DNA of 43,999 nucleotides, taken from NCBI GenBank assembly GCA_016866775.1, contig VGLJ01000039.1, forward strand, positions 1 to 43,999. Reading direction: 5' to 3'. Source of the stretch: Candidatus Rokuibacteriota bacterium. GTDB lineage: Bacteria; Methylomirabilota; Methylomirabilia; Rokubacteriales; CSP1-6. The notes beneath the pieces were generated by a model. That model did not search any database. It worked only from the letters and a program-made list of their open reading frames with translations, and had not been told where the DNA came from. Each line of letters opens with the position of its first letter. Positions within the stretch are counted from its first letter, which is position 1. Below are positions 1 through 43,999 of this stretch, in pieces. The translations under genes and the position numbers were made by a program.

Positions 1-2
1 TG

Positions 3-119
3 CCGGTCACGCTCGTGTGGCGCCCGGCGGCGCGCCGGCAACCAGCGCTCGCGCGGCTCGCCGACCTGCTCGGGTCGGCGGGCGCGCGGGCCGGTGCCAG
101 GCTCGCGCGCATGCGGTAG
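3..119 (+). CDS. C-terminal fragment of an upstream gene, possibly a LysR-type regulator
   Basis: The window opens in an open frame of 38 codons that ends at TAG 117-119. The tail begins PVTLVWRPAARRQP and continues with alternating Ala/Leu/Arg. The pattern hydrophobic strand, then Trp-Arg, then an alanine-rich final helix is what LysR effector-binding domains often show at their C-terminus, and a regulator next to an amidase/aldolase pair would be natural. The piece is too short for a firm family call and could be any alanine-rich C-terminus. The rest of the gene lies outside the window. Confidence 0.3.
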   Translation, partial: PVTLVWRPAARRQPALARLADLLGSAGARAGARLARMR

Positions 120-140
120 TCTCACGGGGCGAGGTGCCCG

Positions 141-1772
141 ATGGCCAACGAGCTCCACGACCTCTCGATCGCCGAACTCTCGAGTCTCATCGCGGCCCGG
201 AAGCTCTCGCCCGTCGACCTCGTCGAGGCGTTGATCCAGCGCATCGAGCAGTACGACGATCAGACGCGGGCGTTCATCACCCGCACGTTCGATCTGGCGC
301 GGCGGCAGGCGCGCGAGGCGGAGGCGGAGATCACCGCCGGCAGGCACCGCGGCCCGCTGCACGGGATCCCGTTCGCGCTCAAGGACATCTACGACACGCG
401 CGGGATCCTCACGTCGGGCCACTCGCGCGTGTTCATGGACCGGATTCCCCGGGACGACGCCACCGCGACGACCAAGCTCTACGCGGCCGGCGCCGTGCTG
501 CTCGGCAAGCTCGCCACGCACGAGATGGCGCACGCCGGGCCGTCGTTCGATCTGCCGTGGCCGCCGGCGCGCAACCCGTGGAACCTCGAACGGTTCACCG
601 GAGGCTCGTCGTCGGGATCGGGGGCCGCCGTCGCCGCCGGGATGACGCCGGTCGCGCTCGGCTCGGACACCGGGGGATCGATCCGCGGCCCCGCGTCGCT
701 GTGCGGCGTCGTCGGTCTCATGCCGACGTTCGGGCTGGTGAGCCGCGCCGGTGTCATCACCAACTCGTACACGTTCGATCACTGCGGCCCGCTCGCGCGA
801 ACCGTCGAAGACTGTGCGCTCGTGCTCCAGGCGCTCGCCGGTTACGACGCGAAGGACGCGGGGAGCCTGCGGCGACCGATTCCCGTGTATCGCGACGCGC
901 TCCGCCGGGATCTCCGCGGCCTCAGGATCGGCGTCCTCCGGTACCACTGGGAGGAAGACCTTCCGGCGTCGGAGGACGTGCGCGCGGCGATGGATGCCGC
1001 GCTCGACGTCCTGCGCCGCCTCGGCGCCGAGCTCGAGGAGTGCCGCGTGCGCCCGCTCGGACAGTACTTCGACGTGAAGATCATCATCGCGGAGAGCGAG
1101 ATCTTCAGCGTCCACCAGAAGAACCTGGTCGCGCGCCCGAAGGACTTCGGCGCCGACTTCCGCTCGCGCGTGCTGCCGTCCATGCTGTTCACCGCCAACG
1201 ACTACGTCCAGGCCACGCGCGAGCATCGCCGGATGATGGTCGAGATGGAGCCGCTGTACCCGAAGTTCGACGCCTTCGTCACGGCCGGCATGGGCGAGGC
1301 GCCACGGATCGCCGATTACCTCAGCGTCTCGTTCTGGCAGAAGCCGAACGTGACCACCGTGTGGAACGTCACGAGCCAGCCGGTGCTGCAGCTGCCCAAT
1401 GGCTTCGGGCGTCAGGGCCTGCCGCTCGGCATGCAGATCATCGGCCGCCCGTTCGACGAGACCACGATCCTGCGCATCGGCGACGCGTACGAGCGCGCCA
1501 CCGAGTGGCACACGCGACGTCCGCAGCTCGTGCGCGGCGCGACGGCGCCCGACATGACCCCGCCGCCCGTCCTGTCGGGCGAGCCCGCCGCCGATGCGGA
1601 GACGCGCGACCTGTGCGTGAACGCGGCGAAGCACGCCGGGGTGCCGCTCGACGATGTGACGCTCGCCCAGATGCTCGAAGGCGCGCCCTACGCGCTGCGC
1701 ATGGTGCAGCGGCTCCGGCGCGACCACGACCCGCACCACGAGCCCGCGAACATCTTCACCTTTCCATCCTGA
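141..1772 (+). CDS. Amidase of the amidase-signature (GatA/AmiE-like) family
   Basis: A cytosolic serine amidohydrolase of 543 residues that probably cleaves a carboxamide to the acid plus ammonia; the substrate is unknown. The Ser-cisSer-Lys machinery is visible: Lys81 in [10 protein letters not shown], the serine cluster 156-158 in TGGSSSGSG, and the nucleophile Ser180 in [12 protein letters not shown]. The ATG at 141 begins the expected N-terminal helix. After the core, about residue 480 onward, there is a further roughly 60-residue C-terminal segment that many GatA-like proteins lack. The aldolase follows after ten bases, so the two are probably cotranscribed. The family is certain, the substrate is not. 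A long overlapping frame starting at 17 is a composition shadow. Confidence 0.93.
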
Positions 1773-1782
1773 GGAGGCCCTC

Positions 1783-2541
1783 GTGAACATCAGACCCAAT
1801 CGCGTGAAGCAGAAGCTGGCTGCCGGACAGGTCGCGACCATTCTCGCCGGCAGCAACGATCCCGATCTCATCGATCAGCTCGGCACGCTCGACGTCGACG
1901 GCATCTGGCTCGAGGGCGAGCACGGCGGCGTCGACTACGCGGACCTCGGGAACCTCACGCGCGCGTGCGATCTCTGGGGCAAGACCTCCGTCGTGCGCGT
2001 GATGGACAACGACTACGCGACGATCTATCGCACGCTCGACCGCGGCGCCCAGGGCATCTGCGTGCCGCACGTCAACACGCGCGCGGAGGCGGAGGCCGTC
2101 GTCGAGGCGGCGAAGTTCGCGCCGATCGGCAAGCGCGGCATGTTCACGAGCCGCCAGGGCTTCGGCGTGCCCGACTACCTCAAGACCGCGAACGACCACA
2201 GCCTGCTCATCGTGCTGATCGAGGACATCGCCGCCGTCCGCAAGCTCGATGAGATCGTGAAGGTCGAGCACATCGACGTCTTCTTCGTGGCGCCGAGCGA
2301 CCTCGCCACGTCGATGGGCCACATCGGCAACATGACCCACCCGGACGTGCAGCAGACGATCGACGGCGCGATCCGCACGATCGTGGACGCCGGGCGCCCG
2401 TGCGGCACGCTCGTCAACGCCGGGAACGTCGAGCGCTACACGAAAATGGGCGTGCGCGCGCTCATGACGAGCTTCTTCCCGTGGATCCAGGCCGGCGCCG
2501 ACGACCTGCTCGCGCGCGCTCGGGCCGGCGCTAAGGGCTGA
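1783..2541 (+). CDS. HpcH/HpaI family class II aldolase
   Basis: A metal-dependent aldolase of the HpcH/HpaI and citrate-lyase-beta family, 252 residues, the normal length. It would reversibly cleave a 2-keto-hydroxy acid to pyruvate or a related product plus an aldehyde. Visible family landmarks are the early strand IWLEGEHGGVDY, the segment DRGAQGICVPHVNT, a Glu-containing strand LIVLIEDIAAV (metal ligand position) and FFVAPSDLATSMG. The start is GTG 1783, preceded by a GAGGAGG ribosome-binding site; no better ATG exists. It follows the amidase by ten bases, suggesting a two-enzyme catabolic unit. The 3' end overlaps the convergent MFS gene by eleven bases. Confidence 0.9.
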   Translation: MNIRPNRVKQKLAAGQVATILAGSNDPDLIDQLGTLDVDGIWLEGEHGGVDYADLGNLTRACDLWGKTSVVRVMDNDYATIYRTLDRGAQGICVPHVNTRAEAEAVVEAAKFAPIGKRGMFTSRQGFGVPDYLKTANDHSLLIVLIEDIAAVRKLDEIVKVEHIDVFFVAPSDLATSMGHIGNMTHPDVQQTIDGAIRTIVDAGRPCGTLVNAGNVERYTKMGVRALMTSFFPWIQAGADDLLARARAGAKG

Positions 2542-3943
2542 CGCCGAGCCTGGCACCGCCGCGCATGAACGAGGCGACGAAGGCGACGAACGTGAGGACG
2601 AGGCATCCCGCGTACGTCGCCTTCATGGCGAAGACGAACGACGCCGCGTCCGCCGCGCTGGGCGCGGCGTCGGGAATCCCGGAGGCGTAGCGGAACGCCA
2701 CGGTCAGCAGCACGCTGCCGAGCGACGTCCCGAGCAGCGAGCCGAGGCCGAAGCTCATCTGCACCATCCCCGTCGCGAAGCCGCGGTACTCGCGCGGCAC
2801 CGACGCGATCAGCGCCGTCTGGTTCGCCGTGTTGAAGAAGCCCTGCCCGAGCCCGGTCAGCGCCATCAGGAGCGCGGGCAGGAGCCACGGCGACTCGATC
2901 CCCATCAGCATCCCCACGACGAAGACCGCCATGTTCATCAACACGCCGATCGACGCCGGCAGCCGCGGGCCGATGCGGTCGGTCAGCGCGCCGGTGAGCG
3001 GCGCCAGCGTGATCGTGAAGACCGGCGCGGCGAGGAACAGCACGCCGATGAAGGACGGGGAGAGGTGGAGCACGTCCTGGAGATAGAACGGCAGCACGAG
3101 CATGAGCACGCTCATCGTCGTGGCGATGATGACGAGGCTGAGCACGCTGAAGCTGAACATCCGGATCCGGAACAGCGCGAAGTTCACGACGGGGTTGCGC
3201 GCGCGCCGCTCGTGGACGAGGAAGCCCGCGAGCGTGGCGACGAAGACTCCCGCCATGGCGGCTTTCTCGCCGGTGCCCAGCACCTGCGCGCTGCGCCGGT
3301 CGACCAGCAGCGCGAGCGCGAGCGTGAGCACGATGAGCAGCGCGGCGCCGCCGTAGTCGATCGCCGGGCGCTCGGCCACCACGCGCTGGCGGTCACGCGC
3401 CCGGAGCGCCGTGAGGATCATGCCGGTCACGCCGATCGGCACGAGCAGGAAGAAGATCCACCGCCAGCTCACGACGTCGATCACGAGGCCGCCGATCGGC
3501 GGCCCGAGCAGCACGCCGCCGTGGAACGACATCGTCATGAACCCGTTCGCGCGGCCCGCGGCGCCCTCGGGCATCGCTTCCATCGCCAGCACGCGCGTCG
3601 CCGACGCGATCATCGCGGCGCCGATGCCCTCCACCACCCGGAAGAACACGAGCCACACGACGTTGGGAGCCAGGCCGCACAACAGCGCGCCCGTCGTCAT
3701 GATCACGAAGCCGCCGCCGTAGATCGCGTACCGGCCGTGGATGTCGCCGAGGCGGCCGAAGACCACCGAGAGGCTGATGCTCGCGAGCTGGTACGCGATG
3801 ATCGTCCACGAGATCCAGAGGATGTCGGCGTCGAGCGACGTCGCGATCGTGGGCAGCCCGACGACGACGCTGCGCCCGGCGAACCCGGTGATGAACTGGC
3901 CGAGCATCGCGTTGACGAGCAGGAGGCGGTCGATTGACGGCAC
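2531..3943 (-). CDS. MFS transporter, multidrug-exporter type (DHA2-like)
   Basis: An inner-membrane major facilitator of 470 residues. The start is taken as GTG at 3943 (VPSIDRLLLVNAML), because everything upstream in the same frame is polar shadow of yqeC. The cytoplasmic loop 2-3 signature is seen as FGRLGDIHGRYAIYGG, with RVVEGIGAA in the fourth segment and a motif-C-like HGGVLLGPPIGG in the fifth. The length and spacing suit the 14-segment drug:H+ antiporter group, though twelve segments cannot be excluded by eye. The substrate is unknown. It is transcribed divergently from yqeC with only 25 bases between the start codons, and converges on the aldolase with an overlap. Confidence 0.85.
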   Translation of the reverse strand: MPSIDRLLLVNAMLGQFITGFAGRSVVVGLPTIATSLDADILWISWTIIAYQLASISLSVVFGRLGDIHGRYAIYGGGFVIMTTGALLCGLAPNVVWLVFFRVVEGIGAAMIASATRVLAMEAMPEGAAGRANGFMTMSFHGGVLLGPPIGGLVIDVVSWRWIFFLLVPIGVTGMILTALRARDRQRVVAERPAIDYGGAALLIVLTLALALLVDRRSAQVLGTGEKAAMAGVFVATLAGFLVHERRARNPVVNFALFRIRMFSFSVLSLVIIATTMSVLMLVLPFYLQDVLHLSPSFIGVLFLAAPVFTITLAPLTGALTDRIGPRLPASIGVLMNMAVFVVGMLMGIESPWLLPALLMALTGLGQGFFNTANQTALIASVPREYRGFATGMVQMSFGLGSLLGTSLGSVLLTVAFRYASGIPDAAPSAADAASFVFAMKATYAGCLVLTFVAFVASFMRGGARLGVSP

Positions 3944-3960
3944 GTCGTCGCGACTATAAC
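3934..3960 (+). promoter_or_regulatory. Candidate promoter for yqeC, almost leaderless
   Basis: TTGACG (3934-3939) and TATAAC (3955-3960) resemble -35 and -10 hexamers with a 15-base gap, somewhat short of the ideal 17. TATAAC stands out in this GC-rich sequence. Transcription would begin close to the GTG at 3969, giving an almost leaderless message, and no Shine-Dalgarno precedes that GTG. The hexamers overlap the first codons of the divergent MFS gene. Confidence 0.4.
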
Positions 3961-3968
3961 GTGCCCCC

Positions 3969-4730
3969 GTGACGCTGGCCGAATCGCTCGGGATGAAGCG
4001 CGACGACATCGTGGCGCTCGTGGGCGGCGGGGGCAAGACCACCGCGATGTTCCGGCTCGCGCGCGAGATGGTCGACGCCGGCGGCCGCGTCCTCACGACC
4101 ACGACCACGAAGATCTTCGCCGCGCAGATCGCGCTGGCGCCCGCGCACGTCGCCGCGGCGGACGCCACGCGAGCACGTGTGACCGCGGCGCTCGCGCGGA
4201 GCCCGCACGTGCTCATCATCGGCGACACCGAGCCGGACACCGGCAAGGCCGCGGGCATCTCACGGGCGCTGTTCTCGGACCTGCGCGCGTGGTTCCCGGA
4301 CGCGTGCATCCTGAACGAAGCGGACGGGTCGCGCATGCGGCCCTTCAAGGCGCCGGCCGGGCACGAGCCGGTGATCCCCGAGGAGACGACGCTCGTCGTC
4401 CCCGTCGTCGGCGCCGACGTCTTCGGCAAGACGCTCCACGACGATCACGTGCACCGGCCCGAGCTGATCAGCGCGCTCAGCGGCGCGCCGCTCGGATCGC
4501 CGATCACGCCCGCGGTCGTCGCCCGCGTGCTGGCGCATCCCGACGGCGGACGCAAGGGCGTGCCGGCCCGCGCGCGCGTGGTGGTCCTCATCAACAAGGT
4601 GGAGAGCCTGCCGGACCGTGCGCCGGCGCACGAGACCGCGAACCTGCTGCTGAGAGAGCCGGCGGTCGAGGCGGTGGTGCTCGCGGCCGTGCGCGCGCAC
4701 AATCCCGTGCTGGAGGTACGGACGCGATGA
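3969..4730 (+). CDS. yqeC: YqeC, selenium-dependent molybdenum hydroxylase accessory protein
   Basis: A cytosolic P-loop protein of 253 residues. The Walker A loop VGGGGKTT is at residues 18-25, followed by the threonine-rich TTTTTKIF. Further on come ILNEADGSRMRPFKAP and the arginine/lysine-rich VVVLINKVE strand typical of this NTPase group. In known genomes yqeC accompanies genes for selenium-containing molybdenum hydroxylases (xanthine dehydrogenase type), where selenium is a labile cofactor and not selenocysteine. Here its usual partners (yqeB, hydroxylase subunits) are not in view. It overlaps the phosphotriesterase-like gene by four bases (ATGA), so the two are coupled. Its presence suggests selenium use, in line with the two candidate selenoproteins of this window. 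Confidence 0.8.
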   Translation: MTLAESLGMKRDDIVALVGGGGKTTAMFRLAREMVDAGGRVLTTTTTKIFAAQIALAPAHVAAADATRARVTAALARSPHVLIIGDTEPDTGKAAGISRALFSDLRAWFPDACILNEADGSRMRPFKAPAGHEPVIPEETTLVVPVVGADVFGKTLHDDHVHRPELISALSGAPLGSPITPAVVARVLAHPDGGRKGVPARARVVVLINKVESLPDRAPAHETANLLLREPAVEAVVLAAVRAHNPVLEVRTR

Positions 4731-5671
4731 CCATGGTGGAGACGGCGCTCGGCCCGATCGACACGGGGGCCCTCGGCCCCACGCTGATGCACGAGCACAT
4801 CGTCACGCGCTCGCCCGGCGTGCAGGAGAACTGGCCGCACCTCTGGGATCGCGACGAGATCCTCCGGATCGCCGAGACGAAGATGGCCGATCTCTACAGC
4901 CGGGGCGTCCGCACGATCGTCGACCTCACCACCGTGGATCTCGGGCGCGACATCACCCTCATCCTGGACGTCGCGCGCCGCTCGCGCGTGCACGTCATCG
5001 TCGCGACCGGTGTCTGGTGGATGCCGCAGCGCTACTTCACCGGGCACGGCATCGACGCGGTCGCCGACCTCTTCATCCGCGACATCACGCAGGGCATCGG
5101 CACCAGCGGCGTGAAGGCGGCGATCATCAAGTGCGCGACCGACACGGCCGGCGTGAGCGCGGTGATCGAGAAGGTCCTGCGCGCCTCCGCGCGGGCGCAG
5201 AAGGCGACCGGTGTCCCGATCTCGACGCACACCTGGGCCGCGGGCCGCGTCGGCGAGACGCAGCAGGCGATCTTCGCGCAAGAGGGCGTCGACCTGCGCC
5301 GGGTCATCATCGGCCACAGCGGCGACAGCGACGACCTCGACTATCTGCGCGGGCTCATGGAGCGGGGGAGCACGATCGGCATGGACCGCTTCGGGCTCGA
5401 CAACTTCCTGCCGACCGAGAAGCGCGTGGAGGTGCTCGCGCGCCTGTGTGCCGAAGGCTACGCCGGCAAGATGGTGCTCTCGCACGACGCGAACTGCTGG
5501 AGCGACATGCTCTCGGAGGAAGCGAAGCGCCGCACGCGCCCGAAGTGGCACTACACGCACATCTCCGACGACATCCTGCCCGCGCTCCGCAAGGCCGGCG
5601 TGAAGGAAGACCAGATCGACCAGATGCTCGTGCGCAACCCGCGCGCGATCTTCGAAGCTCGCGAGGACTAG
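4727..5671 (+). CDS. Phosphotriesterase-family metal-dependent hydrolase
   Basis: A TIM-barrel amidohydrolase-superfamily protein of 314 residues, the normal length for phosphotriesterase-like lactonases. Metal ligands can be followed: His22 and His24 in LMHEHIVT, a lysine in TSGVKAAIIKCATD that would be the carbamylated bridge, His in ISTHTWAAG, His in IIGHSGDSDD, and the final Asp in VLSHDANCW. Family members mostly hydrolyse lactones or esters; true phosphotriesterase activity is rare. The ATG at 4727 overlaps the yqeC stop, and the N-terminus ETALGPIDTGALGPTLMHEH fits the family start. The cyclase gene follows after eight bases. Confidence 0.9.
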   Translation: MTMVETALGPIDTGALGPTLMHEHIVTRSPGVQENWPHLWDRDEILRIAETKMADLYSRGVRTIVDLTTVDLGRDITLILDVARRSRVHVIVATGVWWMPQRYFTGHGIDAVADLFIRDITQGIGTSGVKAAIIKCATDTAGVSAVIEKVLRASARAQKATGVPISTHTWAAGRVGETQQAIFAQEGVDLRRVIIGHSGDSDDLDYLRGLMERGSTIGMDRFGLDNFLPTEKRVEVLARLCAEGYAGKMVLSHDANCWSDMLSEEAKRRTRPKWHYTHISDDILPALRKAGVKEDQIDQMLVRNPRAIFEARED

Positions 5672-5679
5672 GAGAGCCC

Positions 5680-7338
5680 ATGCCCGACGACACACCGCTC
5701 GTCCGCAGGCTCGCGACCATTCTCTGCGCCGACGTCGCGGGCTACAGCCAGCTCATGGCGGCCAACGAAGAGCGGACGGTGCAGATCTTCCGCGGCCATC
5801 GGGAGATCTTCGAGTCGCTGGTCCGGCTCCACCAGGGACGGATCTTCAACACGGCGGGTGACGCGCTCCTGGCCGAGTTCAACAGCGCGGTCGAGGCCGT
5901 GCGCTGCGCGACCGAGATCCAGGCGGCCCTCGCGACGCGCAACGCGTCCCTCGCGGCGGACGAGCGGATGGTGTTCCGCATGGGCATCAACCTGGGCGAC
6001 GTCATCGTGCAGGGCGCCGACCTGCTCGGCGACGGCGTGAACGTCGCGGCGCGGATCCAGACCTCGACGGAGCCCGGGGGGATCTGCATCTCGGGCAGCG
6101 TCTACGACCAGATCCAGAACAAGCTCTCGCTCGAGTTCAAGCTGCTCGGCGAGCAGTCGTACAAGAACATCGCGCGGCCCGTCCGCACGTACACGATCAA
6201 CGAAGGCGCGGCAGTGACGAAGCCGCAGCGCCGCCGTCCGCTGAAGGTCCCGGTGGGCATCGCCGCGGCGGCGGTCGTGATCCTCGGGGCGGGGTACTGG
6301 GGCTACCGGCAGTTCGACGCGCAACGGGCCGAGCAGGTGCGCGTCGAGTCGCAGCTTGCCGCGCAGCTCGCGGTGCAGAAGCGCGCCGCCGAGCAGGCGC
6401 TCCGCGCGGCCGAGGACGCGAAACGCGAGGCCCAGACGCAGGCGCAGAAGCAGGCAGCCGACGAAGCCCTGCGCCGCGCGCAGGAGGAGCGCAACCGCGT
6501 CGAGCAGGAGCGCAAGGCGCTCGACAGCGAGAAGCGCGCCGCGGAGGCGGCGAAGGCGGCCGAGGCCGCGAAGGCAGCGGAGGCGGCGAAGAGGCAGGCG
6601 GAATCGAGCCAGCGCGCCGCGGCGCCGACGCCGACGGCGCCGACCGCGGCGAAGACCTCCGCGCAGCACGACGGCACCTACGACGGACAGCTCTGCAACC
6701 ATCCGAGGAACGCCCCGCCGCGCTGCTGGGCGGTGGCGCTGTTCGTCCGCAACGGGATCGCGGAAAGCACGTGGCTCAGTCGCAGCCAGAAGACATCGAC
6801 AGCCAACGGAGCCGTTGCCGCCAACGGCGCGGTGGAGCTGAAGCTGGCGGGGTGGACGCGGGAAGACAAGCCCATAGACGGAATCGTGATCGGCCGCGTC
6901 GCCGGTGACGCGATCGCCGTGTCCGGCCAATGGCGCGACGGCGGCGCCGTCCTCGGCAGCTGGACACGGCAGGGCGCTCCGAAGGTGCCGGTCGCGGCCA
7001 TCACGCAGAGGGCCTCGGCGCCGTACGACGGGACCTACAACGGCCGGCTCTGCAATCAGCCCAAGGACGATGCGAAGCCGGATTGCTGGGCGGTGGCGTT
7101 GTTCGTTCGGGGCGGGATGGCCGAGGGCGCGTGGCTCAGCCGCTACCAGAAGACGTACACCGCGAACGGCGCGATCGCCGGCAACGGGACGCTGGAGGTG
7201 AGGCTGAGAGGCACGACTCGAGACGACAAACCGACCGACGCGGTGCTGGTCGGCCGCGTCGCGGACGGCGAGATCGCCGTGACCGGCCAATGGCGCGACG
7301 GCGTCGCGATCGTCGGCAACTGGACACGCCAGCAGTGA
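5680..7338 (+). CDS. Membrane-anchored class III adenylate/guanylate cyclase with C-terminal repeats
   Basis: A protein of 552 residues. The N-terminal class III cyclase domain (about 10-175) has metal-binding Asp18 (CADVAGYSQ) and Asp61 (NTAGDALLAEF), and transition-state residues Asn121 and Arg125 (GVNVAARIQ). The position before the second Asp that is commonly Lys for purine recognition is Asn57. One hydrophobic helix follows (about 190-208), then an Ala/Glu/Lys/Gln-rich coiled coil (about 212-310), a Pro/Thr linker and two copies of a roughly 100-residue domain each with LCN and CWAVALFVR cysteines. The topology implied is a cytosolic catalyst with a periplasmic coiled coil and sensor. 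ATG 5680 has a GGAGAG site. It overlaps the next gene by GTGA. Confidence 0.9.
   Translation: MPDDTPLVRRLATILCADVAGYSQLMAANEERTVQIFRGHREIFESLVRLHQGRIFNTAGDALLAEFNSAVEAVRCATEIQAALATRNASLAADERMVFRMGINLGDVIVQGADLLGDGVNVAARIQTSTEPGGICISGSVYDQIQNKLSLEFKLLGEQSYKNIARPVRTYTINEGAAVTKPQRRRPLKVPVGIAAAAVVILGAGYWGYRQFDAQRAEQVRVESQLAAQLAVQKRAAEQALRAAEDAKREAQTQAQKQAADEALRRAQEERNRVEQERKALDSEKRAAEAAKAAEAAKAAEAAKRQAESSQRAAAPTPTAPTAAKTSAQHDGTYDGQLCNHPRNAPPRCWAVALFVRNGIAESTWLSRSQKTSTANGAVAANGAVELKLAGWTREDKPIDGIVIGRVAGDAIAVSGQWRDGGAVLGSWTRQGAPKVPVAAITQRASAPYDGTYNGRLCNQPKDDAKPDCWAVALFVRGGMAEGAWLSRYQKTYTANGAIAGNGTLEVRLRGTTRDDKPTDAVLVGRVADGEIAVTGQWRDGVAIVGNWTRQQ
6667..7335 (+). repeat. Two tandem copies of a ~100-residue domain in the cyclase C-terminus
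   Basis: Copy 1 is 6667-6972 and copy 2 is 7024-7335, separated by a 51-base linker. Both begin DGTY-(D/N)-G-x-LCN, share CWAVALFVR, a WLSR-x-QKT segment, TANGA, a DKP motif, and end GQWRDG followed by W-T-R-Q. They are similar at DNA level too, so the duplication is moderately recent. Each copy has two cysteines that could form a disulfide in the periplasm. I do not recognise the domain. Confidence 0.85.
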
Positions 7339-8315
7339 GCTCGCGACTCACGCTCACCTGTGCCGATTACGCGCGCGTCATGCCGCTCGCGACGGGAGAG
7401 GTGAAGCCCGACGGCATCGAGCTCACGATGATCCTCGGCAGCCGGGGCTCGTGGCCTGCGCGCGCCGAGATGCTTCGCCGCGCCGTGCAGGACCCGGACG
7501 TCCAGGGCGGCGAGTGGTCGATGGCGCAGTACCTCTATCGGATCGAGCAGGGCGACCGCCGCCACGTCGGGCTGCCGATCTTCCCGCTGCGCAACTTCAC
7601 CGCGCGCGATCTCTACATCCGGCGCGGCGGCCCGATCCGCGAGCCGGCGGACCTCGCGGGCAAGCGCATCGGCATGTACAGCTACACGGCGAGCGGCTCC
7701 ATCTGGTACCGCCACTTCCTGCGCTTCATCGGGATCGATCCCGCGAAGATCGAGTGGTGGATCGGTGACGTCGACACCGCGTGGTCCTCCGCGTCGATGA
7801 ATCCGTCGCTGCCGCCCGGCGTGCACGCGGCGCCGGCGGGCCGCTCGCTCTCAGACATGCTGATCGCCGGCGAGCTCGAAGCGATCTACAGCCCGCCGCG
7901 CCCGCAGGCCTACCATCCGAAGACGGGACCGATCACGCGCCTGTTCCCGCAGTTCCCGTTCATCGAGCAGAAGTACTTTCTCGAGACGGGAGCGTTTCCG
8001 CCGCAGCACCTGATCGTCCTCAGGCGTGAGGTGTGGGAGGCGAACCGCTGGATCGCCAGGAGCCTGACGGACGCGTTCATCGCGGCCAACGACTGCTTCG
8101 GCGCCGCGCAGCGCGGGTTCCCGTACGCGACGCCGTGGCTCGAGGCGGAGCTCGAGGACACGATCGCGGTCATGGGCGAGGACTTCCACCCGTACGGCTT
8201 CGAGAAGAATCGCGCGCAGATCGAGATGTTCGCGGGCGAGGCGTTCCGATCGGCGCTGACGAGTCGCCTCGTCACGACCGAGGAATACTTCGCCGACTAT
8301 CTCGTCGCCGCGTGA
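7335..8315 (+). CDS. Periplasmic-binding-protein-fold protein, 4,5-dihydroxyphthalate decarboxylase-like
   Basis: A 326-residue protein starting at GTG 7335, which overlaps the cyclase stop as GTGA. It has no signal peptide: the N-terminus SRLTLTCADYARVMPLATGEV goes directly into the fold. The layout (early strand, then DLYIRRGGPIREPADLAGKRIGMYSY and the SIWYRHFLRFIGIDPAKIEWW block) matches the ABC-substrate-binding-like family that includes 4,5-dihydroxyphthalate decarboxylase. Members of this family without a signal peptide are usually cytosolic enzymes or of unknown role. The substrate cannot be inferred. Confidence 0.75.
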   Translation: MSSRLTLTCADYARVMPLATGEVKPDGIELTMILGSRGSWPARAEMLRRAVQDPDVQGGEWSMAQYLYRIEQGDRRHVGLPIFPLRNFTARDLYIRRGGPIREPADLAGKRIGMYSYTASGSIWYRHFLRFIGIDPAKIEWWIGDVDTAWSSASMNPSLPPGVHAAPAGRSLSDMLIAGELEAIYSPPRPQAYHPKTGPITRLFPQFPFIEQKYFLETGAFPPQHLIVLRREVWEANRWIARSLTDAFIAANDCFGAAQRGFPYATPWLEAELEDTIAVMGEDFHPYGFEKNRAQIEMFAGEAFRSALTSRLVTTEEYFADYLVAA

Positions 8316-8320
8316 GCCTC

Positions 8321-8329
8321 TGCGATAAT
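8321..8329 (+). promoter_or_regulatory. Candidate extended -10 element before the peroxiredoxin
   Basis: TGCGATAAT fits an extended -10 (TG-n-TATAAT with one mismatch) in a 52-base gap that is otherwise GC-rich. No convincing -35 hexamer is visible 17 bases upstream, which extended -10 promoters can do without. It would start transcription about 30 bases before the peroxiredoxin start at 8368. Confidence 0.35.
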
Positions 8330-8367
8330 GCGTGACCCGCGCTGAAGCGCTAGGAGGAATGACCGGG

Positions 8368-8649
8368 ATGGCGAGGGCTCTTGCCGGCGTGGTCGTGCTC
8401 ATGCTCGTCGTCGCCGCTTCCTCGGCCGCGGCGCTGGACGTCGGTGCGCCGGCGCCCGAGTTCAAGCTGCCGAGCACCACCGGCGCCGACATCGCGCTCA
8501 GGGATTTTCGCGGCAAGAGCTGGGTCTTTCTCGAGTTCTACGGCCTCGACTTCGCTCCCACGTGAGCGGCGAACCTGTCGGCCAGGAAGGCCAACTTCAA
8601 GAGCTTGCCGAGCTTCCGGTGGAGCAACCCACCAAGTTCGATCTGGTGA
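8368..8649 (+). pseudogene. Truncated exported peroxiredoxin with in-frame TGA (selenocysteine) at the peroxidatic position
   Basis: ATG 8368 stands nine bases after GGAGGA and opens a signal peptide ([19 protein letters not shown]) followed by a redoxin N-terminus, [18 protein letters not shown] and [19 protein letters not shown]. The next codon is TGA 8563-8565, then [11 protein letters not shown]. In AhpC/TSA-type peroxiredoxins the motif is P-T/V-C-T/A followed by L-S-A-R-K, so the TGA sits exactly at the peroxidatic cysteine (codon 66). Reading TGA as Sec continues only to about codon 79, where homology stops; the frame ends at 8647-8649. The rest of the enzyme, about half, is missing and binding-protein sequence follows in another frame. 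A loss-of-function mutation TGC to TGA is the alternative reading. Confidence 0.7.
8577..8595 (+). promoter_or_regulatory. Candidate bacterial SECIS hairpin after the peroxiredoxin TGA
   Basis: GGCC (8580-8583) and GGCC (8589-8592) pair around a 5-base loop AGGAA; two more pairs (8577-8595, 8578-8594) lie beyond one mismatch. The loop begins 18 bases after the TGA and has G in its second position. This agrees with the general bacterial SECIS description (G in the first two loop bases, loop 16-37 bases from UGA), but the stem is short, so alone it is weak evidence. Confidence 0.45.
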
Positions 8650-8729
8650 TCAACCTCAAGACGGCGACGGCGCTCGGCCTGACGATTCCCCAGGCGGTGT
8701 TGCTGCGCGCCGATCGGGTCATCCAGTAG
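8604..8729 (+). pseudogene. C-terminal fragment of an ABC transporter substrate-binding protein (TrpX-like/DUF534)
   Basis: In a frame shifted relative to the peroxiredoxin, the sequence reads [18 protein letters not shown], then [20 protein letters not shown] and VIQ-stop. This is the characteristic C-terminus of the ABC sugar/amino-acid-like binding proteins of the DUF534/TrpX group (usual motif [16 protein letters not shown], ending LLLRADEVI). Only about 41 codons remain; the other roughly 280 are gone. The junction with the peroxiredoxin is within about 8600-8610. The stop codon is followed at once by the ribosome-binding site of the NHL gene, so the original binding-protein gene probably headed that operon. 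Confidence 0.7.
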
Positions 8730-8738
8730 GAGGGTGAG

Positions 8739-9695
8739 ATGGCGGTCGTCCTGGGCACGGGCGCGTACCGGTACGAAGTCGTCGACAACTGGGCGAAGCT
8801 GCCGCCCGGCATGGAGTTCAATGCCGACGTCGCGGCCGTCGGCGTCGACATGCACGATCGCGTGTACGCGTTCAACCGCGGCAAGCATCCGATGTGCGTC
8901 TTCGACCGTGACGGCAACTTCCTCGCGTCGTGGGGCGAAGGCGTCTTCAAGCGCGCGCACGGCGTGCACATGGCTCCCGACGAGACGATCTGGCTGACGG
9001 ACGACGGCGACCACACCGTCCGCCACTGCACGCTGGACGGGAAGGTCCTGCTCACGATCGGCGTGCCCGGCAAGCCCCAGGCGTACATGAGCGGCCAGCC
9101 GTTCAACCGCTGCACGCACACCGCGCTGTCTCCGCAAGGGGACGCCCTGTACGTGTCCGACGGCTACGGCAACTCGCGCGTCCACAAGTACGACCTCAAC
9201 GGGACGCTGCGGCTCTCGTGGGGCGAGCCCGGCACCGATCCCGGCCAGTTCAACATCGCGCACAACATCTGCTGCGACGCGGAGGGCTGGGTCTACGTCG
9301 CCGATCGCGAGAACCATCGCGTGCAGGTCTTCAATGGGAACGGCACGTACGAGACGCAGTGGAACAACATGCACCGCCCGTCCGGGCTCTACCTGCATCG
9401 CGGGGCGGAGCCGCGCTTCTACGTCGGCGAGCCGGGCGGCGGCATGGCGGTGAACCAGGAGCTGCCGAACATCGGCCCGCGCGTCAGCATCTACACGCCG
9501 AAGGGCGAGATGCTCGCGCGCCTCGGCAATCGCGTCGCCGGCACCGAGCTCGGCCAGTTCATCTCGCCGCACGGGCTCGCCGTCGATTCCCGCGGCGACA
9601 TCTACGTCGGCGAAGTCTCGTACACGAACTGGGGCCGTCGCGGGCCGATCCCGCCGGGCCTGCGGAGCCTGCAGAAGCTCGTGAAGGTCCGCTGA
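8739..9695 (+). CDS. NHL-repeat beta-propeller protein, peptidyl-amidoglycolate-lyase-like
   Basis: A 318-residue protein with at least five NHL-type blades, seen as repeated Y/F-V-x-D/N motifs followed by R-V/F-D: HDRVYAFNRGKHPMCVFDRD, ALYVSDGYGNSRVHKYD, WVYVADRENHRVQVFN, FISPHGLAVDSRGDIYVGE. Bacterial proteins of this kind are related to the lyase half of peptide-amidating enzymes, and many have no known activity. No signal peptide is seen, so a cytosolic role is likely. ATG 8739 has an AGGAGGG site. The gene overlaps the following hydrolase by one base (TGATG), making it the first member of a five-gene coupled cassette. Confidence 0.85.
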   Translation: MAVVLGTGAYRYEVVDNWAKLPPGMEFNADVAAVGVDMHDRVYAFNRGKHPMCVFDRDGNFLASWGEGVFKRAHGVHMAPDETIWLTDDGDHTVRHCTLDGKVLLTIGVPGKPQAYMSGQPFNRCTHTALSPQGDALYVSDGYGNSRVHKYDLNGTLRLSWGEPGTDPGQFNIAHNICCDAEGWVYVADRENHRVQVFNGNGTYETQWNNMHRPSGLYLHRGAEPRFYVGEPGGGMAVNQELPNIGPRVSIYTPKGEMLARLGNRVAGTELGQFISPHGLAVDSRGDIYVGEVSYTNWGRRGPIPPGLRSLQKLVKVR

Positions 9696-10612
9696 TGAGC
9701 CTGAGTCCCGCGGAGCTTCGCGAGCACCTCACGCTGGCCGCGTCGAAGGCCGGGCTCAGCTTCCCCGAGGTCGTGCTGCCCGAGTCGCACGACGTCGTGC
9801 TGCGGCGGATGCGGTTCCACTACCTCGACTGGGGAACGCCGGGCCGTCCGCCCATCGTCTTCCTCCACGGCGGCGGGCTCAACGCCCACACGTGGGATCT
9901 CGTGTGCCTCTCGCTCCGCCCCGAGCGTCACTGCCTCGCCCTCGATCAGCGCGGCCACGGCGACAGCGAGTGGTCGCCGGAGATGGACTACACGACCGAG
10001 AGCCAGGCCGGGGATCTCGAGGCGTTCGTCGAGCGGCTGGGCCTCGATCGCTTCGTGCTCGTCGGCATGTCCCTCGGCGGCGCGAACGGGCTCGCGTGGG
10101 CCGGGCGGCACAGCGCGCGGCTCGCGGGCCTCGTGCTCGTGGACGTCGGTCCGGAGACGCGCGCGGCCGGCGCGCAGAAGATCGCCGCGTTCACGGCGGA
10201 GAAGAAGCCGTTCGACTCCCTCGAGGAAGTGATCGAGCGCTCGCTCGCCTTCAACCCGCGCCGCGATCCCCGGCTGCTGCGGCTCTCGCTGCGTCACAAC
10301 CTGCGGCAGACACCGAAGGGCCAGTGGATCTGGAAGTACGACCAGCGCCACCGCGGCGCCTTCGATGCCGACGCCCGCGAGCGCCGTCGTGCGCTCCTGT
10401 GGGATGCCGTCGCCAACGTCACGTGCCCCACGCTCGTCGTGCGCGGCGGCCAGAGCGACGTGTTCCACGACGAGGACGCCGAGCGCCTGGCGGGAGCGCT
10501 CGCGCGCGGCCGCTGGGTGCGCGTGGAGAACGCCGGGCACACCGTGCAGGGCGACAACCCGGCGGGGCTCCTCACCGAGCTCCGCGCGTTCCTGGCCGCG
10601 CTCGACACATGA
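9695..10612 (+). CDS. Alpha/beta hydrolase
   Basis: A 305-residue alpha/beta-hydrolase-fold enzyme, probably an esterase or C-C hydrolase. The oxyanion strand IVFLHGGGLNAHTWD, the nucleophile Ser126 in VGMSLGGANG, an acid in VVRGGQSDVFHDED and a histidine in ENAGHTVQGDNP complete the triad. ATG 9695 overlaps the stop of the NHL gene, and its own stop overlaps the P450 start by four bases. Position in the cassette suggests action on an ester or ring-fission intermediate of the pathway run by the P450 and dioxygenase; that is inference. Confidence 0.9.
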   Translation: MSLSPAELREHLTLAASKAGLSFPEVVLPESHDVVLRRMRFHYLDWGTPGRPPIVFLHGGGLNAHTWDLVCLSLRPERHCLALDQRGHGDSEWSPEMDYTTESQAGDLEAFVERLGLDRFVLVGMSLGGANGLAWAGRHSARLAGLVLVDVGPETRAAGAQKIAAFTAEKKPFDSLEEVIERSLAFNPRRDPRLLRLSLRHNLRQTPKGQWIWKYDQRHRGAFDADARERRRALLWDAVANVTCPTLVVRGGQSDVFHDEDAERLAGALARGRWVRVENAGHTVQGDNPAGLLTELRAFLAALDT

Positions 10613-11952
10613 CGGACGCGCCGGGCCCGAAGGGCGGGTTCTTCTTCGGGAGCGGCGTCCATTTCCGGCGCGATCAGCTCGGCTTCTACGCGGCGTGCGC
10701 GCGCGACTACGGCGACTTCGTGCAGACCACGATGGGGCCGTACCGCATCTTCCTCGTCTATCACCCCGACGTCATCGACGAGCTGCTCGTGGCGCGCAAC
10801 CGCGACTTCATCAAGAGTCGCGGCGTGCGCCTGCTGCGTCCGGTCCTCGGCGACGGGCTGCTGCTGTCCGAGGGCGACACGTGGCTCCGCCAGCGCCGCC
10901 TCGTGCAGCCGGCGTTCCATCGCCAGCGTGTGGCCGAGTACGGCGGCGTGATGACCGCGTTCGCGGAGCGTCGGGTCGCCGGGTGGAAGGACGGCGACAC
11001 CATCGACGTGAATGCCGAGATGCTGGAGCTGACCCGGGACATCGTCGCCAAGACGCTCTTCGACGCCGATGTGTCCGGCGACGCGCACGACGCGAGCCAG
11101 GCGGCGGAAGTGTTGATGCGCGACTTCGGCAAGCGCCTGCAAGGATTCACGGTGCTTCCCTACTGGGTGCCGACGCCCCGCAACCTCCGCTCGCGCCGCG
11201 CGCTGCGGCGGCTCGACACGCTCGTCGACCGCATCATCGCGGCGCGCCGGGCGAGCGACGAGGACCGCGGGGACCTGCTCTCCATCCTCGTGCACGCCCG
11301 CGACGCGGACGACGGCACGCGCATGACCGCGCGCCAGGTGCGTGACGAAGTCATGACGCTGTTCATGGCCGGTCATGAGACCACCGCGGTGGCCCTCTCG
11401 TGGACGTGGTATCTGCTCGCGCGGCATCCGGAGGCCGAGGCGCGGCTCGTCGAGGAAGTGCGCGACGTCCTGTGTGGCCGTGCTCCGTCCGTCGACGACC
11501 TTCCGAAGCTCCGGTACGCCGAGATGGTGGTGACGGAATCGATGCGGCTCTATCCGCCCGCGTATGGCCTCGGACGCCAGGCCGTGCGCGCGACCGAGCT
11601 CGGCGGCCATCCGCTGCGGGTGAACGACATCGTGATCGCGCCCACGTGCGTGGTGCATCGCGATCCGCGGTGGTTCGACGAGCCGGAGGCGTTTCGTCCC
11701 GAGCGATGGGACGGCGACCTCGCGCGCCGCTTGCCGCGCTTCGCGTACTTCCCGTTCGGCGGCGGCCCGCGCCAGTGCATCGGCAACGGCTTCGCGCAGA
11801 TGGAAGCGACGCTGCTGCTCGCCGCCATCACGCAGCGTTTCCGGCTGTCCCTCGTTGCCGGGCAACGCATCACGCCGACGCCCTACGTCACGCTTCGGCC
11901 TGAACCCGGCATCCGCATGCGCCTCGCTCGACGCAAAGGGGAACGTTCATGA
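10609..11952 (+). CDS. Cytochrome P450
   Basis: A soluble bacterial P450 of 447 residues. The I-helix motif AGHETT is at 254-259, the E-x-x-R pair Glu310/Arg313 in ESMRLYPP, the PERF-like FRPERW further on, and the heme-ligand loop FPFGGGPRQCIGNGFA with Cys390. The sequence type (AGHETT, FGGGPRxCIG) is that of CYP102/CYP110-like class that hydroxylates fatty acids or hydrophobic compounds. No ferredoxin or reductase gene is nearby, so electrons must come from elsewhere. It is coupled to genes on both sides by ATGA overlaps. Substrate unknown. Confidence 0.95.
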   Translation: MTDAPGPKGGFFFGSGVHFRRDQLGFYAACARDYGDFVQTTMGPYRIFLVYHPDVIDELLVARNRDFIKSRGVRLLRPVLGDGLLLSEGDTWLRQRRLVQPAFHRQRVAEYGGVMTAFAERRVAGWKDGDTIDVNAEMLELTRDIVAKTLFDADVSGDAHDASQAAEVLMRDFGKRLQGFTVLPYWVPTPRNLRSRRALRRLDTLVDRIIAARRASDEDRGDLLSILVHARDADDGTRMTARQVRDEVMTLFMAGHETTAVALSWTWYLLARHPEAEARLVEEVRDVLCGRAPSVDDLPKLRYAEMVVTESMRLYPPAYGLGRQAVRATELGGHPLRVNDIVIAPTCVVHRDPRWFDEPEAFRPERWDGDLARRLPRFAYFPFGGGPRQCIGNGFAQMEATLLLAAITQRFRLSLVAGQRITPTPYVTLRPEPGIRMRLARRKGERS

Positions 11953-12512
11953 GCGACACGCCCACGTTCGGACGCTACGCCGAGCTTCCAGTGGACCGCA
12001 TGACCGTGGCGCAGCGCGATGGCTACAAGGCGATGGTCGACGGCCCGCGCGGACGGCTGCCCGGGCCGTACAAGGTGTGGGTGCACAATCCGAAGCTGCT
12101 GCACGCCGCCGCGCCGCTCGGCCAGCACTTCACGCCGGGCGAATCCGCGCTGTCGGAGCGGGAGCGCGAGATCGCCGTGATCCTCATCACCAGCAAGTGG
12201 CGCTCCGCGTACCCGGCGGCGGCGCACGAGCGTCGCGGCAAGGAAGTCGGGCTGCCCGCGGCCACGGTGGAAGCGATGATGGCCGGCCTGCCCGTCTCGT
12301 TCCCCGACGCGCGCGAGCAGGTCGTCTACGAGCTCGCGACGACGCTCGCCGGCGAGCGCCTCGTCTCCCAGGGCCTGTACGACCGCGCGGTGAAGGCCCT
12401 CGGGCACGAGGGCATCACCGACGTCGTCGTGCTGATGGGCTACTACACCGCCGTCTCGCTCACGATGAACGTCTACGCGGTGCCGGCCGGCACGCCGGGG
12501 ATGGCGCGATGA
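11949..12512 (+). CDS. Carboxymuconolactone decarboxylase/AhpD-like protein
   Basis: A 187-residue all-helical protein of the CMD family: SEREREIAVILITSKWRSAYPAAAHERRGKEVGLP is the typical core helix pair. Where AhpD-type members carry the redox pair C-x-x-C, this protein has SAYPAAAH with no cysteines, so alkyl-hydroperoxidase activity is unlikely and it is closer to the gamma-carboxymuconolactone decarboxylase side of the family, including the conserved histidine. Start at ATG 11949 (overlap with P450 stop). The overlap with the dioxygenase start is four bases. Confidence 0.85.
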   Translation: MSDTPTFGRYAELPVDRMTVAQRDGYKAMVDGPRGRLPGPYKVWVHNPKLLHAAAPLGQHFTPGESALSEREREIAVILITSKWRSAYPAAAHERRGKEVGLPAATVEAMMAGLPVSFPDAREQVVYELATTLAGERLVSQGLYDRAVKALGHEGITDVVVLMGYYTAVSLTMNVYAVPAGTPGMAR

Positions 12513-13366
12513 AGATCACGCCGCTGCATCCCTCGCTCGGCGCGGAGGTCACGGGCGTCGATCTCGGCACGCCCCTCGACGAATCCACCGGACAGGCGCT
12601 CGTGCGCGCGCTCGCCGACCATCTGGCGCTGGTCTTTCACGACCAGTCGCTGACGCCCGAGCAGTATCTCGAGGCCGCGACGATCTTCGGGCCGCCGATG
12701 GAGCAGCACTACTCGCAGCACCACATGCCGGGCTTTCCGCTGATCGGGATGATCTGGCACCGGAACGGGCAGCGTCCCGCGGAGCGCTGGCACACCGACC
12801 ACACCAACCGCGAGCGCCCGCCGGCCGCGACCATTCTCTATGGGGTCGAGATTCCGTCCGCCGGCGGCGGCACCAGCGTCGCGAACATGCGCGCGGCGTA
12901 CCGCGCGCTACAGGACGACGAGCGCCGCCGCCTCGACACGCTGACGACGTTCAACGAGCTCGACAGCGACCACGCCGACACGCGGCAGGAAGATCGCGAG
13001 AAGTACGGCACGCCGATCGAGCATCCGATGGTGCGCACGCACCCGGTGCACGGCTCGCGCGCGGTCTATTTCCACATCACGAAGGCCACGCACATCAGCG
13101 GCATGACGCCCGAGGCGAGCAAGGCGTACATGAGCGACCTGATCGAGCGGATGATCCGGCCGGAGATCGTCTATCACCACGCGTGGCGGCGGGGCGACGT
13201 GCTGGTGATCGACGACCGCGCCACGATGCACCGCGCGCACGGCGACTACGATCGCGCGCAGAGCCGCGTGCTCTGGCGGATCATCGTCGAGGGCGATCGG
13301 CCGCGACTGATGAGATGGGGGGCTCCGGGCGCCCCCCAAGCCCCCCACGCTCCGGGCCGGGAGTGA
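12509..13366 (+). CDS. TauD/TfdA-family 2-oxoglutarate-dependent dioxygenase
   Basis: A 285-residue non-heme iron enzyme that would couple 2-oxoglutarate decarboxylation to hydroxylation of an acid substrate. The iron ligands are His95 and Asp97 (RWHTDHTNRE) and a distal His at 241 or 244 (ATMHRAHGDYD); the 2-oxoglutarate-binding arginine is in SRVLWRIIVEG. The N-terminus ITPLHPSLGAEVTGVDL is classic for TauD/TfdA. The last 15 residues (GAPGAPQAPHAPGRE) are low-complexity, because the end of the gene is built from strong hairpins. It is the last gene of the five-gene cassette. Confidence 0.92.
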   Translation: MKITPLHPSLGAEVTGVDLGTPLDESTGQALVRALADHLALVFHDQSLTPEQYLEAATIFGPPMEQHYSQHHMPGFPLIGMIWHRNGQRPAERWHTDHTNRERPPAATILYGVEIPSAGGGTSVANMRAAYRALQDDERRRLDTLTTFNELDSDHADTRQEDREKYGTPIEHPMVRTHPVHGSRAVYFHITKATHISGMTPEASKAYMSDLIERMIRPEIVYHHAWRRGDVLVIDDRATMHRAHGDYDRAQSRVLWRIIVEGDRPRLMRWGAPGAPQAPHAPGRE

Positions 13367-13376
13367 ATCCCGGCCC
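13316..13376. terminator. Two tandem hairpins across the dioxygenase stop, between convergent genes
   Basis: Hairpin 1: TGGGGGGC (13316-13323) pairs with GCCCCCCA (13331-13338), 8 bp with a 7-base loop. Hairpin 2: GGGCCGGGA (13354-13362) pairs with TCCCGGCCC (13368-13376), 9 bp with the loop GTGAA that contains the stop codon. There is no T-run, so factor-independent termination is uncertain, but the placement between convergent genes (stops at 13366 and 13393) suits a bidirectional end or mRNA-stabilising structure. Confidence 0.6.
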
Positions 13377-13392
13377 TCCGCGACTGCCCCAC

Positions 13393-14226
13393 CTAGCCCT
13401 CGCGGGCGACCTGTTCGGCGTACGACGCGCGGTAGCCTTCGGCGGAGCGCGCGTACGCCGCGCGTGCGGCCTCGTCGAGATCGGCGGCCGGCGCGGGCTC
13501 GAGCTCGAAGTGTCCGAATCTGTCGACGCCGCGCACCAGCATGGCCGGCGTCTTGTGCTTCACGCCGCGGTGCTGCACGGACGTCGGCACGTAGCTGATC
13601 GCCAGACCGACCCGGCGTCCCTCGGAGCGATTCGGCTGCGAGCGGTGGAGCAGGAGCGTGTGGTGCAGCGAGAACTCGCCGGCGCGGAGCGGCGCGTGGA
13701 CCGCCGGCGCGTCGTCGACGTCCACGGTGACCGCCTGGCCCGCCCGATTCACGCTGTCCGGGACGACACCCGCGCGATGCGGAAGCTGTCCGCGCGCGTG
13801 ACTGCCCGGCAGGAACTCCATGCAGCCGTTCTCCGCGTTCGCGTCGGTGAGCGCCAGCCACGCGGTCACGTGCACGTAGGGCCGCAGGCCGAAGTAGGTC
13901 GCGTCCTGGTGCCACGCCGCGATCGCCGCGCTCTCCGGCTCCTTGATGAACCACGTCGACGTGTACACGAGGATGTCCGGGCCGATCAGCGACTCGACGG
14001 CGTCGAGGATGGCCGGGTGGGAGACGAGCCCGTGCACCCACGCGAGCAGGACGTGCGTGCGCGCGCGATACCGCGTGGTCGCGTCGGACGTCAGCGGTCC
14101 GCCGACCGCCGCTTCGAACGCCGCGAGCTTCGCGCGGTAGGCCGCCGCTTCGTCGCGCGTGAGCGCCGGGTTCGGTGACAGGAATCCGTCGCGCGCGTAA
14201 TGCTCGACCTGCGCGGGCGCAAGCAT
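13393..14226 (-). CDS. Phytanoyl-CoA dioxygenase (PhyH) family protein
   Basis: A 277-residue non-heme iron, 2-oxoglutarate-dependent oxygenase. The iron ligands His106 and Asp108 (AAWHQDATYFG) and the distal pair of HHTLLLHRSQPNRS, followed by arginine, are present, as is the family segment ALTDANAENGCMEFLPGSH. Bacterial PhyH proteins hydroxylate varied substrates including natural-product intermediates. The start is ATG 14226. It is the last gene of a minus-strand run, 14 bases after the MmgE/PrpD gene. Confidence 0.9.
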   Translation of the reverse strand: MLAPAQVEHYARDGFLSPNPALTRDEAAAYRAKLAAFEAAVGGPLTSDATTRYRARTHVLLAWVHGLVSHPAILDAVESLIGPDILVYTSTWFIKEPESAAIAAWHQDATYFGLRPYVHVTAWLALTDANAENGCMEFLPGSHARGQLPHRAGVVPDSVNRAGQAVTVDVDDAPAVHAPLRAGEFSLHHTLLLHRSQPNRSEGRRVGLAISYVPTSVQHRGVKHKTPAMLVRGVDRFGHFELEPAPAADLDEAARAAYARSAEGYRASYAEQVAREG

Positions 14227-14240
14227 GGCGCGATTCTACG

Positions 14241-15596
14241 TCAGGCGACGCTGAGGGTTTCGAACAGCCGATCGAGCGTCGGCGCCTTCTCCAGGCTCCG
14301 GACTTCGCCCAGGACCCGATCGCAGCGCTCGGCGCCGAGCGTGCCCGACGCAAGGCCCCGGAACTTCGCTTCGACCTCCCCATCCGAGAGCGGGTTGTCT
14401 CGATGCCCCTTCGGATGCGCCGTTTCCGCGGTCAGGCGGTGTCCGCTCGTCGTCGTCACCTCGACGCGCGTGCACGACTCCGCCGGGTAGCGACGCGTGA
14501 ACTCCGGGTCCTCGACGACGGTGAGCTTCTTGATCAGCGGTCTGAGCGCCGGATCCTGAAGGCGCAACGGCGCGAACGTGGCGGGCGTCACGCCGCCGTC
14601 CTGCAACGCGGCGGCGACGAGGTACGGCATGCTGTGATCCGCAGTCTCGCGCGTGCGGGGATCCCACTTCTCCGCTTCCTTCGCCGTGCGCCGCACGGCG
14701 TCGGCGTAGGTCGCCACGTGCACGGCGGCGATGTCGCCCACCGCGACCTGCTCGCGAAGCTGCAGCACGAGGCCGATCGGGCCCTGCGTGTGGACCACCG
14801 CCGGATACGCTTTGAAGGTGGTGCGCGTGATGCGGAACGGCTCGCCGTCGCCGCCGAATCGCGGCCACTTCGGCGCGTCGATCCCGAGGTGCTGCCAGAG
14901 GCCGTCGCGTCCCTCGAAGGGATGGCCGGGGCCCGTCATGCCGTCGGCCGCGAGCTCCGCGGCAAAGACGGCGGTGCGGTTCGCCGCGGCGGTCGCGCAT
15001 CCCTTCCACATCGAGAGCTCACCGATCCGCGTGACGCCGAGCGGGAGTCCCGTCGTGATCGCGATGGAGATCGCGTTCGCCATCGCCGTACGATCGAACC
15101 CGAGGATCTTGCCGGCGCCGCACGCGGAGCCGATGGCCGCGAAGATCCCCTGATCCCAGCCCTTCAACGGAACTTCGTCGGCGAGGCGACAGAACATCTC
15201 GTACGCGACGACGATCGCCGTGATCACGGACCGTCCGTTCGCGCGATGAGCATCCGCGACGGCCAGCACGGCGGGAATCATGTCGCTCGGATGTCCGGTG
15301 CCGCGCGCGGCGTAGGTGTCGTTGCAGTCGAGGTAGCGGACGAGCGCCGTGTTCGCGAACGCCGCGAGGTCCGACGAGGTCTGCTGCGTGCGGCCGAGGA
15401 GGCGTGCCGGCGGGTTGCCCCGGACGCGAGCGGCGGCACGCCGCGCGATCGCCGCCGGCTCGGCATCGAGCGCGCCGGCGCCGCAGCCGAGCGTGTCGAT
15501 CAGGGTCCGCTTCACCTGGTGCACAGCGTCCGAAGACAGATCTTCGTAGGCGAGTCGGCACGCGTAGTCGCTCAGGTACCCGGTGGTGGCGTCCAT
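14241..15596 (-). CDS. MmgE/PrpD family protein
   Basis: A 451-residue protein of the 2-methylcitrate dehydratase/iminodisuccinate epimerase/cis-aconitate decarboxylase fold. Recognisable stretches are VKRTLIDTLGCGAGALDAEP, FANTALVRYLDCNDTYAARG, GHPSDMIPAVLAVAD, LPLGVTRIGELSMWKGCATA and the late FKAYPAVVHTQGPI. Family members dehydrate or decarboxylate tri- and dicarboxylic acids; substrate here is open, since no methylcitrate-cycle genes are nearby. ATG 15596 overlaps the stop of the upstream gene by one base, so translation is coupled. Confidence 0.92.
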   Translation of the reverse strand: MDATTGYLSDYACRLAYEDLSSDAVHQVKRTLIDTLGCGAGALDAEPAAIARRAAARVRGNPPARLLGRTQQTSSDLAAFANTALVRYLDCNDTYAARGTGHPSDMIPAVLAVADAHRANGRSVITAIVVAYEMFCRLADEVPLKGWDQGIFAAIGSACGAGKILGFDRTAMANAISIAITTGLPLGVTRIGELSMWKGCATAAANRTAVFAAELAADGMTGPGHPFEGRDGLWQHLGIDAPKWPRFGGDGEPFRITRTTFKAYPAVVHTQGPIGLVLQLREQVAVGDIAAVHVATYADAVRRTAKEAEKWDPRTRETADHSMPYLVAAALQDGGVTPATFAPLRLQDPALRPLIKKLTVVEDPEFTRRYPAESCTRVEVTTTSGHRLTAETAHPKGHRDNPLSDGEVEAKFRGLASGTLGAERCDRVLGEVRSLEKAPTLDRLFETLSVA

Positions 15597-16405
15597 CACG
15601 CGCTCCGCTTTCGGGCGATGAAGTCGAGGGTGGCCTGCGCGCACCGCCCGGCATCGCTCGCCGCGGCGTGGAACGAGTTGCCGGGGAGCACGAGCAGCTC
15701 CGAATCCCGGATCGTCTGCTGCCACGCGCGCGTCTCCTCGACGGACGCCAGGCCGCTCTCCTCGGTGGTGATCACGAGCGTCGGGCACGCGATCTTCGGC
15801 AGGTCGGCGCGGATGTCCGAGTAGTTGATCGCGGCGTTGAAGCCGACGAGCGTCGAGAGGGGCGCGCGCCCCATGAACCGGATCCACCACTCGACGCCCT
15901 CCGCGGGGAAGCGGTCGCCCAGGCGCCCGGCCATCGTCCGTCGCGCCCAGTGCTCGATGCCGAGCGTCTCGAACTCCTCGGTGAGCGCCGGGATGCGCTC
16001 GGCGCCCGTGCGCAGCGGCGGCGGCGAGCCGACGACGGTCAGCGTCCGCACGCGCTCCGGGCGCCGCGCCGCGAACGCGCGCGCGACGACCCCGCCGATC
16101 TTCGCGCCGACCAGGTGGAAGCGCGGGATCCCGAGCGCGTCCATGAGACGCGCGTAGTCGTCGATGATGACGTCGAGCGACCACTTGAAGTCGCGGCGCA
16201 TCGGCGTCGACGCGCCGTAGCCGCGCATGTCCGGCCGCACGACGCGGAACCGGCGCGCGAGCCGCGGCACCCACGCGTACCACGCGAGGCTGCTCTCGCA
16301 GTTGCCGTGCAGGAGCAGGACGGTGTCCGGCGTCGTCCACGGGTCGGTGAAGTCGTCCACGAGATAGTGGAGCTGCGTATCGGCGGCGAGCTCGAACGTC
16401 GGCAT
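15596..16405 (-). CDS. Alpha/beta-hydrolase-fold protein lacking the catalytic serine
   Basis: A 269-residue alpha/beta-hydrolase fold: VLLLHGNCESSLAWYAW (oxyanion region), VRPDMRGYGAS, then HLVGAKIGGVVARAFAARRP where the nucleophile elbow G-x-S-x-G should be. Position 102 is Lys, not Ser. The acid position also looks changed (VITTEESGL where most have G-x-x-D), while the late histidine is present (PGNSFHAAASD). This is probably not a classical hydrolase; related folds without Ser act as dioxygenases, lyases or non-catalytic binders. ATG 16405 overlaps the stop of the preceding gene. It sits between a CinA/nucleotidyltransferase fusion and MmgE/PrpD. Confidence 0.85.
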   Translation of the reverse strand: MPTFELAADTQLHYLVDDFTDPWTTPDTVLLLHGNCESSLAWYAWVPRLARRFRVVRPDMRGYGASTPMRRDFKWSLDVIIDDYARLMDALGIPRFHLVGAKIGGVVARAFAARRPERVRTLTVVGSPPPLRTGAERIPALTEEFETLGIEHWARRTMAGRLGDRFPAEGVEWWIRFMGRAPLSTLVGFNAAINYSDIRADLPKIACPTLVITTEESGLASVEETRAWQQTIRDSELLVLPGNSFHAAASDAGRCAQATLDFIARKRSA

Positions 16406-17601
16406 CACGATCCTCCCGCGCGGGCGCGGATGTCGGAGGACGAGGAGTCGAGGCGGAACCGTCCCTCGGGGATTTCCCGGAACAGCGCGGCGAAGCGCGA
16501 GGGGATGGCGGCGTCGGCCAGCGAGTGGACGCGGCCGGCGCTGTCGGCGCGCACCGCGACGAGGAAGCGGCAGCCCGAATCCGCGATCTCCTGGAGCGCG
16601 GCGATCATGCGCTTCTCGTCGCCGTAATACTTCGTGACCACCAGGCGCTCCGCGGTGTCGGCGCCCACGACGAACGTGACGCCCGGAAACAGGCGTGACT
16701 TTTCGAGGAACGTCGGCGCCCGCGTCAGCTCGACGCGCGCGCGCCCCGCGAACTGCGCGATCCGGCGCCGCACTTCGGCGGCGGCGAGCGGCGGCTTGTC
16801 GACGTTGGTCACCGACAGCTCGAAGGCGACCGGCGCGTGCAGCATCTCCTCGGCCACACGGGCGAGGACGAGGTGGCCCTCGTGCAGCGGGTTGAACGAG
16901 CCGGGAAGCACGACGCGTGGCGACGGCGCGGCGGGGACGATCTGTCCGTCGAGCCAGGCCGTGAGGCGTCCATCCGGCCACGCCGTGACGCGGTCGAGAT
17001 CGCCGGCCAGGAGATGCTCGATCGGATCGCTCGTGGCGACGGCCTGCGCGCTGTAGCGCTCATCGGACGAGAGCAGGCTCTCCGGCGGCGGCGCGTCGAC
17101 CCCGCACGCGCGGGCGAGGCAGAGCACGATCGCGCGCGCGACGAGGTCCTCTTCGCCCGCACGGTCGCGCCGCCCCTTCGCCAGCACGATCGAGTGGACG
17201 TCGGCGCCGGCGCCCGTGGTGACGGCGATATGGCAGCGATGCTCGCCCTGCCGCGGCCGATCGGTGACGAGCCCCGCCGTGGCCCCGAGCCCGATCGTCC
17301 GGGCGCCCGGCGGCGCAAAGGTGGCCGCCCGCTGTCGCGCGCGCTCCGCCATCGCCACGGAGGTCTCGACGCTGCAGGCCTGCTCCGGCTCGAAGCCGAG
17401 AAACGCCGTCAGCGCGCCGAGATCGTAGGGGACCACCGCCTCGAGCAGCAGGCGCGAGCCGCCGGGCACGCGGAGCAGCTCGGCGATCGCGCCGGTGCCG
17501 CCGCCGGTGATGGCGAGCACGACCTGGCGCCCCGACGCGTGCATCCCGGCGATCATCGGCGTCCACGAGGCGTCCATCTGACGGCGGATCGTGAAAGACA
17601 T
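16405..17601 (-). CDS. CinA-like domain fused to a nucleotidyltransferase (NMNAT-like) domain
   Basis: A 398-residue protein. The N-terminal part (about 20-165) has ITGGGTGAIAELLRVPGGSR, an ACSVETSVAMAERARQRA helix and IGLGATAGLVTDRPRQGEH, as in the CinA C-terminal/NMN amidohydrolase-like domain. The C-terminal part (about 233-395) starts VVLPGSFNPLHEGHLVLA, the G-x-F-x-P-x-H-x-G-H signature of adenylyl/cytidylyl transferases such as NadD, with FVVGADTAERLV following. The combination hints at NAD-related pyridine nucleotide salvage. The start ATG 17601 is chosen because the longer frame runs into the divergent gene's ribosome-binding site. It heads a four-gene minus-strand operon. Confidence 0.8.
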   Translation of the reverse strand: MSFTIRRQMDASWTPMIAGMHASGRQVVLAITGGGTGAIAELLRVPGGSRLLLEAVVPYDLGALTAFLGFEPEQACSVETSVAMAERARQRAATFAPPGARTIGLGATAGLVTDRPRQGEHRCHIAVTTGAGADVHSIVLAKGRRDRAGEEDLVARAIVLCLARACGVDAPPPESLLSSDERYSAQAVATSDPIEHLLAGDLDRVTAWPDGRLTAWLDGQIVPAAPSPRVVLPGSFNPLHEGHLVLARVAEEMLHAPVAFELSVTNVDKPPLAAAEVRRRIAQFAGRARVELTRAPTFLEKSRLFPGVTFVVGADTAERLVVTKYYGDEKRMIAALQEIADSGCRFLVAVRADSAGRVHSLADAAIPSRFAALFREIPEGRFRLDSSSSDIRARAGGS

Positions 17602-17635
17602 TCCTGATAGAGTCAACTCCGCGAAGGAGGACCCC

Positions 17636-18259
17636 ATGAGCGAGCCCGTCCTGATGCAGATCTTCTCGGACTACGTCTGACCCTGGTGCTATCTCAGTAC
17701 CGTGCGTATTGAGAGACTGAAGCGCGAGCACCACGTTCGGATCGAGTGGGTCCACTTTCCGCTCCACCCGGAGACGCCCCCGGAAGGCCGGGCCCTGGCC
17801 GACCTCTTCGCGGGACGCAGCCCCGAGCAGCGGAAGGCGATGCACGAGCAGATGAAGGCGCGCATGGACGAGGAAGGCCTGCCGTACGGCGCGCGCACGC
17901 ACACGTACAACAGCCGGCTCGCGCAGGAGATCGGCAAGTGGGCCGACACGCAGCCCGGCGGCGAGGCGGTCCATGACGCGTTCTTCCGCGCCTACTTCAT
18001 CGACGCGCGCGACATCTCGAACCCCGAGGTGATCCTCGACATCGTCGAGAAGGTGGGCCTGCCGGTGGACGCCGCGCGCGAGGTGCTGGAGCAGCGCACG
18101 TTCAAGGAGGCCGTCGACGCCGACTGGAAGCTGTCGCGCGAGTACGGCATCACCGGCGTGCCGACGTTCGTCGTCGGCCGCTACGGCGTGGTCGGCGCGC
18201 AGCCCTACGCGGCGCTGGCGCAGCTCGTGCGCGAGGCCGCGGAGCCGATCGACGAGTAA
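17636..18259 (+). CDS. DsbA/FrnE-family thiol oxidoreductase, candidate selenoprotein (U-P-W-C active site)
   Basis: ATG 17636 follows AAGGAGG by six bases and reads MSEPVLMQIFSDYV, then TGA (17678-17680), then PWCYLSTVRIERLK and on to 18259. The FrnE-like DsbA family has F-S-D-x-x-CPWC-Y at just this place, so the TGA replaces the N-terminal, nucleophilic cysteine of CPWC (residue 15). The remaining 192 residues are an intact thioredoxin-fold domain with the cis-proline loop ITGVPTFVVGRYGVVGAQP, and the total of 207 residues is normal. There is no decay downstream. No signal peptide is seen, so the protein is probably cytosolic. A SECIS-like hairpin follows the TGA. Conventional gene callers would start at 17702 or later and lose the active site. 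Nonsense mutation is the alternative, less likely given intact sequence on both sides. Confidence 0.88.
17692..17714 (+). promoter_or_regulatory. Bacterial SECIS element in the DsbA-like selenoprotein gene
   Basis: TCTCAGTAC (17692-17700) pairs with GTATTGAGA (17706-17714): nine consecutive pairs, one of them G-U, closed by the loop CGTGC (17701-17705) with G in second position. The loop begins 20 bases after the TGA. All this fits the accepted bacterial SECIS layout. The stem uses codons rare in the surrounding GC-rich genes (AGT, CGT, ATT, AGA), suggesting selection on RNA structure and not on protein alone. Confidence 0.8.
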
Positions 18260-18262
18260 CCG

Positions 18263-19300
18263 CTAGATCGCGTTGCCGCGGTAATAGGTCGTCGTGCCCT
18301 CGTGGCCGACGATCCCGCGCGTGCCCTTGTACGCGTGGACCTCGGCGGTGAGGGGACGGACGCCGTCGAGCATCAGCCACAGCCGCAGCAGGTGGCGCTT
18401 GCGCGCCGGGTCCGGGTCGTCCTCGAAGCTCGTCCGGTTGTGGAGCATCGTGCAGTTGTTGAAGAAGATCATCTGGCCCGGCTCGAGCATGAAGTTGAGC
18501 TGCACGTCGGGGCGCCGCCCGACCTCGTCGAAGTAGTCGAGCGCGGCCTGCTCCTCCTCGGTGAGCGGCGTGGCGAGCTCCTTCGCCGCCATCTCGATGT
18601 AGGCGCGCAGCCACACCACGCTCATCGCGCCTTCGCTCTCGGACAGCACGGGGACGCGATACGGCGTGATCGCCGGCTCGCCCGTCGCCTCTTCTCCCCG
18701 GCGGTGGTACGGGAATCCCGCGAACAGCGGCTCGAGCAGCTCGGGGCGCGAGGCCAGGATCTCGTTGTAGATGGTGTGAGCGCTGGCGTAGCCGCTGCGT
18801 CCGCCTTCGGTCGCCTTCCGGATGCAGAGCATGCCGACGATGTCGGCGCGATCCGTGTGCAGCGTGAGCTCGCGGCTGTTCCGGTACGCGCGCTCGCGCC
18901 GGTCCTTGCCGCCGACGTCCACGACGTGCCCGAGCCGATCGCCCATGGAGCTCTGCGACACCGCGCGCCCGAAGTGGGTGCCGAGACCGAAGAACAGCAT
19001 GCCGAGGTCGTCCGTGGTGTAGCGGTCGCGCGGAAGCTCGCGCAGCAGGAGGAAGCCGCGGCCGCGCAGCACCTCGTCGCGCCACGCGGCGACGTCGCCG
19101 GCGATCGAGTCGAGCGCGAAGTCGCGCGCGGTGAGGTCTTCCGTGTTCCGCCCCGCGCGGCGATTGGCGGCGATCGCCGCGTCGAACGCCGCCAAGTGCG
19201 CGTCGGTCAGCGTGAACGAGTACGCGTCCGGCGTCGCGAAGTCGGCCGGCTTCCACGCGCTGCGGGCTCGAACGGGCGTTCGCTTCGTGACGATACTCAT
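18263..19300 (-). CDS. TauD/TfdA-family dioxygenase (second, longer type)
   Basis: A 345-residue iron/2-oxoglutarate-type oxygenase. Iron ligands His148 and Asp150 lie in ELTLHTDRADIVGML; the distal His is in TMLHNRTSFED and the oxoglutarate-binding Arg in RHLLRLWLML. GRGFLLLRELP and AVSQSSMGDRLGHVVDV are typical of the larger TauD-like proteins related to clavaminate synthase/GbbH-type enzymes. It differs clearly from the copy at 12509. ATG 19300 has GGGAGG upstream; an in-frame upstream extension would run into the LLM gene. It converges on the seleno-DsbA gene with only three bases between the stops. Confidence 0.9.
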   Translation of the reverse strand: MSIVTKRTPVRARSAWKPADFATPDAYSFTLTDAHLAAFDAAIAANRRAGRNTEDLTARDFALDSIAGDVAAWRDEVLRGRGFLLLRELPRDRYTTDDLGMLFFGLGTHFGRAVSQSSMGDRLGHVVDVGGKDRRERAYRNSRELTLHTDRADIVGMLCIRKATEGGRSGYASAHTIYNEILASRPELLEPLFAGFPYHRRGEEATGEPAITPYRVPVLSESEGAMSVVWLRAYIEMAAKELATPLTEEEQAALDYFDEVGRRPDVQLNFMLEPGQMIFFNNCTMLHNRTSFEDDPDPARKRHLLRLWLMLDGVRPLTAEVHAYKGTRGIVGHEGTTTYYRGNAI

Positions 19301-19340
19301 GCTGCCTCCCCGGCTCCGCTTGAGGCATTCTAGTCGCGAC

Positions 19341-20231
19341 ATGAACGTCGGGGTGATCTTTCCTCAGACCGAATGCGGCACCGACATCGCGGCGATCGCG
19401 GCGTTCGTCCGCGAGGTCGAGGCGATGGGCTTCGATCATCTCTTCGTGGCCGACCACGTCCTCGGCGCGGATCCGAGGTTCCATTCGCATCCCTCGCTCG
19501 CCACGTACTCCCACGAGGCCGTCGTGCACGAGGCGCTGACCCTCATGGCGTACCTCGCCGCGATCACGAGCCGGATCACGCTCGCGACCGGGATCCTGAT
19601 CCTTCCGCAGCGGCAGACGGCGCTCGTCGCGAAGCAGGCGGCGGAGATCGACGTGCTGAGCGGCGGGCGGCTGCGCCTCGGCATCGGCGTGGGCTGGAAC
19701 GCCGTCGAGTTCGAGGCGCTCAACGAGACCTTCGAGAATCGCGGGCGCCGCAGCGCCGAGCAGATCGCGGTGCTGCGCGCGTTGTGGACGCAGCCCGTCG
19801 TCGACTTCCGCGGCGAGTTCCATCGCATCAGCCACGCCGGCCTCAACCCCATTCCGATCCAGCGGCCGATCCCGATCTGGTTCGGCGTCGGCAGCCGCGA
19901 TCACCCGGTGCCGCCGGCCGCGGCGCTCAGACGCATCGCGCGCCTCGCCGACGGGTGGAGCCCGAACTTCACGCCGGACGCGCAGGGCCGGACGCTCGTC
20001 GACCAGGTCCACCGCTACGCGCGCGAGGCCGGCCGGGATCCCGCGACGCTTCCGCTGGAAGGCCGCATCCGGCTCGCGGGTCAGAACGCGGACGGCTGGA
20101 CGAAGCAGGTGGAAGCGTGGAAAGCTCTGGGTGCGAGCTCCATCATCGTGGAGCCGAGGGGCGGGAAGCTTCGTTTCCCGGACGAGCAGCTCGACGTGCT
20201 ACGAAGGTTCAAAGGAATGGTGAAAGCATGA
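19341..20231 (+). CDS. LLM-class (F420/FMN-dependent) oxidoreductase
   Basis: A 296-residue luciferase-like monooxygenase-fold protein: [20 protein letters not shown] at the start, [48 protein letters not shown] and [12 protein letters not shown] are all in the expected order. These features are those of the TIGR03619-like F420-dependent group, but FMN cannot be excluded from sequence alone. The start ATG 19341 lacks a strong ribosome-binding site. The stop overlaps the CoA transferase start by four bases, so the pair is cotranslated. Confidence 0.9.
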
Positions 20232-21433
20232 GCAAGGCGCTGAACGGCATTCGGATCCTCGACCTGACCCAGTTCGAAGCGGGCACCTCGTGCACGCAGA
20301 TGCTCGCGTGGCTCGGCGCCGACGTGATCAAGGTGGAGGAGCCCGGCAAGGGCGAGCCCGGGCGCTACGGTCGCGCCGAGAAGCCGGGTGTCGACTCGAG
20401 CTACTTCCTGCTGCTGAACGCCAACAAGCGGAGCGTCACGCTCAACCTGAAGCACCCGCAGGGCAAGACGATGTTCCTCGAGATGGTGAAGCAGGCGGAC
20501 GTCGTCGCGGAGAACCAGGCGCCCGGCGCGATGGAGCGGAACGGGCTCGGCTACGATGCGCTCTCCGCGATCAACCCGCGCATCGTCTATCTCTCGGTCA
20601 AGGGCTTCGGCAGCTACGGCCCGTACAGCGAGTACAAGAGCTTCGACATGATCGCGCAGGCCACGGGCGGCGCGATGAGCGTGACCGGCTTCCCCGGCTC
20701 GCCGCCGCTCAAGCCGGGCCCGACGATCGGCGACTCCGGCACCGGCATGCACGCCGCCCTCGGCGTGATGGCGGCACTGTGGCAGCGCCAGGCGACGGGG
20801 CAGGGTCAGCGCGTCGAGCTCTCGATGCAGGACGCCGTCGTGAATCTCTCGCGCGTCGCGTTCCGCCTCGCGTACGCGGGCGGCGACTTCGAGCCGCGCC
20901 GCGGCAACGAGATCGCCAACACGGTGCCGTCGGGCATCTATCGCTGCAAGCCCGGCGGGCCCGACGACTACGCGTACATCTACTGCCAGCCGGTGCGCCG
21001 CCACATGTGGGACGCGCTGCTGAAGACGATCGGCCGTGACGACCTCGTCGGCAACGCCGAGTACGCGGATCCGAAGTGGCGCGCCGCGCACAAGGCCGAG
21101 GTCAACGGGATGATCGAGCAGTGGACGATGCAGCACACGAAGCACGAGGTCATGGCGGCGCTCGGCAAGGCGGGCGTGCCGACGGGCGCGTGCCTCACGC
21201 CGAACGAGGTCCTGAACGACCCGCACCTCAAGACGCGCGGCATGATCACGACGATCAAGCATCCGGGCTGGGGCGAGTTCACGATGCCCGCGAATCCCGT
21301 GCAGCTCTCGAAGTCGCCGACGGAAGTGCGGCCCGCGCCGCTGCTCGGCGAGCACAACACCGAGATCTACAAGGAGTGGCTCAAGCTCGGCGCGGAGGAT
21401 CTCGCGAAGCTCAAGACCGACGGCGTGATCTGA
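20228..21433 (+). CDS. CaiB/BaiF-family CoA transferase
   Basis: A class III (formyl-CoA transferase type) enzyme of 401 residues that moves CoA between two carboxylic acids. [20 protein letters not shown] and [19 protein letters not shown] are the family N-terminus; the catalytic aspartate is Asp169 in [13 protein letters not shown], the same number as in oxalate-formyl-CoA transferase. The late [14 protein letters not shown] and the C-terminal [14 protein letters not shown] segment are also present. It is coupled to the LLM oxidoreductase, suggesting a CoA-ester catabolic step. A decayed binding-protein gene begins at its stop codon. Confidence 0.95.
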
Positions 21434-22775
21434 GGCGTGCCGCTCTCGTCCTCGGCGCGGCGCTGCTCCTCAGCGTCACGCCGGGGACGCGTGCGAGCGC
21501 GGCGCCGCCGGAAGGCCAGCTCACCTGGGCCCTCCACGTCTCGCTCGCGCCGACGTGGTTCGATCCCGCCGAGACGCCGGGGATCATGACGCCGTTCATG
21601 GTCCTCTACGCCCTGCACGACGCGCTGGTGAAGCCGATGCCCGGCAAGCCGATGGCGCCCCGCCTGGCGGAGGGCTGGACGGTCTCGCCCGACGGACTCA
21701 CGTACGACTTCGTGCTGCGCCAGGGCGTGCGCTTCCACAACGGCGATTTGCTGACCGCCGACGACGTGAAGTTCTCGTTCGAGCGGTATCGCGGCGTCTC
21801 CGCGAAGCTCTTCAAGGACGTGGGCCGACTTCCTCACGTTCTACGCGGCGCCGGCCACCGGCGCCGCCTGGATCGTGCCGCGGAAATATCTCGAGAGGGT
21901 CGGCGACGACGGGTTCAAGAAGGCGCCGGTCGGCGCGGGGCCGTACAAGTTCGTGTCGTTCACGCCCGGCGTCGAGCTGGTCCTCGACGCCAACGAGCAA
22001 TACTGGCGCAAGGCGCCGAGCGTTGAAGCGTCTCGTCCTGAAGGTGGTGACCGAGGAGACGACGCGCGCGGCGATGACGAGACGCGGCGAGGCCGACGTC
22101 GCCTACACGTTCCGCAGCGTCGTGGCGCAAGACCTCCAGCGCGCGCCCGGGCTCACGGACCAGTGGGATCCGAAATCTCCGTGGGCCGATCGCCGCGTGC
22201 GGCTCGCCGTGAACCACGCGATCGACCGCGGCGCGATGAACCAGTCGCTGACGCTCGGGTTCTCGCGACTCAGCGGCAGCATGATTCCGCAAGACTTCGA
22301 GTTCGCGTGGCCGGCGCCGCTCTACGCGTACGACGTCAAGCGCGCGAAGCAGCTCATGGCCGAGGCCGGCTATCCGAACGGCTTCGACGCCGGCGAGATG
22401 CCGACCGATCCGTCGTTCGCCGAGACGGCGGAGCCCGTCGTCGGCTATCTCGGCGCCATCGGGATCAAGACGCGGCTGCGCACGCTGGAGCGCGCGGCGT
22501 TCTACAGCCAGGTGCGCGACAAGAAGATCCGCCCGATCGTCTACATGGCGAGCGCCGCGGCCGGCACCGCGGCGACGCGGCTCGACGCGTTCGTCGCGGC
22601 GAGCGGCGTCTACACGTACGGCAGCTATCCCGACATCGAGCGCGCGATGGTGGCGCCGATCTGGGAGATCGCCGCCATCCAGGGCTACGGCGCGCGCGTG
22701 GCGGAGCCGGCGCTCGGCCTGATCACCGGCTTCCCGTGGTCGGCGCCGTTCGAGGAGCTCCGGCTGAAGCGCTAG
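21430..22775 (+). pseudogene. Decayed family-5 extracellular solute-binding protein
   Basis: Sequence homologous to the three intact paralogues at 33697-38233 is spread over three frames. It begins without a proper start codon (CTG 21430), then [18 protein letters not shown] signal peptide and LTWALHVSLAPTWFDPAETP. About 20-25 codons are missing near 21818-21821, with a frame change into WADFLTFYAAPATGAAWIVP. An extra T at 22023-22024 shifts the frame again (KAPSV to KRLVLK). Two further in-frame losses are seen near 22157 (before DQWDPKSPW) and near 22645 (before APIWE), compared with the paralogues. The C-terminus SAPFEELRLKR is intact. It is certainly non-functional as read; assembly error is a less likely cause because several separate lesions are needed. 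Confidence 0.85.
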
Positions 22776-23184
22776 GAAATCGAGCAGGCCTCGGCGGCCC
22801 CCTCAAGACTCGCCCAAGGATTGCTCCGGCAAGGCCGGCGCTCGAGCACGGGTTAGAGATTGGCCAATCACCTGAGGACCCCACCCTCCCGAACCCTCGA
22901 GTTCGGGACGTTTCCGTAGGGTCGTCGTCAGATCAGACGTCGCAGAGCGCCGGGTTCGAGTCCTTCGTCCCCGCCCACGGCGTCCAGGCGTACAGCCGCT
23001 CTGGGCATCGCGCCGGCGCACCCCAGGGGGCGGCGTGTCCATCTTTGGGCACTCGCAGCGCTCCCCGCCGGGGTCTATGTCGCCGGGTATGCCCCTCCGC
23101 GGCATCGACTACCGGCCGCGCGACGCCGAGCACGCCGACGATCGTTGTCAACCGGTGCAGAGCGCCCTAGAGTACCAACGCGCC
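22776..23184. other. 409-base stretch with no gene recognised
   Basis: I find no supportable coding sequence here. It holds the hairpin at 22887-22908 and, at 22935-22978, a GGGTTCGAGTCC stretch that recalls a tRNA T-arm but does not fold into a tRNA end. The 3' end (from about 23100) is leader of the TPR gene. Confidence 0.6.
22887..22908. terminator. Perfect 8-bp hairpin
   Basis: TCCCGAAC (22887-22894) pairs with GTTCGGGA (22901-22908) around CCTCGA. A short T-containing stretch (CGTTTCCG) follows. It is placed after the decayed binding protein and before the TPR gene, so it may be a terminator or an inverted-repeat operator. Confidence 0.4.
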
Positions 23185-24289
23185 ATGCTGTCGCGACGCC
23201 CCGGGCTCGGTCTTCTTCTTGCCGCGCCGGCTTTCGCGCTCGTCGCGTGGGTGGTCCCCTCCGGATATGGCATGCCAAAGAAATCTGCGCCGGCACTGCC
23301 TGTGGAAGGGACGCCCACCGAGGCGACGCCCGCACCCGCTGAGGCCGTCCGCCTCAGCGCAGAGGTCGCCGCGCTTCTTCGCGCCGGTAAACCCGCGCAG
23401 GCGTTGCCGCTCGCAGAACGAGTGGTGGCGCTCGTGGAAACAGGCGTTGGGACCGGACCACTCGGAGTTGGGCACCAGCCTCCATAGTCTGGCAGCTGTC
23501 TACGCAGCGCTCCGCCGGGACGCAGAAGCGGAGCCCCTGCTTCACCGGGCGCTCGCGATCCGTGAGCGCGTCTTCGGGCCTGTGCACCTCGATGTGGCCC
23601 GGACCCTCGACGGCTTGGCGGCCGTCCACATGTACCGGAAGCAGTACGCACGCGCCGAGCCGCTCTACCGGCGCGTGCTCGCGATTCGCGAGCGACTCCT
23701 CGGGACCCACGACCTTCAATTGACCGCAACGCTCACGAACCTTGTGACGATCTACTTCGCCACGGTGCAGTACGACCAGGCGAAGCCGCTGATGGAACGG
23801 GTGGTCGGTATTCGTCAGAAAGTGCGGGGCCCCGAGCACCTTGAGGTGGCATCAGATCTCGAACTCCTTGGCGCGGTCTACGCAGTTCTGGGTGAGTACG
23901 AGCAGATGGAACAGGCGCTCCGGCGGGCGTTGGCAATCCTGGAAGCAGCGATGGGCCCCGAGCACCTGAAGGTCGCCGGGATCCTGAGCCGCCTCGCGAT
24001 CCCCCTCGTGGTTCGAGGGCAGTACATGGAGGCGGAGCAGTTGTCTCGGCGCGCCCTGGCGATTCAGGAGAAGGCGCTGGGTCCGAACCATCTGGAAGTC
24101 TCCCGGAGCCTCGCGACTCTGGCGGGCACCCTTCGAGCCTTCGGGCAGTACGATCGGATGGAGCGACTTTACCGGCGGGCGCTGGCCATTCAAGAGGCGG
24201 CGCTTGGGCCGGAGCATTCGGAAGTAGTTGCCGAAGGCCAACACTGTTTGGTGAGCAACGAGGTGCTGCTGGACTCTCCGGTCAAGTGA
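23185..24289 (+). pseudogene. Secreted TPR-repeat protein broken by one frameshift
   Basis: ATG 23185 opens a signal-peptide-like N-terminus (SRRPGLGLLLAAPAFALVAW), a Pro/Thr linker and the first helical unit LSAEVAALLRAGKPAQALP, AERVVALVE. At 23437-23440 the frame changes: removal of one A from GGAAACAGG restores continuity into QALGPDHSELGTSLHSLAAV. From there six or so 42-residue TPRs of the kinesin-light-chain type follow (pattern ALAIREKxLGPxHLxVA). The repair gives about 367 residues. The rest of the gene is intact, so the shift may be recent, a sequencing error, or a slip site. Base composition is lower in GC than the neighbours, suggesting a different origin. The gene stands alone. 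Confidence 0.75.
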
Positions 24290-24309
24290 GTACCCCAATG
24301 TGCTCGCGA

Positions 24310-24335
24310 CCGGGTAGGGCCCTACCGGAACCCGG
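24310..24335. terminator. Inverted repeats between convergent genes
   Basis: GGTAGGGCCCTACC (24313-24326) is a perfect 14-base palindrome, and CCGGGT (24310-24315) can pair with ACCCGG (24330-24335) as an alternative outer stem. The site lies 20 bases after the TPR gene stop in a 186-base gap (24290-24475) that holds no convincing gene. Confidence 0.4.
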
Positions 24336-24475
24336 AGCAGTTTCGGCAGGCGACGGAACGTCACGTCCACCGGTCGCCGATCTTGACCTTCGCTGCGGGC
24401 GGGCTCCTCGGTGCGGCCTCCGCGGCGAAACGAAACAGGTCGGAGATGAACGCTGCGCGAGAGTGCTCCGCAGGG

Positions 24476-25087
24476 TTATGTGAGCATCGCGAGCGTCTGC
24501 TCCAGCGAGCGGACGCGCGCGTACATCTTCATCGATGTGGTGAGGCTGTACGCGTGCGCGGCGGCGTCGCCGCCCCAGCAGCACTCGCGGACCACGACCG
24601 TGTCGAGATCCATGCTGAACGCTTCGCGCACGCTCGTCTCGACGCCGCGGTTCGTCGCGCCCCCGCCGATCACCAGCGCGGTGCGGTGCAGCGCCCGGAG
24701 CAGCTCGGCCACGCCGGTGCCGTAGAACGCGCTCGGGCGGCGCTTGAGATAGACGTAGTCCTCCGGCCGCGGCGCGATCTCGTCCGGAAAGCCCGCCTCC
24801 GGCGTGCCCTCGACGCAGTTGGTGAGCGACGGCACGCCCGTCTCGACGCTGAGATCGGTCGGCAGCAGCACGACGTCGGCCCCGTCCGCGCGGCTCACCG
24901 GCGTCGTGTAGATGATCGGCATCTTGCGCGCCCGGCACGCGCCGATCAGCGTCACCCATGCGTCGAGCGCGGGCTTCATGGCCGCGCGGCGCGCGGGATC
25001 GGACGGGGAGAGCGCGCGACGGCAGACGTCGTAGGCGATCAGCGCGGCGCGCGACGTGTCGATGCGGTCGGGGGCACGAGTGGTCAC
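24476..25087 (-). CDS. Isochorismatase-fold protein with the nucleophilic cysteine replaced
   Basis: A 203-residue cysteine-hydrolase-fold protein starting at GTG 25087. Asp20 (LIAYDVCRR) and Lys115 (YVYLKRRPSAFYGT) of the Asp-Lys-Cys triad are present and the strand ALVIGGGATNRGVETSVREA is in the right place, but the usual T-N-x-C-V-E motif reads T-N-R-G-V-E: residue 148 is Gly in place of Cys. True isochorismatases lack this cysteine too, whereas nicotinamidases and ureidoacrylate hydrolases need it. The protein is therefore probably not an amidohydrolase. It is the last gene of a five-gene minus-strand run, four bases after the enolase-superfamily gene. Confidence 0.85.
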   Translation of the reverse strand: MTTRAPDRIDTSRAALIAYDVCRRALSPSDPARRAAMKPALDAWVTLIGACRARKMPIIYTTPVSRADGADVVLLPTDLSVETGVPSLTNCVEGTPEAGFPDEIAPRPEDYVYLKRRPSAFYGTGVAELLRALHRTALVIGGGATNRGVETSVREAFSMDLDTVVVRECCWGGDAAAHAYSLTTSMKMYARVRSLEQTLAMLT

Positions 25088-25091
25088 GCGG

Positions 25092-26201
25092 TCACTCCTT
25101 CACGAGCGACGCGGCCGCGGTGCTCGGGTCGAGCTCGAGGCCGAGGCCGGGGCCGTCGGGTGGAATCAGGAACACGCCCTCCGCCGTCTTCTCCTCGCGC
25201 AGGACTGGACCTTTGAAGAGACGGCTCTGGAATTCCAGCAACGGATTGTCCGGCATGAAGTACTCGATCCACTTCACGTTCGGCAGCCCCGCCGCCATGT
25301 GGATGTGGACCGATTGCAAATTCCACGGCGACACCGGCACGCTCGCGAGCGTGGCGAGCGCGTGGATGCGGAGCCAGTCCGTGATGCCGCCGGTGATCGC
25401 GGCGTTCGGCTGGACGACGTCGACCGCGCCGTGCTCGATGAGCTGGCGGAATTCCGTGACGCCGACATGCTGCTCGCCGCCGACGATGTACGTCCGGCCC
25501 GCGCGCTGCCGGATGCGCACGTAGCCGGGAATGTCGTCCGGCGGCACCGGCTCCTCGAGCCAGTACACGTCGTACCGCTCCCAGCGCTTGAGCTGCTGGA
25601 TCGCGGTGTCGACGTCCCACGTGCCGTTGACGTCCACCATCAGCTTCACGTCGGGGCCGATCGCCTCGCGCACGTGCTTCACGCGCTCGGTCGCCTCCGC
25701 CAGCGAGACATAGGTCGCGGAGCCGCGGATCTTCAGCGCGGTGTGGCCTTGCTTCACGTAGTCCGCCGCCTTTGCCGCGAGCTTGTCGGGCGGCAGGTGG
25801 TGGGCGCAGTTCGCGTACGTCGCGATGCGCGCGCGATGGCCGCCGAGCAGCGCCGAGACCGGCGCGTTCAGCTGCTTCGCCCTCAGATCCCACAGCGCGA
25901 AGTCGATCGCGGCGATGCAGAAGCGCACGATGCCGTCGCCGCCCCGGCGCGGCACCGCGTCGTACATCCGGCGCCAGAGCTGCTCGGTGAAGAGCGGATC
26001 CTGCCCGACGACCGCGGCCTTGAGCGTGCGCCGGATCAGCGTCGCGACGACGTCGCTCGTCGCTCCGCCGCCGCTCGCCATGCTGACGAATCCCGTTCCG
26101 GTCGCGCCGACATCCGTGTGGACCTCGACGATCTGGATGCCCGTCGCGTCGGGCGCGCGCGAGGCGTTGCACCGCTTGACGGTCACATCGCTGATCTTCA
26201 C
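25092..26201 (-). CDS. Mandelate racemase/muconate lactonizing enzyme family protein
   Basis: An enolase-superfamily enzyme of 369 residues, N-terminal capping domain plus TIM barrel. Metal ligands are placed normally: Asp in KLMVDVNGTWD, Glu in YWLEEPVPPDD and Glu in IVGGEQHVG. The barrel strand 2 motif reads TALKIRGSA (K-x-R, not the K-x-K of mandelate racemase), and the place where many acid-sugar dehydratases have P-H-N reads SPWNLQSVHIHM, with Trp. A sugar-acid dehydratase or epimerase remains likely, substrate unknown. GTG 26201 is supported by GAGAGGAG and overlaps the M20 gene stop as GTGA. Confidence 0.9.
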   Translation of the reverse strand: MKISDVTVKRCNASRAPDATGIQIVEVHTDVGATGTGFVSMASGGGATSDVVATLIRRTLKAAVVGQDPLFTEQLWRRMYDAVPRRGGDGIVRFCIAAIDFALWDLRAKQLNAPVSALLGGHRARIATYANCAHHLPPDKLAAKAADYVKQGHTALKIRGSATYVSLAEATERVKHVREAIGPDVKLMVDVNGTWDVDTAIQQLKRWERYDVYWLEEPVPPDDIPGYVRIRQRAGRTYIVGGEQHVGVTEFRQLIEHGAVDVVQPNAAITGGITDWLRIHALATLASVPVSPWNLQSVHIHMAAGLPNVKWIEYFMPDNPLLEFQSRLFKGPVLREEKTAEGVFLIPPDGPGLGLELDPSTAAASLVKE

Positions 26202-27478
26202 CGTCGGGCTCCTCTCGCCGGCATGGCCAGGTCGGCCGGGGCGCGCTGACAGACATCGAGCGCCGTCACCGTCAGCACTTGCGTGACCTTTACCATCTCG
26301 CTCACGAGCACGCACGCGTCGTCTTCGTCCGCGTTGCCGCGGATGGTGGCGGGCCCGTACAGCAGGCACGGGATGCCGGCCTTCCACAGGTGGCACGTGT
26401 CGTCGGCGCTGTACGAATGCGGCAGCACCGTGCCGATCGCCTTCGGCTCGTTGCCCGTCACCGCGCGATAGCTCCGCGCCACCGCCTGCACGATCGGCGC
26501 GTCCACCGGGATGTCGAACGGATCCATCACGAGACGGCGGCGGCCCTTGAAGCTCGCGGGCGGCGGGATCTCGATCTCGTAGCGCAGCGCCGGATCGCGC
26601 GCGGCCAAGGGATCCAGCGCGCGCCGGATGTCGGCGACGATGCCGTCGACGGTCATGCCCGGCAGGAAGTGGACGTCGACGATGATCGTGCAGACGTCCG
26701 GCACGTAGGGCGGCTCGACGAGCACGTAGTCGTGGCCGCGTCCGCCGAGGATGCCGCCGACGTTGAGGCGCGGAAACGCGGGGAGATCGGGCCGCGGCGT
26801 GTGGCGGAACTCCACGCGCTGGAGCGCGTCGACCACGCGGGTCATCGTCTGCACCGCGTTCACCGTGCCTTCGAGCCGCCCGATGTGGCCCGTGACGCCG
26901 TGCGTGTGTATCGCCATGTGGACGATGCCCGAGTGCACCGTCACGAGGTTGTCCGCGCCGAATGGCTCGGCCACCACCGCGGCATCGGTGCGCAGCCCGC
27001 TCTCCATGAGGGCGTGCGTGCCTTCGCCACCCTGCGTCTCGCCCGCGACGCACGCCACGACGAGGTCGCCCGCGAGCCGCACGCCCGATCGCCGGATCGC
27101 CTCGGCGGCCATGATGATGCTCGCGAGCCCGCCCTTCATGTTCTGGACGCCGTGGCCGTAGAGCCGATCGCCTTCGAGCGTCGGGGTCCACGGATCGCGA
27201 CGCCAGCGCCGTGTCAGCGCGTTGATGTCGGTGTGGCCGTTCAGCATGAGGCTGGCGCCGCCGCCGGTGCCGCGCAGCGTGGCGATCGTCTGGAAGCGTC
27301 CGGGCTCGATCTCCTGGAGGTCCACGTCGTAGCCGCGCGCGCGGAAGAAGCCGTCGAGGAATCGCGCGACAGCCGTCTCCTCGGTCTTGAAGCTCGGGAT
27401 GCGGATCAGATCGCTCGCGAGGTCGATCAGCGCCTGCGCCTCGACGTGCGCCAGCACCGCGCGTGTCCGCTCATCCAT
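26198..27478 (-). CDS. M20-family (ArgE/DapE-like) metallopeptidase or deacylase
   Basis: A 426-residue M20 protein with catalytic domain, inserted dimerisation domain (about 185-300) and return to the catalytic domain. LMLNGHTDIN supplies the first His/Asp. The bridging aspartate motif, usually G-R-G-x-x-D-M-K-G-G, reads GHGVQNMKGG (Asn); the usual D-E-E reads VAGETQGGEG; the last His ligand motif reads GNADEDDACV. AEPFGADNLV keeps the second Glu ligand. Either the metal site is altered or this is a divergent subfamily. Neighbouring dehydratase and MFS genes suggest degradation of an imported N-acyl or amide compound. It overlaps the upstream MFS gene by eight bases. Confidence 0.88.
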   Translation of the reverse strand: MDERTRAVLAHVEAQALIDLASDLIRIPSFKTEETAVARFLDGFFRARGYDVDLQEIEPGRFQTIATLRGTGGGASLMLNGHTDINALTRRWRRDPWTPTLEGDRLYGHGVQNMKGGLASIIMAAEAIRRSGVRLAGDLVVACVAGETQGGEGTHALMESGLRTDAAVVAEPFGADNLVTVHSGIVHMAIHTHGVTGHIGRLEGTVNAVQTMTRVVDALQRVEFRHTPRPDLPAFPRLNVGGILGGRGHDYVLVEPPYVPDVCTIIVDVHFLPGMTVDGIVADIRRALDPLAARDPALRYEIEIPPPASFKGRRRLVMDPFDIPVDAPIVQAVARSYRAVTGNEPKAIGTVLPHSYSADDTCHLWKAGIPCLLYGPATIRGNADEDDACVLVSEMVKVTQVLTVTALDVCQRAPADLAMPARGARR

Positions 27479-28661
27479 CGTCCGCTCCGGTCTTGCGCTC
27501 GCGCGGCAGGCCGAGCGCGACGACGATGCCGATCGCGTTGCCGGCGGCGGCGATGACGACGGCGGCCGCGTAGCCGCGCGTGACGTCGAACAGGTACCCG
27601 GCCACGGTCGGCAGCGCGATGGCCGCCGCGCACCACGCGAGATAGATGCGGCTCGCGATCAGCCCGTACAGCGCGCGGCGCCAGTAGACGGCGACCGCCG
27701 CCGCGGTCACGCCGGAGATCAGCCCGTAGCCGACGCCGACGAGCGCGAGCGCCGCGACCGACACGCCGGCGCCGGGCCAGAGCGTCAACGCCACGTTGCC
27801 GCCGAGCGCGATGACGTGGGCGCCCGCGGCGACGATCGGAATCGTGAGCCAGTCGGCCATCCACCCGCCGCACACGCGCGCGACGGCGATCGTGCCCGCG
27901 ATGAACGTGGTGCCGTAGACGGCGAGCGCGGTCGCGCCGCCGTACGCGGCGATGATGCCGGCCGCCTGGCTCAGCACCATGAGCCCGGCGGACGCGGCGA
28001 GGAAGAAGACGAAGAAGAGGCGCCAGAAGACGACGGGCCGCCGCTCGTGCGCCGCCGGCGTGACGCGGGCGCCTGCCGCCGCGAGCGCGACGCGCGCACG
28101 ACCGATCAACCACGCGCTGAAGGCGCCAGTCACCGCGAGGACGACGGCGAGCCCGCCGAGCGTCCAGCGCACGCCGAAGGTCAGGATGCCCCAGCCGAAC
28201 AGCGGCGCCGCGATCATCGCGCCGAGCGGGTAGAGCGCGACGATGTAGCCGTTGACGAGTCCGTGACGTCTCGTGACGGCGAGGTTCACCGACTGCTGCA
28301 CGAGGATGTACGCCGCGCCGCCGCCGAGGCCGAAGAGCACGCCGTAGCCGACCGCGAGCTGCCCGAGGCCGCCCGCGGTGGCGGCGAGCGCGATGCCCAC
28401 CGCGCTCGCGGCGGCGCATGCGAGCACGAGCGCCGGCGTGGAGGCGACCCCGTACACATACGGCGCCGCGTTCATCCCGGCGCCGAAGCCGACGGAGGCG
28501 AGCCCGAAGACGAAGGCGAGCTCCGCGCGGCTCAACCCGAGCAACGCCTCGAGCGGCTTGAGGAAGACGCTGAACGCGTAGAGCGATCCGAGCGGGGCGT
28601 TGAGCACGGTGCCGGCCACGACCGCGCGCCACGCGCTCGGCCGGACGTCGGGATCGCTCAC
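27471..28661 (-). CDS. MFS transporter, oxalate/formate-antiporter-like (OFA type)
   Basis: A 396-residue, about twelve-segment inner-membrane transporter. VLNAPLGSLYAFSVFLKPLE with LGLSRAELAFVFGLASVGFG at the N-terminus is the usual start of oxalate:formate antiporter-like MFS proteins. LGGGAAYILVQQSVNLAV and RRHGLVNGYIVALYPLGAMI follow. GTG 28661 overlaps the stop of the next MFS gene (GTGA). It is part of an operon with an M20 enzyme and an enolase-superfamily enzyme, so uptake of a carboxylate substrate for these is the likely job. Confidence 0.85.
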   Translation of the reverse strand: MSDPDVRPSAWRAVVAGTVLNAPLGSLYAFSVFLKPLEALLGLSRAELAFVFGLASVGFGAGMNAAPYVYGVASTPALVLACAAASAVGIALAATAGGLGQLAVGYGVLFGLGGGAAYILVQQSVNLAVTRRHGLVNGYIVALYPLGAMIAAPLFGWGILTFGVRWTLGGLAVVLAVTGAFSAWLIGRARVALAAAGARVTPAAHERRPVVFWRLFFVFFLAASAGLMVLSQAAGIIAAYGGATALAVYGTTFIAGTIAVARVCGGWMADWLTIPIVAAGAHVIALGGNVALTLWPGAGVSVAALALVGVGYGLISGVTAAAVAVYWRRALYGLIASRIYLAWCAAAIALPTVAGYLFDVTRGYAAAVVIAAAGNAIGIVVALGLPRERKTGADDG

Positions 28662-29956
28662 AGCGGCGGCGCGGTGACGCGGACCATCCGTCCCGCCGGC
28701 CGTTCGGGCCGCGGGAGCCACCAGAGGATCACGCCCGCCACGCAGTACGACAGGACGAACGGGATCAGCGCGTACGTGTAGCTCTGCGTCTGGTCGTAGA
28801 CCCAGCCCGTGAAGACGGCGGCCGGCATCGAGAACACGCTCTGGAGCATGCCGATCCAGCCGCGGATCGTGGCGAAGTGGCGGCGGCCGAAGCAGTCGCC
28901 GACCAGCGCCCACGTCACCGAATTGATCCCGTCGCCGAACGAGAACAGGATCGCGAACGCGACCAGCGCCCAGAGCGCGCCGTCGGTCTCGATGAGCACG
29001 AGGAGCCCCAGCGCGCCGAGGAGCACGCCCATCGTGCCGATCCTCTGTTTCGACTGCCGGTCACCGAGCCATCCGGTGAGCGGTCGCACGATGACGGTGC
29101 TGAATGCCGCCAGGCCCACGAAGAAGGCGGCCGCCGGCTGATCGAGGCCTTTCCACACGAACAGCGGCACCAGGTGCACCGTGACGCCGCTGTAGGGCAC
29201 GTTGCGCAACCCGTGAAACGTCGCCAGGAGCCAGAAGGTCGGCGTGCGCAGCGCCTCGCGCGCGGTGAATTCGTTCGCGTCGTCGAGCGCGTGCGCGCGG
29301 TCGCGCGCGCGCGCCCCTTCCGGCGGCGTGCGCTCGCCATCCGGCAGCAGCCCCATGCTCTCCGGCGACGTCCGAACGAACACGACGAGAGGAAGGAACA
29401 GGAGGATCCCGATCCCGGAGAACAGCGCGGCCGTGCGCCAGCCGAACGTGAGCACCGCGAAGGCGACGAGCGGAAAGATCACCACCCCGCCGATGGACTG
29501 ACCCGTCTGCACGACGGCCATCGCGAGGCCGCGCTTCCTGCGGAACCAGTGATTGACCGCGGCGAGCGTGGCGTGATTGAAGCCGATCTGAAACCCGGTG
29601 GTCACGGGCCCGATGAACACGAGGAGGAACAGGACATAGCTCTGGGTGAGTGACAGGAGAATGAAGCCGAGCCCGGCGAGGATCGAGCCGATCACCAGCA
29701 TCACCCGGACGCCGAACCGGTCGATGAGGTACCCCACGATCGGCCCTTCGAGCGCGGATTCGAGCTTGGCGAGCGAGAAGGGGAGCGACGTCGCGGCCCG
29801 GCTCAGGTGGAGCTCGTTGAGCACCGGCAGGAAGTACAGCGTGAAGCCCGTGTTGTAGGTGCCGCCCTTCACGGCGTCGAGGACGCACCCGATGAGGACG
29901 ATCCACCAGCCGTAGAAGACGCGTCCGGGACTTTCCGAGAGTCGGCGCTTCAGCAT
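28658..29956 (-). CDS. MFS transporter, monocarboxylate/OFA-like
   Basis: A 432-residue transporter with about twelve membrane segments. The start VFYGWWIVLIGCVLDAVKGG is diagnostic for the monocarboxylate-porter-like MFS group seen beside carboxylate catabolism genes; RKRGLAMAVVQTGQSIGGVV and the central RARDRAHALDDANEFTAREA loop before LRTPTFWLLATFHGLRNVPY complete it. ATG 29956 is chosen because the upstream frame runs into the divergent esterase. It is the first gene of the minus-strand operon that ends at 24476; a second MFS gene follows by GTGA overlap, an unusual tandem arrangement that could mean two substrates or a hetero-pair. Confidence 0.88.
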   Translation of the reverse strand: MLKRRLSESPGRVFYGWWIVLIGCVLDAVKGGTYNTGFTLYFLPVLNELHLSRAATSLPFSLAKLESALEGPIVGYLIDRFGVRVMLVIGSILAGLGFILLSLTQSYVLFLLVFIGPVTTGFQIGFNHATLAAVNHWFRRKRGLAMAVVQTGQSIGGVVIFPLVAFAVLTFGWRTAALFSGIGILLFLPLVVFVRTSPESMGLLPDGERTPPEGARARDRAHALDDANEFTAREALRTPTFWLLATFHGLRNVPYSGVTVHLVPLFVWKGLDQPAAAFFVGLAAFSTVIVRPLTGWLGDRQSKQRIGTMGVLLGALGLLVLIETDGALWALVAFAILFSFGDGINSVTWALVGDCFGRRHFATIRGWIGMLQSVFSMPAAVFTGWVYDQTQSYTYALIPFVLSYCVAGVILWWLPRPERPAGRMVRVTAPPL

Positions 29957-29977
29957 GGGTCCGTGAGATCGCTTAGC

Positions 29978-30910
29978 ATGGCACGGGACGACGCGATGCC
30001 GACAGCGAAGAAGCCGGACGACTTCGACGCCTTCTGGGAGGACGTGCTCGGCCAGGCGTCGGCGATTCCGCTCGAGCCCGAGCTCGTTCCCGATCCGCTC
30101 CGGACGTCCGACGACGTCGAGGTCTTCCAGGCCTTTTACACCAGCATCGATCGCGTGCGTGTCGCCGCGTGGTACTGCCGTCCGGCGAAGCGGGCGGAGC
30201 GCACGCCGGCGATCATGTTCCTGCCCGGCTATCAGATGGATCCGCCGATCCCGAAGGAGTGGGCGCGGAAGGGATACATCGCGCTGTCGGTCGCGCCGCG
30301 CGGCAAGCTGCGCAGCATGCGCCAGTTCAACCCCGGCTATCCCAACCTGCTCACGCACAACATCGTCGACCGGCACACGTACGCGTACCGCGGCTTCTAC
30401 GTGGACACGTGGCGCGGCATCGACGTCCTGCTCTCGCGTCCCGAGGTGGACCCGGCGCGCATCGGGGTGACGGGCAGCAGTCAGGGCGGTGGGCTCACGA
30501 TCACGACGGCCGCGATGCGATCCGAGGTGCGTGCGGCGTCGGCGGGCGCGCCGTACCTGTGCGGCTACATGGACGCCGTCGAGCTGACGCACACGTATCC
30601 CTACGAAGAGATCAACGACTACCTGCGGCTCCATCCGGAGCGCCGGCGCGACGTCGAGTCGACCGTCGCCTACTTCGACGGCATCAGCTTCGCCGACCGG
30701 ATCACGTGCCCGATCATCGTGAACATCGGCCTTCAGGACAACGTGTGCCCGCCGGAGACGGGCTACGCGCTGTTCGATCGGATCGGCGCCCGGGACAAGC
30801 AGCTCTATCCCTACGACGGCCACGGCCACGATGCCGGACGCGCGCGCCACACCGCCGTGGTCGACCGCTTCTTCGCGCAGCATCTCCTCGACGGCGCGGC
30901 GCGGACGTGA
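29978..30910 (+). CDS. Acetyl-xylan-esterase-like (CE7/AXE1) alpha/beta hydrolase
   Basis: A 310-residue serine esterase. The signature FDAFWEDVLGQA at the N-terminus, APRGKLRSM, TYAYRGFYVDTWRGIDVL, the nucleophile Ser168 in VTGSSQGGGL, acid Asp in NIGLQDNVCPP and His in YDGHGHDAG are those of the acetyl-xylan esterase/cephalosporin deacetylase family. It has no signal peptide and is likely cytosolic. The start could also be ATG 29996 (304 residues); neither has a clear ribosome-binding site. It overlaps the next gene as GTGA and is divergent from the MFS gene with 21 bases between starts. Confidence 0.88.
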   Translation: MARDDAMPTAKKPDDFDAFWEDVLGQASAIPLEPELVPDPLRTSDDVEVFQAFYTSIDRVRVAAWYCRPAKRAERTPAIMFLPGYQMDPPIPKEWARKGYIALSVAPRGKLRSMRQFNPGYPNLLTHNIVDRHTYAYRGFYVDTWRGIDVLLSRPEVDPARIGVTGSSQGGGLTITTAAMRSEVRAASAGAPYLCGYMDAVELTHTYPYEEINDYLRLHPERRRDVESTVAYFDGISFADRITCPIIVNIGLQDNVCPPETGYALFDRIGARDKQLYPYDGHGHDAGRARHTAVVDRFFAQHLLDGAART

Positions 30911-31821
30911 CCGGAACGGGGCCGGCAGGATTCGAGGCGTACTGGCGGGCGACGCTCGAGGGGCTCGCGCGCTATCCCGCCGCGCCGGAGATGGAGAAGC
31001 TCCCGCTGCGGAGCACGCCGTTCGCCACGCTGTACGGCGTACGGCTGACGAGCGTCGGGCCCTACCGACTCTTTGGTTATCTCAGCATCCCGACCGGCAC
31101 GGGCCCGTTCCCCGCGATCTACTATCCGCCGAAGTACCAGAGCGTCCTCGAGATCATCCCGCAGGGCACCGCGAACCTGCAGCGCAGCCGCTACATCACG
31201 TTCTCGCTGGCGGCCAGGGGACAGCGCAACGCGGACACGCCCTACGCCGCCATGTTTCCCGGTCTGCTCACCGAGGGCATCGACGACGCCCCGTCGTACA
31301 TCTTCCGCGGCATCGTGGCCGACAGCCTGAGAGGCCTCGAGCTCCTGACGACGCGGCCCGAGCTCGATCGCGCGCGCGTCGTCGTGTCGGGGAACGACAT
31401 CGCGCTGATCACGGCGGCGCTGGCCGAAGGCGCCACGCACGTCGTGGCCGCGCCCGCGCTGTTCCACGCGGCGGCCGAGCTCGCGCCGAAGACCACCGCG
31501 TATCCGCTCGAAGAGATCAACGACTACCTCCGTCTGCATCCGGCGCGCGCGGAGGCCGTCCGCCGCACGCTCGCGTACTACGAGCTGCGCGCGTTCGCCC
31601 CGCGCGTCACCGCGACCACGCTGCTGATGGCCGGTGCGCCGGGCACGCTGCTCGACGGCCGCGCCCTGGGGCCGCTCGTGAGCGCGCTGAAGGGAACGGC
31701 GACCGTCCACGAATCGGAGCAGTCTCTCTACAAGGACGGGCTCTACGCCGAGCGGTGGATGGCCTCGCAGTGCGGGATCGCCGACGTGCAGAGCATTCTT
31801 CCAGAGCACTGGAGGAAATAA
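30907..31821 (+). CDS. CE7/AXE1-like paralogue without catalytic triad (pseudoenzyme)
   Basis: A 304-residue protein aligned end to end with the upstream esterase: GFEAYWRATLEGL, AARGQRNA, YIFRGIVADSLRGLELL, and the shared YPLEEINDYLRLHPARAE. At the nucleophile elbow the sequence is VSGNDIALI, with Asp164 where Ser should be and no small residue after; the acid (MAGAPGTLLDG) and histidine (ATVHESEQS) positions are also changed. All three triad residues are missing, but the frame is intact and codon-use normal, so the protein is probably made and has a non-catalytic or different role, perhaps as a partner of the upstream esterase. GTG 30907 overlaps the esterase stop. A Bug-type binding protein starts two bases after its stop. 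Confidence 0.82.
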   Translation: MTGTGPAGFEAYWRATLEGLARYPAAPEMEKLPLRSTPFATLYGVRLTSVGPYRLFGYLSIPTGTGPFPAIYYPPKYQSVLEIIPQGTANLQRSRYITFSLAARGQRNADTPYAAMFPGLLTEGIDDAPSYIFRGIVADSLRGLELLTTRPELDRARVVVSGNDIALITAALAEGATHVVAAPALFHAAAELAPKTTAYPLEEINDYLRLHPARAEAVRRTLAYYELRAFAPRVTATTLLMAGAPGTLLDGRALGPLVSALKGTATVHESEQSLYKDGLYAERWMASQCGIADVQSILPEHWRK

Positions 31822-31823
31822 CC

Positions 31824-32786
31824 ATGCGAACCATCGTGAGCCTGCTCGCCCTCGCCGCGACGCTGCTCGGCGCCGCGCTTCCCGTCGCGGCGCAAACCTA
31901 TCCGAGCGGTGCCATCACGCTCGTCATTCCGCTCGCGCCCGGCGACGGCACCGACGTCGCCGGCCGCGCCATGGCGGAGGAGCTCTCGAAGCTCCTGAAG
32001 GTTGCGGTGGTGCCCGTCAATCGGCCGGGCGGCGGGATGGCGATCGGGACGGACAGCGTGGTCAAGGCGAAGAAGGACGGCTACACGATCCTGATCACGC
32101 CGAACGCGGCGCTGGTCTCCGGACGCATCCTGAACCCGGACACGGTGCTGTACGATCCCGTGAAGGATCTGACGTACCTCGGCGGCACGACGCGGACGCC
32201 CGTCATCCTCACCGTTCGCGGCGACGCATGGAAGACCCTCCCGGAGCTGGTGGAGTTCGCGAAGAAGAATCCGGGCAAGGTGCGCGCCGCGAGCGTGGGC
32301 CCGGGGTCGATCGGTCACTTCAGCGTCGAGATGGTCAACGCGCTCACCGGCGCCGGGATCACGCACGTGCCGTTCAAGGGCGGGGGCCCCGGCATGACCG
32401 CGCTCCTGGGCGGCCACGTGGAGCTCGGCGCGTTCTCGGTGGGCGCGACGGCCGGCCATCTCAGGAGCGGCGCGATGCGCGGCCTCGTCGTGTCGAGCAA
32501 GTCGCCGGTGTTCCCGGAGATTCCGACGATGCCCGAGCTCGGGTATCGCCAGAACCTTCCCGGGATCTGGTTCGCGTTCTACGGTCCTGCCGGGCTGCCG
32601 GCCGAGGTGACGAAGGTCCTGGTGGCGGCGATCGAAAAGATCGTGAAGGATCCGGCCGTGGCCACCAAGCTCGCGCCGTTCGGCATGGTGCAGGAGTACA
32701 ACGCCCCCGAGAAGGTCGTCGCCGAGATCCGCGAGGAGCAGCGGGTGCTCGAGGACCTCGCGAGGAAAGCCGGGCTCGCGAAGTGA
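31824..32786 (+). CDS. Tripartite tricarboxylate transporter (Bug-family) solute-binding protein
   Basis: A 320-residue exported binding protein. A signal peptide (RTIVSLLALAATLLGAALPVAAQ) is followed by YPSGAITLVIPLAPGDGTDV, and the family markers VNRPGGGMAIGTDSVVKAKKDG, YTILITPNAAL, HVPFKGGGPGMTALLGGHVE, IPTMPELGY and WFAFYGPAGLPAE. It captures carboxylates or other anions for a TctAB-type permease; no tctA/tctB genes are in the window, as is common for these proteins. The ATG has GGAGGA nine bases upstream. It is the third gene of the esterase operon, so its ligand is perhaps related to the esterase substrate. It abuts the convergent SDR gene. Confidence 0.92.
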   Translation: MRTIVSLLALAATLLGAALPVAAQTYPSGAITLVIPLAPGDGTDVAGRAMAEELSKLLKVAVVPVNRPGGGMAIGTDSVVKAKKDGYTILITPNAALVSGRILNPDTVLYDPVKDLTYLGGTTRTPVILTVRGDAWKTLPELVEFAKKNPGKVRAASVGPGSIGHFSVEMVNALTGAGITHVPFKGGGPGMTALLGGHVELGAFSVGATAGHLRSGAMRGLVVSSKSPVFPEIPTMPELGYRQNLPGIWFAFYGPAGLPAEVTKVLVAAIEKIVKDPAVATKLAPFGMVQEYNAPEKVVAEIREEQRVLEDLARKAGLAK

Positions 32787-33626
32787 TCAGTGCATCACGG
32801 AGCCGCCGTCGACGTTCCACGCCTGCCCGGTGATGTGATCGCTCTGCGCCGAGGCGAAGAACAGCGCCAGGCGCGCGATGTCGTCCGGGCGCGCGACGCG
32901 CCCGGTCGGCGGCGTCGTGATCGTGCGCGCGCCGGGATCGGTCTCGGCGAGCGCACGCTCGCGCCGCGTGGTCGATTCGCGCCGGCTCGTGTCGACGCTG
33001 CCGGGGCAGATCGCGTTCGCGGTGATCCCGTGCGGCGCCAGCTCCTGCGCGAGGACTTGGGTGAGCCCGATCACGCCGAACTTCGACGCCGTGTAGGCGC
33101 CGCGCCGCTGCGTCCCGCGCTTGCCCGAGACGGACGCCATGTTGATGATGCGCCCCTTGCCCCGCGCGATCATGTGCGGGATCACGGCGCGGCTCATCAG
33201 GAACGGCCCCTTGAGATTGACGTCGAGCACCACGTCCCACGCCTCTTCGGGCGTTTCCCACACCAAGCGGCGATCCGCGCCGTGAGGCGCCGCCGCGTTG
33301 TTCACGAGCACGTCGACGTGCCCGAACCCCGCGAGCGCGTCCGCGACGAAGCGCTCGGCGTCGGCGGCGCGGCTCACGTCGCCGACCAGCGTGAGGATGC
33401 GCCGGCCGAGGCCCTCGACCTCGCCGGCCAGGCTCTCGAGGCCTTTCCAGCCGATCCGCATCTCCTCGAGCCCTTCCTCGTTCTCGTTGCGCGTGCCCCC
33501 GCTCGCGACGTCGGTCGCGACGATGTCGGCGCCCTCGCGCGCGAACGCGACCGAGATCGCGCGTCCGATGCCGCGCGCCCGCGCACACCCGGTGACCAGC
33601 ACGACGGCCCCGTCGAACTCGCCCAT
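32787..33626 (-). CDS. Short-chain dehydrogenase/reductase
   Basis: A 279-residue classical SDR. The nucleotide loop is VVLVTGCARARGIGRAISVAF, slightly longer than T-G-x-x-x-G-x-G; NNAAAPHG is the N-N-A-G motif with Ala; the catalytic Ser is in MASVSGKRG and Tyr-x-x-x-Lys in GAYTASKFG; ICPGSVDTS follows. It would oxidise or reduce a secondary alcohol with NAD(P). ATG 33626 has GGGAGG upstream. A longer in-frame start at 33677 is not supported. It is divergent from the first family-5 binding protein (70-base gap, no clear promoter seen). Confidence 0.92.
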   Translation of the reverse strand: MGEFDGAVVLVTGCARARGIGRAISVAFAREGADIVATDVASGGTRNENEEGLEEMRIGWKGLESLAGEVEGLGRRILTLVGDVSRAADAERFVADALAGFGHVDVLVNNAAAPHGADRRLVWETPEEAWDVVLDVNLKGPFLMSRAVIPHMIARGKGRIINMASVSGKRGTQRRGAYTASKFGVIGLTQVLAQELAPHGITANAICPGSVDTSRRESTTRRERALAETDPGARTITTPPTGRVARPDDIARLALFFASAQSDHITGQAWNVDGGSVMH

Positions 33627-33696
33627 GGCGCTCCCTCCCTGGGTCGCGGATGACGGCCATGATATCTTCCTCGCCACTCGCCATCAGGAGGAGCGC

Positions 33697-35220
33697 GTGA
33701 GGACACTCGTGCTGGCCCTTGCGCTCGTCGTGGCCGCCGTCGGCACCGCGGCCGCCGCCCCCGAAGGCACGATGCACTGGGGCATTCACGTGACGCTCGC
33801 CTCGCGCTGGCTCGATCCCGCGGAGACCGAGGGGATCGCGACGCCGTTCATGGTGCTGTACGCCCTGCACGACGCGGTCGTGAAGCCGATGCCCTCCGGG
33901 CCCTACACGCCGAGCCTCGCGGAATCGTTCACGCCGGCGAAAGACGGGCTCTCGTACGACTTCGTCCTGCGCAAGGGCGCCAGGTTCCACAACGGCGAGC
34001 CGGTCACGCCGGCCGACGTGAAGTTCTCCTTCGACCGGTACAAGGGCTCCGGCGCGAAGGCGCTCAAGGAGAAGGTGCGCGACATCCAGCTCGTGGATGC
34101 GCAGCGCGTGCGCTTCCACCTGAAGGAGCCGTGGCCCGACTTCATGGCGTACTACGGCACCACCGCGACGGGCGCGGGCTGGATCGTGCCGAAGGCCTAC
34201 GTCGAGAAGGTGGGCGAAGACGGGTTCAGGAAGGCGCCGATCGGCGCGGGCCCGTACAAGTTCGTGAGCTTCAACCCGGGCATCGAGCTCGTGATGGAGG
34301 CGTTCGACGGCTACTGGCGCAAGGCGCCCAACGTGAAGCGGCTCGTCTTCCGCAGCCTGCCGGAAGAGACGACGCGGGCCGCCGCGCTCAAGAAGGGCGA
34401 GATCGACATCGCCTACCTCTTGAGTGGACCGGTCGCGGAGGAGGTCCAGCGTAGTCCCGGCTTCAAGCTCGTCGCGCGCGCGGTGGCGCCGTCGGTGTTC
34501 TGGCTCGACCTTCCCGACCAGTGGGATCCGAAGTCCCCGTGGCATGACCGGCGCGTGCGGCAGGCCGCGAGCTTCTCCCTCGATCGGCAGGCGCTCAACC
34601 AGGCCGAGACGCTCGGCTTCTCGTTCCCGAGCGGCTCCTTGATTCCGCGCGCGCTCGAGTTCTCGAAGTTCTTCGAGCCCGATCCGTACGACCCGGCGCG
34701 CGGGAAGAAGCTGATGGCGGAGGCCGGGTTTCCGAACGGCTTCGACGCGGGCGACCTCTACCCGTGGCCGCCGTATTACTCGATGGGCGAAGCGCTCGCC
34801 GGCTACCTCCAGGCCGTCGGCATCCGCACGAAGGTCCGCACGATGGAGCGCGCGGCGATGACGACCGCGTGGCGCGAGAAGAAGCTCAAGGGCGTGATCG
34901 TCGGCATCAGCGGCGCGGGCGCCAACGCGGCGGCGCGCCTCGAAGCGTACGTGAGCAAGGGCGGCAGCTACACGTCGGGCGTGATGCCCGACGTCGAGGA
35001 TCTGTTCCAGCGCCAGGCGCGCGAGATCGACACGAAGAAGCGCGAGGCGCTGCTGCACCAGATCCAGCAGATCATCCGCGACCGGATGACGCACATCCCG
35101 ATCTACGAGCTCGCGTTCATCTGGGGTGTCGGGCCGCGCGTGGAGGAGCCCGGCATCAACCTCGTCCGCAGCTTCCCGTACTCGGCACCCGTGGAGGACG
35201 TCAAGCTCAAGCGACCGTAG
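33697..35220 (+). CDS. Family-5 (oligopeptide/nickel-type) ABC extracellular solute-binding protein 1
   Basis: A 507-residue exported binding protein. GTG 33697 follows AGGAGGAG closely and starts the signal peptide RTLVLALALVVAAVGTAAAA. The family signature is seen as YDFVLRKGARFHNGEPVTPA, DVKFSFDRYKGSG, PIGAGPYKFVSFNPG and WDPKSPWHDRRVRQAASFSL. It binds a peptide-like or other organic ligand; the ligand cannot be deduced. First of three consecutive paralogues (33697, 35260, 36815) without permease or ATPase genes between them. Confidence 0.93.
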   Translation: MRTLVLALALVVAAVGTAAAAPEGTMHWGIHVTLASRWLDPAETEGIATPFMVLYALHDAVVKPMPSGPYTPSLAESFTPAKDGLSYDFVLRKGARFHNGEPVTPADVKFSFDRYKGSGAKALKEKVRDIQLVDAQRVRFHLKEPWPDFMAYYGTTATGAGWIVPKAYVEKVGEDGFRKAPIGAGPYKFVSFNPGIELVMEAFDGYWRKAPNVKRLVFRSLPEETTRAAALKKGEIDIAYLLSGPVAEEVQRSPGFKLVARAVAPSVFWLDLPDQWDPKSPWHDRRVRQAASFSLDRQALNQAETLGFSFPSGSLIPRALEFSKFFEPDPYDPARGKKLMAEAGFPNGFDAGDLYPWPPYYSMGEALAGYLQAVGIRTKVRTMERAAMTTAWREKKLKGVIVGISGAGANAAARLEAYVSKGGSYTSGVMPDVEDLFQRQAREIDTKKREALLHQIQQIIRDRMTHIPIYELAFIWGVGPRVEEPGINLVRSFPYSAPVEDVKLKRP

Positions 35221-35259
35221 CGATCACTGGACCGCAGCGATCCACTGGGAGGTGCAACG

Positions 35260-36786
35260 ATGACCGCTCGTGCGTTCGCATTCGTCCTCTCGCTCGTTCT
35301 CGTCGCGCTCGTCTCCGGGCCCGCGCTCGCCGCGCCCGAGGGACAGATGACCTGGGCCGTTCACGTGTCGATCGCACCCACGTGGTTCGACCCCGCGGAG
35401 ACGCCGGGGATCATCACGCCGTACATGTTCCTCTACGCGCTCCACGACGCCGTGCTGAAGCCGATGCCGGGCAATCCCAACACGCCGAGCCTGGCCGAGT
35501 CGTGGACGGAGTCGAAGGACGGGCTCACGTACGAGTTCGTCCTGCGCAAGGGGGCGAAGTTCCACAACGGCGACCCCGTCACCGCCGAGGACGTGAAGTT
35601 CTCGTTCGAGCGCTATCGCGGCGCCTCCGCCAAGCCGTTCAAGGAGCGGATCGCCGCCGTCGAGGCCCCCGACCCCGGCCGCGTCCGGTTCCGGCTCAAG
35701 GCGCCGTGGCCGGACTTCATCACGTTCTACACGAGCACCACGGGCGCGGGCTGGATCGTGCCGAAGAAGTACGTCGAGAAGGTCGGTGACGACGGCTTCA
35801 AGAAGGCGCCGATCGGCGCCGGGCCCTACAGGTTCGCGTCGTTCACGCCGGGCGTCGAGCTGGTCATGGAAGCCTTCGAGCAGTACTGGCGCAAGGTGCC
35901 CAGCGTGAAGCGCATCGTGTTCAAGGTCATCACGGACGACACCACGCGGCTGGCCGCGCTCAAGCGCGGCGAGGTCGACATCGCCTACTCGACCCGTGGC
36001 GAGCTCGGCCAGGAGGTCGAGCGCACGCAGGGGCTCAGGCTGGCGGCGATCGTCCTGCCCGCCAGCCAGTGGCTCGTCTTCACCGAGCAGTGGAACCCGA
36101 AGTCGCCGTGGTCGGATCGGCGCGTGCGGCTGGCGGCGAACCTCGCGTTCGATCGCAAGGCCATCAACAAGGCCGAGACGCTCGGCAAGTCGCGACTGAC
36201 CGGCAGCATGATTCCCCAGGAGTTCGAGTTCGCGTGGAAGGTCGAGCCGCACCCGTTCGATCCGGGGAAGGCGAAGCAGCTCCTCGCGGAGGCCGGATTC
36301 CCGAACGGCTTCGAGGGGGGCGAGTATTTTGCCGACAGCGCCTACGGCAGCGTGGCCGAGGCCGTCGCGAACTACTGGAAAGCGGTCGGCATCCGCGTGC
36401 AGCTCCGGCCGCTCGAGCGCGCGTCGTTCTTCGCCCAGTACCGCGACAAGAAGCTCAACGGCATCGTCCAGAGCGGCAGCGCCGCGTTCGGCAACGCCGC
36501 CACCCGCCTCGACTCGTTCGTGCACTCGAAGGGGATCTACGCCTACGGCGGCTACCCGGACATCGACGGGCTCTTCGCCGAGCAGGCGGGCGAGCTGGAC
36601 AAGAAGAAGCGCGAGGCGATCCTGGTGAAGATCCAGCAGCTCATCCACGACAAGGTCATGTACGCGCCGATCTGGGAGCTCGGGTGGCTGAACGGCGTCG
36701 GGCCGCGCGTCGCCGAGTCCGGGCTCGGCCTGATCCCGATGCACGCGTACTCGGCGCCCTATGAGGATCTCAAGCTGAAGAAGTGA
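35260..36786 (+). CDS. Family-5 ABC extracellular solute-binding protein 2
   Basis: A 508-residue paralogue of the preceding protein, 39 bases downstream. ATG 35260 has GGGAGGTG before it and a signal peptide TARAFAFVLSLVLVALVSGP. Shared blocks are TWFDPAETPGIITPYMFLYA, FHNGDPVTAEDVKFSFERYR, APIGAGPYRFASFTPG and NPKSPWSDRRVRLAANLAFD. Differences lie in the ligand-lining middle part, so the three paralogues probably bind related but distinct ligands. It has the full C-terminal domain ending SAPYEDLKLKK, which its neighbour at 36815 lacks. Confidence 0.93.
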   Translation: MTARAFAFVLSLVLVALVSGPALAAPEGQMTWAVHVSIAPTWFDPAETPGIITPYMFLYALHDAVLKPMPGNPNTPSLAESWTESKDGLTYEFVLRKGAKFHNGDPVTAEDVKFSFERYRGASAKPFKERIAAVEAPDPGRVRFRLKAPWPDFITFYTSTTGAGWIVPKKYVEKVGDDGFKKAPIGAGPYRFASFTPGVELVMEAFEQYWRKVPSVKRIVFKVITDDTTRLAALKRGEVDIAYSTRGELGQEVERTQGLRLAAIVLPASQWLVFTEQWNPKSPWSDRRVRLAANLAFDRKAINKAETLGKSRLTGSMIPQEFEFAWKVEPHPFDPGKAKQLLAEAGFPNGFEGGEYFADSAYGSVAEAVANYWKAVGIRVQLRPLERASFFAQYRDKKLNGIVQSGSAAFGNAATRLDSFVHSKGIYAYGGYPDIDGLFAEQAGELDKKKREAILVKIQQLIHDKVMYAPIWELGWLNGVGPRVAESGLGLIPMHAYSAPYEDLKLKK

Positions 36787-36814
36787 TCGACGTTCCCCAC
36801 GTGAGGTGAGAGCC

Positions 36815-38233
36815 ATGCGACGAATCCTTCGATCGCTTCGCGTTCTCTCGCTCATCCTGCTCGTGCTCGGCGCGCCTGCGGCCGCGTCCGCCGCGCCCGA
36901 GGGGCAGATGGTCTGGGCCGTCCACATCTCGCTCGCGCCCGTGTACTTCGAGCCCGCGGAGGCGCCGGGCATCATCACGCCCTTCATGCTCTATTACGCG
37001 CTCCACGACGCCCTCGTGAAGCCGATGCCGGGCAACGCGATGACGCCGAGCCTCGCGGAGTCGTGGGCCGCCGCGCCGGACGGGCTCAGCTACGAGTTCG
37101 TCCTCCGCAAGGGCGTGAAGTTCCACAACGGCGACCAGCTGACCGCCGACGACGTGAAATTCTCCTTCGAGCGTTATCGCGGGGTGGCGTCGAAGAGCTT
37201 CAAGGAGCGCGTGGCGGCGGTGGAGATCGTCGATCCGCACCGCGTTCGCTTCCGCCTCAAGCAGCCGTGGCCCGACTTCATGACGTTCTACGGGACGCCC
37301 GCCACCGGCGCGGGATGGATCGTGCCGAAGAAGTACGTCGAGAAGGTCGGCGACGACGGCTTCAAGAAGGCGCCGGTCGGGGCCGGGCCGTACCGGTTCG
37401 TGTCGTTCACGCCCGGCGTCGAGGTCGTGGTCGAGGCGTTCGAGGGCTACTGGCGGAAGACGCCGAGCGTGAAGCGCCTCGTGTTCAAGAGCGTGCCCGA
37501 GGAGTCGACGCGGCTGGCGATGCTCAAGCGCACGGAGGCCGACGTCGCGGACTCGATTCGCGGCGCGCTCGCCGAAGAGCTCAAGCGCACGGCGGGACTC
37601 ACGCTCAAGCCCACCTACATGCCGTGGACGCAGTGGATGCAGTTCACGCGCGAGCAGTGGGACGCGAAATCGCCCTGGGCCGATCGGCGCGTGCGCCTGG
37701 CCGCGAACCTGGCCATGGACCGCAAGGGCATCAACGACGCCGAGTTCCTCGGGCTCTCGCGGGTCACCGCGAGCATCATCCCGCACTCGTTCGACTTCTA
37801 CTGGTCCGCGCCGCAGTATCCTTACGACCCCGCCAAGGCGCGGCAGCTCCTCGCGGAGGCCGGCTACCCGAACGGGTTCGACGGCGGTGTGATCTCGTCG
37901 GACATGGTCTATTCCTCCCTCGCGGAGGCGATCGCGAATTACTTCGGCGCCGTCGGCATCCGGCTCAGGGTGACGCCGATGGAGCGCGCGGCCATCCTCA
38001 AGGCGAACCAGGAGAAGAAGCTCGTCGGCCTCAACGTCGGAGGAAGCGCCGCGTTCGGCAACGCCGCCACGCGCATCGAGGCCTACGTGGGGCCGGGCGG
38101 TCTCTACGTCTATGGAAACCATCCCGACATCGACGACCGCTACAACATCGTCAGCGAGGACGACCTGCGGATGGCCGCGCATCAGACGACGATGTACGTC
38201 GATGCCCTGCCGACAAAACGCATAGAGCCATAA
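36815..38233 (+). CDS. Family-5 ABC extracellular solute-binding protein 3, C-terminus replaced
   Basis: A 472-residue frame, third of the paralogue array. Start ATG 36815 has GAGGTGAGAG upstream; signal peptide RRILRSLRVLSLILLVLG. It follows its relatives (VYFEPAEAPGIITPFMLYYA, FHNGDQLTADDVKFSFERYR, DAKSPWADRRVRLAANLAMD) up to YVYGNHPDID near residue 440. After that the expected segment of about 65 residues, with K-K-R-E-A and the helix before the C-terminus, is absent; DRYNIVSEDDLRMAAH and a short tail take its place. The missing part forms a piece of lobe I, so the protein is probably unstable. Confidence 0.8.
   Translation: MRRILRSLRVLSLILLVLGAPAAASAAPEGQMVWAVHISLAPVYFEPAEAPGIITPFMLYYALHDALVKPMPGNAMTPSLAESWAAAPDGLSYEFVLRKGVKFHNGDQLTADDVKFSFERYRGVASKSFKERVAAVEIVDPHRVRFRLKQPWPDFMTFYGTPATGAGWIVPKKYVEKVGDDGFKKAPVGAGPYRFVSFTPGVEVVVEAFEGYWRKTPSVKRLVFKSVPEESTRLAMLKRTEADVADSIRGALAEELKRTAGLTLKPTYMPWTQWMQFTREQWDAKSPWADRRVRLAANLAMDRKGINDAEFLGLSRVTASIIPHSFDFYWSAPQYPYDPAKARQLLAEAGYPNGFDGGVISSDMVYSSLAEAIANYFGAVGIRLRVTPMERAAILKANQEKKLVGLNVGGSAAFGNAATRIEAYVGPGGLYVYGNHPDIDDRYNIVSEDDLRMAAHQTTMYVDALPTKRIEP
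38135..38233 (+). pseudogene. C-terminal fragment of a tyrosine integrase/recombinase fused in frame
   Basis: DRYNIVSEDDLRMAAHQTTM is the characteristic last helix of phage-type tyrosine integrases (usual pattern F-D-R-Y-N-I-V-x-x-x-D-L), and it begins just after the binding-protein homology stops. The active-site tyrosine and rest of the recombinase are absent. This is a scar of a mobile element or of a deletion between an integrase gene and the binding-protein gene. Confidence 0.65.
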
Positions 38234-38266
38234 GCGGCTTTCCCTCATCCGCGGAGGCGATAACGG

Positions 38267-38422
38267 CCTTCCGTTTGACCAGCCGACGACGGCGATTCGC
38301 TTCGAGTCGACGTAGGGCAGCTTTGAGAGATAGAGCAGCGCCCCGTACGCATCTTCGAGCTGATCGTAGGCCGCGAGGCGCTGAACGCCACGGGACGACC
38401 AGCTGTCGATGAGCGCGGCCAC
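38267..38422 (-). pseudogene. Fragment of a dienelactone-hydrolase-like protein
   Basis: On the minus strand the sequence reads ALIDSWSSRGVQRLAAYDQL, EDAYGALLYLSKLPYVDS and KRIAVVGWSNG, which is the central part of dienelactone-hydrolase-family proteins up to the nucleophile elbow (G-W-S-x-G-G). It breaks off at 38267-38270, right after Gly, and no N-terminal part is found upstream. The fragment lies back-to-back with the integrase scar, so both ends were probably made by the same rearrangement. Confidence 0.65.
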
Positions 38423-38448
38423 AAAGCTCTGACGCCTGCCTCCCGCCT

Positions 38449-39006
38449 CTAGAGGATCAGCTCGAAGGTCGTGCCGAACCGCGCCGTGTAGTCCACCTCC
38501 TGCGTGAGCACGAATCCGCCCCGCCCCGCGTAGGCCGCCTCGAGATCGTCGGCCGTCTCGTGGTCAGTGACGATCACCCAACGCGTGTCGGGCGGCGCCA
38601 CCGCGAATCGGTCGAGGCTGTGCCACGTGCCCGCGTGGAGCGCATACCCCACGCGGCCGTCGAGGAGAAATGCCCGCACCGCGTCGGGCCTGGGTACGGC
38701 CTCGCGATCGCGCGGATCGGTCGGCGCGGCCACCGCCACCACGGCGGGGGCGCCGCCCATGGGGACGAAGGACTGGGTCAGCTCGAGATGCCGCTCGAGC
38801 TTCCGGAACCTGAGTCCCTGGTACGGAGTTCGGAGGTAGGAGATCTTTGCCCGGCCGCCGCGCCAGTCGATGGACCAGCCCAGCGTCCCCTGCTCGCCGC
38901 GGAAGTCCGGCGCCGCCGCACGCTCGCCGATGATCACTCCGAACGGGCGAAAGGCCTCCTCGGTCAGCGGCTCAACGCCGATGCGGGTTACGGTCGCGTC
39001 GGGCAT
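38449..39006 (-). CDS. Ureidoglycolate lyase-like protein
   Basis: A 185-residue protein of the AllA/ureidoglycolate hydrolase cupin family. LTEEAFRPFGVIIGER at the start, LERHLELTQSFVPMGGAPAV in the middle and FLLDGRVGYALHAGTWHSLD near the end are all as in that family, including the histidine of GTWHS. AllA splits ureidoglycolate to glyoxylate and urea; homologues outside allantoin operons may act on other compounds, and there are no allantoin genes here. ATG 39006 has GGTGGAG upstream. It is alone on its strand apart from the fragment downstream. Confidence 0.85.
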   Translation of the reverse strand: MPDATVTRIGVEPLTEEAFRPFGVIIGERAAAPDFRGEQGTLGWSIDWRGGRAKISYLRTPYQGLRFRKLERHLELTQSFVPMGGAPAVVAVAAPTDPRDREAVPRPDAVRAFLLDGRVGYALHAGTWHSLDRFAVAPPDTRWVIVTDHETADDLEAAYAGRGGFVLTQEVDYTARFGTTFELIL

Positions 39007-39609
39007 CGCTCCACCTTCCTCAGGCGCTCCGGTAGGGATGGGTGGCCATCCAGTGCCGCGCGATGTCCACGCGCAATGACCATGCTCTCGAGCCAGCCTC
39101 CGGCTGGGCTACCGCTCTAGACCAGAATCTCCGATCTGGCCGAATTGCCGTCACCGACCGGGTAACTCCGTCCGCTCTCGATGTCAATGAAAGAACGAAG
39201 CGACCAGGAGCGCGTGGTGACCTCGAAACGAGGCCCCGAGGGTGGCGGAGGTGAGCGGGAGATTGTTCCGCTCGAAGACTCGCTCGCGTCACGGTGCGCG
39301 CCTGGTTGGAATGATAACCGGAACTTCTGATCCAGGAGTCTGTCTCCGATACGCCGGCCGCTTGACAGCCCACTGAGGTGGGCATAGAGTCCCGCCGGGT
39401 CTAGACGTCCACCGTCGCTCTGGAACGAAACCGTGTCCCGTGCCGCCTGGGGACAAGTCTTCGACACCTCCGGGCGGCCATGCGAATGGCCGGCGGGGGC
39501 GCTCGGTGGTCCCGAGCCGCCGTGCTCTAGTCGTGCGGACCGCCGAACCCCGCCCCGTGACGATGCCGAGAGTGCAGTCACCGTGCTCTGCGAAAGACGG
39601 AGGCAAGCG
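39007..39609. other. 603-base intergenic stretch with promoter and a possible gene remnant
   Basis: No full gene is supported. On the minus strand 39020-39085 reads SLRVDIARHWMATHPYRSA before a stop, which looks like a protein C-terminus but has no identifiable N-terminal part; its frame is not open with coding character beyond about 39100. The stretch also contains the promoter at 39362-39390. Base composition here is less GC-rich than in the genes. Confidence 0.5.
39362..39390 (+). promoter_or_regulatory. Sigma-70-type promoter with an inverted repeat in the spacer
   Basis: TTGACA (39362-39367, perfect -35) and TAGAGT (39385-39390, four of six to TATAAT) are exactly 17 bases apart. The spacer contains GCCCAC (39368-39373) and its inverted copy GTGGGC (39378-39383) around TGAG, suitable for a dimeric repressor that would cover the promoter. 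The start of the binding-protein/permease operon is 220 bases downstream, leaving a long 5' leader. Confidence 0.6.
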
Positions 39610-41238
39610 ATGGATACCCAGGACCCTGGCCAAGCATTCCGTGAGAAGCTGTCCACGATCCAGTTCAGCCGACGCGGCTTCATCCAGGTCGCCACCCGGG
39701 CCGCCGCGGTGGCGGCGGTGGGGCCGTTCGTACTCCCCGGGAAGACCCTGGCGCAGGCCCAGAAGCCCGTGGTGATCATCTACGGGGTGCCGTGGGACAC
39801 GCTGGACCCGCACAACCACATCGCGACCTGGATCGAGAGCATCACGGGCAACATGTTCGAGCAGCCGGTCGAGATGTCCTCGCCCATCGACCCCATCAAC
39901 GGCTGGAAGCCGCTCCTGGCGACCTCGTGGAAGCGGCTCAATCCGACGACGATGCAGTTCAAGCTCCGCGAGGGCGTGAAGTTCCACAACGGCGAGGAAC
40001 TGACCTCCGAGGCGGTGAAGTTCACCATCGACCGGATCCACGGCCGGGTGAACAAGGAGTTCAAGGGCGCGGTCCTGAGCTACTACCAGATCATCGACAA
40101 GGCGGATCCCGTGGACAAGTACACGGTGAACGTGATCACCACCCGGCCGGATCCGATCCTGCTGAACCGCATGAGCGGGTTCCACACGCGCATCGTCCCC
40201 CCGAAGTACTACGCGACCAACCCGCCCGCCCACGTGGCCACGAACCCGGTCGGGTCGGGTCCCTACCGGTTCGTCAGCTGGGTCAAGGACGGCGACCTCG
40301 TCATGGAGGCGAACGACCAGTACTGGGGCGGCGCGCCCGAGATCAAGAAAATCATCTTCCGGACCGCTCCGGAGCCGTCCGTCCGCGTCTCTGCCCTCCT
40401 CGCTGGGGACGCCGACCTGGTGCACGCCGTGCCCGTCGAGGAGATCGGCTTCATCAACAAGTCGGGCAAGTCGTACGTGAGCCACACCGCGTCGAACCGC
40501 GTCGCCCTCTGGCGCCTCGAACGGCACAAGCCGCCCATGAACAACCAGAAGGTCCGCCAGGCCATGAACTACGGGGCCAACATGGAGGGCCTGCTCAAGA
40601 CCGTGTACGGCGGCATGGGCAAACGAGTCTCCACGATGGTCGGCTCGTGGCACTTCGGCTACGACGACAAGATTCCCTTCTACCCGTACGATGCCAACAA
40701 GGCCCGGCAGCTCCTGAAGGAGTCCGGGGTGCCGCTGCCCATCCAGGTGAATGTCCACACGATCCAGGGCCGCTATCCCAAGGACAAGGACATGGCGGAG
40801 GGTATGGCCGCCGAGCTTTCCAAGCTCGGCAAGGAGTACGTCCAGACCAAGGTGGCCGTCTACGAGTGGGGCACCCACCTCAAGCGTCAGAATGCGTGCG
40901 AAAACGACGGGATCACCCACAACAGCTGGGGGAACTGGATGTTCGACGCTGACATGATCCTCTACCCCTGGATCCACACGCTCCCGCCCACGGACCCGGG
41001 GGCGGGCTGCCGGCCGGCGAAAGCGGAGTGGGACAAGCTCGTCGACGAGGCCCGGACGACGCTGGATGCGGAGAAGCGGAAGGCCGTGTACAGCCAGCTC
41101 CAGAAACAGCTCTGGGACGATCCCCCCTTCATCTTCGGCCATCACGTGGCGGACATCATGGGGGTGTCGAACCGCCTCGTCTGGAAGGTGCGCCAGGACG
41201 AGATGGTCTGGCTGAAGGAGGCCAAGTTCAAGAAGTAG
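39610..41238 (+). CDS. Family-5 ABC solute-binding protein with Tat signal
   Basis: A 542-residue binding protein. The N-terminus has a twin-arginine motif, FSRRGFIQVATRAAAVAAVG, residues 19-38, with a cleavage region near LAQAQ. The mature protein is clearly family 5 (YGVPWDTLDPHNHI, FKLREGVKFHNGEELTSEAV, NPVGSGPYRFVSWVKDGDL) but distant from the paralogues at 33697-38233. Start ATG 39610 with GGAGG 6-11 bases upstream. Two permease genes follow after 16 bases and 2 bases, so this is the binding protein of that transporter. Tat export suggests that it folds before secretion, perhaps with a cofactor or early ligand. Confidence 0.93.
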   Translation: MDTQDPGQAFREKLSTIQFSRRGFIQVATRAAAVAAVGPFVLPGKTLAQAQKPVVIIYGVPWDTLDPHNHIATWIESITGNMFEQPVEMSSPIDPINGWKPLLATSWKRLNPTTMQFKLREGVKFHNGEELTSEAVKFTIDRIHGRVNKEFKGAVLSYYQIIDKADPVDKYTVNVITTRPDPILLNRMSGFHTRIVPPKYYATNPPAHVATNPVGSGPYRFVSWVKDGDLVMEANDQYWGGAPEIKKIIFRTAPEPSVRVSALLAGDADLVHAVPVEEIGFINKSGKSYVSHTASNRVALWRLERHKPPMNNQKVRQAMNYGANMEGLLKTVYGGMGKRVSTMVGSWHFGYDDKIPFYPYDANKARQLLKESGVPLPIQVNVHTIQGRYPKDKDMAEGMAAELSKLGKEYVQTKVAVYEWGTHLKRQNACENDGITHNSWGNWMFDADMILYPWIHTLPPTDPGAGCRPAKAEWDKLVDEARTTLDAEKRKAVYSQLQKQLWDDPPFIFGHHVADIMGVSNRLVWKVRQDEMVWLKEAKFKK

Positions 41239-41254
41239 GGGCCGGGCATCCGCC

Positions 41255-42271
41255 ATGTGGCGGTACCTCTTGCGCCGGCTCGCCCAGTCGGTCGCGGTCG
41301 TCTTCGGCGTCCTGCTGCTGGTCTTCCTGATCATGCAGCTCACCGGGGATCCCGCGGCCCTCATGCTGCCGCCGGACTCCCCGGGCGCGGACATCGAGCG
41401 GGCGCGGATCATGTACGGTCTGGATCGGCCGCTCTACGTGCAGTTCGTCCGGTTCCTCGTGGGGGACATCGCCACCGGCGGTGGAGCCGGTCGCACCGTC
41501 CGAACCTTCGCCTCGGGCGGGGGCTGGCTCGAGGTTCCCATCAAGCCCCGCAAGGGGGTGATCCGCGGCGACTTCGGGGAGTCGTTACGGTACCGCGAAC
41601 AGCCCGCCCTGGCCGTGGTTATCGAGCGCTTCCCCCGAAGCCTGGAGTTGATGGTCGCCGCCTTCCTCTACGCGGTCGTCCTCTCGCTGGTGTTCGGACT
41701 GGTGTGCGCCCTGAGGCAGGGCAGCCTCCTCGACCAGGCCGTGCGAATCCTGGCCATCCTCGGGCAGTCCGTGCCGAGCTTCTGGCTCGGGCTCCTTCTC
41801 ATCATCGTGTTCAGCGTCTGGCTCGGGTGGCTGCCCGCGATGGGGTCGGGAACCTGGTGGCACCTCGTCATGCCGGCGGTCACCCTTGGTTCGCTCTCGC
41901 TTGCGCGGAACACCCGCCTCGTGCGCTCCGGGATGCTTGACGCTCTTGGTGAGGACTATGTTCGGACGGCGCGCGCGAAGGGGCTCACGGAGCGGCTGGT
42001 GGTCGCCAAGCATGCCCTCAAGAACATCGCGATCCCGCTCGTCACCCTGTGGGGGCTCGACATCGGCGCCCTGTTCGGTGGCGCGGTCATCACCGAGAGC
42101 ATCTTCGCCTGGCCGGGGACGGGGCGCCTCGTGATCGAGTCGGTCACCCGACGAGACTTCCCGGTCGTCCAGGCCGCGGTCTTCTTCATCGCCCTCGTGT
42201 TCGTGCTCGTCAACCTCGTGGTGGACCTCATCTACGGCTGGCTCGATCCTCGCGTCCGGCTAGGACGGTGA
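41255..42271 (+). CDS. DppB/OppB-type ABC transporter permease
   Basis: A 338-residue inner-membrane permease. MWRYLLRRLAQSVAVVFGVL with LIMQLTGDPAALMLPPDSPG is the family start. The EAA loop that contacts the ATPase reads EDYVRTARAKGLTERLVVAK. Compared with most DppB proteins there is an extra piece of about 35 residues (GGGAGRTVRTFASGGGWLEV) before GDFGESLRYREQP. It would form a heterodimer with the next protein to import peptides or related solutes. The ATPase genes are not inside the window. Confidence 0.95.
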   Translation: MWRYLLRRLAQSVAVVFGVLLLVFLIMQLTGDPAALMLPPDSPGADIERARIMYGLDRPLYVQFVRFLVGDIATGGGAGRTVRTFASGGGWLEVPIKPRKGVIRGDFGESLRYREQPALAVVIERFPRSLELMVAAFLYAVVLSLVFGLVCALRQGSLLDQAVRILAILGQSVPSFWLGLLLIIVFSVWLGWLPAMGSGTWWHLVMPAVTLGSLSLARNTRLVRSGMLDALGEDYVRTARAKGLTERLVVAKHALKNIAIPLVTLWGLDIGALFGGAVITESIFAWPGTGRLVIESVTRRDFPVVQAAVFFIALVFVLVNLVVDLIYGWLDPRVRLGR

Positions 42272-42273
42272 GA

Positions 42274-43218
42274 ATGGAGGGGGACGTGCCCGAAGCGCGG
42301 GTGCCGGAAGCGCGGGTGAGTGTCGAGTGGGCCGACCGGGTCCCGATCATGGCGCCGTCGCGGCTCGGGGAGCTGTGGCGGTCGCTTCACCGGGGAGTGG
42401 GCGCGCTCCTCGGCGCCGGTCTCCTCCTGCTCATGGTCCTCTCCGCGTTCCTGGCCCCCGTCCTGGCGCCCCACGATCCCCTGGAGGCGGAGGTGACCAA
42501 GCGTCTCCGGCCGCCGGTCTGGACGGCCAAGGGCACCTCGGAGTATCTCCTCGGCACCGACCAGCTCGGGCGTGACGTGCTCTCGCGGACCATCTACGGC
42601 TCCCGAGTCTCCCTCATCGTCGGCATCACCGCGGTAGTGATCTCGGGCGCCCTCGGCGTCCTCTTGGGCCTGATCGCCGCCATCCAGGGGGGCCGGCTCG
42701 ACGCGCTCATCATGCGCGTCGCGGACGTCCAGCTCGCCTTCCCCTTCATCTTGCTCGCCATCGCCGTCGTCGCGGTGGTCGGCGGGGGACTGCTCAACGT
42801 CATCCTGATTCTGGGCGTGACGGGCTGGGTGAGCTACGGTCGGGTGGTGAGGAGCCAGGCCCTTTCCGTGAAGGAGAAGGAGTACGTCGAGGCCGCGCGC
42901 GCCCTCGGCACCCGCTCGCTCGTGCTGGTGTTCCGCCACATTCTGCCCAACGTGATGACGCCGGTCATCGTGCTGGCCACCTTCAACGTGGCGAGCTACA
43001 TGGTGGCGGAGGCGAGCCTCACCTTCCTGGGCCTCGGCGTCCAGCCGACGATCCCGAGCTGGGGCATCATGCTGGCCGACGGACGCGAGTACATGCGCGC
43101 GGGCTGGTGGATGGCGATCTTCCCCGGTCTGGCGCTGGTGCTCACCGTGCTCTCCATCAACCTGCTCGGAGACTGGCTCCGGGAGTACCTGGACCCGCGG
43201 CTGCGGCACACGGAGTAG
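42274..43218 (+). CDS. DppC/OppC-type ABC transporter permease
   Basis: A 314-residue permease, partner of the preceding one. LLLLMVLSAFLAPVLAPHDP, the LLGTDQLGRDVLSRTIYGSR loop, the EAA motif KEKEYVEAARALGTRSLVLV and the conserved MLADGREYMRAGWWMAIFPG are all present. ATG 42274 starts two bases after the DppB stop. The cytoplasmic N-terminus contains a 15-base tandem duplication (two copies of VPEAR). Confidence 0.95.
   Translation: MEGDVPEARVPEARVSVEWADRVPIMAPSRLGELWRSLHRGVGALLGAGLLLLMVLSAFLAPVLAPHDPLEAEVTKRLRPPVWTAKGTSEYLLGTDQLGRDVLSRTIYGSRVSLIVGITAVVISGALGVLLGLIAAIQGGRLDALIMRVADVQLAFPFILLAIAVVAVVGGGLLNVILILGVTGWVSYGRVVRSQALSVKEKEYVEAARALGTRSLVLVFRHILPNVMTPVIVLATFNVASYMVAEASLTFLGLGVQPTIPSWGIMLADGREYMRAGWWMAIFPGLALVLTVLSINLLGDWLREYLDPRLRHTE
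42286..42315 (+). repeat. 15-base tandem duplication in the permease gene
   Basis: GTGCCCGAAGCGCGG (42286-42300) is followed by GTGCCGGAAGCGCGG (42301-42315), differing at one base. It adds five residues (VPEAR) to the cytoplasmic N-terminus and keeps the frame. Confidence 0.85.
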
Positions 43219-43268
43219 GTTCTCCGGTGGGCCTTCGTGGTCCTAACGATTGCCGCTGCCGCAGGGAC

Positions 43269-43291
43269 AGGGCGGGCACCTTCGTCCCGCC
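43269..43291. terminator. Hairpin after the permease operon
   Basis: GGGCGGG (43269-43275) pairs with CCCGCCC (43285-43291) around a 9-base loop, in the gap between the DppC gene and the amidohydrolase. There is no T-run; an overlapping alternative stem GGGAC/GTCCC (43263-43267 with 43283-43287) exists. It may attenuate or end transcription of the transporter genes. Confidence 0.4.
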
Positions 43292-43324
43292 CCCGCCGCG
43301 GACAGCACAGCGAAGGAGCACGCC

Positions 43325-43756
43325 ATGCTGGTTGTCGACGCGCAGATTCACATCTGGAAAGGCCACAAGCCGACCAATCCGAACCACCGTCAGGTCACCG
43401 ACTTCACGGCGGAAGACGTGCTGAAGGACATGGATGCCGGCGGCGTCGACGCGGCCGTCATCCATCCGCCCGGGTGGGATCCGAATTCCAACGCGCTGGC
43501 CGTCGAGGCCGCGCGTCAGCACCCCCACCGGCTGGCCATCCTCGGCAATTTCCCGCTCGACAAGCCGGAGAGCCGGACGGCGATCGACGGCATGAAGAGC
43601 CGGCCCGGGATGCTCGGACTCCGCTTCGCGTTGCTGCAGCCGCATCAGCAGACATGGCTGACCGATGGCAGCCTCGACTGGCTGTGGCCCGCAGCCGAGC
43701 GCGCCGGGCTGCCCGTCGCCCTCCTCGGCCCCGCTCTGTACCAAGGGCCAACATGA
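43325..43756 (+). pseudogene. Truncated amidohydrolase (amidohydrolase_2 family)
   Basis: ATG 43325 opens LVVDAQIHIWKGHKP, in which Q-I-H-I-W corresponds to the D-x-H-x-H metal strand of this family with changed first and last residues, then TAEDVLKDMDAGGVDAAVIHPPGW. Family members have about 280 residues; here similarity ends after SLDWLWPAAERAGLPVALL and the frame stops at 143 residues with GPALYQGPT. The metal ligands of the second half are all missing. The truncation point is about 43735, and unrelated sequence follows. Confidence 0.7.
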
Positions 43757-43813
43757 ACGCGGACGGGCACCGACGGTTGCCGAGCGCCGATAAGGGCCTT
43801 TGTGGGTATCCAT

Positions 43814-43999
43814 TTAACCGGAGGACGCCAGCTGGAGCCGCCTCCACGGCCGATCCGCTGGAGGGCGGTCGCGGCTCGGCGGGTGTCCACGCGCTGGCGG
43901 CGGCTTGGGAGGCTTCTTCCGCGGCCGGCGCCTTACGATGAGGTCCGTGTAGCGGACTGGGTCGTGAGCGACGGCAAGCTCAAGCACGCGATAGAACAC
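43814..43999 (-). CDS. Partial unknown protein running off the window
   Basis: On the minus strand an open frame enters from the window edge and reads FYRVLELAVAHDPVRYTDLI, then VRRRPRKKPPKPPPARGHPP. I do not recognise it. The first part has coding character; the Pro/Arg-rich end may be a shadow. The start is probably outside the window. It runs toward the truncated amidohydrolase and may belong to the element that cut it. Confidence 0.25.
   Translation of the reverse strand: MFYRVLELAVAHDPVRYTDLIVRRRPRKKPPKPPPARGHPPSRDRPPADRPWRRLQLASSG

Follow-up and report, generated by a model that had tools for sequence, protein, structure and literature searches.

A predicted selenocysteine-containing FrnE-type DsbA-family protein in Candidatus Rokuibacteriota

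Introduction

A gene from a Candidatus Rokuibacteriota bacterium carries an in-frame TGA exactly where the nucleophilic cysteine of a CPWC active site would stand. Is this codon a stop, or is it read as selenocysteine (Sec), and what kind of protein would then be made? The gene lies at 17636-18259 on the plus strand of the window, which is the whole stretch of 43,999 nucleotides analysed here and belongs to a 5.13-Mb draft genome of 159 contigs that is 97.5% complete. The Rokubacteria are presumably part of the phylum Methylomirabilota. A genome of Methylomirabilota was predicted to have 63 selenoprotein genes in a recent review (PMC13188914), and our literature search for Rokubacteria selenoproteins, or for DsbA-like members from Rokubacteria, returned no description.

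Results

The read-through frame

The gene starts with an ATG at 17636, and a Shine-Dalgarno sequence, AAGGAGGA, is read directly at 17624-17631 on the same strand, 4 nt upstream of it. Codon 15 is the TGA (17678-17680, context V-U-P-W-C), beyond which the frame stays open to the TAA at 18257-18259, yielding a protein of 207 aa. The position of the TGA, the intact ribosome-binding site and the intact flanks, which are conserved in relatives, bear out what the initial annotation had claimed. Cys18 (17687-17689), the putative resolving cysteine, is the sole cysteine codon of the translation, with none beyond it, and is invariant in an alignment of 33 sequences. In thioredoxin folds the cis-proline loop, here TGVPTF, is expected opposite the active site; its T-G-V-P part is encoded at 18155-18166 (region of residues 174-177), and V175 and P176 are invariant in the same alignment.

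The next start codon past the TGA is a GTG at 17702. The list of open reading frames contains the corresponding shortened frame (17702-18259, plus strand, 185 aa), which lacks the active site and is the one expected from a standard gene caller. Automatic annotation would probably place the start at this GTG and miss the active site, as the initial annotation foresaw, because no NCBIfam selenoprotein model scores above cut-off. The only model matched, NF041057 (Rcas_1661 family thioredoxin-like (seleno)lipoprotein, DsbG-like), also describes a thioredoxin-fold (seleno)protein; membership was rejected, since the match reaches 35 bits against a cut-off of 190 and covers the C-terminal part only.

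The predicted FrnE-type fold

The read-through protein contains a PF01323 (DSBA) domain (E 9.5e-37, 127 bits, cut-off 25.6), and Sec opens its UxxC motif (U15-P-W-C18), as in DsbA-like UxxC proteins. In sequence it matches FrnE of D. radiodurans (DR_0659, PDB 5cnw/5cp1; E 1.1e-25). An AlphaFold2 model of the protein, made from 33 relatives, has a pLDDT of 92.9, and its best fold matches in the PDB are the same FrnE structures (TM 0.88, 32% identity in the fold alignment). FrnE is thus the nearest known structure in both sequence and fold, in agreement with the DsbA/FrnE type proposed initially. The two proteins share the DsbA-type thioredoxin fold, the CPWC-type site and a predicted cytosolic location, whereas FrnE has Cys in place of Sec.

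In addition, drFrnE possesses a C-terminal CX4C pair (239-244), which has been proposed to serve regeneration (PMC8945050), whereas the window protein stops at residue 207 and lacks the pair, having no cysteine other than C18. The CX4C is present in many FrnE proteins, though not in all (PMC8945050), and is therefore not a required feature of the subfamily. The N-terminus, MSEPVLMQIFSDYV as read directly, is without a hydrophobic segment of the kind expected as the export signal of a periplasmic DsbA oxidase. Since the FrnE subfamily is predicted to be cytoplasmic (PMC8945050) and no N-terminal signal sequence is seen here, the protein is probably cytosolic.

The genes next to the Sec gene vary among relatives. 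In several Rokubacteria relatives (L044, L045, L049 and L051) a gene for a luciferase-like flavin enzyme on the same strand ends 9-32 nt before the Sec gene, and in some an NHL-repeat protein is encoded upstream. Both families also occur in the window, at 19131-20231 (luciferase-like) and 8739-9695 (NHL-repeat), each away from the Sec gene.

These neighbours bear on the function of the protein, which could be a selenoprotein and yet act as an isomerase or a catabolic enzyme resembling glutathione S-transferase (GST) or 2-hydroxychromene-2-carboxylate (HCCA) isomerase, and not as a general redox enzyme. Folds of kappa GST and of HCCA isomerase are indeed among the next best matches of the model, and the upstream luciferase-like and NHL-repeat genes of several relatives, with both families in the window, would suit such a role. 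However, sequence and fold are nearest to FrnE, the UPWC/CPWC pair is invariant, pointing to redox chemistry, and a disulfide reductase role has been proposed for FrnE of D. radiodurans (PMC8945050). We consider a catabolic enzyme of this kind unlikely, and lean towards a role of the Sec-containing FrnE-type protein as a cytosolic disulfide or peroxide reductase.

The SECIS hairpin and the Sec machinery

Downstream of the UGA, UCUCAGUAC (17692-17700) pairs with GUAUUGAGA (17706-17714), forming a 9-bp stem with one G-U pair that closes the 5-nt loop CGUGC (17701-17705). The hairpin at 17692-17714 on the plus strand is as the initial annotation described it, apart from its distance: the 20 bases given hold for the loop, whereas the stem begins 11 nt past the UGA. 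Published rules for the bacterial SECIS call for a stem of 4-16 bp, a loop of 3-9 nt located 16-37 nt past the UGA, a G within the first two loop positions and an MFE of at most -7.5 (PMC13188914). The hairpin conforms to all of them, with its G at loop position 2 and an energy of about -13 to -17 kcal/mol, varying with the stretch folded.

The raw folding energy is ordinary, as 72% of synonymous shuffles reach an equal or better fold and dinucleotide shuffles of the region give z = -1.8; the hairpin alone is therefore weak evidence, and folding energy was dropped as an argument for a SECIS. The in-register 9-bp stem, in contrast to the raw energy, was recovered in 0 of 2000 synonymous reshufflings. 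Moreover, silent sites are frozen. All 22 distinct Rokubacteria-like genes share the codons CTC AGT ACC GTG CGT ATT, although AGT (1/107), CGT (7/304) and ATT (4/81) make up only 1-5% of usage elsewhere in these genes, which are related by descent and do not count as independent events. Within the window gene, codons ending in A or T occupy 5 of 9 positions in the hairpin versus 6 of 175 elsewhere (p = 3e-5).

Across the Sec genes (34 distinct sequences, again related by descent), 92% of stem cells are paired, versus 27-52% with a slid partner, and loop position 2 is always G. In Cys homologues 53% of stem cells are paired, and most are without the loop that has G at position 2. Inside the gene's own subfamily the stem is nearly invariant, so that this support reflects sequence constraint and not covariation. 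An Rfam scan of the window at gathering scores gave no match.

The Sec machinery, which the initial annotation had proposed to search for, is present in full. The genes for SelA (504 bits) and SelB (381 bits) adjoin on contig C43, preceded on the same strand by tRNA-Sec (70 bits, Rfam), and SelD (336 bits) is encoded on contig C31. The selD gene, too, carries an in-frame TGA, located near the N-terminus just ahead of ASK and with a strong hairpin behind it; this TGA probably marks SelD's own active-site position.

UGA is recoded as other residues in other lineages, and decoding here by another tRNA, for example by Trp or Cys suppression, would account for the open frame. The full Sec system of the genome, the constant alignment of the codon with Cys, and the SECIS-type hairpin kept in TGA forms but not in Cys forms all speak against it, and with Trp in place of Cys the active site would be lost. 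Decoding as a residue other than Sec is therefore very improbable.

Conservation of the codon and of its flanks

At this codon, 43 relatives (50-100% identity over the aligned part) have TGA and 47 others (at least 46% identity over the aligned part) have TGC or TGT. No other codon occurs among these relatives, and TAA or TAG is found in none of the 43 closer, stop-bearing ones, so the homologues show the choice between TGA and Cys that the initial annotation had asked about. This is decisive against the proposal that an ordinary CPWC protein acquired the TGA through a sequencing error or as a pseudogene stop. The draft state of the assembly would allow for an error, but the same TGA recurs in the 43 relatives from independent assemblies, both flanks are conserved and a frozen hairpin follows it. 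The orthologues refute this proposal, to which we give almost no credence. Equally implausible is a true start at the GTG 17702 with untranslated sequence upstream, which would yield a truncated DsbA-fold protein without active site: the 185-aa frame exists and gene callers would pick it, but a strong Shine-Dalgarno sequence precedes the ATG 17636, nearly all relatives conserve the protein sequence ahead of the TGA (F-[ST]-D-Y-V), and truncation would remove the first strand of the fold.

Co-occurrence with SelA and history of the Sec form

SelA was found in all 15 near-relative genomes that have a match to the window protein. It is present in 57 of 60 near relatives overall, which makes co-occurrence among them nearly uninformative, and the test was therefore repeated on 48 more distant genomes. 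There, SelA occurs in 13 of 17 genomes with a Sec form and in 3 of 31 with a Cys form (p = 4.9e-6, computed without correction for relatedness). SelA was not found in the Sec-form draft genomes G060, G068, G070 and G071, which may be due to incomplete bins, missing contigs or misbinning.

Among named relatives, Candidatus Rokuibacteriota are the nearest. Contigs with the labels Proteobacteria, Acidobacteria and Deltaproteobacteria also contain Sec forms, and some of these contigs may come from mislabelled bins. On a maximum-likelihood tree built from 96 proteins, four changes between Sec and Cys are required, and well-supported branches force three of them. A Cys form from Caenispirillum (L073:964-1557) clusters with a Sec form and retains the hairpin sequence in a partly decayed state, and SelA was not found in its genome. 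This history looks like a loss of Sec by reversion to Cys. With its near-invariant SECIS in several phyla, the FrnE-type gene may have passed from one lineage to another as a complete selenoprotein gene.

Other PF01323 genes with TGA

Each of the three PF01323 matches in the window's genome has a TGA where the nucleophile would be encoded, with a candidate hairpin 3' of the UGA. The second gene (L119; contig C11, 48524-49093, minus strand) reads FSDYL-U-PWCYNAAVRL, with its TGA at 1525 of the reverse complement. It resembles Cys forms in two relatives, L032 and L036, which have TGC at that codon, and this resemblance suggests a switch between Sec and Cys inside its family. The third gene (L120/L121; contig C77, 1049-1531, minus strand) reads FSDYQ-U-PYC, preceded by a hydrophobic stretch at the N-terminus, and about 22 nt past its UGA lies a hairpin of 7 bp with a GGUC loop. 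Among the PF01323 matches listed for 60 relatives, about 60 or more, counted by eye, carry one TGA.

The C11 gene belongs to a second U-P-[WY]-C subfamily from Rokubacteria and their class (L026, L029, L034, L037 and L119). This subfamily resembles the window gene in its PF01323 domain, its TGA at the nucleophile and a similarly placed hairpin loop. It differs in identity (about 28-34%), in the residues that follow the motif (UPWCYPAAVRL or UPWCYNAAVRL), in the sequence of its GC-rich stem and, for the members placed in the tree, by forming a separate clade. In nine sequences of the subfamily, 59% of stem cells are paired in the exact register of the window hairpin; in L037, 8 of 9 pairs are kept with mostly different bases.

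Six further UxxC/CxxU-like TGA candidates in the window were rejected, as they look like wrong-frame reading of GC-rich sequence.

Discussion

The TGA of this gene very probably encodes Sec in a FrnE-type DsbA-family protein, a prediction drawn from nucleotide and protein sequence. The product would be a cytosolic thioredoxin-fold disulfide oxidoreductase of the FrnE branch, in which Sec replaces the attacking cysteine of CPWC. During translation, SelB, directed by the SECIS loop, would insert Sec from the genome's own Sec-tRNA. The selenolate of U15 would then attack an oxidised substrate, which may be a protein disulfide, a low-molecular-weight disulfide or a peroxide, and C18 would resolve the intermediate as a selenenylsulfide with U15. 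The Sec15/Cys18 selenenylsulfide of the initial annotation is likewise inferred chemistry. Because the regeneration pair of the drFrnE type is absent, an external reductant, such as thioredoxin or a low-molecular-weight thiol, is proposed to regenerate the enzyme.

COG2761 is the FrnE group. The family is not new, and its novelty had been overstated initially: descriptions of UxxC DsbA-like selenoproteins, assigned to COG2761, date back to 2005 (PMC1088965), such proteins were counted in marine data in 2008 as PF01323 'DsbA 1' (PMC2398784), and a 2026 catalogue has the entry 'DsbA-like protein form 1' (PMC13188914). The main text of the deep-Sep paper names no DsbA. The catalogued DsbA-like family (reference NIP15863.1) and the window gene share PF01323, Sec as the first residue of UxxC and a bacterial SECIS. 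As such proteins have been catalogued since 2005, the gene is a well-supported addition to a known kind. Modestly new are the FrnE-type orthologue group with its SECIS and the TGA nucleophile in all three PF01323 genes of one genome.

Our analysis provides a well-defined SECIS with clear silent-site constraint, in a gene of an uncultured lineage whose active site is probably lost in automatic annotation. Tentatively, and with somewhat more doubt than confidence, the entire detectable PF01323 set of this genome, composed of two cytosolic-type UPWC proteins and one membrane-anchored or exported UPYC protein, may use a Sec nucleophile, the FrnE-type gene possibly having been passed between lineages already in its Sec form. 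If this is true, disulfide handling by the DsbA fold in this genome would be entirely selenium-dependent. With TGA in three of three PF01323 genes, the lineage could help to explain why disulfide exchange favours selenium.
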